A stretch of DNA of 64,000 nucleotides from Clostridia bacterium (GTDB lineage Bacteria; Bacillota_A; Clostridia; Christensenellales; Aristaeellaceae), in contig JAFWYA010000056.1 of assembly GCA_017517815.1 (NCBI GenBank), positions 25,079 to 89,078 on the forward strand, read 5' to 3'. Under the pieces are notes generated by a model. The model had not been told where the DNA came from, ran no database searches, and was given only the letters and a program-made list of their open reading frames with translations. Positions 1 through 64,000 of the stretch are shown in pieces. How positions within the stretch are numbered: position 1 is the first letter of the stretch; each line of letters starts with the position of its first letter. The position numbers and the translations under genes are program-made.

Positions 1-155
1 GTGCCGGGTGCTGCGCCGCGCACATCCGCCGCCACCACAGCGCCGTCGTCATCCGCCAGAACAACCGTCACGCCGGTGCGCGCCTGTTCATTTTGGGCCT
101 GTCCCACGCGGATACCCATTACGTCGGTGATGCTGCCTTCAAACATCTGTTTCAT
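1..155 (-). CDS. P1 family peptidase (DmpA/S58-like), N-terminal part only
   Basis: This is the first 51 codons of a gene that runs off the left edge. The reading MKQMFEGSITDVMGIRVGQ, followed by EQARTGVTVV and a GGAxPGT-like RGAAPGT segment, is the characteristic N-terminus of the P1 (DmpA, MEROPS S58) self-processing N-terminal nucleophile aminopeptidases. The catalytic nucleophile lies downstream and is not in the window. The ATG is preceded by AAAGGAGC at good distance. It starts 18 bp after the stop of the queH-birA gene on the same strand, so the two are probably cotranscribed. Family assignment rests on the short N-terminus only. Confidence 0.75.
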   Translation of the reverse strand, partial: MKQMFEGSITDVMGIRVGQAQNEQARTGVTVVLADDDGAVVAADVRGAAPG

Positions 156-173
156 CGCGATGCTCCTTTCGTG

Positions 174-1535
174 TCACACATAGCCCATCATGCCGCGCAC
201 ACTCACGTCGCCGCAAAGCACGCGGCGATCGATGCCTTCTTCATCGGTCACGATGAGCGCGCCGGTTTCGTCGATGGATTTGGCTGTGCCTGTAAATTCA
301 TACTCAGGACCCACCACGCGCACCTTGCTGCCCAAAGTGACGCTGCGGCCGATATACTCCGGCAAAATGCCCGGCAGTCCTTCTTTTTCAAGCGCGTCCA
401 CAGCTTCTTCCATGCGCTTAAGATAGGCGCACAGTACTTTGCGGCGGCTGATAGGCTGGGTCTTGGGCTCCAGCCTGCGCATTTCCATCAGAAGTGAAGT
501 CGCCTTATCCTCCAGTTCACCATCAAAGGAAAGCTGGTTGACATTGATGCCCACGCCCGGCACCACATAGGCCAGCTCACTGCCTGCCATGGCCATTTCG
601 CAAAGTATGCCAACGCATTTTTTGCCGTTGATTACCACGTCGTTGGGCCATTTGATGCCCGGTTTCAGCCGCGGACATACATCGCGAATGGCCTGTGCGG
701 ATGCGACCGCCGCCGCCAGGGTGATCAGCTGCGCCTGATCTGCAGACAGCCGGGGTCTGAGCACCATGCTCTGCGTAAGCGCCTGTCCGGCAGGCGTATC
801 CCAAGTACGCTGCATCCTGCCGCGCCCCGCCGTCTGGTTTTCACAAACGGCCAGGCTGCCGTGCGGCGCACCTTCACGCCCCATTTCTTTCGCGCGGATG
901 TTGGTGGATGTCATTTCCTGCGCATAGCTGATCTCACCACGCCCAGCCCAGCGGGTATCAAGCTCGGCCGTGATCTTTTCCGGCGTAAGAATATCCTTGG
1001 GACGCTTGCGCTTTTTGTAACGGTCTTCCTCGCTGAAAATGCATCCACAGTACTTTTGCATGTACAGTCCCAATTCGCGCGCACGTTCCTGCCCTTGCTG
1101 AAAATAAGGCCGAAAATCGCGGTGCAGAAACTGTACGCCGTATTCCTCCGCCGCGGCCTGCGCAGCCTGCAGCATGAGATCGTGGTTCTGATACGGGCTT
1201 ACAAACAGTGTGGACGAAAAATGGGTAAAGCCGTTTTCAGCAGCGTATTTAGCCGCAGCCGAAAAGCGGATGCGGTAGCACTGGATACAGCGATGATCGA
1301 TATCCTCCGCCACAGCGCGCACAAAGGGTCTGAGTCCGTATTCGCCATGAAGAATGAGATCCATACCGATGGCTCTGGCATAATCCACCAGCGTATCGCG
1401 GCGGATGCGGTATTCCGTATAGGGATGAATGTTTGCATTGTCCCAGAAGCCAACGGGTTCAATGCCTTCAGCGCGCAGCGTTTCAACGCACATAATGGCG
1501 CACGGCGCGCAGCAGATATGCAGCAGAAGTTTCAA
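174..1535 (-). CDS. Fusion of epoxyqueuosine reductase QueH and biotin-protein ligase BirA
   Basis: A 453-residue protein made of two normally separate enzymes. Residues 1-180 match QueH (DUF208), the non-cobalamin epoxyqueuosine reductase that completes queuosine in tRNA: HICCAPC (Cys9, 10, 13), CIQCYRIR (Cys83, 86) and KYCGCIFSEEDR (Cys163, 165) give the cysteines that bind the 4Fe-4S and second metal site. Residues about 183-453 match the catalytic and C-terminal domains of BirA: TAGRGRMQRTW near 235-245 and KWPNDV at 295-300 are the biotinyl-AMP and biotin-binding motifs. BirA has no N-terminal DNA-binding domain. The start is TTG with AGAGGTGAT upstream. Both halves are full length and no internal stop or frameshift is seen. 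Confidence 0.88.
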   Translation of the reverse strand: MKLLLHICCAPCAIMCVETLRAEGIEPVGFWDNANIHPYTEYRIRRDTLVDYARAIGMDLILHGEYGLRPFVRAVAEDIDHRCIQCYRIRFSAAAKYAAENGFTHFSSTLFVSPYQNHDLMLQAAQAAAEEYGVQFLHRDFRPYFQQGQERARELGLYMQKYCGCIFSEEDRYKKRKRPKDILTPEKITAELDTRWAGRGEISYAQEMTSTNIRAKEMGREGAPHGSLAVCENQTAGRGRMQRTWDTPAGQALTQSMVLRPRLSADQAQLITLAAAVASAQAIRDVCPRLKPGIKWPNDVVINGKKCVGILCEMAMAGSELAYVVPGVGINVNQLSFDGELEDKATSLLMEMRRLEPKTQPISRRKVLCAYLKRMEEAVDALEKEGLPGILPEYIGRSVTLGSKVRVVGPEYEFTGTAKSIDETGALIVTDEEGIDRRVLCGDVSVRGMMGYV

Positions 1536-1655
1536 AGAAAAATCACCTCTTTTTGTATTGTAGCACGACTACGCCATACAAGGCAATGATGGAAACGCGC
1601 ATAGTATCTGCCCGAAAACAGCATACTTACCTCAAAACCCAAAGGAGGCTGCAAC

Positions 1656-1784
1656 ATGCAGCGCACATCTTTTTTACCGGCCTTGCTGGACGCCGCTCCC
1701 CGTCCCACCGAAAAGGAGATCCTGATCAAAGGGCCGTCTCTGCGTCATAACGAGCGCCCCATGGAGGAGGATCGTCTTGGATAA
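1656..1784 (+). CDS. Small protein encoded upstream of and overlapping spoVAC
   Basis: A 42-codon gene starting MQRTSFLPALLDAAPRPTEK and ending in EEDRLG. It has an excellent AAAGGAGG site 7 bp before its ATG, and its stop overlaps the TTG start of spoVAC by 8 bp, which suggests translational coupling. The sequence is hydrophilic with a short apolar N-terminus and no cysteine, so it is not SpoVAA, SpoVAB or an obvious membrane protein. I do not recognise a family. A CATAGTA element at 1600-1606 resembles a sigma-F/G minus-10 box, but a matching minus-35 is not convincing. Its position suggests forespore expression with the spoVA operon; function unknown. Confidence 0.55.
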   Translation: MQRTSFLPALLDAAPRPTEKEILIKGPSLRHNERPMEEDRLG

Positions 1785-2235
1785 GCAGCGCATTCACACT
1801 GATCCGAAACATTATTCCTGGCTGGCGGAACGTTTTTCTCCCCCATCGCCGGTCGTGCCCTGCCTGCTGCGCTCTTTCTGGGTGGGCGGCGTGATCTGCA
1901 TGCTGGCACAGCTGATCACCGATGCAGGGATGTACTGGCTGAAGCTGACATCACGCGACGCGTCCAGCCTGTCCAGCATTGTGCTGGTGTTTCTCACGGC
2001 GCTGCTGACAGGCATAGGTGTGTTTGACAAACTGGGCAAATATGCCGGAGCCGGTACTTTTGTGCCCATCACTGGCTTTGCAAATGCCATGGTATCCCCA
2101 GCGCTGGAATTCCGCCGCGAGGGTCTGGTACTGGGGCTGGGTGCAAAGCTGTTTTCCATCGCGGGGCCTGTGCTTGTGTACGGCGTAGGTTCTTCCGTGG
2201 TATACGGGCTGATCTACGCCCTGTTCATACGCTGA
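1777..2235 (+). CDS. spoVAC: Stage V sporulation protein AC
   Basis: 152 residues, typical SpoVAC length. After a cytosolic N-terminus it has several membrane segments, including WVGGVICMLAQLI and a conserved KLGKYAGAGTFVPITGFANA stretch found in SpoVAC and SpoVAE. SpoVAC is a mechanosensitive inner-membrane channel component that moves calcium dipicolinate into the forespore and releases it at germination. The TTG start has GGAGGAGG 6 bp upstream, inside the end of the preceding small gene. It is the first recognisable gene of a spoVAC-D-E operon; spoVAA and spoVAB are absent, as usual in clostridia. Confidence 0.92.
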   Translation: MDKQRIHTDPKHYSWLAERFSPPSPVVPCLLRSFWVGGVICMLAQLITDAGMYWLKLTSRDASSLSSIVLVFLTALLTGIGVFDKLGKYAGAGTFVPITGFANAMVSPALEFRREGLVLGLGAKLFSIAGPVLVYGVGSSVVYGLIYALFIR

Positions 2236-2247
2236 AAGGAGAAATCC

Positions 2248-3273
2248 ATGGCATCCAAACGTATCGGCCTGCAGACCATTGAACTGCCGCTTCGTCCGGC
2301 GATTACCGGCTCTGCCGCCTGTGTAGGCCGCAAAGAGGGCGAAGGGCCACTGGGCGAGCATTTTGACTTTATCGCCAAAGATGAAATGGTTGGTCAGGAG
2401 AGTTTTGAACTGGCTGAAAAGCAGCTGTATCTGGATGCCATCCGCAAAGCCATCCGCAAAGGTGGATCACGCCCTGAAGAAGTGCAGTTTCTGTTGGGCG
2501 GAGACCTGCTTAACCAGATCATCACCGCGTCTTTTTCTGCACGCGACCTGGGCATTCCGTTCATCGGCCTGTACGGTGCCTGCTCCACCATGGCGGAAAG
2601 TCTGGCATTGGGCAGCATGCTGCTGGACGGCGAGCATGCCTCGCAGGTGGTATGTGCAGCCAGCAGTCATTTCTGCACGGCTGAACGCCAGTACCGCTAT
2701 CCGCTGGAATTCGGCACACAGCGTTCCCCTACAGCCCAGTGGACGGTGACCGGTGCAGGCGCTTCTTTGCTAAGCCTGTCTCCTGCCGTTCCTGTACTGG
2801 CGCATGTAACCCAAATTTGCATGGGACGTGTGGTCGATTTAGGCATCACCGACGCCAATAACATGGGCGCAGCTATGGCTCCTGCCGCTGCCGATACGCT
2901 GCTGGCCTTCTTTGCTGATACGCATACGCAGCCGGATGATTACGACCTGATCGTCACCGGGGATCTGGGTCAGGTAGGACATGACCTGCTGATGCAGCTG
3001 ATGCGTGAACAGCGTCGGCCCCTCCCCGGCGACCGTTACACAGACTGCGGCTTGCTGATCTACGACCGAAAAGCGCAGGACGTGCACGCAGGCGGCAGCG
3101 GCTGCGGCTGCAGCGCCAGCGTGCTCAATGCCTACCTGCTGCCCATGCTTCAGCGCCGTGAGATTCGCCGTATGTTGTTTATGGCTACAGGTGCGCTGAT
3201 GTCGCTTACATCCAGCCAGCAGGGTGAAAGCATTCCCGGCATTGCGCATGCAGTGCTATTGGAAAGTCCATAA
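2248..3273 (+). CDS. spoVAD: Stage V sporulation protein AD
   Basis: 341 residues with the thiolase-like fold of SpoVAD. The segment around GIPFIGLYGACSTMAESLALG sits where thiolases have the active cysteine, and an AERQYRYPLEFGTQR stretch is diagnostic for the family. SpoVAD binds dipicolinic acid directly at the forespore membrane. It follows spoVAC by 12 bp with a GAAAGGAG ribosome site. The gene is intact. Downstream, a 10-bp stem hairpin separates it from spoVAE. Confidence 0.93.
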   Translation: MASKRIGLQTIELPLRPAITGSAACVGRKEGEGPLGEHFDFIAKDEMVGQESFELAEKQLYLDAIRKAIRKGGSRPEEVQFLLGGDLLNQIITASFSARDLGIPFIGLYGACSTMAESLALGSMLLDGEHASQVVCAASSHFCTAERQYRYPLEFGTQRSPTAQWTVTGAGASLLSLSPAVPVLAHVTQICMGRVVDLGITDANNMGAAMAPAAADTLLAFFADTHTQPDDYDLIVTGDLGQVGHDLLMQLMREQRRPLPGDRYTDCGLLIYDRKAQDVHAGGSGCGCSASVLNAYLLPMLQRREIRRMLFMATGALMSLTSSQQGESIPGIAHAVLLESP

Positions 3274-3274
3274 A

Positions 3275-3299
3275 AAAGCGGCAGTTTTGCTGCCGCTTT
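3275..3299 (+). terminator. Hairpin between spoVAD and spoVAE (possible attenuator)
   Basis: AAAGCGGCAG pairs with CTGCCGCTTT around a TTTTG loop, directly after the spoVAD stop. Only three T residues follow before ATCGG, so termination would be partial at best. It may set the spoVAE to spoVAD ratio or protect the upstream mRNA end. Confidence 0.5.
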
Positions 3300-3316
3300 C
3301 ATCGGAGGATTATACC

Positions 3317-3682
3317 ATGTTTGACTGGTTGATGTATGTGAAGGTATTTCTCGTTGGCGGAGCAATTTGCACCGTCGGCGAACTGCTGGTGCTTTTTACA
3401 AAGCTCACGCCCGCGCGCATTCTGGTGTGTTTCATTATTGCGGGCGTGGCGCTGAGCGCCGTGGGCCTGTACGGTCCGCTTGCAGCCTTTGCAGGCGCAG
3501 GTGCTACAACGCCGCTTACCGGCTTTGGACATGCGCTTTGTCAGGGGGTAAAGCACGCCGTGGAGGAAAGCGGCCTCATCGGCGCTTTCACAGGCGGACT
3601 TTCCGCAACGGCAGGCGGTATTGCAGCAGCCGTATTTTTTGGCGCGCTTGCGGGTTTCCTGTTCAAACCGCACAGCAAATAA
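3317..3682 (+). CDS. spoVAE: Stage V sporulation protein AE
   Basis: 121 residues, nearly all membrane-embedded, starting MFDWLMYVKVFLVGGAICTV. The segment AFAGAGATTPLTGFGHALCQG is the SpoVAE counterpart of the conserved SpoVAC motif. It is the third subunit of the calcium dipicolinate channel in the forespore inner membrane. I chose the ATG at 3317 because GGAGG lies 8 bp upstream; the reading frame is open further upstream but would run into the intergenic hairpin. It converges with spoVM on the other strand, with only 2 bp between the two stops. Confidence 0.92.
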   Translation: MFDWLMYVKVFLVGGAICTVGELLVLFTKLTPARILVCFIIAGVALSAVGLYGPLAAFAGAGATTPLTGFGHALCQGVKHAVEESGLIGAFTGGLSATAGGIAAAVFFGALAGFLFKPHSK

Positions 3683-3684
3683 AG

Positions 3685-3768
3685 TCAGTCCTTTCTGCGG
3701 CGGATCAACAGTCTGAGCACGCCGCTCAGGAATCTGGGCGCTCTGACACAAACCATTTTTACAGCCAT
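3685..3768 (-). CDS. spoVM: SpoVM, spore coat anchoring amphipathic peptide
   Basis: A 27-residue peptide beginning MAVKMVCVRAPRFLSGVLR and ending IRRRKD. It aligns with Bacillus subtilis SpoVM (26 residues): a short basic N-terminus, the proline before the helix (APRFLSG against LPKFLGG), then an amphipathic helix ending in basic residues. SpoVM senses the convex curvature of the outer forespore membrane and anchors the coat ATPase SpoIVA. The ATG has a perfect GGAGGTGA site, which overlaps the stop of the upstream small membrane gene. The location beside the spoVA operon supports a sporulation role. A peptide this short cannot be proven by alignment alone, but motif, length and ribosome site agree. 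Confidence 0.85.
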   Translation of the reverse strand: MAVKMVCVRAPRFLSGVLRLLIRRRKD

Positions 3769-3772
3769 ACCG

Positions 3773-3955
3773 TCACCTCCAGGCGCTGCTCAGTTTCAGC
3801 AGCAGCAACCCCAGCGCGATTGCACCCACGCCCAGCAGTGCTGCCCATGCCCAGCATGGGATACATACAAACAGCAGCACAACGCCTGCTGCCAGCAGAA
3901 TGATGCCTGCAACGTGCAACACAGCCGACCGGTCCGTGGGATAGCATTTTCTCAT
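3773..3955 (-). CDS. Small two-helix membrane protein upstream of spoVM
   Basis: 60 residues with a short basic, cysteine-containing N-terminus and two hydrophobic segments, roughly residues 13-32 and 36-54. GAGGTGA precedes the ATG. Its TGA stop lies inside the spoVM ribosome site, so the pair is very likely cotranscribed and perhaps translationally coupled. I do not recognise a family. The context suggests a sporulation-stage membrane protein, but nothing in the sequence shows what it does. Confidence 0.6.
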   Translation of the reverse strand: MRKCYPTDRSAVLHVAGIILLAAGVVLLFVCIPCWAWAALLGVGAIALGLLLLKLSSAWR

Positions 3956-4009
3956 GCCGGGTCACCTCGCTCACAAACAGCTTATGCAGCATGAGCGAAA
4001 AAATGCGTC

Positions 4010-5032
4010 TTAAACCAGTTCAAACGGATCAACGCCGTTCCAGCGATACAGCCGTGCGCAGCTTGCAAAGCCTTGCTGCGTTTTTTCGTCGTGGGAAATA
4101 TAAAACAGTCCGTCGCCCAGCGCGCAAAGCCCGGTGCTGCCCCATGCAAAATGCCATCCGTCGCCGCAGAGGCTGAGCACCTCTCCCCTTTCGCCTGCAA
4201 GCCCGGAGAGTTCACGCTATTCAGCAGCTTTAGATGCATCCACCGCAAAAAGACGGTAATTGGGATACTGCTGTTTCTTGCCTGGATAAACAGCCATCAG
4301 AAAAAGCCCTGAAGCCGGATCATATTCAAGGTTTTGCACACCATAGGTGGTATTGCCCGTCGGCACAAAAAAGCGATGCAGCGGACAGGCGGGCCCGTTT
4401 CTATGCATGGCCGTCTGCACAAGCGGCTGTTCGTAGCGGCGCCAGTCCTGCGTGTCATAACACAGCAGCACCTGATGGTCGTTATCTTCACGCTGCGTAT
4501 CGCTATACACGCCGTATGCCACAAATAAATATTGTTTAGGATCGCTGCTGCCGGGCATGGGGCCGAAGGTCACGCCGTCGATCCCACTGCATCCATAGCG
4601 GTGAGGCGCGCCATTGAGGCCCTTTCCTTCATAGTCGTTAAGTACGTCCTGCAGAAAGACTGCAGTCATCACGCCGTCAGCCGATGCATCCATATCCGGC
4701 CGGTCAATGCGCGAAACGTCAAACACAGCAATATAAAAACCGTTGGCCAATTCCGCATCAGAACCCACTCGCGCCAGAATGCCCCGGCCGATGGCGTCCG
4801 TCTTGTACTCCAGCGAACCGTACAGCCTGCCATCCTCTTTGCAAAACGCAATGCAGCCCAAGTGACCCAGCAGTCCCCTGACGCTGCCGATGAACCTGCC
4901 GTTGAGATCAGTCTTCACAAGCATGGTGGTAAATGAATACAGCATCCATCCATTCTTTTCATCCACCGCAATTCCCTGGCAATGACCGCCTTGCCATATG
5001 CCGGACTCAATCTGTTTGGGCCAGTTTTTCAT
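4010..5032 (-). pseudogene. Uncharacterised protein gene interrupted by an in-frame TAG codon
   Basis: From the ATG at 5032 (AAGGAGA 8 bp upstream; first residues MKNWPKQIESGIWQGGHCQG) the frame reads 271 residues to a TAG at 4217-4219. It then continues in the same frame for 68 more sense codons with clearly protein-like sequence (SLCGDGWHFAWGSTG, then ALGDGLFYISHDEKTQ) to a TAA at 4010-4012. The full product would be about 340 residues. Repeated short aromatic and glycine-rich segments such as QGIAVDEKNGWMLYSF suggest a beta-propeller-like fold, and no signal peptide is seen. I do not recognise the family. It could be a recent nonsense mutation, a sequencing error or a readthrough gene; the C-terminal part is otherwise undamaged. 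Confidence 0.6.
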
Positions 5033-5193
5033 TTGGATCATCTCCTTCTGTGGGATAATATACGGCGAATATCCGCTTATTTCCTCTTGAAAAAATTCAT
5101 CAATTCTACACAATTCCATCATGCGCCGGACTCACTTTTCGTGTATGATAATCATGGTGTCCATCATAAACAGGGAAAGGTGTGTCATCCATT

Positions 5194-6723
5194 TTGAAAA
5201 AACTGCTGATTTGTCTGCTTTGTCTTTGCATGACGGTTCCAGCCTTTGCTGCCGAAGTGGAAACGGCGATTGTCCTCAGCGACGACGTGATTACCGTTAA
5301 TGGCGAAGCGATTACGCAAGATGAAAGTGCCAGCGTATATCTGGCGTACAAAAACGAAACGCATGAAGACGTTCCCAAGGACCTTAAAGACCTTTCTAAC
5401 CGTGTGATCACCATCACCGCTGCCGGCACCTATCGTGTGAGCGGCACAGCAACCGACGCGCAGATCGTTGTACGCGCCGGAGAAACTGATCGGGTTCGGC
5501 TGATCCTCGACGGCATCGACATCACCTGCCGCACCGCATCCGCCATCATCGGCGAAAAGGCCTACGATCCCCGTGTACCCGGCGAATACGGTCTGACTAT
5601 CGAGTTGGCCGAAGGCAGCGTAAACAATGTGACCGGCTCCCACACCAAAAAGCTCAGCGATGACGACGTCAAGTACGACGGAGCGATCGACTCGCTGGTC
5701 TCCCTTGGTTTTGAGGGCAGCGGCAAGCTGATTGTAGATGCTGACAACGAGGGCATTGAAGTCAAATACGGCCACATGACTATCAACGGAGGCGTGTTCG
5801 AAGTGTCCTCCGGCGACGATCCGCTCAACGTGAGCGAGGACGGAGTAGGTACGCTCACCGTCAACGACGGTTATCTCTACTCCGCCGTCAAGCCTGAAAA
5901 AGGCGGTGAGGGCGACGGCATTGATTCCAACGGTTACATCATCTTCAACGGCGGCACCATCATCAACCTGGCCCATCCCACCAGCGGCGACAGCGGCATC
6001 GACTCCGATATGGGCAGCAGCATCAACGGCGGCGTGGTTGTTGGTGCAGGCAACATGTACGATCCCATTGATGAAAACAGCGACCAGCTGTTCATGATGC
6101 TGGAATTCGGCCAGTCTACAGATGATCTGGTGGTTGTGACCGACGAGCACGATGTGCCTGTCTTCGCCTATGATTTCCCCCACAGTTATACCTACATTGC
6201 CTTCTCCACCCCTGAACTGACGGAAGGCGCTTACCGCGTGTATCTGGGCGGAGAGATCGAAGGAGAACAGACCAACGGCCTGTACACCTCCATCATCTCT
6301 TATGTACCCGGCACGCGCATGCAGCACGGCGGCGACACGGCAGCGCAGGCGGGCGGCATGCCCCGGCCTGACATGGGCGGCCAGCAGCCGCCCGAAATGC
6401 CCGATTTCGGCGCGTTGCAGCAGGCCTTTGCGAATGTTGATCTCAATGAGATTCTCAAGGATACCGATCTGAACGAGCTGCTTGCCGACAAAGATCTCAA
6501 CCAGCTGCTGACCGGCTTCAGCCTGACCGATATTCTGACTGACGAACAGATCGCAGAGTATTTCGGTGATGCTGATCCGACCATGCTGGAAGTGTTCGGT
6601 GGAAGAGGACGTGGCTTCGGCGGTGGACACCGCATGCTGGAATCCTCCGCAGAAGTAGCGACAGATCTGTTCATGTTGACGAAAAATTCCACTGGATTTA
6701 CCGCCATTGTCTCTGCTGAGTAA
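5194..6723 (+). CDS. Secreted carbohydrate-binding beta-helix protein (Cthe_2159/DUF4353 family)
   Basis: About 509 residues. A signal peptide (MKKLLICLLCLCMTVPAFA) leads into repeated short beta-strand units with Asp/Gly turns, such as GDGIDSNGYIIFNGGTI and SGDDPLNVSEDG, typical of the right-handed parallel beta-helix family named after Clostridium thermocellum Cthe_2159, whose founding member binds cellulose and polygalacturonate. The C-terminal 110 residues are different: a Pro/Gly/Met-rich linker, then four leucine-rich repeats (DLNEILKDTDLNELLADKD) and a Gly/Arg-rich segment. I prefer the TTG at 5194, which leaves room for the AAAGG site and gives a clean signal peptide; a GTG at 5182 is the alternative. 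No lipobox or cell-wall anchor is seen. Confidence 0.82.
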   Translation: MKKLLICLLCLCMTVPAFAAEVETAIVLSDDVITVNGEAITQDESASVYLAYKNETHEDVPKDLKDLSNRVITITAAGTYRVSGTATDAQIVVRAGETDRVRLILDGIDITCRTASAIIGEKAYDPRVPGEYGLTIELAEGSVNNVTGSHTKKLSDDDVKYDGAIDSLVSLGFEGSGKLIVDADNEGIEVKYGHMTINGGVFEVSSGDDPLNVSEDGVGTLTVNDGYLYSAVKPEKGGEGDGIDSNGYIIFNGGTIINLAHPTSGDSGIDSDMGSSINGGVVVGAGNMYDPIDENSDQLFMMLEFGQSTDDLVVVTDEHDVPVFAYDFPHSYTYIAFSTPELTEGAYRVYLGGEIEGEQTNGLYTSIISYVPGTRMQHGGDTAAQAGGMPRPDMGGQQPPEMPDFGALQQAFANVDLNEILKDTDLNELLADKDLNQLLTGFSLTDILTDEQIAEYFGDADPTMLEVFGGRGRGFGGGHRMLESSAEVATDLFMLTKNSTGFTAIVSAE

Positions 6724-6730
6724 ACATCAA

Positions 6731-6764
6731 AAAAAGGACTGTTCCTTTCGGAACAGTCCTTTTT
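6731..6764. terminator. Bidirectional intrinsic terminator
   Basis: A 15-bp perfect stem (AAAAAGGACTGTTCC with its complement) and TTTC loop, A-rich on one side and T-rich on the other. It serves the beta-helix gene on the plus strand and the DUF5107 gene on the minus strand, which converge here. Confidence 0.93.
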
Positions 6765-6773
6765 GGGCTTGTT

Positions 6774-9700
6774 TTATTCGCCCTTTGCGATCAATCCGGC
6801 GTACAGATTGGCCGGTTCGCCCCTGAGCGACTGCACAGCCAGTTCTGCAGCTTTAGCCTTGTCGCCGGCAGCCCAGTGGGCCATGGCGCTCTGCCAGCTG
6901 CAGCCAGCCTTGCGCAGCGTTTTGGCATCTTCCATGAAGGAAATGAAGAACGGCGTGGTCTTGTAGTAGCCTGCGTCGCGGGCAGAGGCGGCCTTCTGCT
7001 GCTTGCGCAGATGTTCGGCCACCATCTCCTGCGCAGGGCCGGGACGGCCGGTGGCCTTCAGGGCCATGGCCTGCCAGCAGCCCAGCTCCGGCAGATGCAT
7101 GTTGGAGAAGTAGTCGATCTTCAGAATGAGGATATGGTCATACAGCTTGCGGGCTTCTTCCGGCTTGCCCAGCTTTTCAAGGCACTGTGCCTCGTAGTAC
7201 TGATGCGGCACCAGCAGCACTTCGTTCCACAGACCTGCGCCAAGGTTATCCGGCAGCACCTGCGCCTTGCGGAAATGGTCCAGCGCTTCTTCGAACTTAC
7301 CGGCGTTAAACAGCTTGCGGCCCATGGCATGATGCGCGAACATGAACTGCTCAGCCACGGCGTGCTCACCGCCTTCGCAGGGGGTGAAGTTCTTGCCAAG
7401 CATCAGGTCGAGCACTTCTTCGTGGCGGCCTGCAGTATTGAGCGCACGGCACAGCTCGATGGCGGTATCCTCGCGCTTGTAGCCTTCCTTCAGCAGGAAC
7501 GCAGCAATCTCGTTGGGATCGACCTGCATACGGGTCATCAGATGAGCGGTCTCCCATACCAGCTCGCCGTCGCCGGGCTTGCGCTCCAACGCCATCTGCA
7601 TCAGGCCCAGCGCCTCTTCGCGCTTGCCCAGATGGCTGTAGCGGGCCACAGCCAGATTGCGGTAGGGCATGTAGCCGTCGGGATCGACCTTCACAGCGCG
7701 CTCCCACAGCACTTCAGCGTCAGCATGGTTGCCGCTGGCGTATTCGATGCAGGCCAGCAGGTTGAGCGCATTCGCATCCGCAGGCTTTGCCGCAACAGCC
7801 GCCTTCAGGGCGATATATTCGATGGAGCGCATCGGATAGGCAACGCCGCAGGCCAGTCCGGCGGCAGCTTCCAACGCACTCTGGTCATCGCTGAGATACC
7901 AGCGCACGTATTCGGTCTGCGCACACTTGACAGGCAGGCCTGCAAGGATCTGCACAGCCAGCTCGCATTCGCCCATCGCTGTCAGATCCGCCGTGATGTC
8001 CAGCGCGGACTGGCAGACGTCGCTGAGCAGCGTGGCATACAGCGCATCGGTCGCGCCATACTTGAGCGCGCGCAGGGTCAGGTTGAGCGCGTCAAACTTT
8101 TCAGCCTGTGCAAGAGCCTCCGCCGCCTTTTCAGGGCAGATGTGACGGAGTGCAACTGCCTTCACCAGCATGGCTGTTTCGTTTCCGGCATGCTGCTTAA
8201 GCGCCTCTTCAGCGTGCAGCAGCATTTCGTCATAGTCGCCGCGGCGACCTTCCAGCATAGCCACACGAGTCATGGCACGGGAGCGGCTGTCCTGCGCCCA
8301 GGCAGACTGCATGTACCAGTCCCAAGCCTCTTCATCGCGGCCAAGGGCCTCCAGAATGCGGCCCATCAGATACTGCAGTTCGCCGCTTTCGGGATGGAAG
8401 TTGCGCACCGTGACCACACGCCAGGCATGCTGTGCCAGTTCATAGGCGTTTTCAGGACGGAAATGAGCCAGTTCCCAGGCCGCCAGCGCAGTCAAAGCGG
8501 GGGCATAATCGGGGTCATGACGCAGCGCCTCGCGCCAGTAGCCATCGGGACGCACGGCGGGATCGCGGTACTGCTCGGCATGCACACCCAGCAGGTACAG
8601 TTCCTGTGCGGTCTTGAGCATATCCAGCGAGGGATTATCCGGGATGGTCTCAGGCATCTCATGCAGCTGAGGCTCGGTCTTCTGATAGCTCAGCCACACC
8701 TTGCCCTTGGGAGAGATCAGCTGGAAGGTTTCCAGTTCTCCGTTCAGCTCTGCGCTGAAAATATTTTCAGGATCAGCATCAAACACGGTTTCAACGCCGT
8801 TGATCACGACCTTCGCACCCTTCAGGGCCACGGTGGCCTGCACGTTCAGCCTGCTGTTTTCAACAGAGACAGAGGCTTCCTTGCAGGCGCACAGCGGAGC
8901 GCCCACATCGCCGATGGGGTACCACATCTGCGAGAATTCCTTGCTCTCATAGGGCTGCAGCCATGCAAAGTCGGGCTGGTTGAGCGAATAGCTGGAGGCC
9001 ATCAGCTCAGCATAAGCGCCGTCGGTATCGGTCAGTGCCTTTTCCCAGCTGCGGGACAGCTGATTGTACGCCCAGGTGAACATCTTCTTGCCAACGCTCA
9101 CGGTACGGTCAGCCACATGCACAACGCCGGCGCGCTTGCCTTCGTCATAGCCGCCGAAGAAGTCATAGTTGGAGGTGGCGCAGAAATAGGACGTAGGCTG
9201 ATAGGTGTTCTTGTGGTAGGAAATATCCACACCGTCGCCCATGCGGATGCCGTTGTACACACCGGAAGCCACCGGGTAGGCAGTCACGTTCTTGCGGTAG
9301 TGGAACTGCACATACTTCACATCCGGCGGGAACACCAGACGGTACTGCTCATTCACCGGCACGGCGGCGTTCTCCCACCACAGGAAGGAGTGGCGGCTGG
9401 CCGTGGGGTTGTATACCTTCATACGGGTGTCAAAACGCGCTTCGCCGGGCTCCAGATGCACGCCCACCATGCCCTTCATACGGTCGAGAGGCTCATTTTC
9501 GCTCATCCACACGGTCACGGCGCCGTTTTCGTGCTCTTCGATCTGCACGTCCACAGGCATAAAGGTGCTGGGACGATGATGGCAGGGCCAGTTGAATTCG
9601 CAGCCGCCGGAGATCCAGCTGCCAAGCAGACCGATCAGCGCGGGCTTGATGACGTGCTGCTTGTAGAAGAAGTCATAGCCGGTGCGCTTGTCATAGGCGG

Positions 9701-9947
9701 AGTAGATGCGGCCACCCAGTTCGGGCATAAGTTCTACCCTGATATACTCGTTTTCCAGCGTAATGACGCGGAAGGGCTTTTCCTCGCGATGCTCGCGGTC
9801 AACCTTCATAACGACCTTGCTGGGGTAGGGATTGCCGCTGGAGCGCTGATGCACGCGGTGCTCCGCAAACATGGGCAGCTCTTCAGCGTCGGGAGAGGGA
9901 TACGCCATCATCAGGCGAAGTTCGTCATTCACGATTACCTTGTTCAT
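6774..9947 (-). CDS. DUF5107 domain protein with C-terminal tetratricopeptide repeats, 1057 residues
   Basis: Residues about 40-390 form a DUF5107 domain, recognisable from VELMPELGGRIYSAYDKRTG, the WISGGCEFNWPCHHRPST stretch and SFLWWENAAVPV; this resembles galactose-mutarotase-like beta-sandwich domains of glycoside hydrolase clans. From about residue 430 the protein is a long array of TPR helices (for example NALNLLACIEYASGNHADAE). No signal peptide, so it is cytoplasmic. It follows the GH-A hydrolase gene by 18 bp and is likely in one operon with it. A second DUF5107/TPR gene lies nearby (15417-17387). Catalytic activity is not established from sequence; Glu and Trp residues in the N-terminal domain are candidates. 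Confidence 0.82.
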   Translation of the reverse strand: MNKVIVNDELRLMMAYPSPDAEELPMFAEHRVHQRSSGNPYPSKVVMKVDREHREEKPFRVITLENEYIRVELMPELGGRIYSAYDKRTGYDFFYKQHVIKPALIGLLGSWISGGCEFNWPCHHRPSTFMPVDVQIEEHENGAVTVWMSENEPLDRMKGMVGVHLEPGEARFDTRMKVYNPTASRHSFLWWENAAVPVNEQYRLVFPPDVKYVQFHYRKNVTAYPVASGVYNGIRMGDGVDISYHKNTYQPTSYFCATSNYDFFGGYDEGKRAGVVHVADRTVSVGKKMFTWAYNQLSRSWEKALTDTDGAYAELMASSYSLNQPDFAWLQPYESKEFSQMWYPIGDVGAPLCACKEASVSVENSRLNVQATVALKGAKVVINGVETVFDADPENIFSAELNGELETFQLISPKGKVWLSYQKTEPQLHEMPETIPDNPSLDMLKTAQELYLLGVHAEQYRDPAVRPDGYWREALRHDPDYAPALTALAAWELAHFRPENAYELAQHAWRVVTVRNFHPESGELQYLMGRILEALGRDEEAWDWYMQSAWAQDSRSRAMTRVAMLEGRRGDYDEMLLHAEEALKQHAGNETAMLVKAVALRHICPEKAAEALAQAEKFDALNLTLRALKYGATDALYATLLSDVCQSALDITADLTAMGECELAVQILAGLPVKCAQTEYVRWYLSDDQSALEAAAGLACGVAYPMRSIEYIALKAAVAAKPADANALNLLACIEYASGNHADAEVLWERAVKVDPDGYMPYRNLAVARYSHLGKREEALGLMQMALERKPGDGELVWETAHLMTRMQVDPNEIAAFLLKEGYKREDTAIELCRALNTAGRHEEVLDLMLGKNFTPCEGGEHAVAEQFMFAHHAMGRKLFNAGKFEEALDHFRKAQVLPDNLGAGLWNEVLLVPHQYYEAQCLEKLGKPEEARKLYDHILILKIDYFSNMHLPELGCWQAMALKATGRPGPAQEMVAEHLRKQQKAASARDAGYYKTTPFFISFMEDAKTLRKAGCSWQSAMAHWAAGDKAKAAELAVQSLRGEPANLYAGLIAKGE

Positions 9948-9965
9948 TTCATTGCCTCCTGCTTC

Positions 9966-11972
9966 TTACAGTCGCTGGGTTTCGCCGTCTTCAGGCGGGA
10001 TATGGCCCTGCATCACATCGTAGATCTTTTCATTGGTACGGCGCAGCGCCTCGGTAAACACTTCATACGGCTTGTTGCATACGTCCACAAAGCCAAATTG
10101 GTAATTTTCGCCGTCATAACGGCCCCATACAGGCTGGTCGTTGTAGGCGAAGTAATGGGAGCCAACGCCGCACTCATGCGCCGCCGTGCGGGTCTGGTAA
10201 CGCTCGTAGGCCTTGCCGCGCTCATACTGGTTCTTCACCCAGAACAGGCTGGGATGCGGCAGGCCTGCATCCAGTGCGCCAAAGTGGAATTCGCCCACCA
10301 GAATCGGCATATCCAGATCCTTGTGAAGCCCGTCCAGCTTGTCCACGGGATCGGCCTGATAGCAGTTGAGGGAGAACACGTCAAAGTGCTGTGCAGTGCG
10401 CAGCAGGCTTGCATTGCCCTCGGCGTGCGCAAAGCGCATGCCCAGGTTCAGGTGATGCGGCGCATATTCACGAGCATATTTAGCGGGAATGCCGGCGTAC
10501 ATGTCCACCATGATCATGGTGAAGTCCATCAGATCATTCCATGCCGTCTGACTGCGCTCTGACGGACGGAACAGGCCCTTCTTGAGGTCTTCAAAACAGG
10601 TCAGTTCCTGCTTCCATGCAGCATTGAAGGCGGCGATATCGCCGTTGTAGCGCTCGCTGATCCACTGGATAAAAGCTTCGTTCGAAGCCGTCTCGGGCGC
10701 ATCCTCCAGCATCTTTTCTGCCAGCAGAATATCGCTGACAAATCCCCAGGTGGGTTCGTTGTTAAGGAAGTAGCCAATCAGCAGCGGATCGTCAGCATAG
10801 TCCTTCAGCTGGCTGGCGAAGTTGCGGCTGAGGTCGTCGTATTCCCTGGAGAACACGTCCGGGAATTCGCGGAAGATGGTCTTTTTCGTGACCGGGTAAC
10901 CCTTGAGCATGATAACGTAGGGCATCTTCGAACGTTTGATGAATTCCGGGTCAGAGAACATGCTCAGGGTGTTGATGCCCCAGCGGCGCAGACGGCGGGC
11001 TGTCAGCTTGGCCCAGCGATCATACCATTCGTCGCCAAAGGCGCGGATCAGGTTGCCGGTGGCAGGCGCGTACAGCAGCGTTTCATCCGGGAACATGCCG
11101 CTGAACTTGCGGCGGTACAGCTCCAGATCGCCCGCGTGATCATAGGCAGGCGCAAAAGCACCGCTGGGATCGGGCAGTTCGTCCATGTAATCCTCCACGC
11201 CGAGAATCCAGCCGGGCTCGCCGGGATATACGCCGAACACGCCGGAAGAGAAGAACGCGCAGCCTTCAGGATCGACCAGATACCAGCGATCGCCTTCCTT
11301 CTGTGTGCGGAACCAGCCGGTGGCTTCAAACCGCTTATCTGTGCAGCCGCCGTAGGCATTCCAGCCCGGGATGGGTTCATCCGCCGCAGCTTCATCAGCC
11401 GCCAGCGCCTGCTTCATCTCTTCCACAGAATGGGCCTTGCCCGGCCATTCCTTTCCTTTCCACTGGCCCAGCACGTCGACCGTGGTTTTCTCAGCCTTGG
11501 GAAATTCCGGCAATTCATCGCAAAGCCAGCCGCCCAGAATATCAAACACACGGTTTTCCTGACGCGGTTCCACGATGTGCAGCTCGGTCTTTTCCACATC
11601 CGCCATCACAATACCCTGCCCGCGAATCTCGCTTTTCATGGTTCCAGGTGTAAGCGGCGGGAAGAGCAGACTTCCGTCCATCAGATCCAGGCGGAAGACG
11701 ATACGTCCCACCACCCCGGGGAACAGGCGGATATGCATGTGAATTTTACGGCCGCTTTTTTCATACAAATGCAGCTGCACGCCCTCGCAGTAATCCACAT
11801 GCGGCAGTACATCCAGCACAAAATACTTTGCATCGCCGTAAAAATCGCCGGTCATCTCCGGCAGGGTCAGCACTGCATTCCCCTTGGCGATCTTTACACG
11901 CAGCGCATCGTTCACGCGCTCGATCTGCGCGTTTTCAACCAGTATATTTTCAAAAGAGACTATTTTTTTCAC
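9966..11972 (-). CDS. Glycoside hydrolase of clan GH-A (GH50/GH42-like)
   Basis: 668 residues, no signal peptide. An N-terminal beta-rich part (1-220) precedes a TIM-barrel. The acid/base is probably Glu406 in FLNNEPTWGF and the nucleophile Glu561 in ILVGEFHFGALD, the usual Asn-Glu-Pro and strand-7 Glu arrangement of clan GH-A. The GEFHFGA motif is most like GH50 beta-agarases, but I cannot exclude GH42 or an unassigned family. The start is GTG with AAAGGAGG upstream. A promoter (TTGCAA-16-TACAAT) lies at 12015-12042, and an inverted repeat overlapping it may be an operator for the adjacent divergent regulator. It is followed by the large DUF5107 gene. Confidence 0.75.
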   Translation of the reverse strand: MKKIVSFENILVENAQIERVNDALRVKIAKGNAVLTLPEMTGDFYGDAKYFVLDVLPHVDYCEGVQLHLYEKSGRKIHMHIRLFPGVVGRIVFRLDLMDGSLLFPPLTPGTMKSEIRGQGIVMADVEKTELHIVEPRQENRVFDILGGWLCDELPEFPKAEKTTVDVLGQWKGKEWPGKAHSVEEMKQALAADEAAADEPIPGWNAYGGCTDKRFEATGWFRTQKEGDRWYLVDPEGCAFFSSGVFGVYPGEPGWILGVEDYMDELPDPSGAFAPAYDHAGDLELYRRKFSGMFPDETLLYAPATGNLIRAFGDEWYDRWAKLTARRLRRWGINTLSMFSDPEFIKRSKMPYVIMLKGYPVTKKTIFREFPDVFSREYDDLSRNFASQLKDYADDPLLIGYFLNNEPTWGFVSDILLAEKMLEDAPETASNEAFIQWISERYNGDIAAFNAAWKQELTCFEDLKKGLFRPSERSQTAWNDLMDFTMIMVDMYAGIPAKYAREYAPHHLNLGMRFAHAEGNASLLRTAQHFDVFSLNCYQADPVDKLDGLHKDLDMPILVGEFHFGALDAGLPHPSLFWVKNQYERGKAYERYQTRTAAHECGVGSHYFAYNDQPVWGRYDGENYQFGFVDVCNKPYEVFTEALRRTNEKIYDVMQGHIPPEDGETQRL

Positions 11973-12014
11973 TTATCAAAGTCCTCCTTTGCAAAATGTT
12001 TTTCTGTTGTTTTC

Positions 12015-12042
12015 ATTGTACCAAAACGCTGCAGCATTGCAA
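12015..12042 (-). promoter_or_regulatory. Sigma-A promoter of the GH-A/DUF5107 operon
   Basis: On the minus strand, TTGCAA and TACAAT are separated by 16 bp, upstream of the GTG start at 11972. The minus-35 overlaps one arm of the GCAACGT inverted repeat. Confidence 0.6.
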
Positions 12043-12078
12043 CGTGAAAATCCGTCGAAGAAATCGCAAAAACGTTGC
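12039..12078. repeat. Inverted repeat GCAACGT-N26-ACGTTGC between divergent promoters
   Basis: GCAACGT at 12039-12045 is mirrored by ACGTTGC at 12072-12078. The left arm overlaps the minus-35 of the hydrolase operon and the right arm lies 12 bp before the minus-35 of the regulator gene. This is a plausible operator pair for the regulator at 12145-13287; no binding is shown. Confidence 0.4.
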
Positions 12079-12090
12079 GTGACACAGCAT

Positions 12091-12119
12091 TTGACCGGCT
12101 GTGCCCAATGTGTTATCAT
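12091..12119 (+). promoter_or_regulatory. Sigma-A promoter of the LacI-like regulator
   Basis: TTGACC, a 17-bp spacer and TATCAT, ending 10 bp before the AAAGGAG ribosome site. The leader is therefore very short. Confidence 0.75.
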
Positions 12120-12144
12120 CATACCATCAAAGGAGCGGATGCAT

Positions 12145-13287
12145 ATGCTCATACCATTTTTGCTGGAATCCGACTACCGCAATTCCATCTGGGCGCGCCA
12201 GACGGTGGACGGCCTGATGCGCGAGGCCAGCCGCAAAAAATATACCGTTGTGCAGCTTGACGCCGACGACTACCAGACCATCGACCCTGATGAGCTGTTC
12301 GGCAGCCGTCAGCGACTGATTATCGTGATCGGCACGTCGATCTCGTGGATGCCCAAAGTGCTGGATCATTTTACGCGCAAGGGCGTAAAGTGCATCCTCA
12401 TCAGCTTCAACCCGGCCGAATCGGCCACCGCTCAGGGCATTGTGCGCATGGATCACGTGTCGGCCATGCAGATGATTCTGCACTATCTTGAACGCTGCGG
12501 CAGGCCGCGCGCCGCGCTGTACGGCTTTAACCCCAATTCCTCCGCCGACATGATCAAGAAGGACTGCTTTGATGCATGGAATGCAGTCCACGGGATGGGA
12601 CAAAGCTTTCGAGCATTTGACAATCCAGCCTCGCTGGATGCATGCTATCAGGCATTTTCGCATGAGCGCAGCCGGTTTGACGCGGTGATCTGCGCAAACG
12701 ACATCGTTGCAGTTTCCCTTTTGAGACGGCTGCGGGCCGACGGCGTGCGCGTGCCGGAAGATCTGTTTGTAACCAGCTTTGGAAACTCGGCGCTGTCTGC
12801 GAATGTGAGTCCCTCCATTACCAGCGTTACGCTGGAGCATGAGGAACTGGGCCGCCAGGCCATCAACCTGTATGCCTTTTTACAAAAGCAAGAAGCTGCC
12901 ACCAGCGTGTCAGTGCGTATTCGCAGCAAGCTCATCGTGCGCGATTCCACCGCCGGCATACCCTTTGAAGAAAGCGATATGCTGTCCCTTCCCCAAACGA
13001 ATTATGAGACCAGCGTCAATTTCTACAGCGATCCCGAGGCCGACCGGCTGATGTGCGCCGAAATGCTGCTGGACAGCTGTGACGACATCGATCAGGCTTT
13101 TTTGCGCGGCCTGCTTGCGGGGCTGAGCACCGAAGCGCTGGAGGAGCGGCTGTTTTTGTCCGCCTCCGCGCTGCGTTACCGGCTCAAGCGAATCATGAGC
13201 GTGGCCGGATGCAAAACCCGAACAGAGTTTCAGGATTTTCTGGAAATGTGCAGAGAACTGCGTTTCTTCGAAAAAACAGATGCATAA
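12145..13287 (+). CDS. Transcriptional regulator: LacI-type sugar-sensing domain with C-terminal helix-turn-helix
   Basis: About 380 residues. Residues 1-285 are a periplasmic-binding-protein-like sensor of the LacI/GalR type (WARQTVDGLMREASRKKY; DAVICANDIVAVSLLRRLRADG; VPEDLFVTSFGNSALSANVSP), but the N-terminal LacI helix-turn-helix is missing. Instead the C-terminus has a helix-turn-helix-like region (ALEERLFLSASALRYRLKRI). The domain order is therefore reversed relative to LacI. The ATG at 12145 has AAAGGAG 9 bp upstream; an ATG two codons earlier is too close to it. Divergent from the GH-A operon and convergent with the DUF6067 gene, so it probably controls this glycan region. Confidence 0.8.
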   Translation: MLIPFLLESDYRNSIWARQTVDGLMREASRKKYTVVQLDADDYQTIDPDELFGSRQRLIIVIGTSISWMPKVLDHFTRKGVKCILISFNPAESATAQGIVRMDHVSAMQMILHYLERCGRPRAALYGFNPNSSADMIKKDCFDAWNAVHGMGQSFRAFDNPASLDACYQAFSHERSRFDAVICANDIVAVSLLRRLRADGVRVPEDLFVTSFGNSALSANVSPSITSVTLEHEELGRQAINLYAFLQKQEAATSVSVRIRSKLIVRDSTAGIPFEESDMLSLPQTNYETSVNFYSDPEADRLMCAEMLLDSCDDIDQAFLRGLLAGLSTEALEERLFLSASALRYRLKRIMSVAGCKTRTEFQDFLEMCRELRFFEKTDA

Positions 13288-13324
13288 AAAGAGCGTGGAG
13301 GCAATCGCCTTCACGCTCTTTTTT
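13286..13324. terminator. Intrinsic terminator after the regulator gene, likely bidirectional
   Basis: AAAAAGAGCGTG pairs with CACGCTCTTTTT, with an inner GGC/GCC stem. It separates the regulator from the convergent DUF6067-like gene. Confidence 0.9.
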
Positions 13325-13329
13325 CATTC

Positions 13330-15387
13330 TTATGCCAATGTGACTTCATAGATCTGATAGGTCTGGTTAGGCATATCCACCTTCCAGCTGCCCTGCGGCG
13401 CATCCAGATAGGCTTTGGCGCGCACGTCATATACACTTCTTACGCTGTGTCTGTCAAAGGCCTGCGGCAGAATGGACAGCTGCGTGCCTTCGCAGGCATC
13501 CACCGTCGGGTTGGATGCAAACACCAGCAGTTTGATGCTGCCGTCGTTCTGTTCGCGATGGTAGTAACTCAGTTTCACCTGTTCAGCGTCACAATGCCAG
13601 GCTGCACCATTTTCCCAGTAGCCTTCAAATTTGGCGTCGGCAATGCCGTAAAGTTCCAGCACGCGCCACAGTTCCTCCATCACATCCAGCGGATGATACA
13701 CAGAATTGGGCCGCGGGTACACGCCATGGATCAGACAGATGGACAGTGCCATGTCAAAATTCCACTTGCCGGGAACTTCATACACAAGGAACTGCATGGG
13801 GATGCCGTGATTGACGCCCAGATATTCCGCGCGGAAATATTCCAGCGAGAAATTACGGATGCCCTTGTGCCAGATATCCATCTGAATATGCTCGCCGTCC
13901 CAGATCATGTCGCTGAAGCCCGTAACAAAGGGCAGCGCAACGCTGCTGAGATGCGGATTGACGATACCGCCGCGCTCATGAACGCCGGTGTAGATTTTGC
14001 GCATGATGTCGCGCACGTCAAACATGGGGTAGGTTGCATGGCGTTTGCCATCCTCGCCCTCGTAGCCGCAGCCGTGCTTTGCATTGGTGCAGCCCCATGG
14101 ACAGGCCGTGCCATCCAGATACACGCCGTCAAACTCAAACTCATCAATGCATTTGAGCATACCTTCCACCAGCCTGTCCTTCCACTGGCTGCGGTAGCAA
14201 ACGATGTTGGCGCGCTGATAGGGCACGCGGTACCAGCCGCTGGAATATCCCCCAACGGTTTCACTGATGCAGCTGACTTCATCGCGCACTTCAGCAAAAT
14301 GCGGCATGGCAGATGTAATTTCATACCCGAAGTACGGAATCACACGAATTCCTCGGCTATGGCACAGGCGCACCAGCTTGGTGATCTCCTCTCTGGTCTG
14401 CACGGCAGTTTCCCAGTAGTTCTGAATCTTGTTCCACTTTTCGTGCAGAATCAGCAGGTTTACGCCTGCGCGGCTCAGGCGGTCGATGACCTTTTCGGGG
14501 TTTTCATCGCTGACGGGGCCGTTAAGGTAAGGCCAGTAGTCGCCAACGATCTTGGTAAAGCAGTCGATATGAACCGCCTTTAATTTCAGGAAGGCCGGAT
14601 CCATCGGCTTGACGGGCGTAGCCACCAGGCCAAAGGAATAGTTGAGCTGCGGTGAAGTCATACCGGGGTTTTCCCACATGCGCGGAGCTGAATTCAGCAG
14701 GTGCAGACACAGCACCCAGTGATCGCCGGCATCCTCAATGGTGATAGCCTTTTCCTGATCGGCAGCCTGCCAGTACTCGTCCGTTTCACTGACCAGCTGC
14801 AGGCCAAGTTTCTCATTGCCCAGCCACAGAGCAGGTTTAAAGGGCATGCTCATGCCGCCTTCGGGAATACGTCCATTTTCACTAAGCGGCGCGCCGTCCT
14901 TCAGCGCTTTTACGCCGCCAGCCGGCCAGCTGACGTACAGCTGTACCGCCTGCTTGCGCAGCGGAATTTCCAGCCTGAGGTTTTGCAGGTCCCAGCGGGT
15001 CACGCTGGGCGGCTCCAGCCCAAACAGCTGCGGCACGATGATGCCGCGCGGCATGATCTTTATATCCCAGCGGGCAGCGCCGTCGTATTCCCACGCAAGG
15101 GTGGAATTGGCAATGATGCACTGGCTTTCGGCATAACCGTTGACGACCGCTCTGTCCTTTTGGGGATCGATCAGGTAGCATCCCTGATCGTGCCACACGA
15201 TTTCTTCGTCGTTTGCCTTGCCAACCAGACGAATGGGCGCATACAGCAGCTCTGTCTCCTGCGTCTCGATGCTTACCGGGAACAGCGATGCATCCTGCGT
15301 AACCCTGCGGCCCCAGAACGCAACATCCACCCGACTGCCGTCCTGAACAGCTTCAACGGAATGCCACGGATGCAGAACTTCGCTCAT
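13330..15387 (-). CDS. Glycoside hydrolase-like protein (DUF6067-like)
   Basis: 685 residues, no signal peptide. An N-terminal beta-sandwich (1-280) is followed by a TIM-barrel with FEFDGVYLDGTACPWGC near residue 420 and SDMIWDGEHI near 520, aspartates and glutamates placed as in retaining hydrolases of the DUF6067/GH123-like group. I read this as a glycan-degrading enzyme of uncertain substrate. The ATG at 15387 has AAAGGAGC about 8 bp upstream; a GTG two codons earlier is too close. It follows the DUF5107 gene (15417-17387) by 29 bp and is probably in its operon. Confidence 0.72.
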   Translation of the reverse strand: MSEVLHPWHSVEAVQDGSRVDVAFWGRRVTQDASLFPVSIETQETELLYAPIRLVGKANDEEIVWHDQGCYLIDPQKDRAVVNGYAESQCIIANSTLAWEYDGAARWDIKIMPRGIIVPQLFGLEPPSVTRWDLQNLRLEIPLRKQAVQLYVSWPAGGVKALKDGAPLSENGRIPEGGMSMPFKPALWLGNEKLGLQLVSETDEYWQAADQEKAITIEDAGDHWVLCLHLLNSAPRMWENPGMTSPQLNYSFGLVATPVKPMDPAFLKLKAVHIDCFTKIVGDYWPYLNGPVSDENPEKVIDRLSRAGVNLLILHEKWNKIQNYWETAVQTREEITKLVRLCHSRGIRVIPYFGYEITSAMPHFAEVRDEVSCISETVGGYSSGWYRVPYQRANIVCYRSQWKDRLVEGMLKCIDEFEFDGVYLDGTACPWGCTNAKHGCGYEGEDGKRHATYPMFDVRDIMRKIYTGVHERGGIVNPHLSSVALPFVTGFSDMIWDGEHIQMDIWHKGIRNFSLEYFRAEYLGVNHGIPMQFLVYEVPGKWNFDMALSICLIHGVYPRPNSVYHPLDVMEELWRVLELYGIADAKFEGYWENGAAWHCDAEQVKLSYYHREQNDGSIKLLVFASNPTVDACEGTQLSILPQAFDRHSVRSVYDVRAKAYLDAPQGSWKVDMPNQTYQIYEVTLA

Positions 15388-15416
15388 TTTCACCGCTCCT
15401 TTGCTGTAGCAAAAGT

Positions 15417-17387
15417 TTATTCATGCATTCTGAAATCAAGCTCGTGCGGCAGCGGGAAACGCTTCTCGGCCTCTTCACGGCTGATATCATGCTTCTTCAT
15501 GTACAGGGTGAACCACAGGTCGCACAGTGACAGTTCGCCCTCGCGCATATCCGGAATAAACAGCGGGCGCAGCATAATGGCTTCCGCCTCATCATAGCGG
15601 CCCAGCGTTACATCCGCAGCGGCCTTCAGGTACAGGAATCTGGGCTGTTCCTGATAATCAGCAGGCAGGGTCTGCAGGTAATCATACAGTTCGGCATGCA
15701 GGCCGGCATTGAGCAGCGTCTGCGCATATTCGAGGCAGAGGTTGCGGTCGCCCGGCAGCAGTTTAAGAGCCTCGTGATAGGCGTTCAGGCATTCATCGGT
15801 ACTTCCGGCGATCACAGCCATGCGGGCCAGCGCGCGCCATGCCCAGGGGGTGGGCGCAAGGCGAATGCTTTCCTCCAGCGTTTTCTTCGCCGTTTCAGGA
15901 TCCTTGGCGGCATGCTGCATTACGCCCAAATGGTACAGGGCGTTGGCGGACTTGTCTTCCACGTCCGCCAGCATATTGCGCCAGCAGTCAGCAATCATAT
16001 AGCTTTCAGGCGTGCACAGCGGGTCGAGTGCGGGGAAGGACTGGTTGTTGAGCAGTTCGATCCAAGGTGCCTGCTGCTGATCGATGGAGCTTTCCGGGAA
16101 ACGACACACAGAGGACACCGGCTGCAGGCCGTTCTTCTCGCGGCGCATATTTTCCAAAGCGCCCCAGCCAGCACCCATGGAGACGATCTCGCCCTGTGCC
16201 TGCGCAATAGCCTTAGCGCGGGCCTGATGCTCGGCCTCCAGATCCTTCTGCGCAATCATATCATCCAGCGCGCTGCGGCAGGCATTGACTGCATCGGCAT
16301 ATTCCATGCCGTCCACATTGCAGGTCAACTGACCATATGCCTCCAACCAGTTCCAAACATCGCCGTCGGGCATGGGCAGATGATCCTGCTGCGTCTTGGC
16401 AATGCCGGACTGGATTTCAATGTAGCTCTCCACGCCGTCACTGAGCCAGCGCTGCCAGTTCTTGCCGCCCTCGCCCACGCCCCACACAAACAGCTTGCGG
16501 CCGCGCATCTGATGAGTGGACATCTGAACAAGGCCCTTGTGGTCGCTCTGCAGCGCCGTCACGAAGGGGCGTTCTTCCTTGGGCAGATCATAGAACACGT
16601 CCACCGAACGGGTAATTTCGCAGGGCTTGGACAGATCCATGCCCTCAAATACAGGCAGCGGACGGCGCAGCATGCGATACTGACCAGCATCATACAGTGA
16701 CAGAATGGCAGTCTCGGCAGGAGCGATCACGCGCGTACCGTCACGCTGAGGCACTGCGATATTGCTCCACCAGTACATGGGCACCTCGCCATTGCCCTTG
16801 GGATTTTCAATATGCACCTGTACATACAGGAAGTGGCTTTCCGGCGGCAGGTAAGCCTCCAGACGGTACACAATGCCGCGAATGCGCTCATACTCATACA
16901 GGCGCACGCCGCTGGTACCGTCCGGCAGGTTGATGAGTTCGGTAAACATATTTTCGCAGGTGAGCATGTTATGGCCGCGGATGGACACGTTCCATTCCAC
17001 GCCGCTGGAGCACCACGCATTGCGCAGTGCAAGGTTGCAGGGCTGTACCACAGGGTTGTGATTGAGCAGCTCACGGCCTTCATACTTCAGCGACCACAGA
17101 CGGCCGCCCATCCACGGCAGCATTTCCGCACGAATATGTTCGTTTTCAATGACCACAACGTCCTTTTCAACAGGCTTCTTTTCACGCGTATACTGATCCT
17201 GGGACAGGTATGGCAGAATGGTGCCTACACGGCCATAGCGCATGTAGCGCACGTCTTCCTCATTGAGGGTGTCATCCCACACAACGGTGGAATGCACATA
17301 GGAAACATTCTGAAAGTCCGGCAAAGGATTCACCTTGCCAAAATCGGCCATCATGAAGGACTGGCGGGTAAATTGAACCTGACTCAT
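15417..17387 (-). CDS. DUF5107 domain protein with tetratricopeptide repeats, 656 residues
   Basis: A shorter relative of the 1057-residue protein at 6774-9947. The DUF5107 part covers residues about 50-370 (ENEHIRAEMLPWMGGRLWSLKYEGRELL, then VEWNVSIRGHN and PMYWWSNIAVPQ), followed by about seven TPR helices from residue 450. No signal peptide. ATG with GGGAGGA upstream. It leads an operon with the DUF6067-like hydrolase. The two DUF5107 proteins keep the Glu-Phe/Glu-Trp motif (CEFNWP, VEWNVS) and the WW motif, which may be functional, but no activity is assigned from sequence. Confidence 0.8.
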   Translation of the reverse strand: MSQVQFTRQSFMMADFGKVNPLPDFQNVSYVHSTVVWDDTLNEEDVRYMRYGRVGTILPYLSQDQYTREKKPVEKDVVVIENEHIRAEMLPWMGGRLWSLKYEGRELLNHNPVVQPCNLALRNAWCSSGVEWNVSIRGHNMLTCENMFTELINLPDGTSGVRLYEYERIRGIVYRLEAYLPPESHFLYVQVHIENPKGNGEVPMYWWSNIAVPQRDGTRVIAPAETAILSLYDAGQYRMLRRPLPVFEGMDLSKPCEITRSVDVFYDLPKEERPFVTALQSDHKGLVQMSTHQMRGRKLFVWGVGEGGKNWQRWLSDGVESYIEIQSGIAKTQQDHLPMPDGDVWNWLEAYGQLTCNVDGMEYADAVNACRSALDDMIAQKDLEAEHQARAKAIAQAQGEIVSMGAGWGALENMRREKNGLQPVSSVCRFPESSIDQQQAPWIELLNNQSFPALDPLCTPESYMIADCWRNMLADVEDKSANALYHLGVMQHAAKDPETAKKTLEESIRLAPTPWAWRALARMAVIAGSTDECLNAYHEALKLLPGDRNLCLEYAQTLLNAGLHAELYDYLQTLPADYQEQPRFLYLKAAADVTLGRYDEAEAIMLRPLFIPDMREGELSLCDLWFTLYMKKHDISREEAEKRFPLPHELDFRMHE

Positions 17388-17437
17388 GGGTAGAATTCCT
17401 CCCTTGGGCAGAATTATGAAACAATTTTGATTGATTC

Positions 17438-17480
17438 ATTATACCATACTCTTTCGGGAAGGAAGAGGGCTACTCTTTCG
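17438..17480 (-). promoter_or_regulatory. Promoter with duplicated TACTCTTTCG boxes before the DUF5107/DUF6067 operon
   Basis: The minus-strand TATAAT (17438-17443) has no recognisable minus-35. Two identical 10-bp boxes, TACTCTTTCG on the plus strand at 17447-17456 and 17471-17480, sit directly upstream with a 24-bp period. This looks like an activator-dependent or repressor-bound promoter. Confidence 0.5.
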
Positions 17481-17539
17481 ATTTTTTAGAAAAATCTTTC
17501 GCAAATGGGTGATTTGTTCCGTTTTCGTGCAAAGGAAAA

Positions 17540-17559
17540 CCCGGCTCTTTCGAGCCGGG
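17540..17559 (-). terminator. Intrinsic terminator of solute-binding protein gene 2
   Basis: CCCGGCTC and GAGCCGGG pair around a GAAA tetraloop (minus-strand reading), followed by TTTTCC. It lies 20 bp after the stop of the 17580-19205 gene. Confidence 0.85.
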
Positions 17560-17579
17560 CATCGTATTTTGGTTGATAT

Positions 17580-19205
17580 TTACTTGGTGATTTCAGCGTA
17601 AGCGGCAGCGCCCTGGTCGATGACATCCTGCAGGCCGCGGCCCTTGAGCTCTTCATACTTGGCAAAGAACTCATCGATGGTGATCTGACCAGCGATGCAC
17701 TGGTCGCGGTAGGTGCAAATGCCGTTGCCGCCGCGGATCAGCTCGCCCACATACTCGTTGTAAGCTTCGGTGCCCTGCACAGCAGGCATCTGATAATACT
17801 TGCCGATGTTCACGCCGTCATCGCGCAGGCCGTCATAGAAGGAACGGCGCGGAACGGTAAGATCTTCCACAGTCATGCCAGAGAACACGCACTGCATGAA
17901 AGCGTCGGTCAGCCAGTTGCCGCCGAAGGGAGCAAACTCAAGGTCCATCGTACGGTAGACGTTGAAGCCGCTGGCTACAACCTCGGGACGCAGAACGTTC
18001 TTGCCGTCCACCACGTCAAAGGTATAGCCCTCGATGCCGTAGTTATACAGGGTTACGCCTTCAGGGCTGTACTGCCAGTTCCAGAACTTGCACAGTTCTT
18101 CTACCAGTCCGTCCTGCTCTGCCTTCACGGTGATGCACCACTTCTTGCTCAGACCTTCGCGCATCTGCAGCATGCTGTCGCCGAAGGGGCCGACAATGGG
18201 AGCCACGCACAGGTACAGCGCATCCTCGTCGCCATTGGCAATCACGGTTTCGGTCTGCACAGCGCACTGCTCAGCATAGGCAAACACGGTGCCGACCAGG
18301 TTGCCGCCCATGAGGTTGAGGATATCAGTGGCCTTACGAGTTGCGAATTCCTGATCCAGAATGCCGTCGGCATGAAGCACACGGACTTCCTCGAGGAAAG
18401 CCTTGTAGTTGGGATGGTCGTACACCATGCCATAGGTGCCGTCCGGCAGGATGCAGAACTGCGCATCGTTGGAAGCAGCAATGCCGAAGGCATTCAGCAG
18501 CTGATGCAGGCTTCTTTCACCGGTATCGCCCATTTCCAGAGAGATCGGAATCTCATCGTTGGGGTCGCCGTTGCCGTTCATGTCGTTGTCACGAACGCCG
18601 TACCAGTAGGCCTTCCACTCTTCCCAGGTATCAGGTACTTCCATGCCCAGCTGATCCAGCCAGTCCTTGCGAACAGCAGTAGACTGAGCGCCGGGAACGT
18701 TGACCAGGTCGGGCAGGGTCCAGATGCCGCCGTCGGCCTCGGCCCAAATCGCCATGCGATCCTCGCCAACCGCTTCCACAACGTTGGGCATCAGATCGAG
18801 GTATTCGGTCAGATCGACAATCGCGCCTTCATTGATCAGGGCAGCGATGGAGTAGTCGCCGGAAGCCTGAATCATGTGGGGCAGCTTGTCCACGCCCTGA
18901 GCCAGCGCCGTGGCAACCACGGTGGAGTTGTAATCAGAACGCCAGTCGATATCAAAATGTACGCCGGTCATCTTTTCGATGGTGGGGAAGTAGAAGCCGC
19001 CATTAAAATCAGTGGAGTACTGATTGTAGTGGCTGCCCAGTGCCGTGATGGTCAGCTCGTTGTAGTACAGCTCGCTCTTGGGAATCTCCAGATCAACCCA
19101 CCAGTTTGCCTCCAGTCCGCCCATTGCTTCAGTAGCGGTGGCGAAAGCAGAGGTCAAAGACAGTGTCATGATCAGTGCCAGGGCCAGGGATACCAGTTTC
19201 TTCAT
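17580..19205 (-). CDS. Extracellular solute-binding protein (LipO/family 1 type), paralogue 2
   Basis: 541 residues. Signal peptide MKKLVSLALALIMTLSLTSA followed by FATATEAMGG; there is no cysteine lipobox, so the mature protein would be released or held non-covalently. The body matches family 1 sugar-binding proteins of LplABC-type importers (YFPTIEKMTGVHFDIDWR; WYGVRDNDMNGNGDPNDE, a possible calcium-binding loop). It is about three-quarters identical to the neighbouring paralogue at 19371-20999 but has its own promoter and terminator. No permease of its own is encoded next to it, so it may share the LplB/LplC pair. Confidence 0.88.
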   Translation of the reverse strand: MKKLVSLALALIMTLSLTSAFATATEAMGGLEANWWVDLEIPKSELYYNELTITALGSHYNQYSTDFNGGFYFPTIEKMTGVHFDIDWRSDYNSTVVATALAQGVDKLPHMIQASGDYSIAALINEGAIVDLTEYLDLMPNVVEAVGEDRMAIWAEADGGIWTLPDLVNVPGAQSTAVRKDWLDQLGMEVPDTWEEWKAYWYGVRDNDMNGNGDPNDEIPISLEMGDTGERSLHQLLNAFGIAASNDAQFCILPDGTYGMVYDHPNYKAFLEEVRVLHADGILDQEFATRKATDILNLMGGNLVGTVFAYAEQCAVQTETVIANGDEDALYLCVAPIVGPFGDSMLQMREGLSKKWCITVKAEQDGLVEELCKFWNWQYSPEGVTLYNYGIEGYTFDVVDGKNVLRPEVVASGFNVYRTMDLEFAPFGGNWLTDAFMQCVFSGMTVEDLTVPRRSFYDGLRDDGVNIGKYYQMPAVQGTEAYNEYVGELIRGGNGICTYRDQCIAGQITIDEFFAKYEELKGRGLQDVIDQGAAAYAEITK

Positions 19206-19262
19206 AGGGTGGCCTCCTTATTCAGTTTTCAACACGTTCTCCGGTGCTGCTTTGTTGTATTT

Positions 19263-19293
19263 ATCATATCATAAATTTCTATTGTGCACAATA
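19263..19293 (-). promoter_or_regulatory. Promoter with palindromic operator for solute-binding protein gene 2
   Basis: Minus-strand TTGTGC-17-TATGAT. The minus-35 lies inside a perfect 14-bp palindrome, TATTGTGCACAATA (19280-19293), a likely repressor site. Confidence 0.55.
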
Positions 19294-19310
19294 TTTTTTG
19301 CATCAAAAAA

Positions 19311-19336
19311 GGCCCCATCTCTTTCGAGATGGGGCC
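19311..19336 (-). terminator. Intrinsic terminator of the lplB-lplC-binding protein operon
   Basis: GGCCCCATCTC pairs with GAGATGGGGCC around GAAA, followed by six T residues on the minus strand. Confidence 0.93.
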
Positions 19337-19370
19337 GGATGTTACTTATCGCTTGTTAGGCGCAAGTAGC

Positions 19371-20999
19371 TTACTTGCCAACGATCATCTGGTAAGCTTC
19401 GTTGCCTTCGTCGATGACATCCTGCAGGCCGCGGCCCTTGAGCTCTTCGTAACGGGCGAAGAAGTCCTCAACGGAGATCTGGCCAGCGATGCACTGATCG
19501 CGGAAGGTGCAGATGCCGGCGCCGCCACGGATCAGCTCGCCAACGTACTCGTTGTAAGCGTCAGTCTCCTGAGTAGCGGGCATCTGATAGTACTTGCCAG
19601 CGTTCACGCCGTCCTCGCGGAGGCCGTCGTAGAAGGACTTGCGCGGCACGGTCAGGTCAGCCTCGGTCAGGCCGGAGAACACGCACTGCAGGAAGGAGTC
19701 GTTCAGCCAGTTGCCGCCGAAGGGAGCGAACTCGAGGTCGATGGTGCGGTAGGTGTTGAAGCCAGCAGCCACGATTTCGGGCTTCAGGATCTTCTTGCCG
19801 TCAACCACATCGTAGGTGTAGCCTTCGATGCCGTAGTTGTACAGGGTGGTGCCTTCGGGGCCGAACTGCCAGTTCCAGAACTTGCAGAGTTCTTCAACCA
19901 GACCATCCTGCTCAGCCTTCACGGTCAGGCACCACTTCTTGCCCAGACCTTCGCGGATCTGCAGCATGCTGTCGCCGAAGGGTCCAACGATGGGAGCGCA
20001 GGTCAGGTACAGGCCGTCTTCAACGCCGTTGGCCTGCAGGGTCTCGGAGTGCACAGCGCACTGCTCGGCCCAGGTGAACACGGTGCCAGCCAGGTTGCCA
20101 GACATGGTGTTGTACACGTCAGCCAGCTTACGGGTAGCGAACTCCTGGTCCAGGATGCCGTCGGCATACAGGGTGCGGACTTCCTCGAGGAAGGCCTTGT
20201 AGTTGGGATGGTCGTAGACCATGCCGTAGGTGCCGTCGGGCAGGATGCAGAACTGGTCATTGCCAGAAGCAGCGATGCCGAAAGCGTTCAGCAGGGCATG
20301 CAGGCTGTAGTCGCCGTTGGCACCCATTTCGAGAACCAGCGGGATCTCGTCAGCAGCGTCGCCGTTGCCGTTCACGTCGTTATCACGAACGCCGTACCAG
20401 TAGGTCTTCCACTCTTCCCAGTTGGTGGGAACAGCCAGGCCCAGCTTGTCCAGCCAGTCCTTACGGACGGCGGTGGACTGGGAACCAGGAACGTTGACCA
20501 GATCCGGCAGGCTCCAGATGCCGCCGTCGGCCTGAGCCCAGATGGCCATACGATCTTCGCCAACAGCTTCCACAACGTTGGGCATGAGATCGAGGTAGGG
20601 AGTCAGCTCAACGATCGCGCCTTCGTTCATCAGGGCGGGGATAGAGTAGTCGCCCGCAGCGCGGATCATGTGAGGCAGATTGTCAACGCCCTGAGCCAGA
20701 GCGGTGGCAACGTTGGTGGAGGTGTAGTCAGCGCGCCAGTCGACGTCGAAGTGCACGCCGGTCATCTTTTCGATGGTGGGGAAGTAGAAGCCGCCATCGA
20801 AGGTGGTGGAGTACTGATTGTAGTGATCGCCCAGAGCGGTAACGGTCATTTCGTTGTAGTACAGTTCACTCTTGGGGATTTCGATGTCAACCCACCAGTT
20901 AGCTTCGAGACCACCCATGGCCTCGGTGGCGGTGGCCAGAGCAGAGGTCATGGACAGAACCATGGCCAGAGCCAGAACCAGAGATACCAGTTTCTTCAT
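19371..20999 (-). CDS. Extracellular solute-binding protein (LipO/family 1 type), paralogue 1
   Basis: 542 residues, signal peptide MKKLVSLVLALAMVLSMTSA and, as in its paralogue, no lipobox cysteine. Same family 1 features (YFPTIEKMTGVHFDVDWR; WYGVRDNDVNGNGDAADE). It is the third gene of an operon after two permeases (LplB-like, then LplC-like), 71 bp behind the latter, so it is the dedicated binding protein of that importer. Codon use is more strongly biased than in paralogue 2, which suggests high expression. No ATPase gene is nearby; such importers usually share a multitask ATPase (MsmK-like) encoded elsewhere. Confidence 0.9.
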   Translation of the reverse strand: MKKLVSLVLALAMVLSMTSALATATEAMGGLEANWWVDIEIPKSELYYNEMTVTALGDHYNQYSTTFDGGFYFPTIEKMTGVHFDVDWRADYTSTNVATALAQGVDNLPHMIRAAGDYSIPALMNEGAIVELTPYLDLMPNVVEAVGEDRMAIWAQADGGIWSLPDLVNVPGSQSTAVRKDWLDKLGLAVPTNWEEWKTYWYGVRDNDVNGNGDAADEIPLVLEMGANGDYSLHALLNAFGIAASGNDQFCILPDGTYGMVYDHPNYKAFLEEVRTLYADGILDQEFATRKLADVYNTMSGNLAGTVFTWAEQCAVHSETLQANGVEDGLYLTCAPIVGPFGDSMLQIREGLGKKWCLTVKAEQDGLVEELCKFWNWQFGPEGTTLYNYGIEGYTYDVVDGKKILKPEIVAAGFNTYRTIDLEFAPFGGNWLNDSFLQCVFSGLTEADLTVPRKSFYDGLREDGVNAGKYYQMPATQETDAYNEYVGELIRGGAGICTFRDQCIAGQISVEDFFARYEELKGRGLQDVIDEGNEAYQMIVGK

Positions 21000-21070
21000 A
21001 CGGGGAACCTCCTTGTTTATTCTTCTCTCAGTACCAAGCAGATACTGGGAAAATCAATTTGGGGTGGCGA

Positions 21071-22015
21071 TTAGCCCTTGACAGCGCCCAGGGTAACGCC
21101 GGAAACGAAGAACTTCTGCAGGAAGGGGTAGAGGATGATCATGGGAACCATCGACACGACCAAAACGCCGTTCTTCAGCTGCTGGCTGAGGGCAGCAACG
21201 CCCTTGTTGTTGGCAGCATTCGCGCTGGCGAGGTTGGAAGTGGAGGTTTCGGACGACAGAACCAGACGCTTGAGGAAGAGCTGCAGGGTTTCCTTCTTCT
21301 GATCGGACAGAAGAATCAGGGGATTGAGGTAGTCATTCCAGTGACCAACGATGATCCACAGGGCAACGGTGGCAAGCACGGGCTTGGACAGCGGAATGAT
21401 GAACTGCAGCAGGATGCGGTAGTCACCGGCGCCGTCGATGCGGGCGGATTCAATGATGGAGAAGGGAATGGACTGGAAATAAGAACGGATAATGGTTACG
21501 TTGTAGGCAGTGATCAGGCCGTTGAGGATCAGCGCCCAGGGGCTGTTGTACAGGCCCAGACCCTGAATGTTGAGGAACAGGGGCACGATGCCGGCCTGGA
21601 ACCACATGGTGAAGATGATGATGTAGGTGTAGAGCTTCTTGCCGTAGAAATCGCCGTAAGCGATCGGGTAGGCGGCAATGCAGCAGCCAATCAGACTCAG
21701 CACGCAGCCAACACCAGCGATGAAGATGGTATTGAACATGGAGTTCCACATGTCGGGATCAGAGAAGATGGCGTTGTAGGCCTGCGGGTCAAATCCCTTG
21801 GGGTAGAAGGTAACGTCGGCAGCCAGCACGTAGCGTTCTGCGGACATGGAGATGGATACAACGTTGAGAACCGGGTAGAGGAAGAACAGCAGAAGCAGGA
21901 ACATGACGATCACGTTCGCAGTATCGAAGATCTTGTCGCCGGTGGAACGCTTGATGTAGTTGTTGGCGGGCACGTGCTTCTTCTGCTTGGGAGCCTTTGC
22001 AGTAACAGCAGTCAT
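21071..22015 (-). CDS. Carbohydrate ABC transporter permease, LplC/MalG-type
   Basis: 314 residues with six membrane segments. The cytoplasmic coupling loop reads IIESARIDGAGDYRILLQFIIPLSKP, the EAA motif of sugar permeases that contacts the ATPase. The long N-terminal basic tail and the final FFVSGVTLGAVKG are typical of the LplC subgroup, which works with large family 1 binding proteins. It lies 20 bp downstream of the LplB-like gene and upstream of the binding-protein gene; AAAGGAG precedes the ATG. Confidence 0.92.
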   Translation of the reverse strand: MTAVTAKAPKQKKHVPANNYIKRSTGDKIFDTANVIVMFLLLLFFLYPVLNVVSISMSAERYVLAADVTFYPKGFDPQAYNAIFSDPDMWNSMFNTIFIAGVGCVLSLIGCCIAAYPIAYGDFYGKKLYTYIIIFTMWFQAGIVPLFLNIQGLGLYNSPWALILNGLITAYNVTIIRSYFQSIPFSIIESARIDGAGDYRILLQFIIPLSKPVLATVALWIIVGHWNDYLNPLILLSDQKKETLQLFLKRLVLSSETSTSNLASANAANNKGVAALSQQLKNGVLVVSMVPMIILYPFLQKFFVSGVTLGAVKG

Positions 22016-22035
22016 TTTTCAATACGCTCCTTTCA

Positions 22036-22992
22036 TCAGAACAGCGCGGTCTCGGAAACCTTCTTGCTGATCGTGTTGGCAACCAGAACAAGGCACAGAG
22101 AAACCACAGAGTTGATCAGGCCGCCAGCGGTAGCCAGACCGTACTTCTGGCTGACCATACCGGTCTTGTAGATGTAGGTGGGAAGCATTTCGGAAACCTG
22201 CAGGTTCAGCGTGTTCTGCAGCAGGTAGATCTTGTCGAACACGCAGTTGAGCAGCTGGCCCAGCTGCATGATGAGCAGCAGCACGAAGGTCTGAGCCAGA
22301 CCCGGCAGGGTCACGTTGCGGATACGCTGCCAGCGGTTGGCACCGTCGATGTGAGCAGCCTCATACAGCGCCTGGTCGATACCGGAAATGGCGGAGATGT
22401 AGATAACGGCGTTCCAACCGATGTTCTGCCACAGACCGGAAACGATGTTGATGCCATAGAAATAATTGGGGATGGCCATGAAGTTGATGGGCTGCAAGCC
22501 AAGTGATTTGTATACCTTGGCGATAATACCGATAGAGGGAGAGCAGATGTTCATGATCATGGAGACCATGACGACGGTGGACACGAAGTGGGGCATGTAG
22601 CTGACGGTCTGCACGATCTTCTTATAACGGAAGTTGCGCAGCTCGTTGAGCAGAATGGCAAATGCCAGCGGAGCCGGGAACACAAAAACCAGAGACAGCA
22701 GGTTCAGGCTCAGGGTGTTGCGGATGTACTGCCACAGGTCGGGGCTGGACAACAGGCGCTCAAACCACTTCAGGCCGACAAACTTGGAGTCGAAACCGCG
22801 CAGCAGCTTATAATCGTAGAAGGATGCGCGCAGATAGTACATGGGCATGTACTTGAACAGGAACATGTAAAGCAGAACCGGGATGACCATCATATAGATG
22901 TAACGGTTGCCCCAGATCTTCGAGCGCACGCGCCTGCGCATCGACGGAGAGTTGAATACGGTCGCCTTTTTCTTTTTCGCCGCGATGTTCAA
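22036..22992 (-). CDS. Carbohydrate ABC transporter permease, LplB-type
   Basis: About 318 residues, six membrane segments, EAA loop YEAAHIDGANRWQRIRNVTLPG. N-terminal basic tail (MNIAAKKKKATVFNSPSMRR). I place the start at the TTG at 22992, which has AAAGGGG 7 bp upstream; the frame extends nine codons further to another TTG at 23019 that lacks a good site. It is the first gene of the importer operon and has its promoter at 23084-23112. The substrate is not evident; the neighbouring hydrolases suggest plant, algal or cell-wall oligosaccharides. Confidence 0.9.
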   Translation of the reverse strand: MNIAAKKKKATVFNSPSMRRRVRSKIWGNRYIYMMVIPVLLYMFLFKYMPMYYLRASFYDYKLLRGFDSKFVGLKWFERLLSSPDLWQYIRNTLSLNLLSLVFVFPAPLAFAILLNELRNFRYKKIVQTVSYMPHFVSTVVMVSMIMNICSPSIGIIAKVYKSLGLQPINFMAIPNYFYGINIVSGLWQNIGWNAVIYISAISGIDQALYEAAHIDGANRWQRIRNVTLPGLAQTFVLLLIMQLGQLLNCVFDKIYLLQNTLNLQVSEMLPTYIYKTGMVSQKYGLATAGGLINSVVSLCLVLVANTISKKVSETALF

Positions 22993-23083
22993 AGAGAAAG
23001 CCCCTTTCCGTGTGCACAAACAAGCCGTTCGTGCATTAATTTAGAACGATTCACCAAATGCGTATGCATTCTTTCGTTATTTC

Positions 23084-23112
23084 ATCATAACATTCTTCGT
23101 GTGTTTTTGCAA
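23084..23112 (-). promoter_or_regulatory. Sigma-A promoter of the ABC importer operon
   Basis: Minus-strand TTGCAA-17-TATGAT, about 90 bp before the LplB start. It lies in a 400-bp AT-rich intergenic region. Confidence 0.6.
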
Positions 23113-23149
23113 TAGTCAATTTGAATTTTATTTTTTTCCAGAATACAGG

Positions 23150-23237
23150 CGCGAACTTTTTCGCGTCTTATTCAAACTTTCGAATAAAAAAACACACCTT
23201 CTTTCAGTATTTCGGTATTTTTATTCAACGAACTTTC
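23150..23237. repeat. Three RAACTTT boxes in the intergenic region before the importer and NamZ genes
   Basis: CGCGAACTTTTTCGCG (23150-23165, an inverted repeat), TTCAAACTTTCGAA (23171-23184) and CGAACTTTC (23229-23237) share the core RAACTTT. They lie upstream of both divergent promoters in a gene-free stretch of 402 bp (22993-23394). Possible regulator sites; no protein is tied to them. The rest of the stretch is AT-rich without coding signal. Confidence 0.35.
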
Positions 23238-23318
23238 AACGATGTAGTATTATACCACTATTCAACCAAAGAGTACATAACAAATTTTTTCGGAAAAACC
23301 ACTCTGCGATTTGCGGGA

Positions 23319-23347
23319 TTGACTTCCCCTTTTCCCTTTGATATCAT
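23319..23347 (+). promoter_or_regulatory. Sigma-A promoter of the NamZ-like gene
   Basis: TTGACT-17-TATCAT, followed after 30 bp by an AGAGGAGG ribosome site. Confidence 0.75.
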
Positions 23348-23394
23348 TCTAACTACATATTAATTCCCTACCTTTCAGAGGAGGAAAACATTCT

Positions 23395-24537
23395 ATGACA
23401 AAAGCACATGTTCTCAGCGGTCTGGAAAACCTGTCTTCCGTACACGAGCTTCTTGCAGGCAAACGCATTGGCCTGATGACCAACCCCAACGGCGTGGATC
23501 ACTTCGGCCGTTCCACCATTGATATCATCAATGAAAAATACAATCTGGCCGCCTTGTTTGGCGTTGAGCACGGCGTGCGCGGCGACCTGCAGGCAGGCGA
23601 CGACGTGGGTACCTACGTAGACGCTGCCACCGGCGTCACTGTGTATTCGCTGTTTGGTCATACCGATGAAAGCCGCATGATGACTGCGGAGATGACCGAC
23701 TCTTTCGACGTGTTTGTCTTTGACATGCAGGACGTGGGCGTTCGTTTCTATACTTATATGTATTCTCTGGCTTACGCCATGCAGGCCTGCGAAAAGGCCG
23801 GCAAGCCCGTCATCGTTCTGGACCGCCTCAACCCCGTTGGCGGCCTCAAGCGTGAAGGCACCCTGCATGACGGCAAAAACTTCTGCAGCTTTGTGGGCAA
23901 CTATGGTCTGCCCTCCCGTACCGGTTTGACCATCGGCGAACTGGCCCGCCATTTCAAGCGTCATCTCGCGCTGGATGATCTGGATCTGACCGTTGTGCCC
24001 ATGCTCGGCTGGACCCGCGACATGCATCTGTGCGATACCGACGTCATCTGGCCCACCCCCTCCCCCAACTGCCCCACCTACAACTCTGCGCTGTGCTATG
24101 TGGGCACCTGTGTTTTTGAAGGCACCAACGTAAGCGAAGGCCGCGGCACCACCCTGCCCTTTGAGCTGATCGGCGCTCCGTGGATCGACCAGTATGCACT
24201 GGTCAAAAAACTCAACAGCTACGGCGTGGAAGGCATCGTTTACCGCCCCACCACCTTCAAGCCCACCTTCCACAAGCATGTGGGCGAAATTTGCAAGGGC
24301 GTGCAGATGCATGTGACCGATCCTAAGAATGCCGAGCTGTTCAAGGCTGGCCTGTACATTCTGGAAGCCATCCGCGAGCTGTTCCCCGACAAGCTGGAGT
24401 TCCGTGATCATTTCATCGACCTGCTGCTGGCTACCGACGAGTACCGTCTGGGCATGAGCGCCGACGATCTCATCGCCAAGCACGCTCCCGGCGTGGCAGC
24501 CTTCAGCAAGAGCGTTGAAGATCTGCTGCTCTACTGA
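23395..24537 (+). CDS. Exo-beta-N-acetylmuramidase NamZ-type (DUF1343, GH171)
   Basis: 380 residues. Family-defining segments are present: GLMTNPNGVD near 30, FGVEHGVRGDLQAGDDVG near 55, FDMQDVGVRFYTYMYSL near 110, and the substrate-site stretch CVFEGTNVSEGRGTTLPFE near 240. Characterised members release N-acetylmuramic acid from the non-reducing end of peptidoglycan fragments. There is no signal peptide, so it would act on imported fragments in the cytoplasm. It is divergent from the ABC importer operon and convergent with the alpha-galactosidase gene. The TPSPNCPT motif is kept. Confidence 0.87.
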   Translation: MTKAHVLSGLENLSSVHELLAGKRIGLMTNPNGVDHFGRSTIDIINEKYNLAALFGVEHGVRGDLQAGDDVGTYVDAATGVTVYSLFGHTDESRMMTAEMTDSFDVFVFDMQDVGVRFYTYMYSLAYAMQACEKAGKPVIVLDRLNPVGGLKREGTLHDGKNFCSFVGNYGLPSRTGLTIGELARHFKRHLALDDLDLTVVPMLGWTRDMHLCDTDVIWPTPSPNCPTYNSALCYVGTCVFEGTNVSEGRGTTLPFELIGAPWIDQYALVKKLNSYGVEGIVYRPTTFKPTFHKHVGEICKGVQMHVTDPKNAELFKAGLYILEAIRELFPDKLEFRDHFIDLLLATDEYRLGMSADDLIAKHAPGVAAFSKSVEDLLLY

Positions 24538-24549
24538 TCATTCGGGCAC

Positions 24550-24583
24550 AAAAAACCGGCGGGGTTTTCCCCGCCGGTTTTTT
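24550..24583. terminator. Bidirectional intrinsic terminator
   Basis: A 15-bp stem (AAAAAACCGGCGGGG and complement) with TTTT loop between the convergent NamZ and alpha-galactosidase genes. Confidence 0.94.
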
Positions 24584-24588
24584 TGTTG

Positions 24589-26736
24589 TTATTCAACCAC
24601 TTTCCATGCACTGACGATACTGTGATAATCGCCCTTCATCGAGCATTCAAAGCCATAGTTCATCAGAACCTCGCCCGTCATGCGGCGGCCGTCTTCACAT
24701 TCATACACCGCATCGGCAATCAGCCCGCGCATACGGAAATGCGGCATGGGCAGATCCCAGCAGCGCATGCCGTGGGAGAACGCAAACACGGTGAAAGCCT
24801 TGCGGTCACGGCGCACATATTCGAACACCGCATAGGGATTTTCTGTCGCAGAAGCCAGCGTGTAGACATAGCTGTTTTGCAGATCGGCGCGGCGCTGCTT
24901 GAACTCAGCAATGCCGACCTTCAGCTGCTGCTTGGTCTCCTCGTTTGCCGTGAGCAAGTTGATGCCAATGCCCATCGATCCTGTCATGCCCCAGCGAATA
25001 CGGAAATCCAGCGGTGTTTTGCGCATGTGGATGTGATGCATTTCAGGCGCAATCGTACCTGCGCCGCCTGCTGTTTTGGGAATGAACAGCGTGGTGAAGC
25101 CCTCGTGCAGCACCATCACGTCCACCGGGTCGGCATTGTCAGAACGGTTGATGCGATCGGCATAGGGCACCATGCCAAAATCGCTGCGTCCGCCGCCAGA
25201 GGCGCAGTTTTCCAGCAGCAGATCAGGATACTTCTCGTTCATATGCTGCCAGATTTTTTCGATATTCTGAATATAGCGGATGGACAGGCTCTGCTGATCC
25301 TCCAGCGCAGCATCGGGCCAACCGCTTTCGGTGACGTAGCGGTTCATGTCCCATTTGAGGTAATCCAGTTCATATTCCTCAATCACGCGATCCAGCTGTT
25401 CGATGGCCCAGTCGCGCACGTCGTCGCGCGCCATATTCAGGATCAGCTGGCTGCGCTGCAGCGTTGCTTCGCGCTTTGGATCACGGATGACCCAGTCCGG
25501 ATGAGCACGGTAGAGATCACTGTCGGGGTTGACCATTTCCGGCTCCACCCACAGGCCAAACAGCATGCCCTTTTCATGGCAGGCACGTGCAATGGGCGCA
25601 AGGCCATTGGGGAAGCGTGCGGTGTCATGCACCCAGTCGCCCAGCCCGGCTTTTTCATCCACACGGCCGGGCATCCAGCCATCGTCGATCACAAACAGCT
25701 CCACACCCAGCCTGGCGCATTCTTCCAGCAGGCCCGTGCAGTTCTGCTCATCCACGCGGAACTCATACGGATACCACGAATTGTAAATCACAGGGCGTTC
25801 AGCAGCCGCTTTGTTGATCTTTTTGCCGCGCGGCAGCAGGTAATCATACTGCCAGTCGTACAGCGTTTCAGACATATGGTCAAAACCGCAGGCAGAGAAG
25901 CCGCCGGTGAACATGGGCGTAGTCATGCTTTCGCCGGGTTTGAGATTCCAGCGGCTGTCGAAATGGTTGACGCCGCCGGTAACCGATACGTTTTTGCCAT
26001 ACTGGCGTTCCACATTGATGGTGAAGTCGCCGCTCCAGTGAAGCAGGCCGTAATAGACCTCGCCTGTCTGCTGCGTGGACTTTCCCTTTTCATCCAGCGC
26101 AAAGAAGGGCGTCTGCTGGGCGCCTTCACAGGTGAGGCGGTCATTTTGCAGCACAGTACGCGCCTGCGTCAGCATCAGCTGATTTTTGCCGTACTCAGCG
26201 CCCCAGCTGCCGGCCATGTGCGTCAGCCGCCAGTCCAAACCGCGCGGCAGATGCCACGTTGCGCTCTTGATGGCCTGCAGTTCGATAGGCGCATCGGTGG
26301 GATTTTTCACCACAATCCAACGGCCCAGCAGCGGCAAGTCGCCCCAGCCGCGATAATGCAGTTCCACTTCAAAAGGATAGTCGCTGTCCTTTGCCCATAC
26401 CGTCAGCTCATTATCAGCGATCTCATGGCGCTGATAACGCAGACGCACGCCGCGGCTGCCGTCGGCATGGCGCGGCCAGATGACCGCTTCGGTAAAATCA
26501 CCCGGTTCATGGGTAGGCAATTCAAAATCCTCAAATCTGAGCGAGCCCGTGCCGCGCAGACGCTCAGAGGGCAGCAGCTTTTCAGCTGCGATGGGCATAA
26601 GGCTTTCGTCATCTTTGAGCGCACGGCCCCAGTACAGGTGCAGCATACGCCCATCCTGCGCCACGCCGAAGGCATAGGACATCTCAGAAGTCTTTAAATG
26701 AAAGAAATGACCGGTTTCGCAATAGGTGATTCTCAT
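24589..26736 (-). CDS. Alpha-galactosidase, GH36
   Basis: 715 residues from the ATG at 26736, which has GGGGAGG 7 bp upstream. Full GH36 layout: N-terminal beta-supersandwich (1-300), TIM-barrel with nucleophile Asp463 in LDYLKWDMNRYVTE, ENCASGGGRSDFGM at 509-522 and acid/base Asp533 in RSDNADP, then a C-terminal beta domain. No signal peptide, so it would cleave imported alpha-galactosides such as raffinose-type or galactomannan oligosaccharides. Own promoter at 26789-26817. It shares a terminator with NamZ. Confidence 0.94.
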   Translation of the reverse strand: MRITYCETGHFFHLKTSEMSYAFGVAQDGRMLHLYWGRALKDDESLMPIAAEKLLPSERLRGTGSLRFEDFELPTHEPGDFTEAVIWPRHADGSRGVRLRYQRHEIADNELTVWAKDSDYPFEVELHYRGWGDLPLLGRWIVVKNPTDAPIELQAIKSATWHLPRGLDWRLTHMAGSWGAEYGKNQLMLTQARTVLQNDRLTCEGAQQTPFFALDEKGKSTQQTGEVYYGLLHWSGDFTINVERQYGKNVSVTGGVNHFDSRWNLKPGESMTTPMFTGGFSACGFDHMSETLYDWQYDYLLPRGKKINKAAAERPVIYNSWYPYEFRVDEQNCTGLLEECARLGVELFVIDDGWMPGRVDEKAGLGDWVHDTARFPNGLAPIARACHEKGMLFGLWVEPEMVNPDSDLYRAHPDWVIRDPKREATLQRSQLILNMARDDVRDWAIEQLDRVIEEYELDYLKWDMNRYVTESGWPDAALEDQQSLSIRYIQNIEKIWQHMNEKYPDLLLENCASGGGRSDFGMVPYADRINRSDNADPVDVMVLHEGFTTLFIPKTAGGAGTIAPEMHHIHMRKTPLDFRIRWGMTGSMGIGINLLTANEETKQQLKVGIAEFKQRRADLQNSYVYTLASATENPYAVFEYVRRDRKAFTVFAFSHGMRCWDLPMPHFRMRGLIADAVYECEDGRRMTGEVLMNYGFECSMKGDYHSIVSAWKVVE

Positions 26737-26788
26737 GGTTTTACCTCCCCAGAGCCTGTCAGCCATATGGATTTGTATTGTTGTGATT

Positions 26789-26817
26789 ATCTTACCACGG
26801 CACCTGGACTGTGACAA
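26789..26817 (-). promoter_or_regulatory. Sigma-A promoter of the alpha-galactosidase gene
   Basis: Minus-strand TTGTCA-17-TAAGAT, about 50 bp before the start codon. Confidence 0.75.
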
Positions 26818-26859
26818 TTCGAAAACAAACGGAAAAGTCCCCGATTTTTTGATGAAAAA

Positions 26860-26879
26860 AGGCCGGCGATCGCCGGCCT
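26860..26879 (-). terminator. Intrinsic terminator of the DUF1836 gene
   Basis: A perfect 20-bp palindrome (AGGCCGGCGATCGCCGGCCT) followed by T residues on the minus strand. Confidence 0.88.
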
Positions 26880-26891
26880 GAAATAATAGCA

Positions 26892-27425
26892 TTATGAATG
26901 AAGATTATCTTCGTCCTGCCGACGAAGCTCCGAAAAGAGAGCATTGAGGTACACCTTGTGCGCAACGGTAATGATGGTATTGCGCAGCATGATTTTTTCG
27001 TCCGTTTCTTCCACACCGATGACAGCAATGTCATTTTTGAGTCCAAACACAAACTCCAGCACGTTTTCCAGTTCGCTGCAGAAGTAATCGTAGGCGACCT
27101 GTTCGGAATAGCTTGCCTTCTGTATGCGCACAGTCAACCCGATATCCTCCATCGACAGCGCCGTTTTGATCACTGCGATGTACATCAGATAAGCGATCTG
27201 GCTGCGGCTGTACTGCTTGCGGATGGGCTTGTCCACCAGCCCTTTTTTGACATAATTGCTGATCATGCTGGAAGTGATCTCCACGCCCGCCAGCGCCGAA
27301 AGCTGATCGCTGATGTACTTGGTCGCCTGTTCCAGATACAGTCCCATTGCAGGCAGCTGGTCATATCTGGGCAGGCGGAAGTTTTCGACGCAGCGGCTGA
27401 CGCGTTGTTTGACGCATATGTCCAT
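26892..27425 (-). CDS. DUF1836 family protein (MerR-like putative regulator)
   Basis: 177 residues from the ATG at 27425 (GGAGG 8 bp upstream; begins MDICVKQRVSRCVENFRLPR). The family signature is present: YDQLPAMGLYLEQATKYISDQ, then SSMISNYVKKGLVDKPIRKQYSRSQIAYLM, which resembles a MerR-type winged helix that recognises DNA. DUF1836 proteins are common in Clostridia and Bacilli and of unknown function, sometimes linked to BS_ykrK-like regulators. It is divergent from a DegV-type gene. Confidence 0.85.
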   Translation of the reverse strand: MDICVKQRVSRCVENFRLPRYDQLPAMGLYLEQATKYISDQLSALAGVEITSSMISNYVKKGLVDKPIRKQYSRSQIAYLMYIAVIKTALSMEDIGLTVRIQKASYSEQVAYDYFCSELENVLEFVFGLKNDIAVIGVEETDEKIMLRNTIITVAHKVYLNALFSELRRQDEDNLHS

Positions 27426-27505
27426 GTTTCTCGCCTCCAGCAAATAGTATAGCCCGAACCCTGTCAAAAGTCAATCAAACGCCATTAACGGTTTTTGAAA
27501 AACCC

Positions 27506-27534
27506 TTGACGGGATATAACGAACAGTGTAGAAT
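27506..27534 (+). promoter_or_regulatory. Sigma-A promoter of the degV-like gene
   Basis: TTGACG-17-TAGAAT, 30 bp before the GAGGTG ribosome site. Confidence 0.75.
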
Positions 27535-27578
27535 GGGAAGAGCTGACTGCCAGCAATTGTTTTTTGAGGTGTAGTGCT

Positions 27579-28415
27579 ATGCAGTATCAAATTGTTGCCG
27601 ATTCTTCCTCCAATCTTTTTCATCTGGAGGACGTTTCCTATGCTCATGTTCCCATGAAGCTCATCACTTCTGAAAAGGAATATGTTGACGAGCCTGGCCT
27701 GAATCTGGAAGAACTGGTCTGCGCGCTTGAAAAGCTGACCACCCCTACCGGCTCCTCCTGCCCCAACAGCCAGGAATGGCTGGATGCCTTTGGCGATGCC
27801 GACGGTGTGTTTGGCGTGACCATCACCAGCAACCTTTCAGGCTGCCATTCCGCCGCCTCGGTTGCTGCCGATGACTACCGCGCCCAGAAGCCCGATGCAA
27901 AAGTCTGCATTCTGGACTCGCTGTCCACCGGCCCGGAAATGAAGCTGATCGTCGAAAAGCTGCGTGAACGCATCTTGAGCGGCGACATATTTGAGCAGAT
28001 CGAGCAGACTGTACGCAATTACATGAAGCACACTCATCTGCTGTTTACGCTGCAGTCGCTCAACAACCTGGCACGCAATGGCCGCGTAAGCCCTGCCGTG
28101 GCTAAAATTGCAACCGTGCTTCGCATTTGCATCATGGGCCGCGCCAGCGATGTGGGCACCCTCGAACCCCTACAGAAGTGCCGCGGTGAAAAACGCGCGC
28201 TGATCGCTCTGGTGGATAAAATGAAGGAGCTTGGCTTCAAGGGCGGCAAGGTGCGCATTGACCACTGCCTCAACCTGGAAGGTGCCCGTCAGCTCAAGGA
28301 TATGATTCTGTCCCATTTCCCCTCCGCCGACATCATCATTGACGAGTGCCGTGCGCTATGCAGCTTCTACGCCGAACGCGGCGGACTGCTGGTGGGCTTT
28401 GAGGATGGGATGTAA
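27579..28415 (+). CDS. DegV family fatty acid-binding protein (FakB-like)
   Basis: 278 residues starting MQYQIVADSSSNLF. DegV/FakB features: the N-terminal DSSSN loop, TPTGSSCPNSQEW near 60, GVTITSNLSGCHSAA near 85 and a central helix SLNNLARNGRVSPAVA. FakB proteins bind a fatty acid and present it to the kinase FakA for phosphorylation; no fakA is nearby, so the partner must be elsewhere. ATG at 27579 with GAGGTG 7 bp before it. Monocistronic, between its own promoter and terminator, and the last gene before the inserted element. Confidence 0.9.
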   Translation: MQYQIVADSSSNLFHLEDVSYAHVPMKLITSEKEYVDEPGLNLEELVCALEKLTTPTGSSCPNSQEWLDAFGDADGVFGVTITSNLSGCHSAASVAADDYRAQKPDAKVCILDSLSTGPEMKLIVEKLRERILSGDIFEQIEQTVRNYMKHTHLLFTLQSLNNLARNGRVSPAVAKIATVLRICIMGRASDVGTLEPLQKCRGEKRALIALVDKMKELGFKGGKVRIDHCLNLEGARQLKDMILSHFPSADIIIDECRALCSFYAERGGLLVGFEDGM

Positions 28416-28419
28416 ATTG

Positions 28420-28451
28420 AAAACACCGTGACTTTGTTCACGGTGTTTTTT
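28420..28451 (+). terminator. Intrinsic terminator of the degV-like gene
   Basis: ACACCGTGA pairs with TCACGGTGT around CTTTGT, followed by six T residues. Confidence 0.9.
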
Positions 28452-28504
28452 CGTTGATTTTTCTATATCAGCATGTGAAAAAGTTCGCCTTCTGCTTGAG
28501 TTGC

Positions 28505-28534
28505 AAAAAGCCTCTGACTTTCGTCAGAGGCTTT
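28505..28534 (-). terminator. Terminator hairpin at the left junction (original tRNA-Leu terminator)
   Basis: AAAGCCTCTGAC pairs with GTCAGAGGCTTT around TTTC. On the minus strand it is followed by T residues. It lies directly outside the left attachment repeat, where the tRNA transcript would have ended before the insertion. Confidence 0.7.
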
Positions 28535-28563
28535 CCTCGGTGGTGCCGGCGGTGGGACTTGAA
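28528..28563. repeat. attL, left attachment repeat
   Basis: 36 bp identical to 39178-39213, including GGTGCCGGCGGTGGGACTTG from the tRNA-Leu 3' end. Only the last part of the tRNA is present here, so this copy is not a functional tRNA. Confidence 0.92.
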
Positions 28564-28680
28564 TTAACCACGCCATATAAAACACAGCAAAACACCCTAA
28601 AACGGAAACACTTGAAATGCATACATTTCAACTCTTTCACATACATTTTAATCAATGCAAAAAAGCCCATGTAAATCATC

Positions 28681-28701
28681 ATTGTGGTACTTATTGTGGT
28701 A
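28681..28701 (+). repeat. Paired ATTGTGGTA boxes, left end (integrase arm sites?)
   Basis: ATTGTGGTA at 28681-28689 and 28693-28701, 12 bp apart, 118 bp inside attL. The same pair with the same spacing and orientation occurs at the right end (39108-39128). This is the pattern expected for arm-type binding sites of a tyrosine integrase. Confidence 0.65.
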
Positions 28702-29585
28702 TAAAATCTGTACACCAGCAGGAACCAATTTCATTTTATTAATGTGGAACATGTCCAAAAGGGTCAAAAGTCTGTTTTTGTTGTATAACAACAATTTGCA
28801 CAACCCCAAAACCCTTTCCAAAAGATGGCCAAAAGCACAGAAAGCTTTCCAGTATGCAACGCCGGTTCGCCACAATACAAATCAAATCTGTTTTTTCACA
28901 TGTGGGGATAATTAAGTTCCGCCTCTCAACAGAAGAACGTCAAAGCTTTGGCGGCACTGTGTACCATGCGCAGTACTATGAATACCCGCATATGTGTTCA
29001 CATCGAAACAGCTTTCATTGCATCTGTTCGAAGTCGCCTGCAAGAAGTCCCTTTTGCCGCACCCAGCAAAACCAGGCTCTGAATTGCTGATCCCCCCTCC
29101 GCCAACACCATCCGCCCTCAGGCGATGCCGGCCAATCAGATCCATCATGGACAGAAAGCGCAACATGGCTATGCCGTTTTTTATTTTGGAAAATCTGCTT
29201 TTTTTCACAGAGGGACCCATTTTGCGTCCCCCCCGGCAGGGCGTGCAAAAACGTGCGTGTTTAACACACCTTATCAAATAACGCTTCCTATGTTTTTCCA
29301 GTGAAACAAGCATGCACACTTCTGCACGCCGCAACAAAAATAAAGCCTTCAAAACAAGGGGGGCAGGGGATGTGCAAACGCCTGCGATAACTATATATAC
29401 AGTGTGCTGACGTCATCAAGGGGTACAAACTCCTCCTGTCCCCCCGCCCTCCGTGTTCCGGGGATGGGTACCATCATACACAAAGAAAAAAGAAACACGA
29501 CTTGTCATGGACATACATACAAGTTGAAGAAATGTAACGCTTCGATATGGACACGTTCTCGATACGCAGATGCAATATTCCTCGA

Positions 29586-29659
29586 ATAAAAAAGGCACCA
29601 CGACGCCACTAATCATCGTAGTGCTGGACAGTAAAGGCAAGTAGTCAAAGCCTTCCTGC
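29586..29659 (-). ncRNA. Candidate small RNA C of the element
   Basis: On the minus strand a promoter TTGACT-18-TAAGAT (29666-29695) is followed within 35 bp by a 9-bp stem hairpin (GCACTACGA with TCGTGGTGC, 12-nt loop) and TTTTTT. The predicted transcript is about 74 nt. A reading frame crossing it continues beyond the terminator with no protein-like pattern, so I favour RNA. Unrelated in sequence to RNAs A and B. It could also encode a very short peptide. Confidence 0.4.
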
Positions 29660-29998
29660 GCTCCTATCTTAACATAAAAAGCAATGGCCAGTCAATGGAA
29701 AGCCGGCACAGGTATCCGTTTGCACACCCATAACATTGCATTCAATTGACATCCTGGGCAATCCACGCACATGCACTGCTTTATTTTTTTACTTTCCTGG
29801 TAATCTCTGCCGATCACATCAGCAACGTTTTCCCAATTCGCCGGGTAACAAAAACTCCTTTCCCATCAAAAGCAGAGACTGTGCGGGTATTTCGTCCACA
29901 GTTCCCGAAGCAAAGAAGCTATATCCCCGGTCAGCACAACTATATTTGTTTACTGTCGAGGAATGTATTTGCTGCATCATACTTTCTCAAAAAGCGCA

Positions 29999-30282
29999 AT
30001 AAAAAACTCCGCCCTTCAACCTACCGTCCAGACAGATGAACCGTCCGTTGCCTTAGGAGGCGGAGTATGTACAGGACACAAACCGCTGTTCGAACCAGAG
30101 GACTTCACCGCCCCGTTACCGCTGCGGGATAGGCCGCATCTGGCAGTGGAAAGCATCCTGCAAATAGTCCCGGTCTACACGGCTCTACTTGCCTATCGGC
30201 GAGGACTTGCAGGTTACGCAAACGCCTCATGCCGGTACCAGCCTTGGGCACAACGTCCAGAACGAAAATGCTTCTCCCTGCA
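29999..30282 (-). ncRNA. Candidate structured RNA A of the element
   Basis: A minus-strand unit of about 284 nt with its own promoter (30288-30316) and an intrinsic terminator: ACTCCGCC (30059-30066) pairs with GGCGGAGT (30006-30013), followed by TTTTT. The first 73 nt (30281-30209) form a domain closed by TTGCAGG/CCTGCAA, with an inner hairpin GCTG-GTAC-CGGC. The same domain heads RNA B. The 3' part contains CTGGTTCGAACAG, a small T-arm-like hairpin. Transcription start is estimated from the minus-10 position. Not a class I recognise. Confidence 0.65.
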
Positions 30283-30287
30283 AAACC

Positions 30288-30316
30288 ATTGTAACCGATC
30301 AGGGGCAAATTTTCAA
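30288..30316 (-). promoter_or_regulatory. Sigma-A promoter of candidate RNA A
   Basis: Minus-strand TTGAAA-17-TACAAT, ending 6-7 bp before the start of the conserved RNA domain. Confidence 0.7.
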
Positions 30317-30355
30317 CACTACCTGCTAAGATTTCAAATATGGTTTCGGGAAGAA

Positions 30356-30517
30356 ATAAAAACAGAGCTGGTATCTGCCGACCCCGTATCCCTCGGTCAC
30401 GAACCGGGGCCGGAAGTCGGAAGCGCACCAGCTCCCGTGCCGCAGGTTACGCAAACTCCTTATGCTGAGCGCTCAGCCCTTGGGGAACGTCCGAAACGCA
30501 AATGCTTCTCCCTGCAA
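30356..30517 (-). ncRNA. Candidate structured RNA B of the element
   Basis: A unit of about 162 nt with a near-consensus promoter 5 bp upstream and an intrinsic terminator: GAGCTGGT (30427-30434) pairs with ACCAGCTC (30365-30372), followed by TGTTTTTATTT. Its first 74 nt (30515-30442) match those of RNA A at about four of five positions, both starting TTGCAGGGAGAAGCATTT and ending GTTTGCGTAACCTGC. The inner hairpin reads GCTGA-GCGC-TCAGC where RNA A has GCTG-GTAC-CGGC, so pairing is kept while the bases differ. The 3' halves of A and B are unrelated. Confidence 0.68.
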
Positions 30518-30522
30518 GGATT

Positions 30523-30551
30523 ATTATAGGGCAAGCCAGGCAAAGCGTCAA
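30523..30551 (-). promoter_or_regulatory. Sigma-A promoter of candidate RNA B
   Basis: Minus-strand TTGACG-17-TATAAT, one mismatch from consensus and the correct spacing; the conserved RNA domain begins directly after it. Confidence 0.82.
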
Positions 30552-30671
30552 CCAGTTTGAAGGCAAAGAAAAAGCAGGCCGAGGCCTGCTGATATGGAAT
30601 CCGGTGGAGCGACACTCCCGCATCTCCAACAAGGGCGACGGCTGCCCGTTCCTCCCTCAAATTCCGTTGTA

Positions 30672-30953
30672 TTACTTTGCCGGAACAAATTCAAGTTTGA
30701 TCTGCATGCCCATTCCTTCCGCCAATCTGCGCAGCGTACGCAAAGAGGGATTCGCGCTGCCGTTTTCCAGCTTGCTGATATCTGCCTGAGCAATGCCCGT
30801 TTTATCGGCAAGCTGTTTCTGCGTCAGGCCGCTGGCCTTGCGGGCGTCGATCATAGCCTGAATGATAGAGAACTCAGGATCGAGTGCATCATATTCAGCC
30901 TTAAAAGCAGGATCTTTCATCTTCTGGGAAAGATAGTCGTTGAAATTACTCAT
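30672..30953 (-). CDS. HigA-type antitoxin, XRE family
   Basis: 93 residues. The helix-turn-helix lies at 40-75 (ARKASGLTQKQLADKTGIAQADISKLENGSANPSLRTLRRLAEG). Its ATG overlaps the stop of the upstream toxin by 4 bp, so translation is coupled and the order is toxin then antitoxin, as in higBA. It would neutralise the toxin and repress the shared promoter at 31341-31369. Confidence 0.9.
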   Translation of the reverse strand: MSNFNDYLSQKMKDPAFKAEYDALDPEFSIIQAMIDARKASGLTQKQLADKTGIAQADISKLENGSANPSLRTLRRLAEGMGMQIKLEFVPAK

Positions 30954-31309
30954 TTCTGGTTCTCCTTTCGGTTGGTGTACTCTTTGCGGTAGGCTTTGGC
31001 CTTTTCGATCTCGCCGGGCGGGGTTTTCTGCGTCTTTTTTATGAAACCGTTGGTAAGGATGATCTTACGCCCGACAAAGAAGAAATACAGCACGCGGGAA
31101 ATATCAGAGCCAACTTGGGCGCGAAGTTCAAAGATCCCATCATCCAAATGTTCTGAATAAGGCATCCGGAGAGCGGTTCCATTTTTCTGCAGAAGCTCAA
31201 TGGTTCGGATCATCTTTGCCTGCATTTTCAGGTCAAGCCCTTCTAAAAACTTCTTTGCAGGTTCCTCTCCGTTGGGCAGATCGTAGAAAATCACTTCAAA
31301 CTCCTGCAT
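30950..31309 (-). CDS. HigB/RelE-type toxin (phage Gp49-like)
   Basis: 119 residues from the ATG at 31309 (first residues MQEFEVIFYDLPNGEEPAKK). The family's core is present: LKMQAKMIRTIELLQKNG, SEHLDDGIFELRAQVGSDISRVLYFF and a lysine-rich tail (FIKKTQKTPPGEIEKAKAYRKEY). Such toxins cleave mRNA on the ribosome. The longer frame to 31336 would start upstream of the predicted transcription start, so the internal ATG with AAGGCGG before it is preferred. Confidence 0.88.
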   Translation of the reverse strand: MQEFEVIFYDLPNGEEPAKKFLEGLDLKMQAKMIRTIELLQKNGTALRMPYSEHLDDGIFELRAQVGSDISRVLYFFFVGRKIILTNGFIKKTQKTPPGEIEKAKAYRKEYTNRKENQK

Positions 31310-31340
31310 AGTATACCGCCTTTCGTGCTGCTTCATGCAT

Positions 31341-31369
31341 ATTATATGGGATTTATCCTATATTGTCAA
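31341..31369 (-). promoter_or_regulatory. Consensus promoter with palindromic operator for the toxin-antitoxin pair
   Basis: Minus-strand TTGACA-17-TATAAT, identical to the sigma-A consensus. The spacer carries GGAT-TT-ATCC (31349-31358), with TAT/ATA outer flanks extending the dyad symmetry into the minus-10. Likely the antitoxin's autoregulatory site. Confidence 0.85.
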
Positions 31370-31442
31370 TCGAAAAAGCGGAGGGTAATACCTCCGCCTT
31401 ATTCCAGATCGACCACAGTGAGACCGGGCCGCAGTCCTTCAT
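31353..31442 (-). CDS. Possible 29-residue peptide upstream of the toxin-antitoxin pair
   Basis: ATG at 31442 with GGGAG 8 bp upstream; reads MKDCGPVSLWSIWNKAEVLP and ends in the HigBA promoter. A terminator hairpin (31373-31398) lies inside its last codons, so it may equally be an untranslated RNA. A weak promoter TTGACA-16-TATGTT is about 100 bp upstream. No family recognised. Confidence 0.25.
   Translation of the reverse strand: MKDCGPVSLWSIWNKAEVLPSAFSIDNIG
31373..31398 (-). terminator. Intrinsic terminator upstream of the toxin-antitoxin promoter
   Basis: GCGGAGG pairs with CCTCCGC around GTAATA; five T residues follow on the minus strand. It insulates higBA from the genes upstream. 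Confidence 0.75.
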
Positions 31443-31599
31443 ATGCTCAACTCCCGAATCAATAGAAAGCCCACCGGGTTGCGCATGCAAGCAGGGGCGT
31501 GGTGGGATCTGTTGGTTTTAACATACGCCTATCGTCGTTTTTGTCAAGCGAATTTGTAACAAAGACGCTTTCATTCACGCATCCGCCCGAACAGACGTT

Positions 31600-32316
31600 T
31601 CACTTCTTCACTTCTCCGTACCCTGAAAAACACACTTTATGTTCCTCTATCAACTGTTCGATTACCCTTTTGTTGATGTACTCAGCACCTCCAAACAAGG
31701 ATTTCCAACAGCATCCATCCCATCTGTGCAGTCGGAACATTTGATTGTTCAGAACATTGACCAGCTGATTATATTCCGAGCGTGCTTCGTCTGCTTTGGG
31801 GTCACAATCCCGATGACAGATCAGCAGCAACGCATAAAACTCCAGCACATATAAGCCAGCCATTGCCAAAAGCACGTTCTGCAGCGTTGCTGCTTTATAA
31901 TACGGCTTCTCTTTCCAGCGGGGGAAGTCACTTGAGCAGATTTCAGTACGTCTATGCTTCACCATGTTGTACAGCTTCCACCATTCCGGGCCCTTTGGGG
32001 CCGTCCACTCTTTCCAGGGCTGAAATTCTCCAAGTCCCTGCACCGTGACGGTTTCGTTCAGAATGCACGGAAAGGCGGAAACAATGGGGTGATAATACTC
32101 AGTGATATTTCCCGTGTTTTTGCCCAACAGCTCGCACAGTTGTTTTGCCAGCACATCCACTTCGCTGCACACAGCCTGATACAGGCGGTTGTACTCCACC
32201 GAAAAAGTGCCATAATTGTCCGGCTCAAAGGAAACATAGCGCTGCGTTGAAAGCAGGTCCTGTTCAAGCCCTTTAAAAAACTTCCAGTAATTCAACACGA
32301 AAGCATTTGCATCCAT
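31600..32316 (-). CDS. Uncharacterised protein of the element, possibly HEPN-like
   Basis: 238 residues from the ATG at 32316 (AAGGAGAG upstream). Mostly alpha-helical, with EVDVLAKQLCELLGK near residue 55 and GPEWWKLYNMVKHRRTEIC near 115. The Trp-Trp-x-x-Tyr-Asn-x-x-Lys-His-x-Arg pattern recalls HEPN-fold proteins of abortive-infection and restriction systems, but the usual Arg-x4-6-His site is not clear. No signal peptide or membrane segment. It follows the ribbon-helix-helix gene on the same strand. A phage-defence role is a guess from location. Confidence 0.6.
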   Translation of the reverse strand: MDANAFVLNYWKFFKGLEQDLLSTQRYVSFEPDNYGTFSVEYNRLYQAVCSEVDVLAKQLCELLGKNTGNITEYYHPIVSAFPCILNETVTVQGLGEFQPWKEWTAPKGPEWWKLYNMVKHRRTEICSSDFPRWKEKPYYKAATLQNVLLAMAGLYVLEFYALLLICHRDCDPKADEARSEYNQLVNVLNNQMFRLHRWDGCCWKSLFGGAEYINKRVIEQLIEEHKVCFSGYGEVKK

Positions 32317-32343
32317 TTCGAGCTCTCCTTCATCACGCAATTG

Positions 32344-32784
32344 TCAGGGATTATTCTGTGCAACCTCTATGGTTGTATTATTGATGATAAAACCATCCTT
32401 CTGAGTGGGAACATAAGCCGCTGCTGCAGCCGCAAGAGCCTCCTGCGGTGTATTGGCCTCAACCGTTATTTCCTGTGTGCAGATCCCGTCCATATACTCC
32501 AGCTGCTCATCGGTCATGGTTTCCCCGTTGGGCGTCTGAATGGATGAACGTTCTGTGATCCTCACCCGAAACGATGGCGTCATCACCTTGCGTCCCGCTC
32601 TTTGATTGACGGCGTTGACAATATACTGAGCCATGCTTTCGCCGGCCTGTTCCGCCGCCGCCTTAAGGCTGGCCCTGTCTCCCTTGGGCACCCGGATGGC
32701 GATTTGCTCAAGGTTTTCCTTTTGATACTTCTGCGACGCTTTGTTTCTGGACTGATTGTAATACTTTGGTTTTTCGGTCATCAT
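32344..32784 (-). CDS. Ribbon-helix-helix DNA-binding protein
   Basis: 146 residues. Residues 25-70 read LEQIAIRVPKGDRASLKAAAEQAGESMAQYIVNAVNQR, a ribbon-helix-helix (Arc/CopG-like) domain. The C-terminal half (ITVEANTPQEALAAAAAAYV and onward) is a small alpha/beta domain without an assigned function. AAGGCGG precedes the ATG. Its promoter and that of the divergent gene at 32932 share GCTAGC-containing repeats, which fits autoregulation. Confidence 0.8.
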   Translation of the reverse strand: MMTEKPKYYNQSRNKASQKYQKENLEQIAIRVPKGDRASLKAAAEQAGESMAQYIVNAVNQRAGRKVMTPSFRVRITERSSIQTPNGETMTDEQLEYMDGICTQEITVEANTPQEALAAAAAAYVPTQKDGFIINNTTIEVAQNNP

Positions 32785-32804
32785 TCACACCGCCTTTCGC
32801 GCTC

Positions 32805-32833
32805 ATTATACGCTCATGTGTTATGGCTAGCAA
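32805..32833 (-). promoter_or_regulatory. Promoter of the ribbon-helix-helix gene
   Basis: Minus-strand TTGCTA-17-TATAAT; the minus-35 overlaps a GCTAGCAATGT repeat copy. Confidence 0.65.
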
Positions 32834-32897
32834 TGTAATATGAGGTTGGATTTTTTCTCTCATTTGCTATTTGAATATTGCTAGCAATGTTTTATGA
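32826..32897. repeat. Duplicated GCTAGCAATGT boxes between divergent promoters
   Basis: GCTAGCAATGT followed by a variable pair and TATGA at 32826-32843 and 32880-32897. The right copy lies in the perfect palindrome ATTGCTAGCAAT (32877-32888). The boxes cover the minus-35 of one promoter and the spacer of the other. Confidence 0.6.
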
Positions 32898-32898
32898 T
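32871..32898 (+). promoter_or_regulatory. Promoter of the 106-residue gene
   Basis: TTGAAT-16-TATGAT; the spacer holds the ATTGCTAGCAAT palindrome. Confidence 0.65.
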
Positions 32899-32931
32899 AT
32901 ATACATCATAAAACGCAAGGAGGATCCACCA

Positions 32932-33252
32932 ATGGCAGCCATCACCGACAACCCCAAGCTCATGCCCAAGCCGCAGAACCAAAACCAGTTTCAGATCCTC
33001 GATCTGCTTGGTGATATCACCAGAGCCGCAGAAACCGCCGCCTATATCGGGCAGGATGTTCACGAAGAATACTTCGAGAAGTACCACGCGGACGAGGAGC
33101 ACGACCGCATGTTCATCTGCTACGACTACGACCGCCACAGAGTGAAGATGGGAGTCGTTATGGACGCAATCGAGGAGATCGCCTCCGCCATCAAGGCCAT
33201 CAATGTGCTGGTCATTGCTGAGAGCCAAGCGGCAAAAGAAAAAGCCTCCTGA
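32932..33252 (+). CDS. Small acidic protein of the element
   Basis: 106 residues starting MAAITDNPKLMPKPQNQNQF. A central acidic and aromatic stretch (DVHEEYFEKYHADEEHDRMF) leads to a helical C-terminus. AAGGAGG lies 8 bp before the ATG. No family recognised; similar small proteins occur in clostridial prophages and integrative elements. Divergent from the ribbon-helix-helix gene, with shared operator-like repeats. Confidence 0.7.
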   Translation: MAAITDNPKLMPKPQNQNQFQILDLLGDITRAAETAAYIGQDVHEEYFEKYHADEEHDRMFICYDYDRHRVKMGVVMDAIEEIASAIKAINVLVIAESQAAKEKAS

Positions 33253-33368
33253 TGTATCAGATCAGAAGGCGATACCAAAGGCATCCGGGAGCGGAAGCGA
33301 TTGATGACATCTCGATTCTAACAACTTCCCTCCCTTCTATCAAGCATCGATTGAAAGGAGAAACCCTC

Positions 33369-33482
33369 ATGCAGACCGAACGCGAAGAGATCAACAAGAT
33401 ACTGGACGAACTGTGCGACGATTATCTTCATATGGTGCTGGTGTTCGCTCAATCGCTCAGGAATGAACAATACAAGAAATGA
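33369..33482 (+). CDS. 37-residue helical peptide of the element
   Basis: MQTEREEINKILDELCDDYL then HMVLVFAQSLRNEQYKK: one predicted amphipathic helix. AAAGGAG lies 8 bp before the ATG and a strong terminator follows the stop, which supports a real gene in the operon of the 106-residue protein. Function unknown. Confidence 0.6.
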   Translation: MQTEREEINKILDELCDDYLHMVLVFAQSLRNEQYKK

Positions 33483-33486
33483 TTTT

Positions 33487-33511
33487 ACCGCCTTCGGGCG
33501 GTTTTTTTTTT
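33487..33511 (+). terminator. Intrinsic terminator
   Basis: ACCGCC-TTCG-GGCGGT followed by ten T residues. Confidence 0.94.
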
Positions 33512-33578
33512 GCCTTTCTTCCATGGCAGGTGACAAATACAGCCCATGCCGGCTTATTGACATGGGCTTATGCATTCA

Positions 33579-34205
33579 TTATCCGTTTTCTTCGTATGGA
33601 TCCGGCGGAGGCGGTTGCCCGCCGCTTCCCCACATCCTCCGCCGCCTGTGCGGCACACTGTATCCGCGAGCAATGGCCAGTGCGCACAGCCGCGGATTAT
33701 ACCGCAAGTCCCTGTATGCCTCATGGCGGATCACATTCAGCCGGTAAGGCGTACAGCTCAGCAATCCGGCTGCCTGCGTTTTGGTTTTCCCCTGCAGATC
33801 CACCATTTCGATCACCCGCCGCCGCTGTGCCGGCAATGCCGCCACTTCCTGCCGTACAACGCTGCGCAGTTCCTGCCGTTCTGCCTCTTCCACAACAATG
33901 CGGTCGGCATCCTCCAGAAGGTCTGCAAGCGTCTGACCATCCTCCGTAAGCGTACGGTCAAGGCTGAGGGCATCAACGGAAGGATCGCGCTTTGTGCTTC
34001 TGTTACCCACAGCCGCGCGCATTTCGTTGCGGATGTAATATGCAGCCCATGCAGGCCATGTTCCTTTGTCGGGCGTATAGGTTGCCTCCGCCCGCAGTGC
34101 TCCGATGGCAGCCGCCTGCATCAGGTCATCCATATCGACTGCACCGCCGCAGTAAGCACGATACTTCTGCGCGATCCTGCGCGCCAGCCGTTCATAGTCT
34201 TGCAT
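33579..34205 (-). CDS. Sigma-70-like RNA polymerase factor of the element
   Basis: 208 residues. Residues 5-60 resemble sigma region 2 (ARRIAQKYRAYCGGAVDMDDLMQAAAIGALRA) and 115-160 region 4 (LPAQRRRVIEMVDLQGKTKTQAAGLLSCTPYRLNVIRHEAYR). The C-terminus is a Pro/Arg-rich tail. It may be an alternative sigma factor or a RinA/ArpU-like activator of late genes. It is the last gene of the leftward replication operon, whose next-upstream gene is the Cys-rich 57-residue protein. Confidence 0.78.
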   Translation of the reverse strand: MQDYERLARRIAQKYRAYCGGAVDMDDLMQAAAIGALRAEATYTPDKGTWPAWAAYYIRNEMRAAVGNRSTKRDPSVDALSLDRTLTEDGQTLADLLEDADRIVVEEAERQELRSVVRQEVAALPAQRRRVIEMVDLQGKTKTQAAGLLSCTPYRLNVIRHEAYRDLRYNPRLCALAIARGYSVPHRRRRMWGSGGQPPPPDPYEENG

Positions 34206-34269
34206 TCGCCCCGCACCTGCCTTATAATGGAATCAGGTCACGTCCTCGCAGCAGATGCGGGGGCGGTTT

Positions 34270-34443
34270 TTATTCTCCCTGTTTTGGGTTTTCCTCGCCT
34301 TTGGGTGCATCCTCAACCTTTTCTCCGCTGAACATCAGGGAATCCTCAATGCCTCGGAGAGATTCAAAAGCGCAGCTTCCAAGCAAATTCAATTTGCAGC
34401 GTTCGGTGCATTCCATTTCCCTAAAAGGGCAAATCCGCTTCAT
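34270..34443 (-). CDS. Small cysteine-rich protein of the element
   Basis: 57 residues: MKRICPFREMECTERCKLNL, then LGSCAFESLRGIE and an acidic tail. Four cysteines in the first 25 residues suggest a zinc-binding knuckle. GAGGTGATGAA precedes the ATG. Peptides with the same CPFRE-x-C-x3-C start are known from clostridial prophages; no function is assigned. Confidence 0.65.
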   Translation of the reverse strand: MKRICPFREMECTERCKLNLLGSCAFESLRGIEDSLMFSGEKVEDAPKGEENPKQGE

Positions 34444-34460
34444 TTCATCACCTCAAGTAT

Positions 34461-34772
34461 TCATTTGTATCGGCTGTATTTCTCAAAAAGGTGGTCAACT
34501 TCCACTTCTGTCATCCCGTCAAGCGGATGCTGTTCCATCTCTTTCATCAACTTGCGCAGCGTACATTCCAGCTTCTGGCGATTCTTTGCAAGGGTCTCCT
34601 CCGCTGTCCCCCTCAATGGCCGGAAAAGAACCGTTGCCGTCAAAGCCTCCCGATGAAAAATCACCGGTTCCAGCAGTACAGCCTCGCCTCTGCGCACTGC
34701 CTGACCGATGGCCAGCGCGTCCAGCACAGAACAGGTGCGCCTGTCGGCCTTTTCTTCGTTTGCAAAGGGCAT
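34461..34772 (-). CDS. Uncharacterised 103-residue protein of the element
   Basis: Begins MPFANEEKADRRTCSVLDAL; alpha-helical with a charged second half (AEETLAKNRQKLECTLRKLM). The ATG overlaps the stop of the DUF3987 gene, and GAGGAG lies just upstream inside that gene, so the two are coupled. A GTG one codon earlier is an alternative start. No family recognised; part of the replication operon. Confidence 0.6.
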   Translation of the reverse strand: MPFANEEKADRRTCSVLDALAIGQAVRRGEAVLLEPVIFHREALTATVLFRPLRGTAEETLAKNRQKLECTLRKLMKEMEQHPLDGMTEVEVDHLFEKYSRYK

Positions 34773-36226
34773 CACTGTTCCTCCTCATGGAACAGCACTT
34801 CGATAAACCACGCCGGACGGCCGCCGGTGGTCTCTGAGAAGCGTCTGGCCAGCCCCGCAGCAGCGACTTCTGCGATAGCGTCATCCACTGCAGAGGCATT
34901 GCGGAAACCCTTCCGCTTGGACATGTTCTTCTTGAAATCGCGTTCACCTACAATCCGCTTTCCGGCCTTGCCCAATTGATCCAGCACCATACGCGCACGG
35001 TCTGAAAGCCTGGCGGCCGGCCCCAGCATGTGCAGCGTATGCCGGATAAAATACCGGTTGATGGCAATGGCGTTTCGCATCTGTGCGGCGGTAATCTCGT
35101 CGTCAATCTGCCCCGACCACAGTTTCAGCGCGCAGGCGATCCGGGCGAGGTTGGACTGCATCTTGCCTGTAAATCCATATTTGCGAAGCCCCTCCCATTC
35201 GTCAAACTGTTTTTCGCGCATCTCATCGCGGAATGCCATAAACAGGCGCTGTGCCTCCGGCGAGAGTGTATAGCAGTGGGACTGGGTGTTCATCATGCGT
35301 TGGACAGCAACGGCATAGTCCGCCTTGACCTTTGCAGGAATCGGCGGTTCCGGCCCGTATTCGCGAAGTGGCTCAGGCCGCGCGATCACAAAACGCGGAA
35401 CCAGTCCCTTGCCCACCATGCGCGAATCTGCAAACACATTGTCCACCACGAAAGGCTGTGCCAGGATCAGCACGGACAGACTTGCTTTGGGCACTACCAC
35501 GGACGGCCTGCCGCGCCTGTGGGACTCCAGCGGGCTTGCATTGTAGCCTTTTAGAAAGGGGTCCAGGGTAGGCGAATCCTGATATCGTCCCGCCAGCAGT
35601 TCGAACAGGTCGCCTTCGTCGTCCAGAATGGCTGTAGCGCCCTCGTTTTCCAGCATAATATCGGGATAAGCCTCCGGCGTTACATTACTGCCAATAAAAC
35701 GGCGCATGGGGTACATGGCCGGATAAGTGGCGATTCTTTCGGCAATTTCACGGGCTTTCGCTGTGTTTTTCTTGCGGACGGCTTCCGCCTTTTCTGCCTG
35801 CAGCACCTCCTTGGCTGCCTTGTCCTGCTCAATCTGTACAGCGCGGCGCTGGTTCTCCTCCGCCTGCGTCTGAAACAGAACATCCGTCAGTTTCTTGAAG
35901 GCAGGCGTTTTCGCGCTGCCCGAATCCATCACCACCAGCATGTACAGCTGCCCGGGTTCCGTCCAGTCTTCGCGTATGTTTACGCGGATTTTGCCGCATC
36001 CGCAGGCGGAGGCGACGCCAAGCCCAATGCAGGCCGGCAAGTCCAGCGGCACCGAGAGATTGGCCGCCAGTGCTTCACACATGGCCCGCAGCGGTTCCGG
36101 CAGCCATTCTGCACGAAAAACCGGCGGTCGGGCGCTGATGGGTTCATATTCCCCCATCAGCTGCTGTGCCTGCGGCGTTTCCATCAGAGCTGCGCATTCC
36201 TGAAGTTCATCATCGTATCTGCTCAT
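34772..36226 (-). CDS. DUF3987 (helicase/primase-like ATPase) protein
   Basis: 484 residues. N-terminal LPEPLRAMCEALAANLSVPLDLPACIGLGVASAC is typical of DUF3987 (YfjI-like). The P-loop is DSGSAKT near residue 110, a shortened form of GxSGSGKS. Residues 125-165 are a charged coiled-coil insert. A winged-helix C-terminus follows (ARMVLDQLGKAGKRIVGERDFKKN). It overlaps the CHC2 primase gene by 4 bp; together they would initiate replication of the element after excision. Confidence 0.86.
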   Translation of the reverse strand: MSRYDDELQECAALMETPQAQQLMGEYEPISARPPVFRAEWLPEPLRAMCEALAANLSVPLDLPACIGLGVASACGCGKIRVNIREDWTEPGQLYMLVVMDSGSAKTPAFKKLTDVLFQTQAEENQRRAVQIEQDKAAKEVLQAEKAEAVRKKNTAKAREIAERIATYPAMYPMRRFIGSNVTPEAYPDIMLENEGATAILDDEGDLFELLAGRYQDSPTLDPFLKGYNASPLESHRRGRPSVVVPKASLSVLILAQPFVVDNVFADSRMVGKGLVPRFVIARPEPLREYGPEPPIPAKVKADYAVAVQRMMNTQSHCYTLSPEAQRLFMAFRDEMREKQFDEWEGLRKYGFTGKMQSNLARIACALKLWSGQIDDEITAAQMRNAIAINRYFIRHTLHMLGPAARLSDRARMVLDQLGKAGKRIVGERDFKKNMSKRKGFRNASAVDDAIAEVAAAGLARRFSETTGGRPAWFIEVLFHEEEQ

Positions 36227-36744
36227 TTTTCCTCCGTATACATATTTAACAGCTGCGCCATTGTAGCGCTGTCCAGCAGATTGAGGGTATCGCCGGCTGT
36301 CGCTTTTCTGTCTGCCGTCTGCCAGAAGAGTTCGCTTTGCTGCAGCTGTTCAGGCGTATACCTTCTCTGCAGCTCCATCATGGTTTTCTCTGCCTTATGG
36401 AGCTGACGGCATGCCTCCGTCCACTTTTGACCCTTCCAGTCGTTCAGCTTCCGGCGCAGATCCTCCGCCGTCGCCTTTCTGGGTCTGGGCTTGGATGGGC
36501 CTCCTCTGACCACACGCAGCGCCTCGCCCAGCGATACGCCATGCAAAGCCGCATACAGATCCACAGCATCCCCATGGGCTCCGCATCCGAAGCAATGGAA
36601 TTTTCCATCCGGAAAGAAGCACATGGACGGCGTTTTTTCGTTGTGGATCGGGCAGCACGCCCACTGCCGGGATCCCCTGGCGCGCAGTTGAATGCCAGCG
36701 TTGCGGGCGACTGTGGCGGCGTCAGGGAGCAACGTTGTTTCCAT
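36223..36744 (-). CDS. CHC2 zinc-finger primase-like protein
   Basis: 173 residues from the ATG at 36744. Zinc site Cys31, His34, Cys51, Cys54 in CPIHNEKTPSMCFFPDGKFHCFGCG, as in DnaG N-termini and phage primases. The catalytic TOPRIM domain is absent, so it depends on the DUF3987 partner or recruits host primase. The start is not certain: an ATG at 36774 with GGTGAGTG upstream is also possible. It overlaps the excisionase gene by 23 bp. Confidence 0.86.
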   Translation of the reverse strand: METTLLPDAATVARNAGIQLRARGSRQWACCPIHNEKTPSMCFFPDGKFHCFGCGAHGDAVDLYAALHGVSLGEALRVVRGGPSKPRPRKATAEDLRRKLNDWKGQKWTEACRQLHKAEKTMMELQRRYTPEQLQQSELFWQTADRKATAGDTLNLLDSATMAQLLNMYTEEK

Positions 36745-36922
36745 AGTGCTGATTGACCCACTCTTTGAGTCCATCAACACTCACCAGAATTTTTTTGCCT
36801 GCACGAAGCGAAGGGAAACCCTCCGATGCAGCCATTTGATAAAACGTCGGCATTGATACATTCAGCAAAGCAGCTGCCTCTTTTGCTCCGATCAAGATTT
36901 TTTCTTTTTTATTTTCATCCAT
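36722..36922 (-). CDS. xis: Excisionase / AlpA-like helix-turn-helix protein
   Basis: 66 residues from the ATG at 36922 (GGGGGG 7 bp upstream). ILIGAKEAAALLNVSMPTFYQMAASEGFPSL is a MerR-like winged helix as in Xis and AlpA. It is the first gene of the leftward operon, divergent from the repressor, and precedes the primase. It would direct the integrase to excision or activate the operon. Confidence 0.85.
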   Translation of the reverse strand: MDENKKEKILIGAKEAAALLNVSMPTFYQMAASEGFPSLRAGKKILVSVDGLKEWVNQHYGNNVAP

Positions 36923-36940
36923 TTTTTTGCCCCCCATTAC

Positions 36941-36968
36941 TTGCTATTTCGTACCTATATGTTATAAT
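36941..36968 (+). promoter_or_regulatory. Rightward promoter of the repressor and integrase genes
   Basis: TTGCTA-16-TATAAT. The spacer contains the half-site TTTCGTACC. Confidence 0.78.
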
Positions 36969-37024
36969 TGGTACGATTAGATCGTAACACTGTTTCGTAT
37001 CAAAGTCAATGACGTGGTACGAAA
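36947..37024. promoter_or_regulatory. Two spaced dyad operators for the element repressor
   Basis: Dyad 1: TTTCGTACC-N14-GGTACGATT (36947-36978). Dyad 2: TTTCGTATC-N14-GGTACGAAA (36993-37024). Both have the same 14-bp gap and start 46 bp apart. Dyad 1 covers the rightward promoter and dyad 2 the leftward one. This is a clean genetic-switch layout. Confidence 0.8.
36981..37009 (-). promoter_or_regulatory. Leftward promoter of the excisionase-primase operon
   Basis: Minus-strand TTGACT-17-TACGAT; the spacer contains the half-site TTTCGTATC. Confidence 0.75.
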
Positions 37025-37046
37025 TAGATGCATGAGGTGATTTTTT

Positions 37047-37760
37047 ATGATCGATTCCAGCCAAATTGGTACGCGATTGAAAAATTTACGTGAACAAAAA
37101 GGTATCTCCCAGCAAAAATTGGGGCAGTTTCTTGGAGTAAAGAGAGAAAGTATAAACGCCTGGGAAATGGGCATACGCGAACTTAAAGGTACATACATCC
37201 ACCAATTGGCCGATTTCTTCGGTGTTTCAACCGACTATCTGCTATGTCGCGTGGATTATCGCAGTCCCTCAGCAACGCTGCAGGGCATCTGTGAGGAAAC
37301 GGGCCTTTCCAGCGAGGCCGTTCAAACATTGATGGATATGAAGTCCGATGCCGTTGAAAAGTGGCAGAATCCCTATTCCTATCAGGCTAACGAAACCTGG
37401 CTGCCCGACTGGAAACAGCGCAAAGAAACTGTTTTTAATATGCTGAATCTGTTGCTGAGCCAGGACGAGCTGCTGGAAGACCTGCTGCTATTGTCCAAGC
37501 GGATTGACGAGGCGGTTCTTGCAGATAAGCAGCTGAAAGAAGACGGAACCGCTGAGCGCAGTGCAAGCCAAAACAAACCGGGTTTTCTTTCGCCGGATGA
37601 AATGAAGGAATACAGAGAGTATCTGGTATCCGACCAGTCAAGAAAGCTGGCTTATCGCGCTTTGGGTAAGATTGCCGCTTTAAAGGACACACAAGGACAA
37701 TTAGATATTCAGGGTATGGAATGGTTCTGCAATCTCAAAGCCAAAGGGGGCGACGTCTAA
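37047..37760 (+). CDS. XRE-family repressor of the element
   Basis: 237 residues. Helix-turn-helix at 7-60 (IGTRLKNLREQKGISQQKLGQFLGVKRESINAWEMG). The C-terminal two-thirds is helical with no LexA-type Ser-Lys protease site, so induction would need a separate antirepressor or a helper-phage protein, as in staphylococcal pathogenicity islands (Stl). GAGGTGAT precedes the ATG. It is directly followed by the integrase gene with no gap, so both are one operon. It probably binds the two TTTCGTAYC dyads just upstream. Confidence 0.9.
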   Translation: MIDSSQIGTRLKNLREQKGISQQKLGQFLGVKRESINAWEMGIRELKGTYIHQLADFFGVSTDYLLCRVDYRSPSATLQGICEETGLSSEAVQTLMDMKSDAVEKWQNPYSYQANETWLPDWKQRKETVFNMLNLLLSQDELLEDLLLLSKRIDEAVLADKQLKEDGTAERSASQNKPGFLSPDEMKEYREYLVSDQSRKLAYRALGKIAALKDTQGQLDIQGMEWFCNLKAKGGDV

Positions 37761-38948
37761 ATGCCCAAACGCAAAGCCGCCAACGGTCAGGGAACCCTCC
37801 GCCAGCGTGCAGACGGTACTTGGGAAGGCCGTGTCTCCATCGGGCGTGACCCCGGCACAGGCAAGCACCGGCAGAAATATTTCTACGGCAAAACGCAGGC
37901 CGAAGTGCGAAAGAAGATGACCGCCTTTTCCGCCGAAGTGGATAACGGTATTTTCTCCGAGCCATCCAAACTGACCGTGGGCCAATGGCTGGACATCTGG
38001 CGCGCCGAGTATTCCGGAGGCATCAAAACAAGCACGGTTGACCAGTACCGTACTCAGGTAGAGCAGCACCTGAAGCCGGCTTTTGGAGCAGTGAAACTGG
38101 ACAGGCTGACCGCGCCCATGATCCAGAAGCTCTATAATCAAAAGCAGCGGGAGCGCGCTGCAGATCCGAAAGGCCGTGCCGGTCTGAGCGCCAAGAGCAT
38201 CAAAAACCTGCACAGCGTTCTGCACGAAGCGCTTCAGCGTGCCGTCAAGCTGGGTTATCTCAAAGCCAATCCCTGTGACGCCTGCGAACTGCCGCGCATC
38301 GAACGGCATGAAATCCAGCCGCTGACCAGTGAAGAGGTTGGCAAGTTTCTCAAAGCGATCCGCGGCCACAAATATGAACGTCTCTTTACGGTCATGGTAT
38401 TTACCGGCATGCGTCAGGGTGAAGCACTCGGCCTGCGCTGGTCGTGTGTTGATCTGTCAGCAGGCACCATCCGCGTTGACCGTCAGCTGCAGAAAGAGCG
38501 CGTCCCTGGCGGCGGAGGCGAATACAGACTTGTGGAAACGAAAACCAGCAATGTGCGCACGCTGACGCTGGCGCCCTTCGTTGTGGAAGTTCTTAAAGCC
38601 CAAAAGAAGGCGCAGGCAACCAACCGCCTGTTCATGGGCCCCGAATGGAAAAACGAATGGAACCTTGTTTTCACGCATGAAGACGGCAGCCACCTTGCAG
38701 CCAAAACCACATATGACTGTTTCAAACTGATTGCAAAGAAAATCGGTGTGGAAACCGCCCGTCTGCACGACCTGCGCCATACATACGCTACGCTTTCCCT
38801 GCAAAACGGCGATGACCTGAAAACGGTAGCCGACGCCCTGGGGCACAGCAATATTTCCACCACAGCCAATATTTACGCCCATGTCACCGAGCGCATGCGC
38901 AAAGAAAGCGCCGCGCGCATGGAAAGCCTGATCCAATCCATCAAATAG
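37761..38948 (+). CDS. int: Tyrosine integrase
   Basis: 395 residues, the size of Tn916-like and phage integrases. N-terminal arm-binding domain (1-60, QGTLRQRADGTWEGRVSIG), SAM-like core-binding domain (70-170) and catalytic domain with Arg218 (FTGMRQGEA), Lys261, His336-Arg339 (LHDLRHTYAT), His362 (LGHSNIS) and the nucleophile Tyr372. It starts directly after the repressor stop. It lies next to the right attachment site, and paired ATTGTGGTA boxes at both ends are likely its arm sites. Confidence 0.95.
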   Translation: MPKRKAANGQGTLRQRADGTWEGRVSIGRDPGTGKHRQKYFYGKTQAEVRKKMTAFSAEVDNGIFSEPSKLTVGQWLDIWRAEYSGGIKTSTVDQYRTQVEQHLKPAFGAVKLDRLTAPMIQKLYNQKQRERAADPKGRAGLSAKSIKNLHSVLHEALQRAVKLGYLKANPCDACELPRIERHEIQPLTSEEVGKFLKAIRGHKYERLFTVMVFTGMRQGEALGLRWSCVDLSAGTIRVDRQLQKERVPGGGGEYRLVETKTSNVRTLTLAPFVVEVLKAQKKAQATNRLFMGPEWKNEWNLVFTHEDGSHLAAKTTYDCFKLIAKKIGVETARLHDLRHTYATLSLQNGDDLKTVADALGHSNISTTANIYAHVTERMRKESAARMESLIQSIK

Positions 38949-38986
38949 CACCTTTTGTCCCTCATCAATGCACTTTTGTCCCCTTT

Positions 38987-39013
38987 CGTCCCAGCTTTTG
39001 GGACGATTTTTTT
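38987..39013 (+). terminator. Intrinsic terminator of the repressor-integrase operon
   Basis: CGTCCC pairs with GGGACG around AGCTTTT; seven T residues follow. Confidence 0.88.
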
Positions 39014-39107
39014 ATTGTGTACAAATCATTTCAGGCTTTTGGTACTTTGCGAACATAAGTTCACATAAAATCACTTTCGGGCACCAAAACAACATCAAAA
39101 CGCGCTG

Positions 39108-39128
39108 ATTGTGGTATAAATTGTGGTA
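39108..39128 (+). repeat. Paired ATTGTGGTA boxes, right end (integrase arm sites?)
   Basis: ATTGTGGTA at 39108-39116 and 39120-39128, same spacing and orientation as the left pair, 50 bp inside attR. Confidence 0.65.
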
Positions 39129-39150
39129 ACAAGGTGTTTTTGAGCATAAG

Positions 39151-39183
39151 AAAAAGCCCTGAAACACTTATGTTTCAAGGCTT
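39151..39183 (-). terminator. Element-borne terminator for tRNA-Leu
   Basis: AAGCCCTGAAACA pairs with TGTTTCAAGGCTT with one mismatch; T residues follow on the minus strand. It replaces the chromosomal hairpin that the insertion moved to 28505-28534. Confidence 0.75.
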
Positions 39184-39213
39184 TCCTCGGTGGTGCCGGC
39201 GGTGGGACTTGAA
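39178..39213. repeat. attR, right attachment repeat
   Basis: 36 bp identical to attL. It includes the CCA end, acceptor strand and part of the T arm of tRNA-Leu. Confidence 0.92.
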
Positions 39214-39276
39214 CCCACACGGTGTCGCCACCAACGGATTTTGAGTCCGTCACGTCTGCCATTCCATCACGCCGGC
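39191..39276 (-). tRNA. tRNA-Leu (anticodon CAA), with encoded CCA
   Basis: Acceptor GCCGGCG pairs with CGCCGGC; anticodon stem ACGGA/TCCGT with loop CTCAAAA gives anticodon CAA; T arm GTGGGTTCAAGTCCCAC. The long variable arm fits a class II leucine tRNA, and CCA is encoded at the 3' end. It is complete because the element brought the same 36-bp end. Confidence 0.95.
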
Positions 39277-39287
39277 AGGTATGGTGT

Positions 39288-39316
39288 AGTATACCATACT
39301 TTTTTCAGCGTGGCAA
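39288..39316 (-). promoter_or_regulatory. Promoter of tRNA-Leu
   Basis: Minus-strand TTGCCA-17-TATACT, 11 bp before the tRNA 5' end. Confidence 0.7.
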
Positions 39317-39326
39317 GACCTGTTTT

Positions 39327-39752
39327 TTACACTTCTTCCGCGACGCTGACGTAATTCAGCAGCGCGGGCACAATCTCGGGATAGGTCCAGTTTCCGGGCG
39401 GCTCGTCAAAGACGCGTGCTTCGGCAATTTCCGTGTCTTCCGACAAAGGGCCGCAGACATGAACGTCCGCCCTGCACAGCAGGCCGTAGCTGACGTCTCC
39501 GCCGCCTTTGTCCACTGAGTAAATGCACACCGGCTGCACATCGGCCTCCAGCGCGCCGGTTTCTTCATATAATTCTCTCTTTGCGGCTTCCAGCGGCGTT
39601 TCACCGGGTTCGATATGTCCGCCGGGGCATTCCCATGTGGTGCGTTCACTGTGACGGCAGAACAAATACTTACTGCCAAGCCGCGCCACCGAAACCGAAA
39701 AACCCAGCTTTTCATTCTCAATGCTGCCCAGTTCATGACGGCAGACCAGCAT
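39327..39752 (-). CDS. Nudix hydrolase
   Basis: 141 residues from the ATG at 39752 (AGGAAGG upstream). The Nudix box is complete: GGHIEPGETPLEAAKRELYE followed by ETG, with the metal-binding REx2EE glutamates. It hydrolyses a nucleoside diphosphate linked to another group; the substrate (8-oxo-dGTP-like or other) cannot be told. The preceding gene on the same strand ends at 39806 and has its own terminator in between. Confidence 0.9.
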   Translation of the reverse strand: MLVCRHELGSIENEKLGFSVSVARLGSKYLFCRHSERTTWECPGGHIEPGETPLEAAKRELYEETGALEADVQPVCIYSVDKGGGDVSYGLLCRADVHVCGPLSEDTEIAEARVFDEPPGNWTYPEIVPALLNYVSVAEEV

Positions 39753-39778
39753 GCTTTTCCCTTCCTTCGCAAAGAAAA

Positions 39779-39798
39779 CTCCCCGGGCAGCCGGGGAG
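39779..39798 (-). terminator. Intrinsic terminator of the 138-residue protein gene
   Basis: CTCCCCGG pairs with CCGGGGAG around a 4-nt loop; TTTTC follows on the minus strand. Confidence 0.85.
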
Positions 39799-39805
39799 CG
39801 TTTCA

Positions 39806-40222
39806 TCAGTTGTTTTCTTCGGGCTGTGCATCTTCGGCAGGGGCTTCCTGCACTTCCTCAGGCTGCTCTTCGCAGGCGCAGCATTCATCGCACTCGCATT
39901 CAGCAGTCGCTTCAGCCTGTTCCTCCTCCGCTGGCGCTTCCTCCTGCGGTGCAGGCTGCGGACGCATTTGGGCCAGCTTGGCGTCCAGTTCGCTCAGTTC
40001 TCCGAGCAGGCCAGTCAGTTTTTCAGGCAGTTCAATGCCCTGTTCGTAGAGTTCCTGAACGCACTTGGGGATCTCGTTGAGAATCTCGCGGCGGCGGGTT
40101 TCCAGGTTGATCTCATTGAGCTTGTTCTGAGCACCTTCCGCCAGCGTGGAAGCGCCCTTGCCAATGGCCTCAATACCCTTCAAAAACGCGGTCTTGACGC
40201 TTTCACCAAACAATCCTGCCAT
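39806..40222 (-). CDS. Uncharacterised protein with acidic, cysteine-containing tail
   Basis: 138 residues. The first 90 are amphipathic helices (MAGLFGESVKTAFLKGIEAI; GELSELDAKLAQMRPQ). The last 45 are almost all Glu, Ala and Pro with a cluster of five cysteines (CECDECCACEE) that could bind metal. AAAGGAAGG precedes the ATG. The helical part recalls phasin-like or YtxH-like proteins, without a firm match. Confidence 0.65.
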   Translation of the reverse strand: MAGLFGESVKTAFLKGIEAIGKGASTLAEGAQNKLNEINLETRRREILNEIPKCVQELYEQGIELPEKLTGLLGELSELDAKLAQMRPQPAPQEEAPAEEEQAEATAECECDECCACEEQPEEVQEAPAEDAQPEENN

Positions 40223-40318
40223 ATGGAATCCTTCCTTTCTGTATATGCTTCTGTTATATATAGTACTGCTCTGTGCGCACGATCACTGCGCATTTTGCAA
40301 AGGTCTGCGTTTTCATTC

Positions 40319-41185
40319 TTACCAGTGCAGCAGCAGCGCATTCGTCTCGCAGCTGAAATGCGCTTCCTCCATCGGCGCGATCTCGCCGTCCATATTCATG
40401 CGCATGTTTTTGCTGCGGATTGAGCACTTCGATGCCAGGTAACGCTTTGCAGCCTTTTTCTTTTCCAGCGTTCCCATCATCAGCGCCGGCAGATAGGTCG
40501 GCAATATCCAGCGCGGCACTTCCTCCACCACCATGATGTCGAACAAGCCGTCGGTCAGTTCTGCCTGCGGAGTAATCGGAATGCCGCCGCCGATATAGCG
40601 GCCGTTGCCGACAGCACAGACGGTATATTTCCCGTCCAAAACGATGTCGTCGCCGATCTCAATATGCATTTCAATGGGTTTAAACGCAATCAGCGCACGA
40701 AGGACCCCATACAGATAGGGCCACAGGCCGCGTACGTATTTCTTGGCATCCGCAGCATAATCCAGCGCCATAACGTCCAGACCGGTTCCGCACTCGTTGA
40801 GGAAAAACTGGTCGTTGATCATACCGCTGTTGACCGGACGGGGGGCATGCGACAAAATAAAATCCAGCGCCTCTTCCCAGTTTTGAGGAATACCGGCGGA
40901 TTTGATAAAGTCATTGCCTGTGCCGGCAGGAATAATGCCCAGCGCCGTCTTTGTATTGCGAAGACCGGCAGCCGTTTCTGTCAGCGTGCCGTCGCCGCCC
41001 AGCGCAATCACTGTTTCAGCACCGCGCTGCGCTGCCTGACGGGCAATTTCCGTCGCATGCCCGGGTCTGTCCGTTATATGCATTTGAAAGGGAATATTCA
41101 ACGCTTTCAGCTTTTGGGCAACCTTTTCTCCCATTTCGCTGGCCCGACCGTTTCCGGCAGTAGGATTGACGATAAGCTCAATCAT
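40319..41185 (-). CDS. Lipid kinase of the diacylglycerol kinase family (YegS/BmrU/DgkB type)
   Basis: 288 residues. IVNPTAGNGRASEMGEKV at the N-terminus, the nucleotide-binding GGDGTLTETAAGL near 72-84 and GIIPAGTGNDFIKSAGIP near 95. The C-terminal beta-sandwich ends with a FDIMVVEEVPRW stretch and the FxxDGE-like NMDGEIAPMEEA. It would phosphorylate diacylglycerol or a related lipid at the membrane, recycling lipids from envelope synthesis. GGAGC lies before the ATG. Confidence 0.92.
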   Translation of the reverse strand: MIELIVNPTAGNGRASEMGEKVAQKLKALNIPFQMHITDRPGHATEIARQAAQRGAETVIALGGDGTLTETAAGLRNTKTALGIIPAGTGNDFIKSAGIPQNWEEALDFILSHAPRPVNSGMINDQFFLNECGTGLDVMALDYAADAKKYVRGLWPYLYGVLRALIAFKPIEMHIEIGDDIVLDGKYTVCAVGNGRYIGGGIPITPQAELTDGLFDIMVVEEVPRWILPTYLPALMMGTLEKKKAAKRYLASKCSIRSKNMRMNMDGEIAPMEEAHFSCETNALLLHW

Positions 41186-41284
41186 GACTGCAGCTCCTTT
41201 GGCTTACAAAGTATACTGATTTTATTATTCTACCGTATTTTGTCGAAAAAAGGAAGAGAAAAACACCCAAAGCGCTTGTTTTGG

Positions 41285-41313
41285 TTGAAAAAAAGCAGAA
41301 AATGACATACAAT
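41285..41313 (+). promoter_or_regulatory. Promoter of the KDG kinase gene
   Basis: TTGAAA-17-TACAAT, 25 bp before the AAGGAGGC ribosome site. Confidence 0.7.
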
Positions 41314-41354
41314 GAATAAAAGGAATTCGTCATCTCTCATAAGGAGGCTTTCAT

Positions 41355-42443
41355 ATGGAACACTACAATCCTCTGCTGACGGGAAACAAAGGCGGCAAAA
41401 AATTTATCACCATTGGTGAAATTATGCTGCGCCTCACACCTCCCAACTATGAAAAAATCCGTATGGCATCCAATTTTGAGGCCAGCTACGGCGGCAGCGA
41501 GGCCAACATTGCACTGGCACTGGCCAACCTGGGCGTGGACAGCACCTTCTTTACTGTTGTTCCCAACAACAGTCTGGGCAAAAGCGCTGTGCGCTGGCTC
41601 AGGTCCAACGACGTTCACTGTACGCCGGTGATCCTCGCCACGATGGATGAAGTGCCTTCCCATCGCTTGGGAACCTATTATCTTGAAACCGGCTACGGCA
41701 TCCGTGCAAGCAAGGTGACCTACGACCGCAAGCACAGCGCCATTACCGAATACGATTTCAGCAAGGTCGACCTTGACGCCCTGCTGGACGGCTTTGACTG
41801 GCTGCATTTAAGCGGCATCACCCCCGCCGTTGCGCCCAACTGCGCCAAGCTCATCATGGACTGCCTGAAGGTGGCCCGAGCTAAAAACATGACCATCTCC
41901 TTTGACGGCAACTTCCGCAGCCGCCTGTGGACGTGGGAGGAGGCACGCGACTTCTGCACACAGTGCCTGCCTTATATCGACGTGCTGATGGGCATTGAGC
42001 CCTATCACCTGTGGAAAGATGAAAACGATCATTCCAAGGGCGACTGGAAGGACGGCGTGCCCATGCAGCCCAGCTATGAGCAGCAGGACGAGATCTTCCG
42101 TGCGTTCGTGGAACGTTATCCCAACCTGAAATGCATCGGCCGCCATGTGCGCTATGCCCACAGCGGCAGTGAAAACAGCCTGAAGGCTTTCATGTGGTAT
42201 GACGGCCACACCTTTGAAAGCAAGCTGTTCACCTTCAACATTCTCGACCGTGTGGGCGGCGGCGACGCCTTTGCCAGCGGCCTGATCTATGCCATGATGC
42301 ACGACTACAAACCCATGGACATGATCAATTTTGCCGTTGCCTCAAGCGTGATCAAGCACACCATCCACGGCGATGCCAACATCACCGACGACGTTGCCAG
42401 CATCCGCAACCTCATGAACATGAACTACGACATCAAACGCTGA
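41355..42443 (+). CDS. kdgK: 2-dehydro-3-deoxygluconokinase (PfkB family)
   Basis: 362 residues, slightly longer than usual. TIGEIMLRLTPPNYEKI and NFEASYGGSEANIALALANLG are the KDG-kinase N-terminal motifs, and DRVGGGDAFASGLIYA is the PfkB signature 2 with the catalytic Asp. It phosphorylates 2-keto-3-deoxygluconate from uronate breakdown to KDPG. No KDPG aldolase or uronate isomerase is adjacent; the gene has its own promoter and appears single. An acidic insert (ENDHSKGDWKDG) near 215 is variable in the family. Confidence 0.88.
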   Translation: MEHYNPLLTGNKGGKKFITIGEIMLRLTPPNYEKIRMASNFEASYGGSEANIALALANLGVDSTFFTVVPNNSLGKSAVRWLRSNDVHCTPVILATMDEVPSHRLGTYYLETGYGIRASKVTYDRKHSAITEYDFSKVDLDALLDGFDWLHLSGITPAVAPNCAKLIMDCLKVARAKNMTISFDGNFRSRLWTWEEARDFCTQCLPYIDVLMGIEPYHLWKDENDHSKGDWKDGVPMQPSYEQQDEIFRAFVERYPNLKCIGRHVRYAHSGSENSLKAFMWYDGHTFESKLFTFNILDRVGGGDAFASGLIYAMMHDYKPMDMINFAVASSVIKHTIHGDANITDDVASIRNLMNMNYDIKR

Positions 42444-42450
42444 TAAAAGG

Positions 42451-42480
42451 TTGACAATTCCTTGAAAATCGCGGTATACT
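42451..42480 (+). promoter_or_regulatory. Promoter of the ECF transporter operon
   Basis: TTGACA-18-TATACT. The 90-nt leader contains a small CCGG-based hairpin near 42527-42537 but no riboswitch I recognise. Confidence 0.75.
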
Positions 42481-42568
42481 GTGCCTGTTGTGCAATGGCA
42501 TAACACACTTGCGTTGTTCCGGCCAAAAAACCGGAAACAGAGGAAAACGAAAGAGGAGTGTACACATC

Positions 42569-43117
42569 ATGCAGAAGAATTCCATCAAGACCGTCGTCGC
42601 CATCGGCATCGGCGCTGCGCTGTTCTTCGTCCTTGGCCGCTTCGTGGCCATCCCCAGCGGCATCCCCAACACCAACATCACCCTGCAGTACGCCATCCTG
42701 GCCCTGCTGGCCGTGATGTATGGCCCTGTTGCCGGCGGCCTCATCGGCTTCATCGGCCATACTCTCATCGACCTCAGCTGGGGCGGCAGCCCCTGGTGGA
42801 GCTGGGTCATCGCCAGCGCTTTCGTGGGCGTTGTGGTGGGCCTGTTCGCCAACAAGATCAAGCTCAACGAGGGTAACTTCGGCAAGAAGGAAATCATCAC
42901 CTTCGCCATCGCCAACATCGTTGCCAACGTGATCGCCTGGGTGGGCGTTGCTCCCGTGCTGGATATCCTCATTTACGCCGAGCCCGCCAACAAGGTGTTC
43001 GCTCAGGGTGCGACCGCTGCTGCCATCAACAGCATCGCTGCTGTGGTCGTGGGCGCTCTGCTGTGCATTGCCTACAGCAAGACCATCGCCAAGAAGGGTT
43101 CTCTGGACAAGGAGTAA
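42569..43117 (+). CDS. ECF transporter S component, UPF0397 family
   Basis: 182 residues from the ATG at 42569 (AGAGGAG upstream). Five to six membrane segments with the family's conserved start (IKTVVAIGIGAALFFVLGRF) and IDLSWGGSPWWSWVIA. UPF0397 proteins are S subunits often annotated as riboflavin transporters, but the substrate is not proven. It leads an operon with the fused ATPase and the T subunit, so this is a dedicated (group I) ECF importer. Confidence 0.9.
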   Translation: MQKNSIKTVVAIGIGAALFFVLGRFVAIPSGIPNTNITLQYAILALLAVMYGPVAGGLIGFIGHTLIDLSWGGSPWWSWVIASAFVGVVVGLFANKIKLNEGNFGKKEIITFAIANIVANVIAWVGVAPVLDILIYAEPANKVFAQGATAAAINSIAAVVVGALLCIAYSKTIAKKGSLDKE

Positions 43118-43197
43118 CCACAGTTTTTCCATTGCCGCGGAGGCAAGGCTTTGCCTTGTCTCCGCTTTCGTTTGAACTGACATGAGGTGATTTTTCG

Positions 43198-44925
43198 TTG
43201 CGCTCCCCCATCATTTCCTTTCAAAACTTCTCTTTTCAGTACCGCGCGCAGAAGCAGCCCACGCTGCATGATATCAACCTGAATATCTATCCCGGCGAAC
43301 GCATCCTCATTGCCGGACCTTCCGGCAGCGGCAAAAGCACGCTGGCCAGCTGCATCAACGGCCTGATCCCCTTCAGCTACCCGGGCGAATGTACCGGCAC
43401 GCTTACGGTGGACGGTGTGGATGCCCCTAAAAGCAGCATTTTCGAGCTTTCCCGCCATGTTGGAACGGTTCTGCAGGACCCGGACGGACAGTTCATCGGC
43501 CTGACCGTTGGCGAGGACATCGCCTTTGCGCTGGAAAACGATTGTGTACCGCAGGATGAAATGCATGCCATTACTGACCGCGTAGCCGGGCTTGTCGGCG
43601 TGGAAAACCATCTGGGTTATGCGCCGCATGAGCTCAGCGGCGGTCAGAAGCAGCGCGTCAGTCTTGCAGGTGTAATGGTGGATCAGGTCAAAATCCTGCT
43701 TTTCGACGAACCGCTGGCCAACCTTGACCCGGCCACCGGCAAGCAGGCGATCGAACTGATCGATGAGATCCAGCAAAAGAGCGATACCACAGTCATCATC
43801 ATCGAACACCGTCTGGAGGACGTGCTGTGGCGGCATGTCGACCGCATTATTCTGGTCAATGACGGTCGTATTCTGGCCGATACCACTCCCGACGAACTGC
43901 TTTCCACTCAGTTGCTCACGGACAACGGCATCCGCGAGCCGCTGTACCTGACGGCGCTGCGCTACGCAGGCGTGGCCGTCACACCTGAAAAGCAGCCCGA
44001 TCATGCCCAAAGGCTGCTGCTCAGCGATGAAGACACGCAAAAAATACGCAGCTGGTACAGTGCCTGCACGCCTGCACCGCAGCCTGACGAGCGTCCGGTT
44101 CTGCTGGAGGTCAAAGACCTTTGCTTTGGTTACACAAAGGAAAAGAAAAACCTGCAGAATATCTCCTTTCAGATCCGCAAGGGCGAAATGGTTGCCATCG
44201 TCGGCCGCAATGGCGCAGGCAAGTCTACCCTTTCCAAGCTGATCTGCGGCTTTGAAACGCCTGACAGCGGCGCCATCCTGATGGATGGTCGCGATATTGC
44301 CGGCGACAGCATCCGCCAGCGCGCTATGCGCATTGGCTACGTGATGCAAAACCCCAACCAGATGATCTCCAAAAACATGATCTTTGACGAGGTAGCGCTG
44401 GGCATTCGCAACACCGGCCTGAGTGAAGAGGAAATCCGCGCGCGTGTTGAGGATACGCTCAAAATCTGCGGCCTGTATCCTTTCCGCAACTGGCCCATCT
44501 CGGCGCTGTCCTTCGGACAGAAAAAGCGCGTGACCATTGCAAGCGTGCTGGTCATGGGGCCGGAGCTCATCATTCTGGACGAGCCCACCGCCGGCCAGGA
44601 TTTCCGCCACTATACCGAGATCATGGAATTCCTGCGCGGCCTCAACCAGCAGGGCGTGACTGTTGCCATGATCACACATGACATGCACCTGATGCTGGAA
44701 TACACGCCCCGCGCGCTGGTGTTCAGCGACACGCAGCTGATTGCCGACCGTTCCGCCGCCGAGGTGCTTTGCGACCCTGAGCTGATCGCAGAGGCTGCTC
44801 TGAAAGAAACCAGCCTGTTCACACTGGCGCAGCGCTGCGGTATTGCGCCGCCCGAGGCTTTTGTGGAACGCTTTATCGAATACGACAGGGAGGTGCGCAG
44901 CCATGGCAGCGAACACGGTGCTTAA
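43198..44925 (+). CDS. ECF transporter ATPase, two fused ABC domains
   Basis: 575 residues. Domain 1 (1-250): Walker A GPSGSGKST near 42-50, signature LSGGQKQ, Walker B KILLFDEPLANLDP. Domain 2 (300-560): Walker A GRNGAGKST, signature LSFGQKKR, Walker B LIILDEPTAGQD. Both are intact, so both sites could hydrolyse ATP. The start is TTG with GAGGTGAT 6 bp upstream. It overlaps the EcfT gene by 23 bp, indicating coupled synthesis. Confidence 0.93.
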   Translation: MRSPIISFQNFSFQYRAQKQPTLHDINLNIYPGERILIAGPSGSGKSTLASCINGLIPFSYPGECTGTLTVDGVDAPKSSIFELSRHVGTVLQDPDGQFIGLTVGEDIAFALENDCVPQDEMHAITDRVAGLVGVENHLGYAPHELSGGQKQRVSLAGVMVDQVKILLFDEPLANLDPATGKQAIELIDEIQQKSDTTVIIIEHRLEDVLWRHVDRIILVNDGRILADTTPDELLSTQLLTDNGIREPLYLTALRYAGVAVTPEKQPDHAQRLLLSDEDTQKIRSWYSACTPAPQPDERPVLLEVKDLCFGYTKEKKNLQNISFQIRKGEMVAIVGRNGAGKSTLSKLICGFETPDSGAILMDGRDIAGDSIRQRAMRIGYVMQNPNQMISKNMIFDEVALGIRNTGLSEEEIRARVEDTLKICGLYPFRNWPISALSFGQKKRVTIASVLVMGPELIILDEPTAGQDFRHYTEIMEFLRGLNQQGVTVAMITHDMHLMLEYTPRALVFSDTQLIADRSAAEVLCDPELIAEAALKETSLFTLAQRCGIAPPEAFVERFIEYDREVRSHGSEHGA

Positions 44926-45739
44926 TTACCTGCCCCGCAAAAGCGTGGTGCACGAGCTGACTGGCACCACCAAACTGGCTTTCTTTCTGCTGTTTACCTT
45001 CGCCAGTATGATCACCTACGACACGCGCGTGCTCATCTGCCTGATGCTGTTCAGCTTTGCAGTTTTCCGTCTCAGCAAAATCCAGCTGCGCGAGGTGCGC
45101 TTCATGCTGGTGTTTATGCTGGCCTTTCTGTTTTTGAACAACCTGTTCATCTTCCTGTTTGATCCCGACCAGGGCACCAATCTCTATGGCACGCGCACAG
45201 TATTGTTCCACCTGTTCTGGCGCTACGACGTAACGGCGGAGCAGTTGTTCTACATGTTTAATATTTCGCTCAAATATTTCGTTGCGCTGCCCATCGCCAT
45301 TCTGTTCATTTCAGCCACCAACCCCAGTGAGTTCGCCGCCAGCCTGAACAAAATCGGCGTCAGCTACCGCATCGGCTATGCCGTATCCATCGCACTGCGC
45401 TACATTCCCGACATTCAGCGCGACTACCACAACATTTCGCAGGCGCAGCAGGCCCGCGGCGTGGAGCTGGGCAAAAAGGAAAAGCTGATAAGCCGCCTGA
45501 AAAACAGCGTGAGCATCCTGATGCCGCTGATCATGTCCAGCCTGTCGCGCATCGACGTCATTTCCAACGCCATGGAGCTTCGCGGCTTTGGCAAGGACAA
45601 AAAGAAGCGCACATGGTATGTACAGCGCCCCTTCAAACGCAATGACTGGATCGCCCTGGCCATCGGCGCCGGCCTGCTGGTCTTCAGCGCTGTTGTTACC
45701 TTTTGGGACGGCAACCGTTTCTTCAACCCCTTTCAGTAA
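44903..45739 (+). CDS. ECF transporter T component (EcfT/CbiQ family)
   Basis: 278 residues from the ATG at 44903 with GGGAGGTG upstream inside the ATPase gene. Several membrane segments and the two coupling motifs AQQARGVELG and AMELRGFGKD (Ala-x-x-Arg-Gly type) that contact the ATPase pair. Last gene of the operon, followed by a terminator. Confidence 0.92.
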   Translation: MAANTVLNYLPRKSVVHELTGTTKLAFFLLFTFASMITYDTRVLICLMLFSFAVFRLSKIQLREVRFMLVFMLAFLFLNNLFIFLFDPDQGTNLYGTRTVLFHLFWRYDVTAEQLFYMFNISLKYFVALPIAILFISATNPSEFAASLNKIGVSYRIGYAVSIALRYIPDIQRDYHNISQAQQARGVELGKKEKLISRLKNSVSILMPLIMSSLSRIDVISNAMELRGFGKDKKKRTWYVQRPFKRNDWIALAIGAGLLVFSAVVTFWDGNRFFNPFQ

Positions 45740-45744
45740 CCTCA

Positions 45745-45770
45745 AAAGGCATGGTTTGACCCATGCCTTT
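45745..45770 (+). terminator. Intrinsic terminator of the ECF operon
   Basis: AAAGGCATGG pairs with CCATGCCTTT around TTTGAC; T residues follow. Confidence 0.9.
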
Positions 45771-45775
45771 TTCTC

Positions 45776-45806
45776 TTGACTTTGAGTGTACTCCAAGTGC
45801 TACAAT
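45776..45806 (+). promoter_or_regulatory. MerR-type promoter with 19-bp spacer and dyad
   Basis: TTGACT, a 19-bp spacer and TACAAT. The spacer contains CTTTGAG-TGTA-CTCCAAG, an imperfect dyad. Over-long spacers with a central dyad are the hallmark of promoters activated by MerR proteins, so the gene downstream probably regulates itself and the reductase. Confidence 0.85.
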
Positions 45807-45830
45807 GTTTCTCAGAAGGAGGCGAGGAAC

Positions 45831-46208
45831 ATGACCATCGCCGAGGCCAGTCAAAAATACGGCCTTACCCCAGACACACTGCGCTATTATGAACGCATCG
45901 GGCTGATCCCGCCGGTCAGGCGCACAGCAAGCGGTATTCGTGATTATGATGAGGAAGCCTGCCGTTGGATCGAACTGATGAAATGCATGCGCTCTGCCGG
46001 CGTGCAGATTGAAGCGCTTACGGAATATGTAAAGCTGTTTCAGCAGCCCGGCCCAACCGCCGAAGCCAGAAGACAGATCCTCGCAGACCAGCGCAGCCTG
46101 ATTGAAAAGCGAATTTTGGAAATGCAGGAGGCGCTCAATCGCCTCAACTACAAAATCGAGCGTTATGACACTGTGCTGATCCCCGCAGAAAAAGGAAGGA
46201 AGGGATGA
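45831..46208 (+). CDS. MerR-family regulator (AdhR/NmlR-like)
   Basis: 125 residues from the ATG at 45831 (AAGGAGG upstream). MTIAEASQKYGLTPDTLRYYERIGLIPPVRR is the MerR winged helix; a dimerisation coiled coil covers 75-115. There is no cysteine in the C-terminal effector part, so it is not a metal sensor; related proteins sense aldehydes or thiol stress. It overlaps the aldo/keto reductase gene by 4 bp. Confidence 0.9.
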   Translation: MTIAEASQKYGLTPDTLRYYERIGLIPPVRRTASGIRDYDEEACRWIELMKCMRSAGVQIEALTEYVKLFQQPGPTAEARRQILADQRSLIEKRILEMQEALNRLNYKIERYDTVLIPAEKGRKG

Positions 46209-47323
46209 ACATGTTTCCTGAAATCAAAAAGAACTTCGGCTTTGGCTGCATGCGCCTGCCCATGAACGGCGAAGAGGTGGATCTTGCGCAGGTCCGCGAC
46301 ATGGTCGATGCATTTCTCGAAGCAGGATTCAATTATTTCGACACCGCTCACGGCTACATCGGCACAAAAAGTGAACCTGCTGTGCGTGAGTGTCTGGTAA
46401 AGCGCTATCCGCGTGACCGTTATGTGCTCACTGATAAACTGTCGGGTCATCTGTATGAAAAGGAAGAGGACATCCGCCCTCTTTTCCAAAAGCAGCTGGA
46501 CACCTGCGGCGTGGACTACTTTGACTTTTATCTCATGCATTCTCAGACGGCGGAAAGCTACGCCAAGTGCCAGCGCTGCCGCGCGTATGAAATCGCTCAG
46601 GAGCTGAAAAACGAAGGCAAAATCCGCCATGTCGGCATTTCGTTCCACGATACAGCTGACGTGCTGGAAAAGATCCTCATCGAACATCCCGAAATCGAAG
46701 TGGTGCAGCTGCAGTTCAACTATGTGGATTACGAGGATGTATCGGTTCAGGGCCGCAAGTGCTATGAAATGTGCCTGAAGTACCAAAAGCCCGTCATCGT
46801 GATGGAGCCCGTGAAGGGCGGCTGCCTGGTGAATCTGCCCGCCGAAGCCCAGCAGGTGCTGGATGAGCTGAACGGCGGCTGGAGTAATGCTGCCTACGCC
46901 ATCCGCTACGCCGCCAGCTTTGACAACAACATCATGGTTCTTTCCGGCATGAGCAGCATGGAACAGATGCAGGACAATCTGCACGCCATGAAGGACTTCG
47001 CCCCGCTCACACAGGCGGAACATGCAGCAATCCAAAAGGTCTGTGAAATTTTCCGCAAGCAGGATCTCATTGCCTGCACGGCCTGCCGGTACTGTGTGGA
47101 TGGCTGCCCGGCAAGCATTGACATTCCCAGCCTGTTTGCCTGCATGAACGCCAAAAAGCTCTTCCGGAACTGGAATACCGATTTCTATTACCACAACGTG
47201 TATACTTCGCAAAACGGCAAAGCATCCGCCTGCGTGGAGTGCGGAGCCTGCGAATCCATCTGCCCGCAGCATTTACCGATCCGCAGTCTGCTTAAGGAAG
47301 TCGCCAAAGAATTTGAAAAGTAA
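46205..47323 (+). CDS. Aldo/keto reductase with C-terminal ferredoxin-like domain
   Basis: 372 residues. Residues 1-275 are an aldo/keto reductase barrel (GFGCMRLPM, FNYFDTAHGYIG with the catalytic Asp and Tyr, FYLMHSQ). The C-terminus has 4Fe-4S motifs: CTACRYCVDGCP near 297 and CVECGACESICPQ near 345, so it probably couples to iron-sulfur electron transfer. Translationally coupled to the MerR regulator; the pair looks like an aldehyde or carbonyl stress response. Confidence 0.9.
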   Translation: MNMFPEIKKNFGFGCMRLPMNGEEVDLAQVRDMVDAFLEAGFNYFDTAHGYIGTKSEPAVRECLVKRYPRDRYVLTDKLSGHLYEKEEDIRPLFQKQLDTCGVDYFDFYLMHSQTAESYAKCQRCRAYEIAQELKNEGKIRHVGISFHDTADVLEKILIEHPEIEVVQLQFNYVDYEDVSVQGRKCYEMCLKYQKPVIVMEPVKGGCLVNLPAEAQQVLDELNGGWSNAAYAIRYAASFDNNIMVLSGMSSMEQMQDNLHAMKDFAPLTQAEHAAIQKVCEIFRKQDLIACTACRYCVDGCPASIDIPSLFACMNAKKLFRNWNTDFYYHNVYTSQNGKASACVECGACESICPQHLPIRSLLKEVAKEFEK

Positions 47324-47328
47324 CACCT

Positions 47329-47351
47329 GCCGCCCGCCGGGCGGCTTTTTT
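47329..47351 (+). terminator. Intrinsic terminator after the reductase gene
   Basis: GCCGCCC pairs with GGGCGGC; six T residues follow. Confidence 0.85.
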
Positions 47352-47354
47352 CAT

Positions 47355-47383
47355 TTGTCAAGCAAAGGCTTTCGTGCTACAAT
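47355..47383 (+). promoter_or_regulatory. Promoter of the sugar symporter operon
   Basis: TTGTCA-17-TACAAT, directly behind the previous terminator. Confidence 0.75.
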
Positions 47384-47415
47384 ATTGCTATTATCACACA
47401 CGGAGGGCACCCCTC

Positions 47416-48891
47416 ATGGATGAACAAAAGCGTAATAAAATCAACCTTTGGATGTTTCCGCTGGGCACTGTTGGCCGCGATATGATGTATTCGCTGTTCA
47501 ACAGTTTTCTGCTTACCTATGTGCTGTTCACGCGCAATCTCACTGCGGCGCAGCTGAGCGCTGTTACTGCCATTATGGTGGCTGCACGCGTTTTTGACGC
47601 GCTTAACGATCCCATTATGGGCAATATTATCGAACGCACCCGCACGCGCTTTGGCAAGTTCAAGCCATGGCTGGTGATTGGCATTCTGCTTTCCTCCGTG
47701 GTCATCTATGCTGCATTCAGCAGCCGTCTGCAGGGCTGGAGCTTTATTCTGTTCTTCGGTATCATCTATTTCCTGTACAGCATCGCCTACACCATGCACG
47801 ACATTTCCTACTGGGGCATGATCGCCGCGCTCAGTTCCAATGCCGACACACGCAATCAGCTCACCAGCCGCGCAACGCTGTTTGCAGGCGTTGGCGGCAC
47901 GCTGGCCAGCATGCTTATTCCCATGTTTACCACCGGCAGCATGACGCTTGGCGGCAACGCAGCCACCGCCTACAGCCGCATTGCGCTTGTCTGCTGTCTG
48001 ATCGGCCCGGCCTTCCTGTGCTTCACCATCTTCGGTGTACGCGAGCGCAAACAGGCTGTGACACAGCAGGCGCCCTCCATCGGCCTGAAAAAGGTGCTGT
48101 CCACCATCACCGGCAACCGGGAGCTGATGTGGATCGCCATCATCTTCCTCATTCAGCAAATCGGCAACAACATGGTCATTTCAGGCCTTGGCTCCACCTA
48201 CATCTATTTTGACTTTGGCTACAGCGGCGGACTGTACTCGCTGTTCAACACCATCGGCGTGCTGGCCACGGCATTCATGATGATGTTCTACCCGGCCATC
48301 AGCCGCAAGATCCACCGTAAAAAGCTGATGGGCATCATGATGACCGTCAGCGCCGTCGGATATACCATCATGCTGCTGACCGGCCTGCTGCCTGCAAACA
48401 ACGTCAAGTTCTGGTTGCTGACGCTGAGCTATATGGCCGCAAATTTCGGACAGTACAGTTTCTATCTCATCATGATGATCTCCATCATCAACACCGTCGA
48501 ATACAACGAATACATCCACGGCGTGCGCGACGAAGCCATCATCGCTTCTCTGCGCCCGTTCCTGACCAAGCTGGCCTCCGCGCTGGTGATCGCGCTGACG
48601 TCGCTTACCTATATCATCTGCGGCGTGACCAACACCACCAACCAGATCTCCAGCCTCGAAAACGCCGCAGCCAGCGGCCTGATTACCGAAGCCGAAAAGC
48701 TGACCGGCATTGAACAGGTCATCTCCAGCGTAGGCAGCGCACAGATCAACGGTTTGTTCCTGTGCATGACGCTGCTGCCGTTTGTGCTGATGTTCATCTC
48801 CTTCTTGCTTTATCAGAAGAAATACACGCTGGACGAGCCGGAATATGAACGCATCTGCGCCGAGCTTGCCGCAAGGGAGGCTAAAGCATGA
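47416..48891 (+). CDS. Glycoside-pentoside-hexuronide (GPH) family cation symporter
   Basis: 491 residues from the ATG at 47416 (GGAGGG upstream). About 12 membrane segments; FNDPIMGNIIERTRTRFGKFKPW-type loop (here ARVFDALNDPIMGNIIERTR) and DISYWGMIAALSSNADTRNQ are GPH signatures. It imports a sugar or glycoside with Na+ or H+. The next gene, a PIG-L deacetylase, overlaps by 4 bp, so the sugar may be N-acetylated. Confidence 0.92.
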   Translation: MDEQKRNKINLWMFPLGTVGRDMMYSLFNSFLLTYVLFTRNLTAAQLSAVTAIMVAARVFDALNDPIMGNIIERTRTRFGKFKPWLVIGILLSSVVIYAAFSSRLQGWSFILFFGIIYFLYSIAYTMHDISYWGMIAALSSNADTRNQLTSRATLFAGVGGTLASMLIPMFTTGSMTLGGNAATAYSRIALVCCLIGPAFLCFTIFGVRERKQAVTQQAPSIGLKKVLSTITGNRELMWIAIIFLIQQIGNNMVISGLGSTYIYFDFGYSGGLYSLFNTIGVLATAFMMMFYPAISRKIHRKKLMGIMMTVSAVGYTIMLLTGLLPANNVKFWLLTLSYMAANFGQYSFYLIMMISIINTVEYNEYIHGVRDEAIIASLRPFLTKLASALVIALTSLTYIICGVTNTTNQISSLENAAASGLITEAEKLTGIEQVISSVGSAQINGLFLCMTLLPFVLMFISFLLYQKKYTLDEPEYERICAELAAREAKA

Positions 48892-49655
48892 GTCTGACGA
48901 AATTCATTCTGCGTTTTGCCGCGCCCATCCCAAAGATTGAGCAGTTTGACCGTTTCCTGTTTATTGGCCCGCACCCGGATGACATCGAGATCGGCGCGGG
49001 TGCAACCGCAGCCAAACTGGCTGCGGCCGGCAAAAAAGTGTGCTTCCTCATCTGCACAGACGGACGCTATGGCGAAGGCAACGTGCCGCAGACCGGCGAT
49101 GCGCTGGCACAGCTGCGCCGTGAGGAAGCCATTTCCGCCGCTGCTTCGCTGGGCATAACGGACGTGCGTTTTCTGAACCTGTCCGACGGCGGATTCTACT
49201 CGCCTGAAGAACTGGCCAGCGGCATCGCGCAAGTCATTGGCGATTTCCAGCCGGACGTGGTGCTGGCGCCTGATCCCTGCGTTGCAACAGAAGGCCACAC
49301 CGACCACCTGAACGTGGGCAATGCAGTTCGCAAGCTGGCATGCTTCGCCAATTATCCGGGCATCATGCAAAAGTATGGCGCAAAGGCTGCAAAGCTTAAG
49401 GCCGTTGCATTCTTCATGACTGCCAGACCCAACCAGTACATCAAAACGACCGGTTTTGTTCAAAAGCAGCTGAGCGCGCTGTTTGACTGCCATCTCAGCC
49501 AGTTTCCCGCCGGAGACGACACCGGCAAAATGATCGCCCAGTACCTCAAGCTGCGCGCACGCGACTTTGGTCTGCGCAGCCTGAAAGGGCAGGCCGAGGG
49601 CTTCCGCGTACTGGGTATGCTGCACATGCACTGCATGCCGGAAAGCGAATCATAA
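48888..49655 (+). CDS. PIG-L/LmbE family deacetylase
   Basis: 255 residues. The zinc motif is GPHPDDIEIGAGA at 28-40, with the second ligand in EGHTDHLNVG near 137-146. Family members remove acetyl groups from N-acetylglucosamine-type sugars. No signal peptide. Coupled to the GPH symporter, which suggests deacetylation of an imported amino sugar. Confidence 0.9.
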   Translation: MSLTKFILRFAAPIPKIEQFDRFLFIGPHPDDIEIGAGATAAKLAAAGKKVCFLICTDGRYGEGNVPQTGDALAQLRREEAISAAASLGITDVRFLNLSDGGFYSPEELASGIAQVIGDFQPDVVLAPDPCVATEGHTDHLNVGNAVRKLACFANYPGIMQKYGAKAAKLKAVAFFMTARPNQYIKTTGFVQKQLSALFDCHLSQFPAGDDTGKMIAQYLKLRARDFGLRSLKGQAEGFRVLGMLHMHCMPESES

Positions 49656-49656
49656 C

Positions 49657-49690
49657 AAAACGGGACTGCATTCATCGCAGTCCCGTTTTT
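49657..49690. terminator. Bidirectional intrinsic terminator
   Basis: AAAACGGGACTGC pairs with GCAGTCCCGTTTT. It overlaps the stop of the convergent ABC ATPase gene. Confidence 0.92.
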
Positions 49691-50252
49691 ATTCCAGTGA
49701 AATCGGCGTATAGCCTTCGGTTTCTTCCCTGTCGTGCGTTACCAGCAGCACCGTTTTGCCCTGTGTGAAGCGATTGACGATCTGCATCACACGTGCGCGT
49801 GTTTCTTTGTCCAGTCCCTTATAGGGTTCGTCCAGAAACAACACGTCAAACTCCGCCAAAAGCGCCCGGCACAGCGCGACGCGCCTTTTCATGCCGCCGC
49901 TGTAGGCACGCACTGGCATGCTCAGGCTTTCGGCCTCAATGCCCAGTTCCAGCAGCAGCGCTTCGATCTGCTCGCGCGGTGCAGGGCTCACCAGCGCCAC
50001 ATTGGCCGCGGCGGTCATCTGCTCCAGCAGCCGGTCTTCCTGAAACACGGCACTCAGCTTTGTTCCCGCAGGCATGCGAACCGTACCTGTATCCGGCCTG
50101 ATCAGCCCCATCAGCAGGTTCAGCAGCGTCGTTTTGCCGCAGCCGGAAGGCCCCATCAGACAGTAATGCCCGCCCTTTTCAAACGAGGCGGAAAAATTGC
50201 GGATGACCTGTTTGCCGTCAAACGCCTTGGAAAGCTCTATTGCTTCCAGCAT
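49689..50252 (-). CDS. ABC transporter ATPase, NitT/TauT type (short)
   Basis: 187 residues, shorter than the usual 240-250. Walker A GPSGCGKTT near 34-42, signature YSGGMKRRVALCRALL, Walker B VLFLDEPYKGLD and the H-loop VTHDREE are all present; the C-terminal tail is missing. Third gene of a binding protein-permease-ATPase operon. It overlaps the permease gene by 16 bp. Confidence 0.9.
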   Translation of the reverse strand: MLEAIELSKAFDGKQVIRNFSASFEKGGHYCLMGPSGCGKTTLLNLLMGLIRPDTGTVRMPAGTKLSAVFQEDRLLEQMTAAANVALVSPAPREQIEALLLELGIEAESLSMPVRAYSGGMKRRVALCRALLAEFDVLFLDEPYKGLDKETRARVMQIVNRFTQGKTVLLVTHDREETEGYTPISLE

Positions 50253-51019
50253 TTCGCCGCCTCCTTTTCGATGTGTCCAAGCAGCAGCTTCAGCAGCTTT
50301 TCACAGCCAATGCTCAAAAGTACGATCACCAGCGTCCAGCAGAACAGATCCGCCGTTTCCAGATAGATCTTCGACTGGTACAGCTTTTCGCCGATCGATC
50401 CCTTCGGTACGCCGATGACCTCGGCCGCAATGCCGCTTTTCCAGCAAAGACCGATGGCGATGGACAGGCCCGAACGCAGGAAGGGCAGCACCTCATAAAG
50501 GTAGATAGCGCGCAGCTGTTTGAAAAACGGCACGCGGAACACCTTGGCCATTTCGATCAGTTTGGGATCTGTACTATCGAGGCCGGTGAGCACGTTGCTG
50601 TAGATGATGGGAAAGCCGATCAATATGCTGATGATGATGCTCAGCTGCCTGCTGGGCACCCACAACAGCACAAGAATCACAAACGACGCCACGGGAATGG
50701 ACTTGATTGCCGCCATCACCGGCGACAACAGTTCGCGCACGATGCGGAAGCGGTAGGAAAGCGCGGCCAACGCAACGGCCAGCAGAGCGCTGAGCACAAA
50801 GCCCAGCAGAATATGTTCCAGCGAAAACAGGATGCTCTGCCAGAAGGCAGGCACCATGATCAGCTGACCCAGACGCTTCAGCGCCGCAAGCGGCGAGGCC
50901 AGAAAAATGGGGTCGTCCACCCACATGGCGGCGATCTGCCACACAAGCAGCCAGAAGATCACCGCCCATGCGGGCAGACGACGTTTTGCTTTTTTAACGC
51001 TGGTAGTAGAAGTCGTCAT
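50237..51019 (-). CDS. ABC transporter permease, NitT/TauT type
   Basis: 260 residues from the ATG at 51019, which lies inside the end of the binding-protein gene (26-bp overlap), so translation is coupled. Five or six membrane segments; coupling loop EMAKVFRVPFFKQLRAIYLYEVLP. The start has no strong ribosome site. Substrates of this class include sulfonates, nitrate, bicarbonate and pyrimidine thiamine precursors; none is indicated here. Confidence 0.9.
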   Translation of the reverse strand: MTTSTTSVKKAKRRLPAWAVIFWLLVWQIAAMWVDDPIFLASPLAALKRLGQLIMVPAFWQSILFSLEHILLGFVLSALLAVALAALSYRFRIVRELLSPVMAAIKSIPVASFVILVLLWVPSRQLSIIISILIGFPIIYSNVLTGLDSTDPKLIEMAKVFRVPFFKQLRAIYLYEVLPFLRSGLSIAIGLCWKSGIAAEVIGVPKGSIGEKLYQSKIYLETADLFCWTLVIVLLSIGCEKLLKLLLGHIEKEAAKCWKQ

Positions 51020-51953
51020 TGGGCAGCGCGCCGCCGACAGCAGCAGGATTCTGCTCAAACAGCACGTTCAGGTAACCGCTCAGCTTGGTCTGCATCTCGG
51101 CGCCTTCGATGCAAACGATGCTGCAGTGAGGCACAGCCTTCTTGGCTACACCCTCGGGGATGATGTCGTAGGAAGCGATGATCTTGGCAGCCTCTTCAAC
51201 ATTGGCGTTGGTGAAGTCCACGCTGGCCTTGTAGCTGTCCAGGAAAGCATTCACAGCTTCGGGATTGTTTTCCACGAACTCCTTGCGAGCTACCACCACG
51301 CCGGTAAGCATGGCGCTGGGGTTTTCGGCATTCTCCTGCAGTTTGGCCCATTCCTGGGTCATGTCCAGCGCAACGCGGATGCCTTCGGCCTTGGTCTGAG
51401 CGGTGGTCACGAAGGGCTGGGGCATCATGGCGACGGAGCCTTCATTGGCCAGCAGGGCGCTGAGGCACTCGGCCTGCTCGCTCTTGAACTCGATGGTCAC
51501 ATCCTTGGCAGGATCGATGCCGTTGGCGCTGAGCACATAGTTGAGGGCATATTCAGGGGTCGCGCCCTTGCCGGCGGAATAGATGGTACGGCCGCGCAGG
51601 TCTTCAATGCTCTTCACGCTGTCGCCGTTTTCAACGATGTACAGCACGCCCAGGGTGTTGATGGCCAGCACCTGCAGCTTGCCCTGCGTTTTGTTGTACA
51701 GCACGGAGGCGACGTTGGCAGGCACGGCGGCGATATCCAGCTCGCCCTTGACCAGCTTGGCATTGATCTCGTCGATCGCAACAATCACGTTAAAGTCGTA
51801 GGTCGCGCCGGCGTCGTCGCTCATCATCTTCACCATACCCATAGCGGTGGGGCCCTTCATGCCGGCCACGCGGGCCACGGGTTCAGCCAGAGAAACAGCG
51901 CAAACGGAAAGAACCATGCAAAGTGCCAGTACGGCAGCCAAAATCTTTTTCAT
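50994..51953 (-). CDS. ABC transporter substrate-binding protein, NitT/TauT type
   Basis: 319 residues. Signal peptide MKKILAAVLALCMVLSVCAV; the Cys at LSVC does not follow a proper lipobox (Val at minus 1), and cleavage after SLA is more likely. The body has the two-lobe pattern of TauA/SsuA/THI5-like proteins (KLVKGELDIAAVPANVASVLYN; GRTIYSAGKGATPEYALNYVL). It is followed by the permease and ATPase and preceded 7 bp away by a TM1266-type regulator. Confidence 0.9.
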   Translation of the reverse strand: MKKILAAVLALCMVLSVCAVSLAEPVARVAGMKGPTAMGMVKMMSDDAGATYDFNVIVAIDEINAKLVKGELDIAAVPANVASVLYNKTQGKLQVLAINTLGVLYIVENGDSVKSIEDLRGRTIYSAGKGATPEYALNYVLSANGIDPAKDVTIEFKSEQAECLSALLANEGSVAMMPQPFVTTAQTKAEGIRVALDMTQEWAKLQENAENPSAMLTGVVVARKEFVENNPEAVNAFLDSYKASVDFTNANVEEAAKIIASYDIIPEGVAKKAVPHCSIVCIEGAEMQTKLSGYLNVLFEQNPAAVGGALPNDDFYYQR

Positions 51954-51960
51954 AATTGGA

Positions 51961-52230
51961 TCAACCTTTCTTTTCTTCTTTTTTGTTTCCTGATGCAGCC
52001 AGCGCGCTTTTGGCCTGTACGCCGCTGAGGTTTCCCAGTCGGCCTGTCATAGCGCCCAGCCGCTCGTTGGTACCCTTGACGATGAGGCCGATGACCGCCT
52101 CACCCGTCTGCTGGTCTGGAACGCCGATGCGTCCGCGGATGATATCGCCAAACTGCGACAGGATCTCGTTCACCGCTGCAGCAGCAGCGCGTTCTTCAAT
52201 GATGATCCCCACAAAACCCATTCGTTCCAT
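51961..52230 (-). CDS. TM1266-type putative iron-only hydrogenase system regulator
   Basis: 89 residues from the ATG at 52230 (GAGGGA upstream). MERMGFVGIIIEERAAAAAV and GVPDQQTGEAVIGLIVKGT are the ACT-like ferredoxin fold of the TM1266 family, which accompanies FeFe-hydrogenase maturation genes. No hydrogenase gene is in the window. It is the first full-length gene of the operon with the NitT/TauT-type transporter, an unexpected partner. Confidence 0.85.
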   Translation of the reverse strand: MERMGFVGIIIEERAAAAAVNEILSQFGDIIRGRIGVPDQQTGEAVIGLIVKGTNERLGAMTGRLGNLSGVQAKSALAASGNKKEEKKG

Positions 52231-52296
52231 TTTGTTTTCCCTCATTTGTTTTGAAATACAAAAAGCGCAGCCACAGCCTGTTTTCATCCAGCCGGA

Positions 52297-52326
52297 CTAC
52301 GACTTCAAAGCATCACTTCTGCGCAT
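52297..52326 (-). CDS. Nine-residue leader peptide (candidate)
   Basis: MRRSDALKS followed by TAG. A strong GGAAGGAGG lies 8 bp before the ATG, much better than the site of the regulator gene 70 bp downstream. The leader between the promoter (TATAAT at 52448-52453) and this peptide is about 115 nt and GC-rich, with possible pairing (GGAGCGG, CGGCAACG, GGCGGAGGCG). It could be an attenuation peptide or part of a leader-RNA switch. Confidence 0.4.
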   Translation of the reverse strand: MRRSDALKS

Positions 52327-52447
52327 GGCAGTGCCTCCTTCCTTATCTTGGACGAGGATCTCTCCGCGCCCGCAACCGGGAGTGTTTGTTGTACCAGCAC
52401 GCCTCCGCCTTACGTTGCCGCTTGGCTTTGCCGCTCCGGTCGTGTGT

Positions 52448-52453
52448 ATTATA
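52448..52453 (-). promoter_or_regulatory. Minus-10 box of the TM1266-ABC transporter operon
   Basis: Perfect TATAAT on the minus strand; no good minus-35 is seen at 16-18 bp, so activation by another factor is possible. Confidence 0.45.
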
Positions 52454-52486
52454 CCCTATTTTGGATGAAATGAAAACGGTAATTTA

Positions 52487-52528
52487 CGAGAGGGAGTCAT
52501 TCTTTTGCAAAAGAATAACTCCCTCTCG
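52487..52528. repeat. 42-bp near-perfect palindrome
   Basis: Two 21-bp arms with a single mismatch and no loop (CGAGAGGGAGT at one outer end, ACTCCCTCTCG at the other, TTTTGCAAAA at the centre). It sits between the promoter of the transporter operon and the end of the S41 protease gene. A second hairpin, TCCCATCCAG/CTGAATGGGA, follows at 52534-52557. They may be 3' ends or a small mobile repeat. Confidence 0.55.
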
Positions 52529-52567
52529 CGCTCTCCCATCCAGAAACCTGAATGGGATGCTCTTTTT

Positions 52568-53809
52568 TCACTTTTCAATCAACTCCAGAGCAATGTCATA
52601 GGCGGCCTTAAGCTGTGCATCCGCCAGATCGCCCAACTGATACATGGTGGTGTCGCCTTCCGGCATTTCAGCGATCACGTCGGGGGTAATGCCCACCTTG
52701 TGCACCTCGTTGCCGTTGGGCGTGAAGTACTGGGCGACCGTCACCTGCATGCCCGCGCCGCGGGTGCCAACGGGCAGCACATACTGCACAACGCCCTTGC
52801 CATAGGACTGCGTGCCCACGATGGTAGCGCGGCCCAGATCCTGCAGCGCGCCGGAAAGAATTTCCGACGCAGAGGCGGAGTATTCATTGATGAGTACCAC
52901 AATGGGAATGTCGTTTTCCTTGCCGTCGGTGGTGGTAGTATAGTATTCGGTTGTGCCGTCGCGATACTTCAGCGACGCCAGATTGCCCTTGGGCAGGAAC
53001 AGGTCGGCAAGCTTCTGGGCGTCGTCCACCCAGCCGCCGGGGTTGTCGCGCAGGTCGATCACCAGTGACTTTGCACCCTGCGCCATCAGATTATCCAGCT
53101 GCACGGCAAAGGTAGGCGCGCAATCGCCGCTGAACTCATACAGCGAAATATAGCCCACGTCGCCTTCCAGCATACAGCTGTTGACCCAGTTGACGTGCAC
53201 AACGGCACGGTTGACCACAAAATCCAGCAGCTGGTCGCCGCGCAGAACGGTCACGTTGACAGGCTTACCCACCTCGCCGCGCATGATGTCGACAGCTTCC
53301 TGCAGGTTGGTGGCAACCACGTCCAAATCCTCCACCTTGGTGAGGATATCTCCCTTGCGCATGCCCACCTCCAGCGCGGGGCTGTCGAGGAACACACGGC
53401 TAATGGTGCACAGGCCCGTGGTGTAGTCCGCCATAATCTGAATGCCGATACCGGCGTATTCGCCCTCGTCGTCCTCCCACATGGCGGCAAAGTCTTCGGG
53501 GGTATAGTAGAAGGTATAGGGGTCCTCCAAACCGTACAGCAGGCCCATGGCAGCGCCGTCAAGCATAGCCTGCTGATCCGGCTCCTGATAATAGTACAGG
53601 TCAACGATCTGACGCAGTTCCTCCAGCTCGGCATAGCTTTGCAGGCGCTCGTACTCTTCCACGCTGATGGTCACGGTTTCGCCGTCGGTCACAGGGGCCT
53701 GAGCGGTCTCGGTAATAGTGGTGGGCAGCAGCGCGCAGCCGGTCAAAAGCACGGAAAGCATGACGAGCAGCGCCGCGAGCCTGACGCCCCTGTTGGGAAT
53801 ATGCTTCAT
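52568..53809 (-). CDS. S41 family carboxy-terminal processing protease, lipoprotein
   Basis: 413 residues. Signal with a true lipobox (LLTGC, Cys25). A PDZ domain covers about 110-200 (GIGIQIMADYTTGLCTISRVF; GMRKGDILTKVEDLDV). The catalytic Ser is in NEYSASASEIL and the Lys in SYGKGVVQ, as in CtpA. It is anchored outside the membrane and trims secreted or envelope proteins. It follows the PucR-type regulator gene by 22 bp. Confidence 0.93.
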   Translation of the reverse strand: MKHIPNRGVRLAALLVMLSVLLTGCALLPTTITETAQAPVTDGETVTISVEEYERLQSYAELEELRQIVDLYYYQEPDQQAMLDGAAMGLLYGLEDPYTFYYTPEDFAAMWEDDEGEYAGIGIQIMADYTTGLCTISRVFLDSPALEVGMRKGDILTKVEDLDVVATNLQEAVDIMRGEVGKPVNVTVLRGDQLLDFVVNRAVVHVNWVNSCMLEGDVGYISLYEFSGDCAPTFAVQLDNLMAQGAKSLVIDLRDNPGGWVDDAQKLADLFLPKGNLASLKYRDGTTEYYTTTTDGKENDIPIVVLINEYSASASEILSGALQDLGRATIVGTQSYGKGVVQYVLPVGTRGAGMQVTVAQYFTPNGNEVHKVGITPDVIAEMPEGDTTMYQLGDLADAQLKAAYDIALELIEK

Positions 53810-53831
53810 TCAGCAGCACCTCATTTTCTGA

Positions 53832-54902
53832 TCAGTAGATCTGCCTGGGCTTTTCCTGCCCGCACTTTTTGAGCTCGCACAGAATTTTGAATGTGACCGC
53901 ATCGTCAAAGTGGCGCAAATCCAGCCCGGTCTGCCGCTGCACCTTGTCAAGGCGGTATACCAGAGTGTTGCGGTGGATAAACAGCTGGCGCGCCGTATCG
54001 GAAAGGTTCAGATCCTTGCGGAAGAACATGTCGATGGTCTGCAGCATTTCCTCGTTGAACAGCTTGGCCGTCTTGCGGTTAAACAGCAGGTTGTGATAAT
54101 GCATGCTGTCCTCGCGGGGAATATTCATGAGGAAGCGTTCCAGCATCAAACGGCGGAACACGTGGATGGTGTCGGCCGGGCGGAACACATGGCCCACTTC
54201 CATAGCGCGGCGCGCCTCAGCATAGCTTTCGCCAAGCTGCGCCAGGTTATGCTTTGTCTCACCAATGCCAACCAGCACATTCTGCACAGCTTCTTCCATC
54301 AGGGTTTCCTGCACAGCCTCGGCATACTGGAACAAATCCTCCGTGCCGTCAAAGCCGTCCATATCCTTGACGAGCGCCACCAGATGGCGGTTCATCTCCA
54401 CCAGCACGTCGCTGTCGCTAAGCGGGATGACCTCGCCCATGACGCTGTAGGCGCTGGCGTGATCCGCCTGTTCCACCTGAAAAAGCATAACGCATCGGTC
54501 GCTTTCCATAGCGATCTGATGCTCGGCAGCATGCGAGGAAAGGTCGGTGCCGCTGAGTTCCTGACGAAGAATGCGGCGATATACATCCGTATGGCTGGCG
54601 ATGGAGAGGTTGGCCTTGAACATACCCATCAGCATGACGTCAGCTACGCACAGCACGTCCTCGGCCCCGGCAGCGCCCGCGGGCGCAACCAGATACAGTA
54701 CCGGGTTCATATCCAGCGCACGGAAGAGGCTGTCGCCCACGCGGTGGTTGATGCCATGCGCGGGCATCCCCGCGGGCAACCGGATGGCTTCGCCATTGTC
54801 AGGCACAAGGCACTGGCCCTCGGCGTCCGTCAGCTTCAAAGAAATGCTGAGCGTATCAAACACCCGGGCGATCTTTTGAATATATCGCTTCTCAATATAC
54901 AC
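53832..54902 (-). CDS. PucR/CdaR-type transcriptional regulator
   Basis: 356 residues from the GTG at 54902, with AGGAGAGGAG upstream. The C-terminal 60 residues (LSDTARQLFIHRNTLVYRLDKVQRQTGLDLR) are the PucR helix-turn-helix. The N-terminal 150 residues include a GAF/PAS-like sensor and a GGDEF-like middle part typical of CdaR proteins. Ligand unknown. In an operon with the S41 protease. Confidence 0.87.
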   Translation of the reverse strand: MYIEKRYIQKIARVFDTLSISLKLTDAEGQCLVPDNGEAIRLPAGMPAHGINHRVGDSLFRALDMNPVLYLVAPAGAAGAEDVLCVADVMLMGMFKANLSIASHTDVYRRILRQELSGTDLSSHAAEHQIAMESDRCVMLFQVEQADHASAYSVMGEVIPLSDSDVLVEMNRHLVALVKDMDGFDGTEDLFQYAEAVQETLMEEAVQNVLVGIGETKHNLAQLGESYAEARRAMEVGHVFRPADTIHVFRRLMLERFLMNIPREDSMHYHNLLFNRKTAKLFNEEMLQTIDMFFRKDLNLSDTARQLFIHRNTLVYRLDKVQRQTGLDLRHFDDAVTFKILCELKKCGQEKPRQIY

Positions 54903-55059
54903 AGCTTGTTCTCCTCTCCTTCGGGGGCCGTTTTGGCAAACGGTTGGTTTGATTATAGCACAACCCACCCCGCAAGGAAAGAAAAAAGGCAGAATTTACA
55001 GTGTGTTCAAAGCGGAAAACGTTGTTAAATCAGGAAACGCAGCGAACCACAGCGAGAAA

Positions 55060-56190
55060 TCATGCCAGAATACGCCGCACTTCATTCGCCAGCGCATCCA
55101 TTTCCTCCTCTGTGTTATAGATGCCCACGCTGGCCCTGCATGCGCCTGTGTGCAGCGTGCCCATCCACTGATGCACCGACGGTGCGCAGTGCAGCCCGGC
55201 CCGCAGGGCAAAACCCGCTTTGGCAAGCGCATCGCACAGTGCGCCGGAATCCATCTGCTCCGGCACAAAGCTCACAACGCCCACTTTAGGCGCAGCAAGA
55301 TTTCCAAGCACGCGCAATCCCCGTATATTTCCCAGCTGCATGCGCAGCCTGTCGGCCAGACGGCTTTCATATTCTTCGATCTGCTCCCGATGACTCAGTG
55401 CAAAGCGCGCGCCCACAAACAGCCCTGCAATACCGGGCAGGTTCGCCGTGCCGCTTTCATAGCGGTCGGGCAACTGCATGGGCTGCTCAAAGCTTTCGCT
55501 CTGCGATCCTGTGCCGCCGGTCACAAGCGGCGTTGGCAGCATGCCGCGGCCAAGCACCAGTACGCCGGTTCCATGCGGCCCAAGCAGTCCCTTGTGTCCC
55601 GGCATGGCAATCATATCCGCTCCCAGCGACTGAAGCGACACATCCAGTATGCCAGCCGTCTGTGCCGCATCCACCAGCAAGGGAATGCCGTAGGGCTGCA
55701 GCGCATCTGCAATCTGCCTGACAGGCTGTACAATGCCCGTTACATTGCTGGCATGGCAAATGATGCAAAGCGCCGTTTTGGGCGTGACGGCTGCGCTCAC
55801 GCTTTCCGGGGTGATAAGCCCTGCGGCGTTGGGCGGCAGCGTGCGCACGCGGATAGACCCTTCCCGTTCCATTCCTTTCAGCACACGCATCACGGCATTG
55901 TGCTCCGCATAGGAACAAATGACTTCATCGCCCTCATAAAGCAGGCCGCGGATGGCCAGATTGAGCGATTCGGTGCAGCTGGATGTAAAAATCACATTTT
56001 CCGCCGACGGCGCTCCGAATGACTGCGCCAGCAGTTCGCGGCAGTTTTGAATGATACGCCCGCTGCAAAGCGACAGACTGTGACCGGAACGTCCCGGATT
56101 GCCGCCCAGTTTTTGCAAAGTACCTGCCATCGCACGCACCACCATGGGCGGTTTGGGCCAGGATGTTGCTGCATTATCCAGATAGATCAT
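55060..56190 (-). CDS. Cysteine desulfurase / class V aminotransferase (CsdB-like)
   Basis: 376 residues from the ATG at 56190 (GGGAGGAAT upstream). MIYLDNAATSWPKPPMVVRA is the family start; the PLP lysine is in MPGHKGLLGPHGTG, and the catalytic Cys is probably in LRAGLHCAPSVHQWMGT. It would supply sulfur or selenium from cysteine or selenocysteine. It is divergent from a DUF3343 gene only 70 bp away, a pairing seen in selenium and thiol metabolism. Confidence 0.9.
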   Translation of the reverse strand: MIYLDNAATSWPKPPMVVRAMAGTLQKLGGNPGRSGHSLSLCSGRIIQNCRELLAQSFGAPSAENVIFTSSCTESLNLAIRGLLYEGDEVICSYAEHNAVMRVLKGMEREGSIRVRTLPPNAAGLITPESVSAAVTPKTALCIICHASNVTGIVQPVRQIADALQPYGIPLLVDAAQTAGILDVSLQSLGADMIAMPGHKGLLGPHGTGVLVLGRGMLPTPLVTGGTGSQSESFEQPMQLPDRYESGTANLPGIAGLFVGARFALSHREQIEEYESRLADRLRMQLGNIRGLRVLGNLAAPKVGVVSFVPEQMDSGALCDALAKAGFALRAGLHCAPSVHQWMGTLHTGACRASVGIYNTEEEMDALANEVRRILA

Positions 56191-56260
56191 TGTTATTCCT
56201 CCCTCACGCCCGCAATGGGCCTGCGTATACTGTATGAAGAAGGAAGGAGGAAATGAACGT

Positions 56261-56530
56261 ATGCAGCAGGAAGTTTTCGGGATCGCCTCGTTCCGTTCAA
56301 GGCAGCAGGTGCTGAAATTCGAAGGCGCTCTCAGGCGCAGCGGCATCAAAGTAGAGGTGATCACCACCCCGCGCGACGTGTCGGTGGGCTGCGGGCTGAG
56401 CGTGAAGTTTGACCTTGGCGACGCCCAGCATGTGATGGAGGTATACAATCAGCTGCGGCCATCCAACCTGATCGGCTTTTACCGTGTGGAACGCACCAGC
56501 GGACAGCGCACCATCACCCGTCCCCTGTAA
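56261..56530 (+). CDS. DUF3343 protein (putative Se/S carrier-like)
   Basis: 89 residues from the ATG at 56261 (GGAAGGAGG about 9 bp upstream). FGIASFRSRQQVLKFEGALR, then ITTPRDVSVGCGLSVKFDL with the conserved Cys, is the DUF3343 signature. Members are thought to carry sulfur or selenium. Divergent from the cysteine desulfurase. Confidence 0.87.
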   Translation: MQQEVFGIASFRSRQQVLKFEGALRRSGIKVEVITTPRDVSVGCGLSVKFDLGDAQHVMEVYNQLRPSNLIGFYRVERTSGQRTITRPL

Positions 56531-56537
56531 TCAAAAA

Positions 56538-56567
56538 AGGACTGCCGCGTTTCTTCGCAGCAGTCCT
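56538..56567. terminator. Intrinsic terminator between convergent genes
   Basis: AGGACTGC pairs with GCAGTCCT with an inner GCG/CGC stem; A-rich on the left, so it also serves the minus-strand decarboxylase gene. Confidence 0.8.
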
Positions 56568-56571
56568 GAAT

Positions 56572-57912
56572 TCATTTTTTGACCACGCAGCAGCTTTCAA
56601 TGCCATAGTACGCAAAGCATCGTACTGCACTTTCGTCGATCTGTTCACCGCATACCACAACAGGCACGGCAGGCGGGCAGGTCACGCTGGGCGCAGCCAG
56701 CACGCGTCCCACGGCATCCCTTACAGGGATGGTTTCCTGCGGGGCAAACAGCGCTTCCTGTGGACGCATTGCCTGCACAGGCTCAGCCAGCACAGGCGGC
56801 TGCTCGTTAATGGCTTCGCGCGCAGGCACGCTGCACAGCCATTTGACCAGCTGCTGCACATCCTCTGCGGAAGCCTCAGGCGTAAACATCATCACCACGT
56901 TATCCGGGTCAGCAAATTCAACCCAAACGTTTTTCTGCGCAAGCCATGCAGCCAGCTCGTCGCCGCGCCATCCGCGGCATTTGGGCATGATGTTCCATTT
57001 CAGCGGTTCATCGCCTGTGAGCTGGTATCCGTTTGCCGTCAGTTCCGCGCGTGCACGGGCGAGCATGAGGCTGGCGTCTGCCAGCTTGTCGGCATACCCG
57101 TCCGCCAGATAGGCGTTGGCCTGATCCAGCGACTGCAGGATCAGATACGACGGGCTGGTGGAGGCAAACAGCGAAAGCGCATTCTCGGCCTGCTCAAGCA
57201 GCTGCGCAGGCGCTTTTCCCGACAGATGCAGGTACGCGCCTCCAGTGAGTACAGGCAGCGTTTTATGCGCCGAGTCGCAGCACAGATCCGCACCCAGATC
57301 GATGGGATGCCTCGACACCGGCAGGAATTTCAGATATGCACCATGTGCATTGTCCACCGCCAGCAGCGTTCCATTTTTGCGGCACAGTTGACTCAGCGCA
57401 TGCAGATCAGCACAGTTGCCCAGATAGTCCGGGCTGGTCACATACAAAGCAGTTGGCCTGCGTTCTTCCAGCACGCGGCTGACTTCTTCCAGATCCAGCT
57501 CGCAGGTCGTCACACTGCCGGGCGTTTTGGGAAACAGCCAGCAGATGTCAATGTCCAATAGCGCTGCAGCAGTCATAAACACCTTGTGCGCATTGCGCGC
57601 AGCTGCGATCAGCGGCCGTCTGCCCTGCCTGCGCGCCTCCTGAGCGATCAGGTACAGCATGGCGCGGATGCACAGCGACGAGCCCTCTGCGGAGTACAGC
57701 GTGCGCCCGGTTTCAAACAGCTCGCCGGCATTCTGCTCGCTTTCGCAGATGATGCCCCGCGCGCTGTAGAGCACATCCGCCCCGCCAATCTCAGTGATAT
57801 CCGCCGCCTCCGGGCCGGTAAACACCTGTCCCTTATGGCCGGGCATATGCAGCCGAAGCGGCTTTTGCTGCTGATAGGCTTTTACGAAATCACAAATCGG
57901 CGTGCGGCTCAT
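56572..57912 (-). CDS. Orn/Lys/Arg decarboxylase-family PLP enzyme in the SCIFF operon
   Basis: 446 residues from the ATG at 57912, whose A overlaps the maturase stop (ATGA). LRLHMPGHKGQVFTG near 20-35 and the PLP lysine in DSAHKTLPVLTGGAYLH near 220 match the aminotransferase-like fold of speA/cadA-type decarboxylases. It is the short type (no wing domain) found in clostridia. Substrate unclear: arginine, lysine or ornithine. It is translationally coupled to the SCIFF maturase. Confidence 0.87.
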   Translation of the reverse strand: MSRTPICDFVKAYQQQKPLRLHMPGHKGQVFTGPEAADITEIGGADVLYSARGIICESEQNAGELFETGRTLYSAEGSSLCIRAMLYLIAQEARRQGRRPLIAAARNAHKVFMTAAALLDIDICWLFPKTPGSVTTCELDLEEVSRVLEERRPTALYVTSPDYLGNCADLHALSQLCRKNGTLLAVDNAHGAYLKFLPVSRHPIDLGADLCCDSAHKTLPVLTGGAYLHLSGKAPAQLLEQAENALSLFASTSPSYLILQSLDQANAYLADGYADKLADASLMLARARAELTANGYQLTGDEPLKWNIMPKCRGWRGDELAAWLAQKNVWVEFADPDNVVMMFTPEASAEDVQQLVKWLCSVPAREAINEQPPVLAEPVQAMRPQEALFAPQETIPVRDAVGRVLAAPSVTCPPAVPVVVCGEQIDESAVRCFAYYGIESCCVVKK

Positions 57913-59291
57913 TCGTCCTCCGCCAGCTTGGCAGCTTCCAGCATGATGGCGCACTCCATGCGCTTGCGGAACAATTCGCAGCCATATTTGTACACGCCGG
58001 TAACGCTGCCGGTGGAATGGTAGGCATTGGCCGCACAGCCGCCGGAGCAGTACAGCTTGGCCCAGCAGTCAGCGCACTCAGGATGAGCATACACATTGCA
58101 CTTGGCAAACTCGCCCTGAATTTCAGGGTTGGTCACGCCCTGCCATACGTCGCCCAGACGGAACTTTTCCTCGCCCACGAACTGATGGCAGGGATACAGG
58201 TCGCCCCAGGGAGTGACGGCCATATACTCCGTGCCGGAACCGCAGCCAGAAATGCGCTTGTAGATGCACGGTCCGCCGGTCAGGTCGATCATGTAGTGAT
58301 AGAAGGTAAAGGGACGGCCTTCCTTGTGACGCTTGAGCATCAGCTCGGCCAGCTTTTCATACTGTTCCATCACAATGGGCAGATCCTCCTGCGTAAGCTC
58401 GGACGGATCGCCGGGCGCACAGACCACAGGCTCCATGCTCAGCTGGTCAAAGCCCAGATCCAGCATCACCTCAATATCCTTGAGAAAATCGGGGTTTGCA
58501 TGGGTAAAGGTGCCGCGCATATAGTATTCCTTACCGCCGCGGGCCTCCACCAGCTTCTGGAACTTGGGAACGATCTGCTCCCAGCTTCCCTTGCCGGCAT
58601 AGTCCACACGGAAACGGTCGTGGATTTCCTTTCGGCCGTCAAGGCTGAGCACCACATTGCTGCACTCACGGTTGGCAAAGTCGATGACGTCGTCATCGAT
58701 GAGCATGCCGTTGGTGGTCAGCGTGAAGCGGAAGTTTTTGTTGCACTCCTTTTCACGGCTGCGTGCATAGGCCACCAGCTGCTTGACCACATCAAAGTTC
58801 ATCAGCGGCTCGCCGCCAAAGAAGTCCACTTCCAGATTGCGGCGGCTGCCGGAATGCTCGATGAGGAAGTCCAGCGCCTGCTTGCCCACTTCAAAGCTCA
58901 TCACCGCGCGGTCGCCGTGATACTTGCCCTGACTGGCAAAGCAGTAGGAGCAGTTGAGGTTGCAGGTGTGCGCCACATGCAGGCACAGGGCCTTCACCAC
59001 GCCGCTGGTACGCTGTTTGAGCTCGCCGGCCATGGGCTTGAAGGTGTCGGGTGCAAACAGCTTGCCCATTTCCTTCAGCTCGCCCACCTGATCAATACAC
59101 TCTTCCACTTCTTCAAGGGTCACATCCTCACGGCTGCCTAACTGCGCCATGATCTGCGACACGATCTCCTCACGGCTGTGATCCTCATACAGGCCGATGA
59201 TCTCGTAGGCCACCTCATCCACCACATGCACGGAACCGGAATAGACGTCCAGCACGATGAAAAGGCCGCCCAGCTTATATCTGTGAATCAT
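57909..59291 (-). CDS. scfB: SCIFF radical SAM maturase
   Basis: 460 residues from the ATG at 59291. The radical SAM motif is CNLNCSYC (Cys110, 114, 117), followed by EVDFFGGEPLMNF. A SPASM-like region near 345-440 binds extra iron-sulfur clusters (CGSGTEYMAVTPWGDLYPC; CADCWAKLYCSGGC). The N-terminal 90 residues are the peptide-binding RRE domain. It installs thioether bonds in the SCIFF peptide encoded just upstream (59355-59507). Confidence 0.95.
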   Translation of the reverse strand: MIHRYKLGGLFIVLDVYSGSVHVVDEVAYEIIGLYEDHSREEIVSQIMAQLGSREDVTLEEVEECIDQVGELKEMGKLFAPDTFKPMAGELKQRTSGVVKALCLHVAHTCNLNCSYCFASQGKYHGDRAVMSFEVGKQALDFLIEHSGSRRNLEVDFFGGEPLMNFDVVKQLVAYARSREKECNKNFRFTLTTNGMLIDDDVIDFANRECSNVVLSLDGRKEIHDRFRVDYAGKGSWEQIVPKFQKLVEARGGKEYYMRGTFTHANPDFLKDIEVMLDLGFDQLSMEPVVCAPGDPSELTQEDLPIVMEQYEKLAELMLKRHKEGRPFTFYHYMIDLTGGPCIYKRISGCGSGTEYMAVTPWGDLYPCHQFVGEEKFRLGDVWQGVTNPEIQGEFAKCNVYAHPECADCWAKLYCSGGCAANAYHSTGSVTGVYKYGCELFRKRMECAIMLEAAKLAEDE

Positions 59292-59313
59292 TGAGTTGCT
59301 TCCTTTCAATAAA

Positions 59314-59335
59314 AATGCCGCCATATGGCGGCATT
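59314..59335 (-). terminator. Attenuator-like hairpin between SCIFF peptide and maturase
   Basis: AATGCCGCC-ATAT-GGCGGCATT followed by TTTATTG on the minus strand. The maturase ribosome site AAAGGAAG starts just downstream. Partial termination here would make more peptide than enzyme. Confidence 0.8.
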
Positions 59336-59354
59336 GGGAAACCGGTTCAGGAGC

Positions 59355-59507
59355 TTACTTGCTTTCCTTCTTGCTTTCGCACTTCTGGTTGGCAATACCG
59401 CAGCTGGTCTTGCAGGCAGACTGGCAGGAAGTCTGGCACTCGCCGCAGCCGCCGTTCTTGGCGCTCTCGCACAGGTTACGGGTTTCCAGAGTCTTGATGT
59501 GCTTCAT
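59355..59507 (-). CDS. scfA: SCIFF peptide (six cysteines in forty-five residues)
   Basis: 50 residues: MKHIKTLETRNLCESAKNGG, then CGECQTSCQSACKTSCGIAN and QKCESKKESK. Seven cysteines at 13, 21, 24, 28, 32, 36 and 43; the last six form the SCIFF core. GGAGGTCAAGAAT precedes the ATG. This is the ribosomally made precursor that ScfB modifies; the family is nearly universal in Clostridia, and its cellular role is not known. It has its own promoter (59549-59577). Confidence 0.96.
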   Translation of the reverse strand: MKHIKTLETRNLCESAKNGGCGECQTSCQSACKTSCGIANQKCESKKESK

Positions 59508-59548
59508 ATTCTTGACCTCCAAAGGTTTATAGAATCATGGTTCATCTA

Positions 59549-59577
59549 GTTATATCACAGGCATGGTGAAAAGTCAA
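59549..59577 (-). promoter_or_regulatory. Promoter of the SCIFF operon
   Basis: Minus-strand TTGACT-17-TATAAC; the minus-35 overlaps the end of the histidine kinase gene. Confidence 0.75.
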
Positions 59578-61058
59578 CCTTTGACGGCTGCCTGCGGGAA
59601 AGTGAAACGGAATGCCGTGCCCTTGCCGGGCGTGCTTTGCACGTCGATCACTATGCCGTGACGGCGCGCCGCTTCCCGCACGATGGACAGGCCCAGACCC
59701 GTGCTGTCGTAGGCGGGAGAATGTGTGGCATGGAAACGATCAAAAATATACTTCAGTTCTTCAGGCTCAATGCCCACACCATCATCCCCGATGACAATCA
59801 CAGGTTCGGCTTCTTCCAGACGGATGTAAACCCGCTTGCCCTCCGGGGTGAATTTCACCGCATTGTCGACCACAGCCAAAAGCATTTGCCGCAGGCGCGT
59901 ATAGTCGCCTTCAAATTCAAAATGATTGACGGGTTCCTCGCAGACAAAGCGCAGGTTCTTCTGTTCGCACAGTGCGCGGGCGCTCATGGCTACATCGCCC
60001 AGCAGATCGCACAGATCAAAGCGGCTGATGCTTAACACAAATTCACTGTTCTGCAGTCTGGACAGTTCCAGCAGGTCGCGGATGAGCCGCTGCAGCCACT
60101 GGCTTTCTCGAATCATCTGGTCATAGTAGGCCTGTGTTTCTGCACCCGGCGCCACCACGCCGTCGCGCAGCGCCTCAAGCGATCCGCGGATGACCGTCAC
60201 AGGCGTGCGCAGTTCATGTGAAATATTGGAAAAAAGCTGCTGCTGCTGTTCGCGATGCTCCTGATCCTTTTGACGCGCCTCTTCCAGCCGCTGTGCCAGC
60301 ACGTCCATCGAACTGGCAAGCGTACCCACTTCATCGCCGCGCTGCATGTGCATGCGCGTTTCATAACGTCCCTCCGCCAAGAGCTGCGCTGTATGCTCCA
60401 CACGCGCAATGGGGCTTGTGAACAAACGTGAAAACACCATGGCCAGCACAACGGCAACGCTAAAGGCAATCACACAGCTCATGATCAGGATCGCGCTGTC
60501 GGGCAGTTGTGCATAGCCCAGTTCGCGCAGTGTGGCTTCCAGCACCACAACGCCCAGCACCTGGCTGTGCACATTCATCACCGGCATGCTGGCTGTCAGG
60601 TGCAGTTCACCCTGATAATTGGCCTGAATAAACGGCGTCTTGCCCATAAAGCCAAGCGCGATAGTCTGTTCCAGATACAGCGGAAGCAGCGGATTTTTCA
60701 GCGTCTGCACAACGCCGCTGAAGGAACCGGTCACATCGTGGTTGATGTCCACCAGGTATACATTGCAGTCCGTCAGAAGTTCCGTCAGCGTAAGATATGG
60801 CGCAAGCGTCTCCTCGCTGACGATCATGCGTGTTTCATCCAGCGCGTCAAAGCCGGACGGAGCCACCAGTTCAGACAGGTTTTGGGCAATAGCGTGCGCG
60901 TCGCGCTGCATCACCTGGCTGTAATGGCGAATCATCTGCGTGCGCATGAGGGTATTGTACAGCACGCTCAGGATCAGCGCGAAGGCCACAATGAGACTGG
61001 TGAACAGGATCAGCAGTCGTGTGGTAATGGAAATGCCTCTCTTGCCGGCTGCTTTCAT
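59574..61058 (-). CDS. Sensor histidine kinase
   Basis: 494 residues. Two membrane segments (12-34 and about 190-212) flank an extracellular sensor domain. HAMP (215-265), then the H-box FSNISHELRTPVTVIRGSLEAL, N-box AVVDNAVKFT and G-boxes GDDGVGIEPEE and STGLGLSIV. It overlaps the response regulator gene by 4 bp. Signal unknown. The neighbouring secreted FMN-binding proteins, divergent from it, are possible targets. Confidence 0.94.
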   Translation of the reverse strand: MKAAGKRGISITTRLLILFTSLIVAFALILSVLYNTLMRTQMIRHYSQVMQRDAHAIAQNLSELVAPSGFDALDETRMIVSEETLAPYLTLTELLTDCNVYLVDINHDVTGSFSGVVQTLKNPLLPLYLEQTIALGFMGKTPFIQANYQGELHLTASMPVMNVHSQVLGVVVLEATLRELGYAQLPDSAILIMSCVIAFSVAVVLAMVFSRLFTSPIARVEHTAQLLAEGRYETRMHMQRGDEVGTLASSMDVLAQRLEEARQKDQEHREQQQQLFSNISHELRTPVTVIRGSLEALRDGVVAPGAETQAYYDQMIRESQWLQRLIRDLLELSRLQNSEFVLSISRFDLCDLLGDVAMSARALCEQKNLRFVCEEPVNHFEFEGDYTRLRQMLLAVVDNAVKFTPEGKRVYIRLEEAEPVIVIGDDGVGIEPEELKYIFDRFHATHSPAYDSTGLGLSIVREAARRHGIVIDVQSTPGKGTAFRFTFPQAAVKG

Positions 61059-61741
61059 GGCAGATTCCTCTCAAACTTATAGCCTGTCCCCCACACAGTG
61101 GAGATAGAAAAGAAATCATGCGGGTAGACGTCCAGCTTTTGCCTCAGACGTTTGATATGCGAGTCCACTGCTCGATAGCTGCCGATATGCTCATAGCCCC
61201 ACACCAGCGTAAGCAGATTATCGCGGGTAAACACTCGTCCCGGCGCAGAGGCCAGTGTCCACAAAAGCTCCGTCTCGCGGCGGGTCAGGTCCAGCTTATG
61301 TCCGTCCAGCACCACGCTCAGCGACGGCAGATGGATGCTCAGGCTGCCGATGACCAGCGTATCCTCCGCACCGTCCTGCTGCGGCAGGCGGCGCAGCACC
61401 GCCCGCACGCGCGCCATCACCTCACCCGGAGAGAAGGGCTTCACAATATAGTCATCCGCACCGATATCCAGTCCCAGAATGCGGTCGGCGTCCTCGTCGC
61501 GCGCGGTGATCATCAGAATAGGCACCTTTGAAATGCCGCGAATACGCCTGCACACTTCCAGCCCGTCGATTCCAGGCAGCATGATATCCAACAGGATCAC
61601 CGACGGATCAGCCGCCTCAAAAAGCGCCAACGCCTCCTCACCGCTTTGGGCGGTCAAAAAGGGCCAGCCCTGCTGCAGAATGTATCTGGACAGAATTCCA
61701 ACGATCTGCTCGTTGTCGTCCACAACTAAGATGGGCTTCAC
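61055..61741 (-). CDS. OmpR-family response regulator
   Basis: 228 residues. Receiver domain with ILVVDDNEQIVGIL, phospho-acceptor Asp53 in VILLDIMLPGIDGLEV and Lys in IVKPFSPGE; winged-helix output 130-228 (RRETELLWTLASAPGRVFTRDNLL). GTG start with GGGGAGG upstream. Paired with the kinase; divergent from the FMN-binding gene 150 bp away. Confidence 0.95.
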   Translation of the reverse strand: MKPILVVDDNEQIVGILSRYILQQGWPFLTAQSGEEALALFEAADPSVILLDIMLPGIDGLEVCRRIRGISKVPILMITARDEDADRILGLDIGADDYIVKPFSPGEVMARVRAVLRRLPQQDGAEDTLVIGSLSIHLPSLSVVLDGHKLDLTRRETELLWTLASAPGRVFTRDNLLTLVWGYEHIGSYRAVDSHIKRLRQKLDVYPHDFFSISTVWGTGYKFERNLP

Positions 61742-61891
61742 CGCAAGTTCCTCCCCGGTATACAGGATAATCTTTGTTTATTGTAGGAGGTTCCTGCATG
61801 AATGTCAAATATTTATCAATGAAATAGAAAAAGCCATACTTTTGCCACAAATCACTTTTATACTCAAAAACGGAAACCAGGAGGAAGAACC

Positions 61892-62698
61892 ATGAAACGT
61901 TTCCTTGCACTGTTGGCGCTATTGGTACTGACCTGCTCGTGTGCCTTTGCGCAAAACGCTTACCCCGACGGGATTTATCGCGGCTTCTATTACGATGGCG
62001 GCATTGAACAGATCGCCATCCAGTTTGAAATCCGCGACGGAGTGTTTGACAGCATTGTCTACCGCGGTGTGAAATACAAGGATGGCAACTACCTCAGCGA
62101 GGATGCCAGCGATGCACAGAAGGGCACCATGCGGCAGTATCAGCAGCTGGCTGATTATCTGCTGGGCAAGGGCATCGACGCTATTGATGATCTGTACTTC
62201 CCCTACGACATCGTTGAAGACGTTGACGCCGTTACAACGGCTACCGTTCCATCCTCCAAGCTGATTTCCGCCCTGTGGGACGGGCTGAACCGCCGCCCGT
62301 TCAAGCTGCTGGACACCAGCAAGCTGCCCACCGCCGCCGAATATTCCGACGGTGTCTACCGCGGCTCCTACATGGAAGGCGGCACTGAGGAAGTGGCCGT
62401 GGAGTTTACGCTTCGCGACGGCTGCTTTGCCTCCATCAGCTACCGCGCTTTGGCCTATAAGGGCGTTGACTATCTGGCAGCAGATGCGTCCGAACCCATC
62501 CCACAGATTGCCGGCCAGTTCAGTCAGCTGCTGGCTTACCTGGAAGGCAAGCCTGTTTCCAGCGTTAACGACCTGTATCAGCCCGGCAGCATTGCCACCG
62601 ACGCCGACGCTTTTTCCGGCGCCACCATCCGTGCCCCAAAGGTGATCTCAGCCATCTGGGACGCTCTCAACCGGCACGCCTATCAAATGAGTGATTGA
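61892..62698 (+). CDS. Secreted protein with two FMN-binding domains
   Basis: 268 residues. Signal peptide MKRFLALLALLVLTCSCAFA. Two FMN_bind repeats, each starting YPDGIYRGFYYDGG / YSDGVYRGSYMEGG. The flavinylation motifs are DAVTTAT near 118 and DAFSGAT near 245; ApbE links FMN to the final Thr. The layout recalls PplA-type extracellular flavoproteins. GGAGG precedes the ATG. First of three secreted genes; no ApbE gene is in the window. Confidence 0.86.
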   Translation: MKRFLALLALLVLTCSCAFAQNAYPDGIYRGFYYDGGIEQIAIQFEIRDGVFDSIVYRGVKYKDGNYLSEDASDAQKGTMRQYQQLADYLLGKGIDAIDDLYFPYDIVEDVDAVTTATVPSSKLISALWDGLNRRPFKLLDTSKLPTAAEYSDGVYRGSYMEGGTEEVAVEFTLRDGCFASISYRALAYKGVDYLAADASEPIPQIAGQFSQLLAYLEGKPVSSVNDLYQPGSIATDADAFSGATIRAPKVISAIWDALNRHAYQMSD

Positions 62699-62762
62699 TC
62701 GCTCCTCCTGCTTGGATGGGCGGTACATCATAAAACAACCATCCAAAAAGGAGAATGACACA

Positions 62763-63269
62763 ATGAAGAAGATCCTTGCTTCCGTCCTGGCTGCCCTGCT
62801 CGTTCTGACCCTGATGGTTCCCGCTCTGGCTGAGGGCGTTGTCCTCAAGCAGTCCATCTTTGCCGCCCACGGCACCAAGTGCTTCGCCGTGATCACCGTT
62901 GCCATGGATGGCGACAAGATCGCTGCCGCTTACATCGACGAGTTCCAGATCATGGACTCCACCGCCACCACTCCCGTCCCCAATGCTGAGGCCATGTTTG
63001 CCGACAAGCTGGGCGAGAACATGCAGCTGGCTTCCAAGCGCGTGAACGCTGAGTACTACAGCAACAACATGACCAAGGCCGGTTCCACCGTTGCTCTGGA
63101 CGCCAACTATGCTGCCATCGAAGCTTATGTTGCCGGCAAGACCGTTGCCGAGCTGGAAGCTGAGATCGCCGGCAAGGAAGCTGCCGCTGTGGTTGACGCC
63201 GTCGCCGGCTGCACCCTGGTGGACACCCTGGGCTACATCAACGGCATTCTGGACGCCGCCAAGAAGTAA
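62763..63269 (+). CDS. Secreted FMN-binding-like protein with AGCT motif, copy 1
   Basis: 168 residues from the ATG at 62763 (AAAAAGGAG upstream). Signal peptide MKKILASVLAALLVLTLMVPALA. The fold follows FMN_bind: FAVITVAMDGDKIAAAYIDE, then VVDAVAGCTLVDTLGYINGI at the end, where the usual DAVSGAT reads DAVAGCT. The Thr acceptor is kept but Ala is Cys. Whether it is flavinylated is open. It lies 64 bp after the two-domain protein. Confidence 0.72.
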   Translation: MKKILASVLAALLVLTLMVPALAEGVVLKQSIFAAHGTKCFAVITVAMDGDKIAAAYIDEFQIMDSTATTPVPNAEAMFADKLGENMQLASKRVNAEYYSNNMTKAGSTVALDANYAAIEAYVAGKTVAELEAEIAGKEAAAVVDAVAGCTLVDTLGYINGILDAAKK

Positions 63270-63354
63270 TTTCCGCCTCCAATTCCTTTTGGGAAAGTCC
63301 GGCTGCGGGCTTTCCTCCTTTTATGCCCAATTGATCATAAGGAGATCGTTTATC

Positions 63355-63834
63355 ATGAAAAAATTCTTTGCCGCTCTGCTCACCGCTGTTCTGGTTCTGT
63401 CTCTGACCGCTTCCGCCTTTGCTGCCACCGGCCTGGGCGCCATCACCACCGTTTCTGTCAAGGCTGCCACCGCTGAGGCTGCCGGTTCCGTCGCCGTGAC
63501 CACCACCCTGTGCGCTCTGACCCTGGACGACGAAGGCAAAATCGCCGGTGTTGTGTTCGACGTTGTGGAGTCCAAGGCCACCACTGATGCTGACGCCTCC
63601 GCCGAGTCCCTCAGCAAGAACGAGCTGGGCGAAAGCTACGGCATGAAGGCTTATGCTCCCAGCGGCAAGGAATATTTCGAGCAGATGGATGCGCTGGAAG
63701 CCTGGTGCATCGGCAAAACTGTTGAGGAAGTCGTGACCGGCTCCGCTGACAATGCTGACCTGAAGGCTGGCTGCACCATTTACATCGGCGATCAGCTCAA
63801 GGCCCTGCAGGAAGCCGCCGCCAACGCTCAGTAA
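63355..63834 (+). CDS. Secreted FMN-binding-like protein with AGCT motif, copy 2
   Basis: 159 residues from the ATG at 63355 (AAGGAG upstream). Signal peptide MKKFFAALLTAVLVLSLTAS. Related in layout to copy 1: a beta-rich middle (LDDEGKIAGVVFDVVESKAT) and a final KAGCTIYIGDQLKALQEAA with the same AGCT core. It ends 26 bp before the IS element, so any terminator was probably cut by the insertion. Confidence 0.7.
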   Translation: MKKFFAALLTAVLVLSLTASAFAATGLGAITTVSVKAATAEAAGSVAVTTTLCALTLDDEGKIAGVVFDVVESKATTDADASAESLSKNELGESYGMKAYAPSGKEYFEQMDALEAWCIGKTVEEVVTGSADNADLKAGCTIYIGDQLKALQEAAANAQ

Positions 63835-63860
63835 ACCATATTAAAAGACCGCCCTTGACG

Positions 63861-64000
63861 TGAAGTAGTCAATAGTTAGTAGACAGAAAATAACCTAAGC
63901 CACCAGTTCTGTTCGAAACAGGACTGGTGTTTTTCCGTTCAATTTCCGAACGGGACGTTCATTGTTGAAATAGTAGATGGCTTGCGCAACGATCGCGCGC
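63861..64000 (-). mobile_element. IS3-family insertion sequence, one end
   Basis: The last 140 bp hold the end of an IS3 transposase gene and a terminal region (TGAAGTAGTC...). The other end is outside the window. The outer boundary at 63861 is an estimate from the TG terminus. Confidence 0.65.
63895..64000 (-). CDS. IS3-family transposase OrfB, C-terminal end only
   Basis: The last 34 residues, ending AIYYFNNERPVRKLNGKTPV then LFRTELVA. This is the typical C-terminus of the DDE integrase domain of IS3 transposases (YN-x-RP ... LNG-x-P-x-x-x-R). The gene continues beyond the right edge. A hairpin CCAGTTCTGTTCG/CGAACAGGACTGG overlaps the last codons and may be a terminator. Confidence 0.85.
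   Translation of the reverse strand, partial: RAIVAQAIYYFNNERPVRKLNGKTPVLFRTELVA

Follow-up and report, generated by a model that had tools for sequence, protein, structure and literature searches.

A new class of small structured RNAs beside PBECR-family RNase genes, with orphan copies in a clostridial satellite-like element

Introduction

Which RNAs do two tandem minus-strand units in a clostridial satellite-like element encode, and what could they be for? The window analysed here, i.e., the whole stretch of 64,000 nucleotides from a Clostridia bacterium of the Aristaeellaceae (assembly GCA_017517815.1, contig JAFWYA010000056.1, positions 25,079 to 89,078), contains two such units, A and B. 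A first-pass annotation, made from the letters alone, had described each of them as having a sigma-A promoter with a 17-bp spacer and its own terminator. It had also described a shared 5′ domain closed by GCAGG/CCTGC and unrelated 3′ parts, and had recognised no known RNA class. The neighbours of related RNAs lead to phage toxins. Predicted RNases and other toxins are part of the polyvalent and MuF proteins of phages, and little is known about the immunity against them; in the case of MuF toxins, it has been proposed to come from small downstream ORFs (passages of PMC5576092).

Units A and B

The features of the window are listed in Table 1. The architecture described earlier holds for both units, including promoters, terminators and shared domain. 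This common domain of about 75 nt opens with TTGCAGGGAGAAGCATTT, has GCAGG/CCTGC as closing stem and begins at the predicted transcript start in both A and B. In unit A, its stems are P1 (GCAGG/CCTGC), P1b (GCA/TGC) and P2 (CGTTTCGGACG), with a further arm, P3, placed by folding and ending in the apical hairpin GCTGA-GCGC-TCAGC. The inner hairpin indeed keeps its pairing with different bases in A and B, and the 3′ parts, which had been called unrelated, give no convincing alignment outside the domain.

Table 1. Positions of the features discussed, numbered from the first letter of the window.
Feature	Position	Strand	Description or basis
Integrated satellite-like element	28528..39213		10.7 kb between 36-nt direct repeats
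Left direct repeat	28528-28563		36 nt
Unit B terminator hairpin and U-run	29997..30066	-	ACTCCGCC...GGCGGAGT-TTTTT
Unit B	about 30283-30003	-	promoter, shared domain, terminator
Unit B second domain (putative)	30160..30208	-	window vs G001, two sequences only
Unit B conserved RNA domain	30207..30284	-	R3 86 bits (copy in model's training set); pair counts
Unit B promoter	30288..30316	-	sigma-A-like TTGAAA-N17-TACAAT, 17-bp spacer
Unit A long terminator hairpin and U-run	30354..30434	-	GAGCTGGT...ACCAGCTC-TGTTTTT
Unit A	about 30515-30358	-	promoter, shared domain, terminator
Unit A conserved RNA domain	30440..30518	-	R3 71.6 bits (copy in model's training set); pair counts
Unit A promoter	30523..30551	-	sigma-A-like TTGACG-N17-TATAAT, 17-bp spacer
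Skipping-rope RNA (RF02924)	30596..30665	-	39.6 bits, cut-off 36.7
HTH_3 (HigA/antidote-like) gene	30672..30953	-	domain scan
Gp49-like toxin-like gene	30950..31336	-	domain scan
Sigma-70 region 2 protein gene	33579-34205	-	
DUF3987 gene	34772-36226	-	
CHC2 zinc-finger gene	36223-36780	-	
Integrase gene	37761-38948	+	
Right direct repeat	39178-39213		36 nt, overlaps tRNA-Leu gene

The scan with the Rfam 15 covariance models agrees with the earlier impression of a novel RNA: no family matches A or B at E up to 10 and none reaches its gathering score. Neither unit matches the model of skipping-rope (RF02924; cut-off 36.7 bits), a small RNA which is discussed below. A SIB_RNA match at 29585-29695 (20.2 bits, cut-off 56) is weak and was taken as chance. 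Model R3, run at E up to 10, finds only A and B in the 64-kb window; no other match exceeds 8.7 bits. Because free folding alone is unremarkable (z of -1.33 for A and -0.64 for B), the support for A and B as RNAs is comparative.

The segment that follows the domain of unit B looks like a second RNA module, judged from the window and from genome G001. Its closing stem reads AGUCCU/GGGACU in the window vs GGUCUG/CAGACC in G001; both bases are exchanged in three pairs and no pairing is lost, and the 24-nt core GATAGGCAAGTAGAGCCGTGTAGA of the segment is identical between the two. Among 114 loci, a 17-nt core pattern of this segment occurs only in those of G001.

Copies and covariation

DNA, pattern and model searches identified 15 copies of the domain outside the window, 13 in genomes and two in viral contigs. 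The tandem pair recurs in the nearest genome, G001, with 95% identity across the 531-nt query, and a single diverged copy is present in G014. Phage contig L007 has an almost unchanged core, with the closing stem GCAGG/CCTGC replaced by AACGG/CCGTT, and a gapped pattern search added one further phage contig, L049. Covariance models detect the RNA in seven genomes of the family (308 searched), in four of the order sample (396) and in three of the class sample (391); G001 is counted in all three sets and G115 in two. The exact joint pattern of the window motif has no match in the viral contigs, and blastn of the whole stretch gave none in phage and plasmid records. A half-motif pattern hit 35 stretches (4 in viral contigs and 31 in genome contigs), with the whole motif only in the copies of G001 and G014; the other stretches, lacking it, look like chance and were set aside.

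Pairing was counted in a MAFFT alignment of 18 copies, with rows trimmed beforehand to the ends of their model matches and the identical G001 copy of unit A omitted; L069 and L076, two of the 18, had been reached via their protein neighbour. P1, P1b and P2 are paired in 94% of the cells. Changes on both sides of a pair are found in 66 cells, against 21.4 +/- 3.8 in shuffled alignments (0 of 500 reach 66) and at most 13 in slid registers, and therefore point to a real RNA class. Such changes affect 7 of 7 pairs in P1, 2 of 3 in P1b and 1 of 4 in P2. The compensatory changes in homologues that the first-pass annotation had wanted to see are thus present, and comparison of the copies supports well a new RNA class with P1, P1b and P2 around a conserved core.

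The fold looks like a three-way junction consisting of P1, which varies freely, the short inner stem P1b, the hairpin P2 (CGYYYYGGRCG), which hardly varies, and the variable arm P3. In 15 of the 18 copies, the segment from P2 to P1b is predicted to fold into a single hairpin of two nested tiers. The first fold proposed by RNAalifold was dropped. Neither of the two helices that set it apart (GAAGC/GUUUC and ACGU/GCGU) contains a double change, and each of their pairs is disrupted in 0-4 of 18 copies, in contrast to P1b with two of its three pairs changed on both sides.

A protein-coding explanation was rejected as well, since the antisense peptide differs between loci (L007, L049, L055 and L061) through shifts of frame. 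The RNA structure is kept throughout, in line with the earlier remark that open frames are not conserved here. One plus-strand frame of unit B spells, by eye, the same peptide as L007, which their near-identical DNA would lead one to expect.

By eye, a strong promoter lies just upstream of most copies, with none obvious in L002 and L050. The whole RNA of most other copies apparently consists of the domain of about 75 nt and a terminator. In L043, L049 and L052, the closing stem with its U-run resembles a terminator itself (by eye), so that the domain would be the whole RNA there. Two earlier suggestions find no support in this comparison. The first is the image of a common cap joined to different bodies. 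The second is the likeness to GOLLD and ROOL, which are large phage RNAs; they share the phage or satellite setting, whereas the conserved part of the new class measures only about 75 nt.

Association with PBECR genes

Five of the 15 copies reached by RNA searches adjoin one and the same protein domain: they are encoded at its end, on the opposite strand, in L007, L042, L048, L049 and at the G756 locus (L053/L062). Pfam assigns the partner proteins to PBECR2/3, and more precisely the neighbours in L007 and L049 to PBECR3, not Abi_2; the fold listing neither names nor excludes ToxN. The RNA overlaps polyvalent genes in L007 and L049. One more copy, in G010, stands beside a remnant of a PBECR gene (L055, 7865-8002, minus strand; E 0.0013 with a local profile). 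Nine of the 15 copies, and both copies of the window, have no PBECR within the stretch examined.

An RNA gene antisense inside a long ORF, as in L007, L049 and L062, could be a cis-antisense regulator: by pairing with the transcript of the phage gene that it overlaps, it would reduce expression of that gene in a type I-like way, with the structure serving stability. This is quite unlikely, given that core and structure persist in orphan copies and at loci that are unrelated, that the PBECR ORF ends 20-30 nt before the RNA at two G115 loci and that the alternative partner, skipping-rope, is located on the sense strand.

The association was also approached from the protein side, where each of 20 evaluable PBECR loci has one of the two RNAs: 14 have the antisense RNA or a diverged cousin and six a sense-strand skipping-rope. 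Without the four loci already known from the RNA, the count is 16 of 16. PF18812 gave 11 loci in 308 genomes, eight of them over the cut-off and ten evaluable, L074 having its PBECR at a contig end. Six of these loci have the antisense RNA or a diverged cousin (L067, L068, L069, L070, L071 and L076) and four have a sense-strand skipping-rope over its cut-off (L065, L072, L073 and L075), with the PBECR3 matches of L075 and L076 below the Pfam cut-off. A protein scan of viral contigs yielded four loci, two of them new, all four with the antisense RNA. A second scan, with another PBECR subtype, yielded two distinct loci, both with this RNA (L117 and L118 are copies of L115); the alignments behind both scans include loci already known to carry the RNA. 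One locus is the GC-rich phage contig L116, with an RNA match of 18.9 bits. Among phage records, four of the 11 matched ones were examined. They comprise human-gut phage L083 (35.5 bits), Rhodobacter phage RC1 (L084; a partial match of 17.1 bits and a weaker case) and two Streptococcus phages in which skipping-rope (70.3 bits) starts no more than 20 nt after a solo PBECR3-like gene; L081 and L082, with the same score at the same place, are close kin. The PBECR domains of L007 and L071 have no tblastn match in phage records.

Four matches score weakly (L069, L070, L071 and L115; 13.7-14.8 bits, E 0.05-0.1) and alone would mean little; they fall on the expected strand and in the expected place. 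Comparable scores are rare elsewhere: the 64-kb window has only A and B, and 89 kb of skipping-rope loci have one (14.7 bits, L088) besides two true copies. In 61 kb of protein-side loci, nothing exceeds 11.5 bits outside the expected places. L080, like L084, has a partial match only. L084 is possibly a permuted relative with its arms apparently in another order; a promoter-like TTCACA-N17-TATATT, a stem CTGGCGCG/CGCGCCAG (by eye) and a core CGTCTCGGACG lie antisense to the 3′ end of a minor head protein gene.

The promoters were compared at 13 loci with background windows, counting those that were as good; these windows overlap and one site may count several times. No background window was as good at six loci (L066, L068, L070, L077, L078 and L084). 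The numbers were 5/124 for L067, 5/114 for L071, 11/124 for L069, 16/226 for L080, 25/226 for L079, 20/76 for L083 and 19/70 for L076, so that 7% or more of the background was as good in five of the 13 (L069, L076, L079, L080 and L083).

Altogether, genomic position gives good support for an association between the RNA class and PBECR. This bears on two alternatives. A palindromic mobile element of the MITE or RPE type that has no function as RNA would account for the inverted ends and for the insertion-like, in-frame position in the L007 ORF, of which no relatives were found for testing an empty insertion site. It is highly improbable in view of the compensatory changes in all seven P1 pairs, the fixed position and orientation relative to one protein domain and the promoter- and terminator-like sequences. 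The other alternative is a trans-acting sRNA, host- or phage-directed (e.g., binding RNA polymerase or a host RNA), which merely shares hot spots with PBECR. At least four orphans look chromosomal rather than phage-borne by eye (G182, G199, G592 and G058), and pairs such as that of G182 and G199, between the same two genes, would suit such an sRNA. Against it stands the distance between RNA and protein: in 13 of the 14 protein-side antisense loci, from clostridial prophages to the GC-rich L116, the RNA lies within 34 nt of the end of the PBECR match, which makes this reading very unlikely. The copies of G182 and G199 (L056 and L058; two species of one genus) occupy the same chromosomal-looking site, between genes that resemble, by eye, those for an aldehyde dehydrogenase and a sugar kinase.

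Skipping-rope, a second RNA neighbour

Skipping-rope was reportedly described in a 2017 paper. Like the new class, it is a small RNA, a 3′ neighbour of PBECR genes and present in the same element; it differs in consensus and in strand, the new class being antisense and skipping-rope sense relative to PBECR. The RNA has 34 matches in 28 of 255 class genomes. Of these, 30 (L085-L114; L112 is below the Rfam cut-off) were examined by scanning, per locus, the longest same-strand ORF ending between 350 nt before and 120 nt after the RNA start. In 18 of the 30 loci, which include near relatives (L105 and L106), the gene just upstream is a PBECR2 or PBECR3 gene that passes the Pfam cut-off; L091 has one more that scores below it. 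In L110, the relative of the window, skipping-rope stands beside a Gp49-like gene, and this is the only one of the 30 loci with both RNAs together. Near skipping-rope in L090 is a MuF protein (over the cut-off) with Tox-MPTase4 (22.0, cut-off 25), and in L109 a DUF4258 protein (25.6, cut-off 25) with a MuF match below the cut-off. No such neighbour is present at 8 of the 30 loci. Skipping-rope may serve other phage toxins too. The available parts of PMC7779021 and PMC8501573 give no function for this RNA, and in the literature searched, as far as its accessible text goes, no report of an RNA partner for PBECR was found.

The satellite-like element

The element around A and B has an integrase, att-like repeats and replication genes, as integrative elements and phage satellites do. 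The satellite setting proposed in the first-pass annotation is thereby upheld by the 36-nt direct repeats, the overlap with tRNA-Leu, the integrase, the DUF3987 gene and the CHC2 zinc-finger gene. A repressor-like HTH gene is also present. Scanning ten proteins of the element revealed neither virion genes nor Abi_2. A weak match to a TacA1-like antitoxin family (23 bits, cut-off 21) is encoded at 32347-32784 on the minus strand of the window, and about 1.3 kb between the left repeat and the RNA units (28564-29900) is, by eye, without a convincing gene.

A copy of skipping-rope, overlooked earlier, is located directly upstream of unit A on the same strand. It is immediately preceded by a weak promoter-like TTGAAT-N17-TACAAC (30694-30666) and followed by a terminator-like hairpin (30565-30589). 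The Gp49-like gene of the element is HigB-like and of the RelE superfamily. The neighbour of the units is a HigBA-like pair, not PBECR, and four local profiles at E up to 1 detect no PBECR gene in the 64-kb window. A and B are orphans of the new class: the position opposite to and directly 3′ of PBECR does not occur in the window.

A possible role as RNA antitoxins

With moderate confidence, A and B are best read as orphan RNA antitoxins of PBECR-family phage RNases, acting like type III or AbiF antitoxins, with inhibition of the RNase as the presumed activity. In the home setting, the RNA gene, with a predicted promoter of its own, lies immediately 3′ of the RNase gene on the other strand. 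Its product would bind and inhibit the PBECR RNase, acting as an antitoxin or as an immunity RNA for as long as the phage or lysogen produces the toxin. The three RNAs of the satellite (skipping-rope, A and B), which come without a PBECR gene, would then protect the host or the satellite from RNases of helper or competitor phages. Counted against an antitoxin are the modest share of RNA-first copies that adjoin PBECR (5 of 15) and the orphans, four or more, that look chromosomal. Further points against it are the weak or partial RNA matches on the protein side, the sub-cut-off PBECR3 matches of L075 and L076, the five of 13 loci whose promoters stand out little from the background, the HigBA-like neighbour in the window and the convergent 3′ position, which departs from the upstream RNA of type III systems.

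The same adjacency would fit an RNA that, instead of inhibiting the PBECR RNase, serves it as a cofactor, as a guide or as its preferred substrate, e.g., is processed by the RNase or delivered with it. BECR-fold RNases often act on tRNA or rRNA (according to a part of PMC5512222), and the P2 loop (UUUCGGA and variants) resembles, by eye only, a 7-nt anticodon loop. A satellite would have less reason to carry orphan copies of a cofactor, and separate promoters better suit an inhibitor in excess, so that a cofactor or substrate is unlikely.

The antitoxin reading has precedents. In AbiF/RCd22 of a Clostridioides difficile prophage (abiF motif, RF03085), the RNA neutralises the protein in cis and in trans by direct binding (available part of PMC12373285). 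That system likewise combines a phage-borne toxin gene with an adjacent small structured RNA that has a predicted SigA promoter, a terminator and a duplicated motif. It differs in that the AbiF toxin is an Abi_2 protein with the RNA upstream, as opposed to a PBECR RNase with a convergent RNA on its 3′ side; moreover, the new class has another fold and its copies occur as orphans. In type III systems (ToxIN, CptIN and TenpIN), the antitoxin is an array of repeats that precedes the toxin gene and is separated from it by a terminator (passages of PMC5086642). They share the pairing of an endoribonuclease toxin with an RNA partner, inhibition being presumed in the case of PBECR. Unlike these arrays, the new class is single-copy, convergent and 3′ of the gene, and the two copies A and B differ in their 3′ parts.

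A broader picture is tentative and rather doubtful as a whole. PBECR phages may guard their RNases by RNA and not by protein immunity, with two unrelated folds, the new class and skipping-rope, serving this end. Satellites may assemble toxin-free antidote clusters (skipping-rope, A and B, the last with an additional covarying domain) against the RNases of helper or rival phages, and the invariant P2 may imitate the anticodon loop that is attacked.

For the PBECR RNases, the association provides a concrete candidate RNA partner, and for the Rfam family skipping-rope a function hypothesis. If the antitoxin reading is true, RNA-neutralised toxins would extend to a family that is probably delivered with the virion, and satellites would carry toxin-free antidotes.
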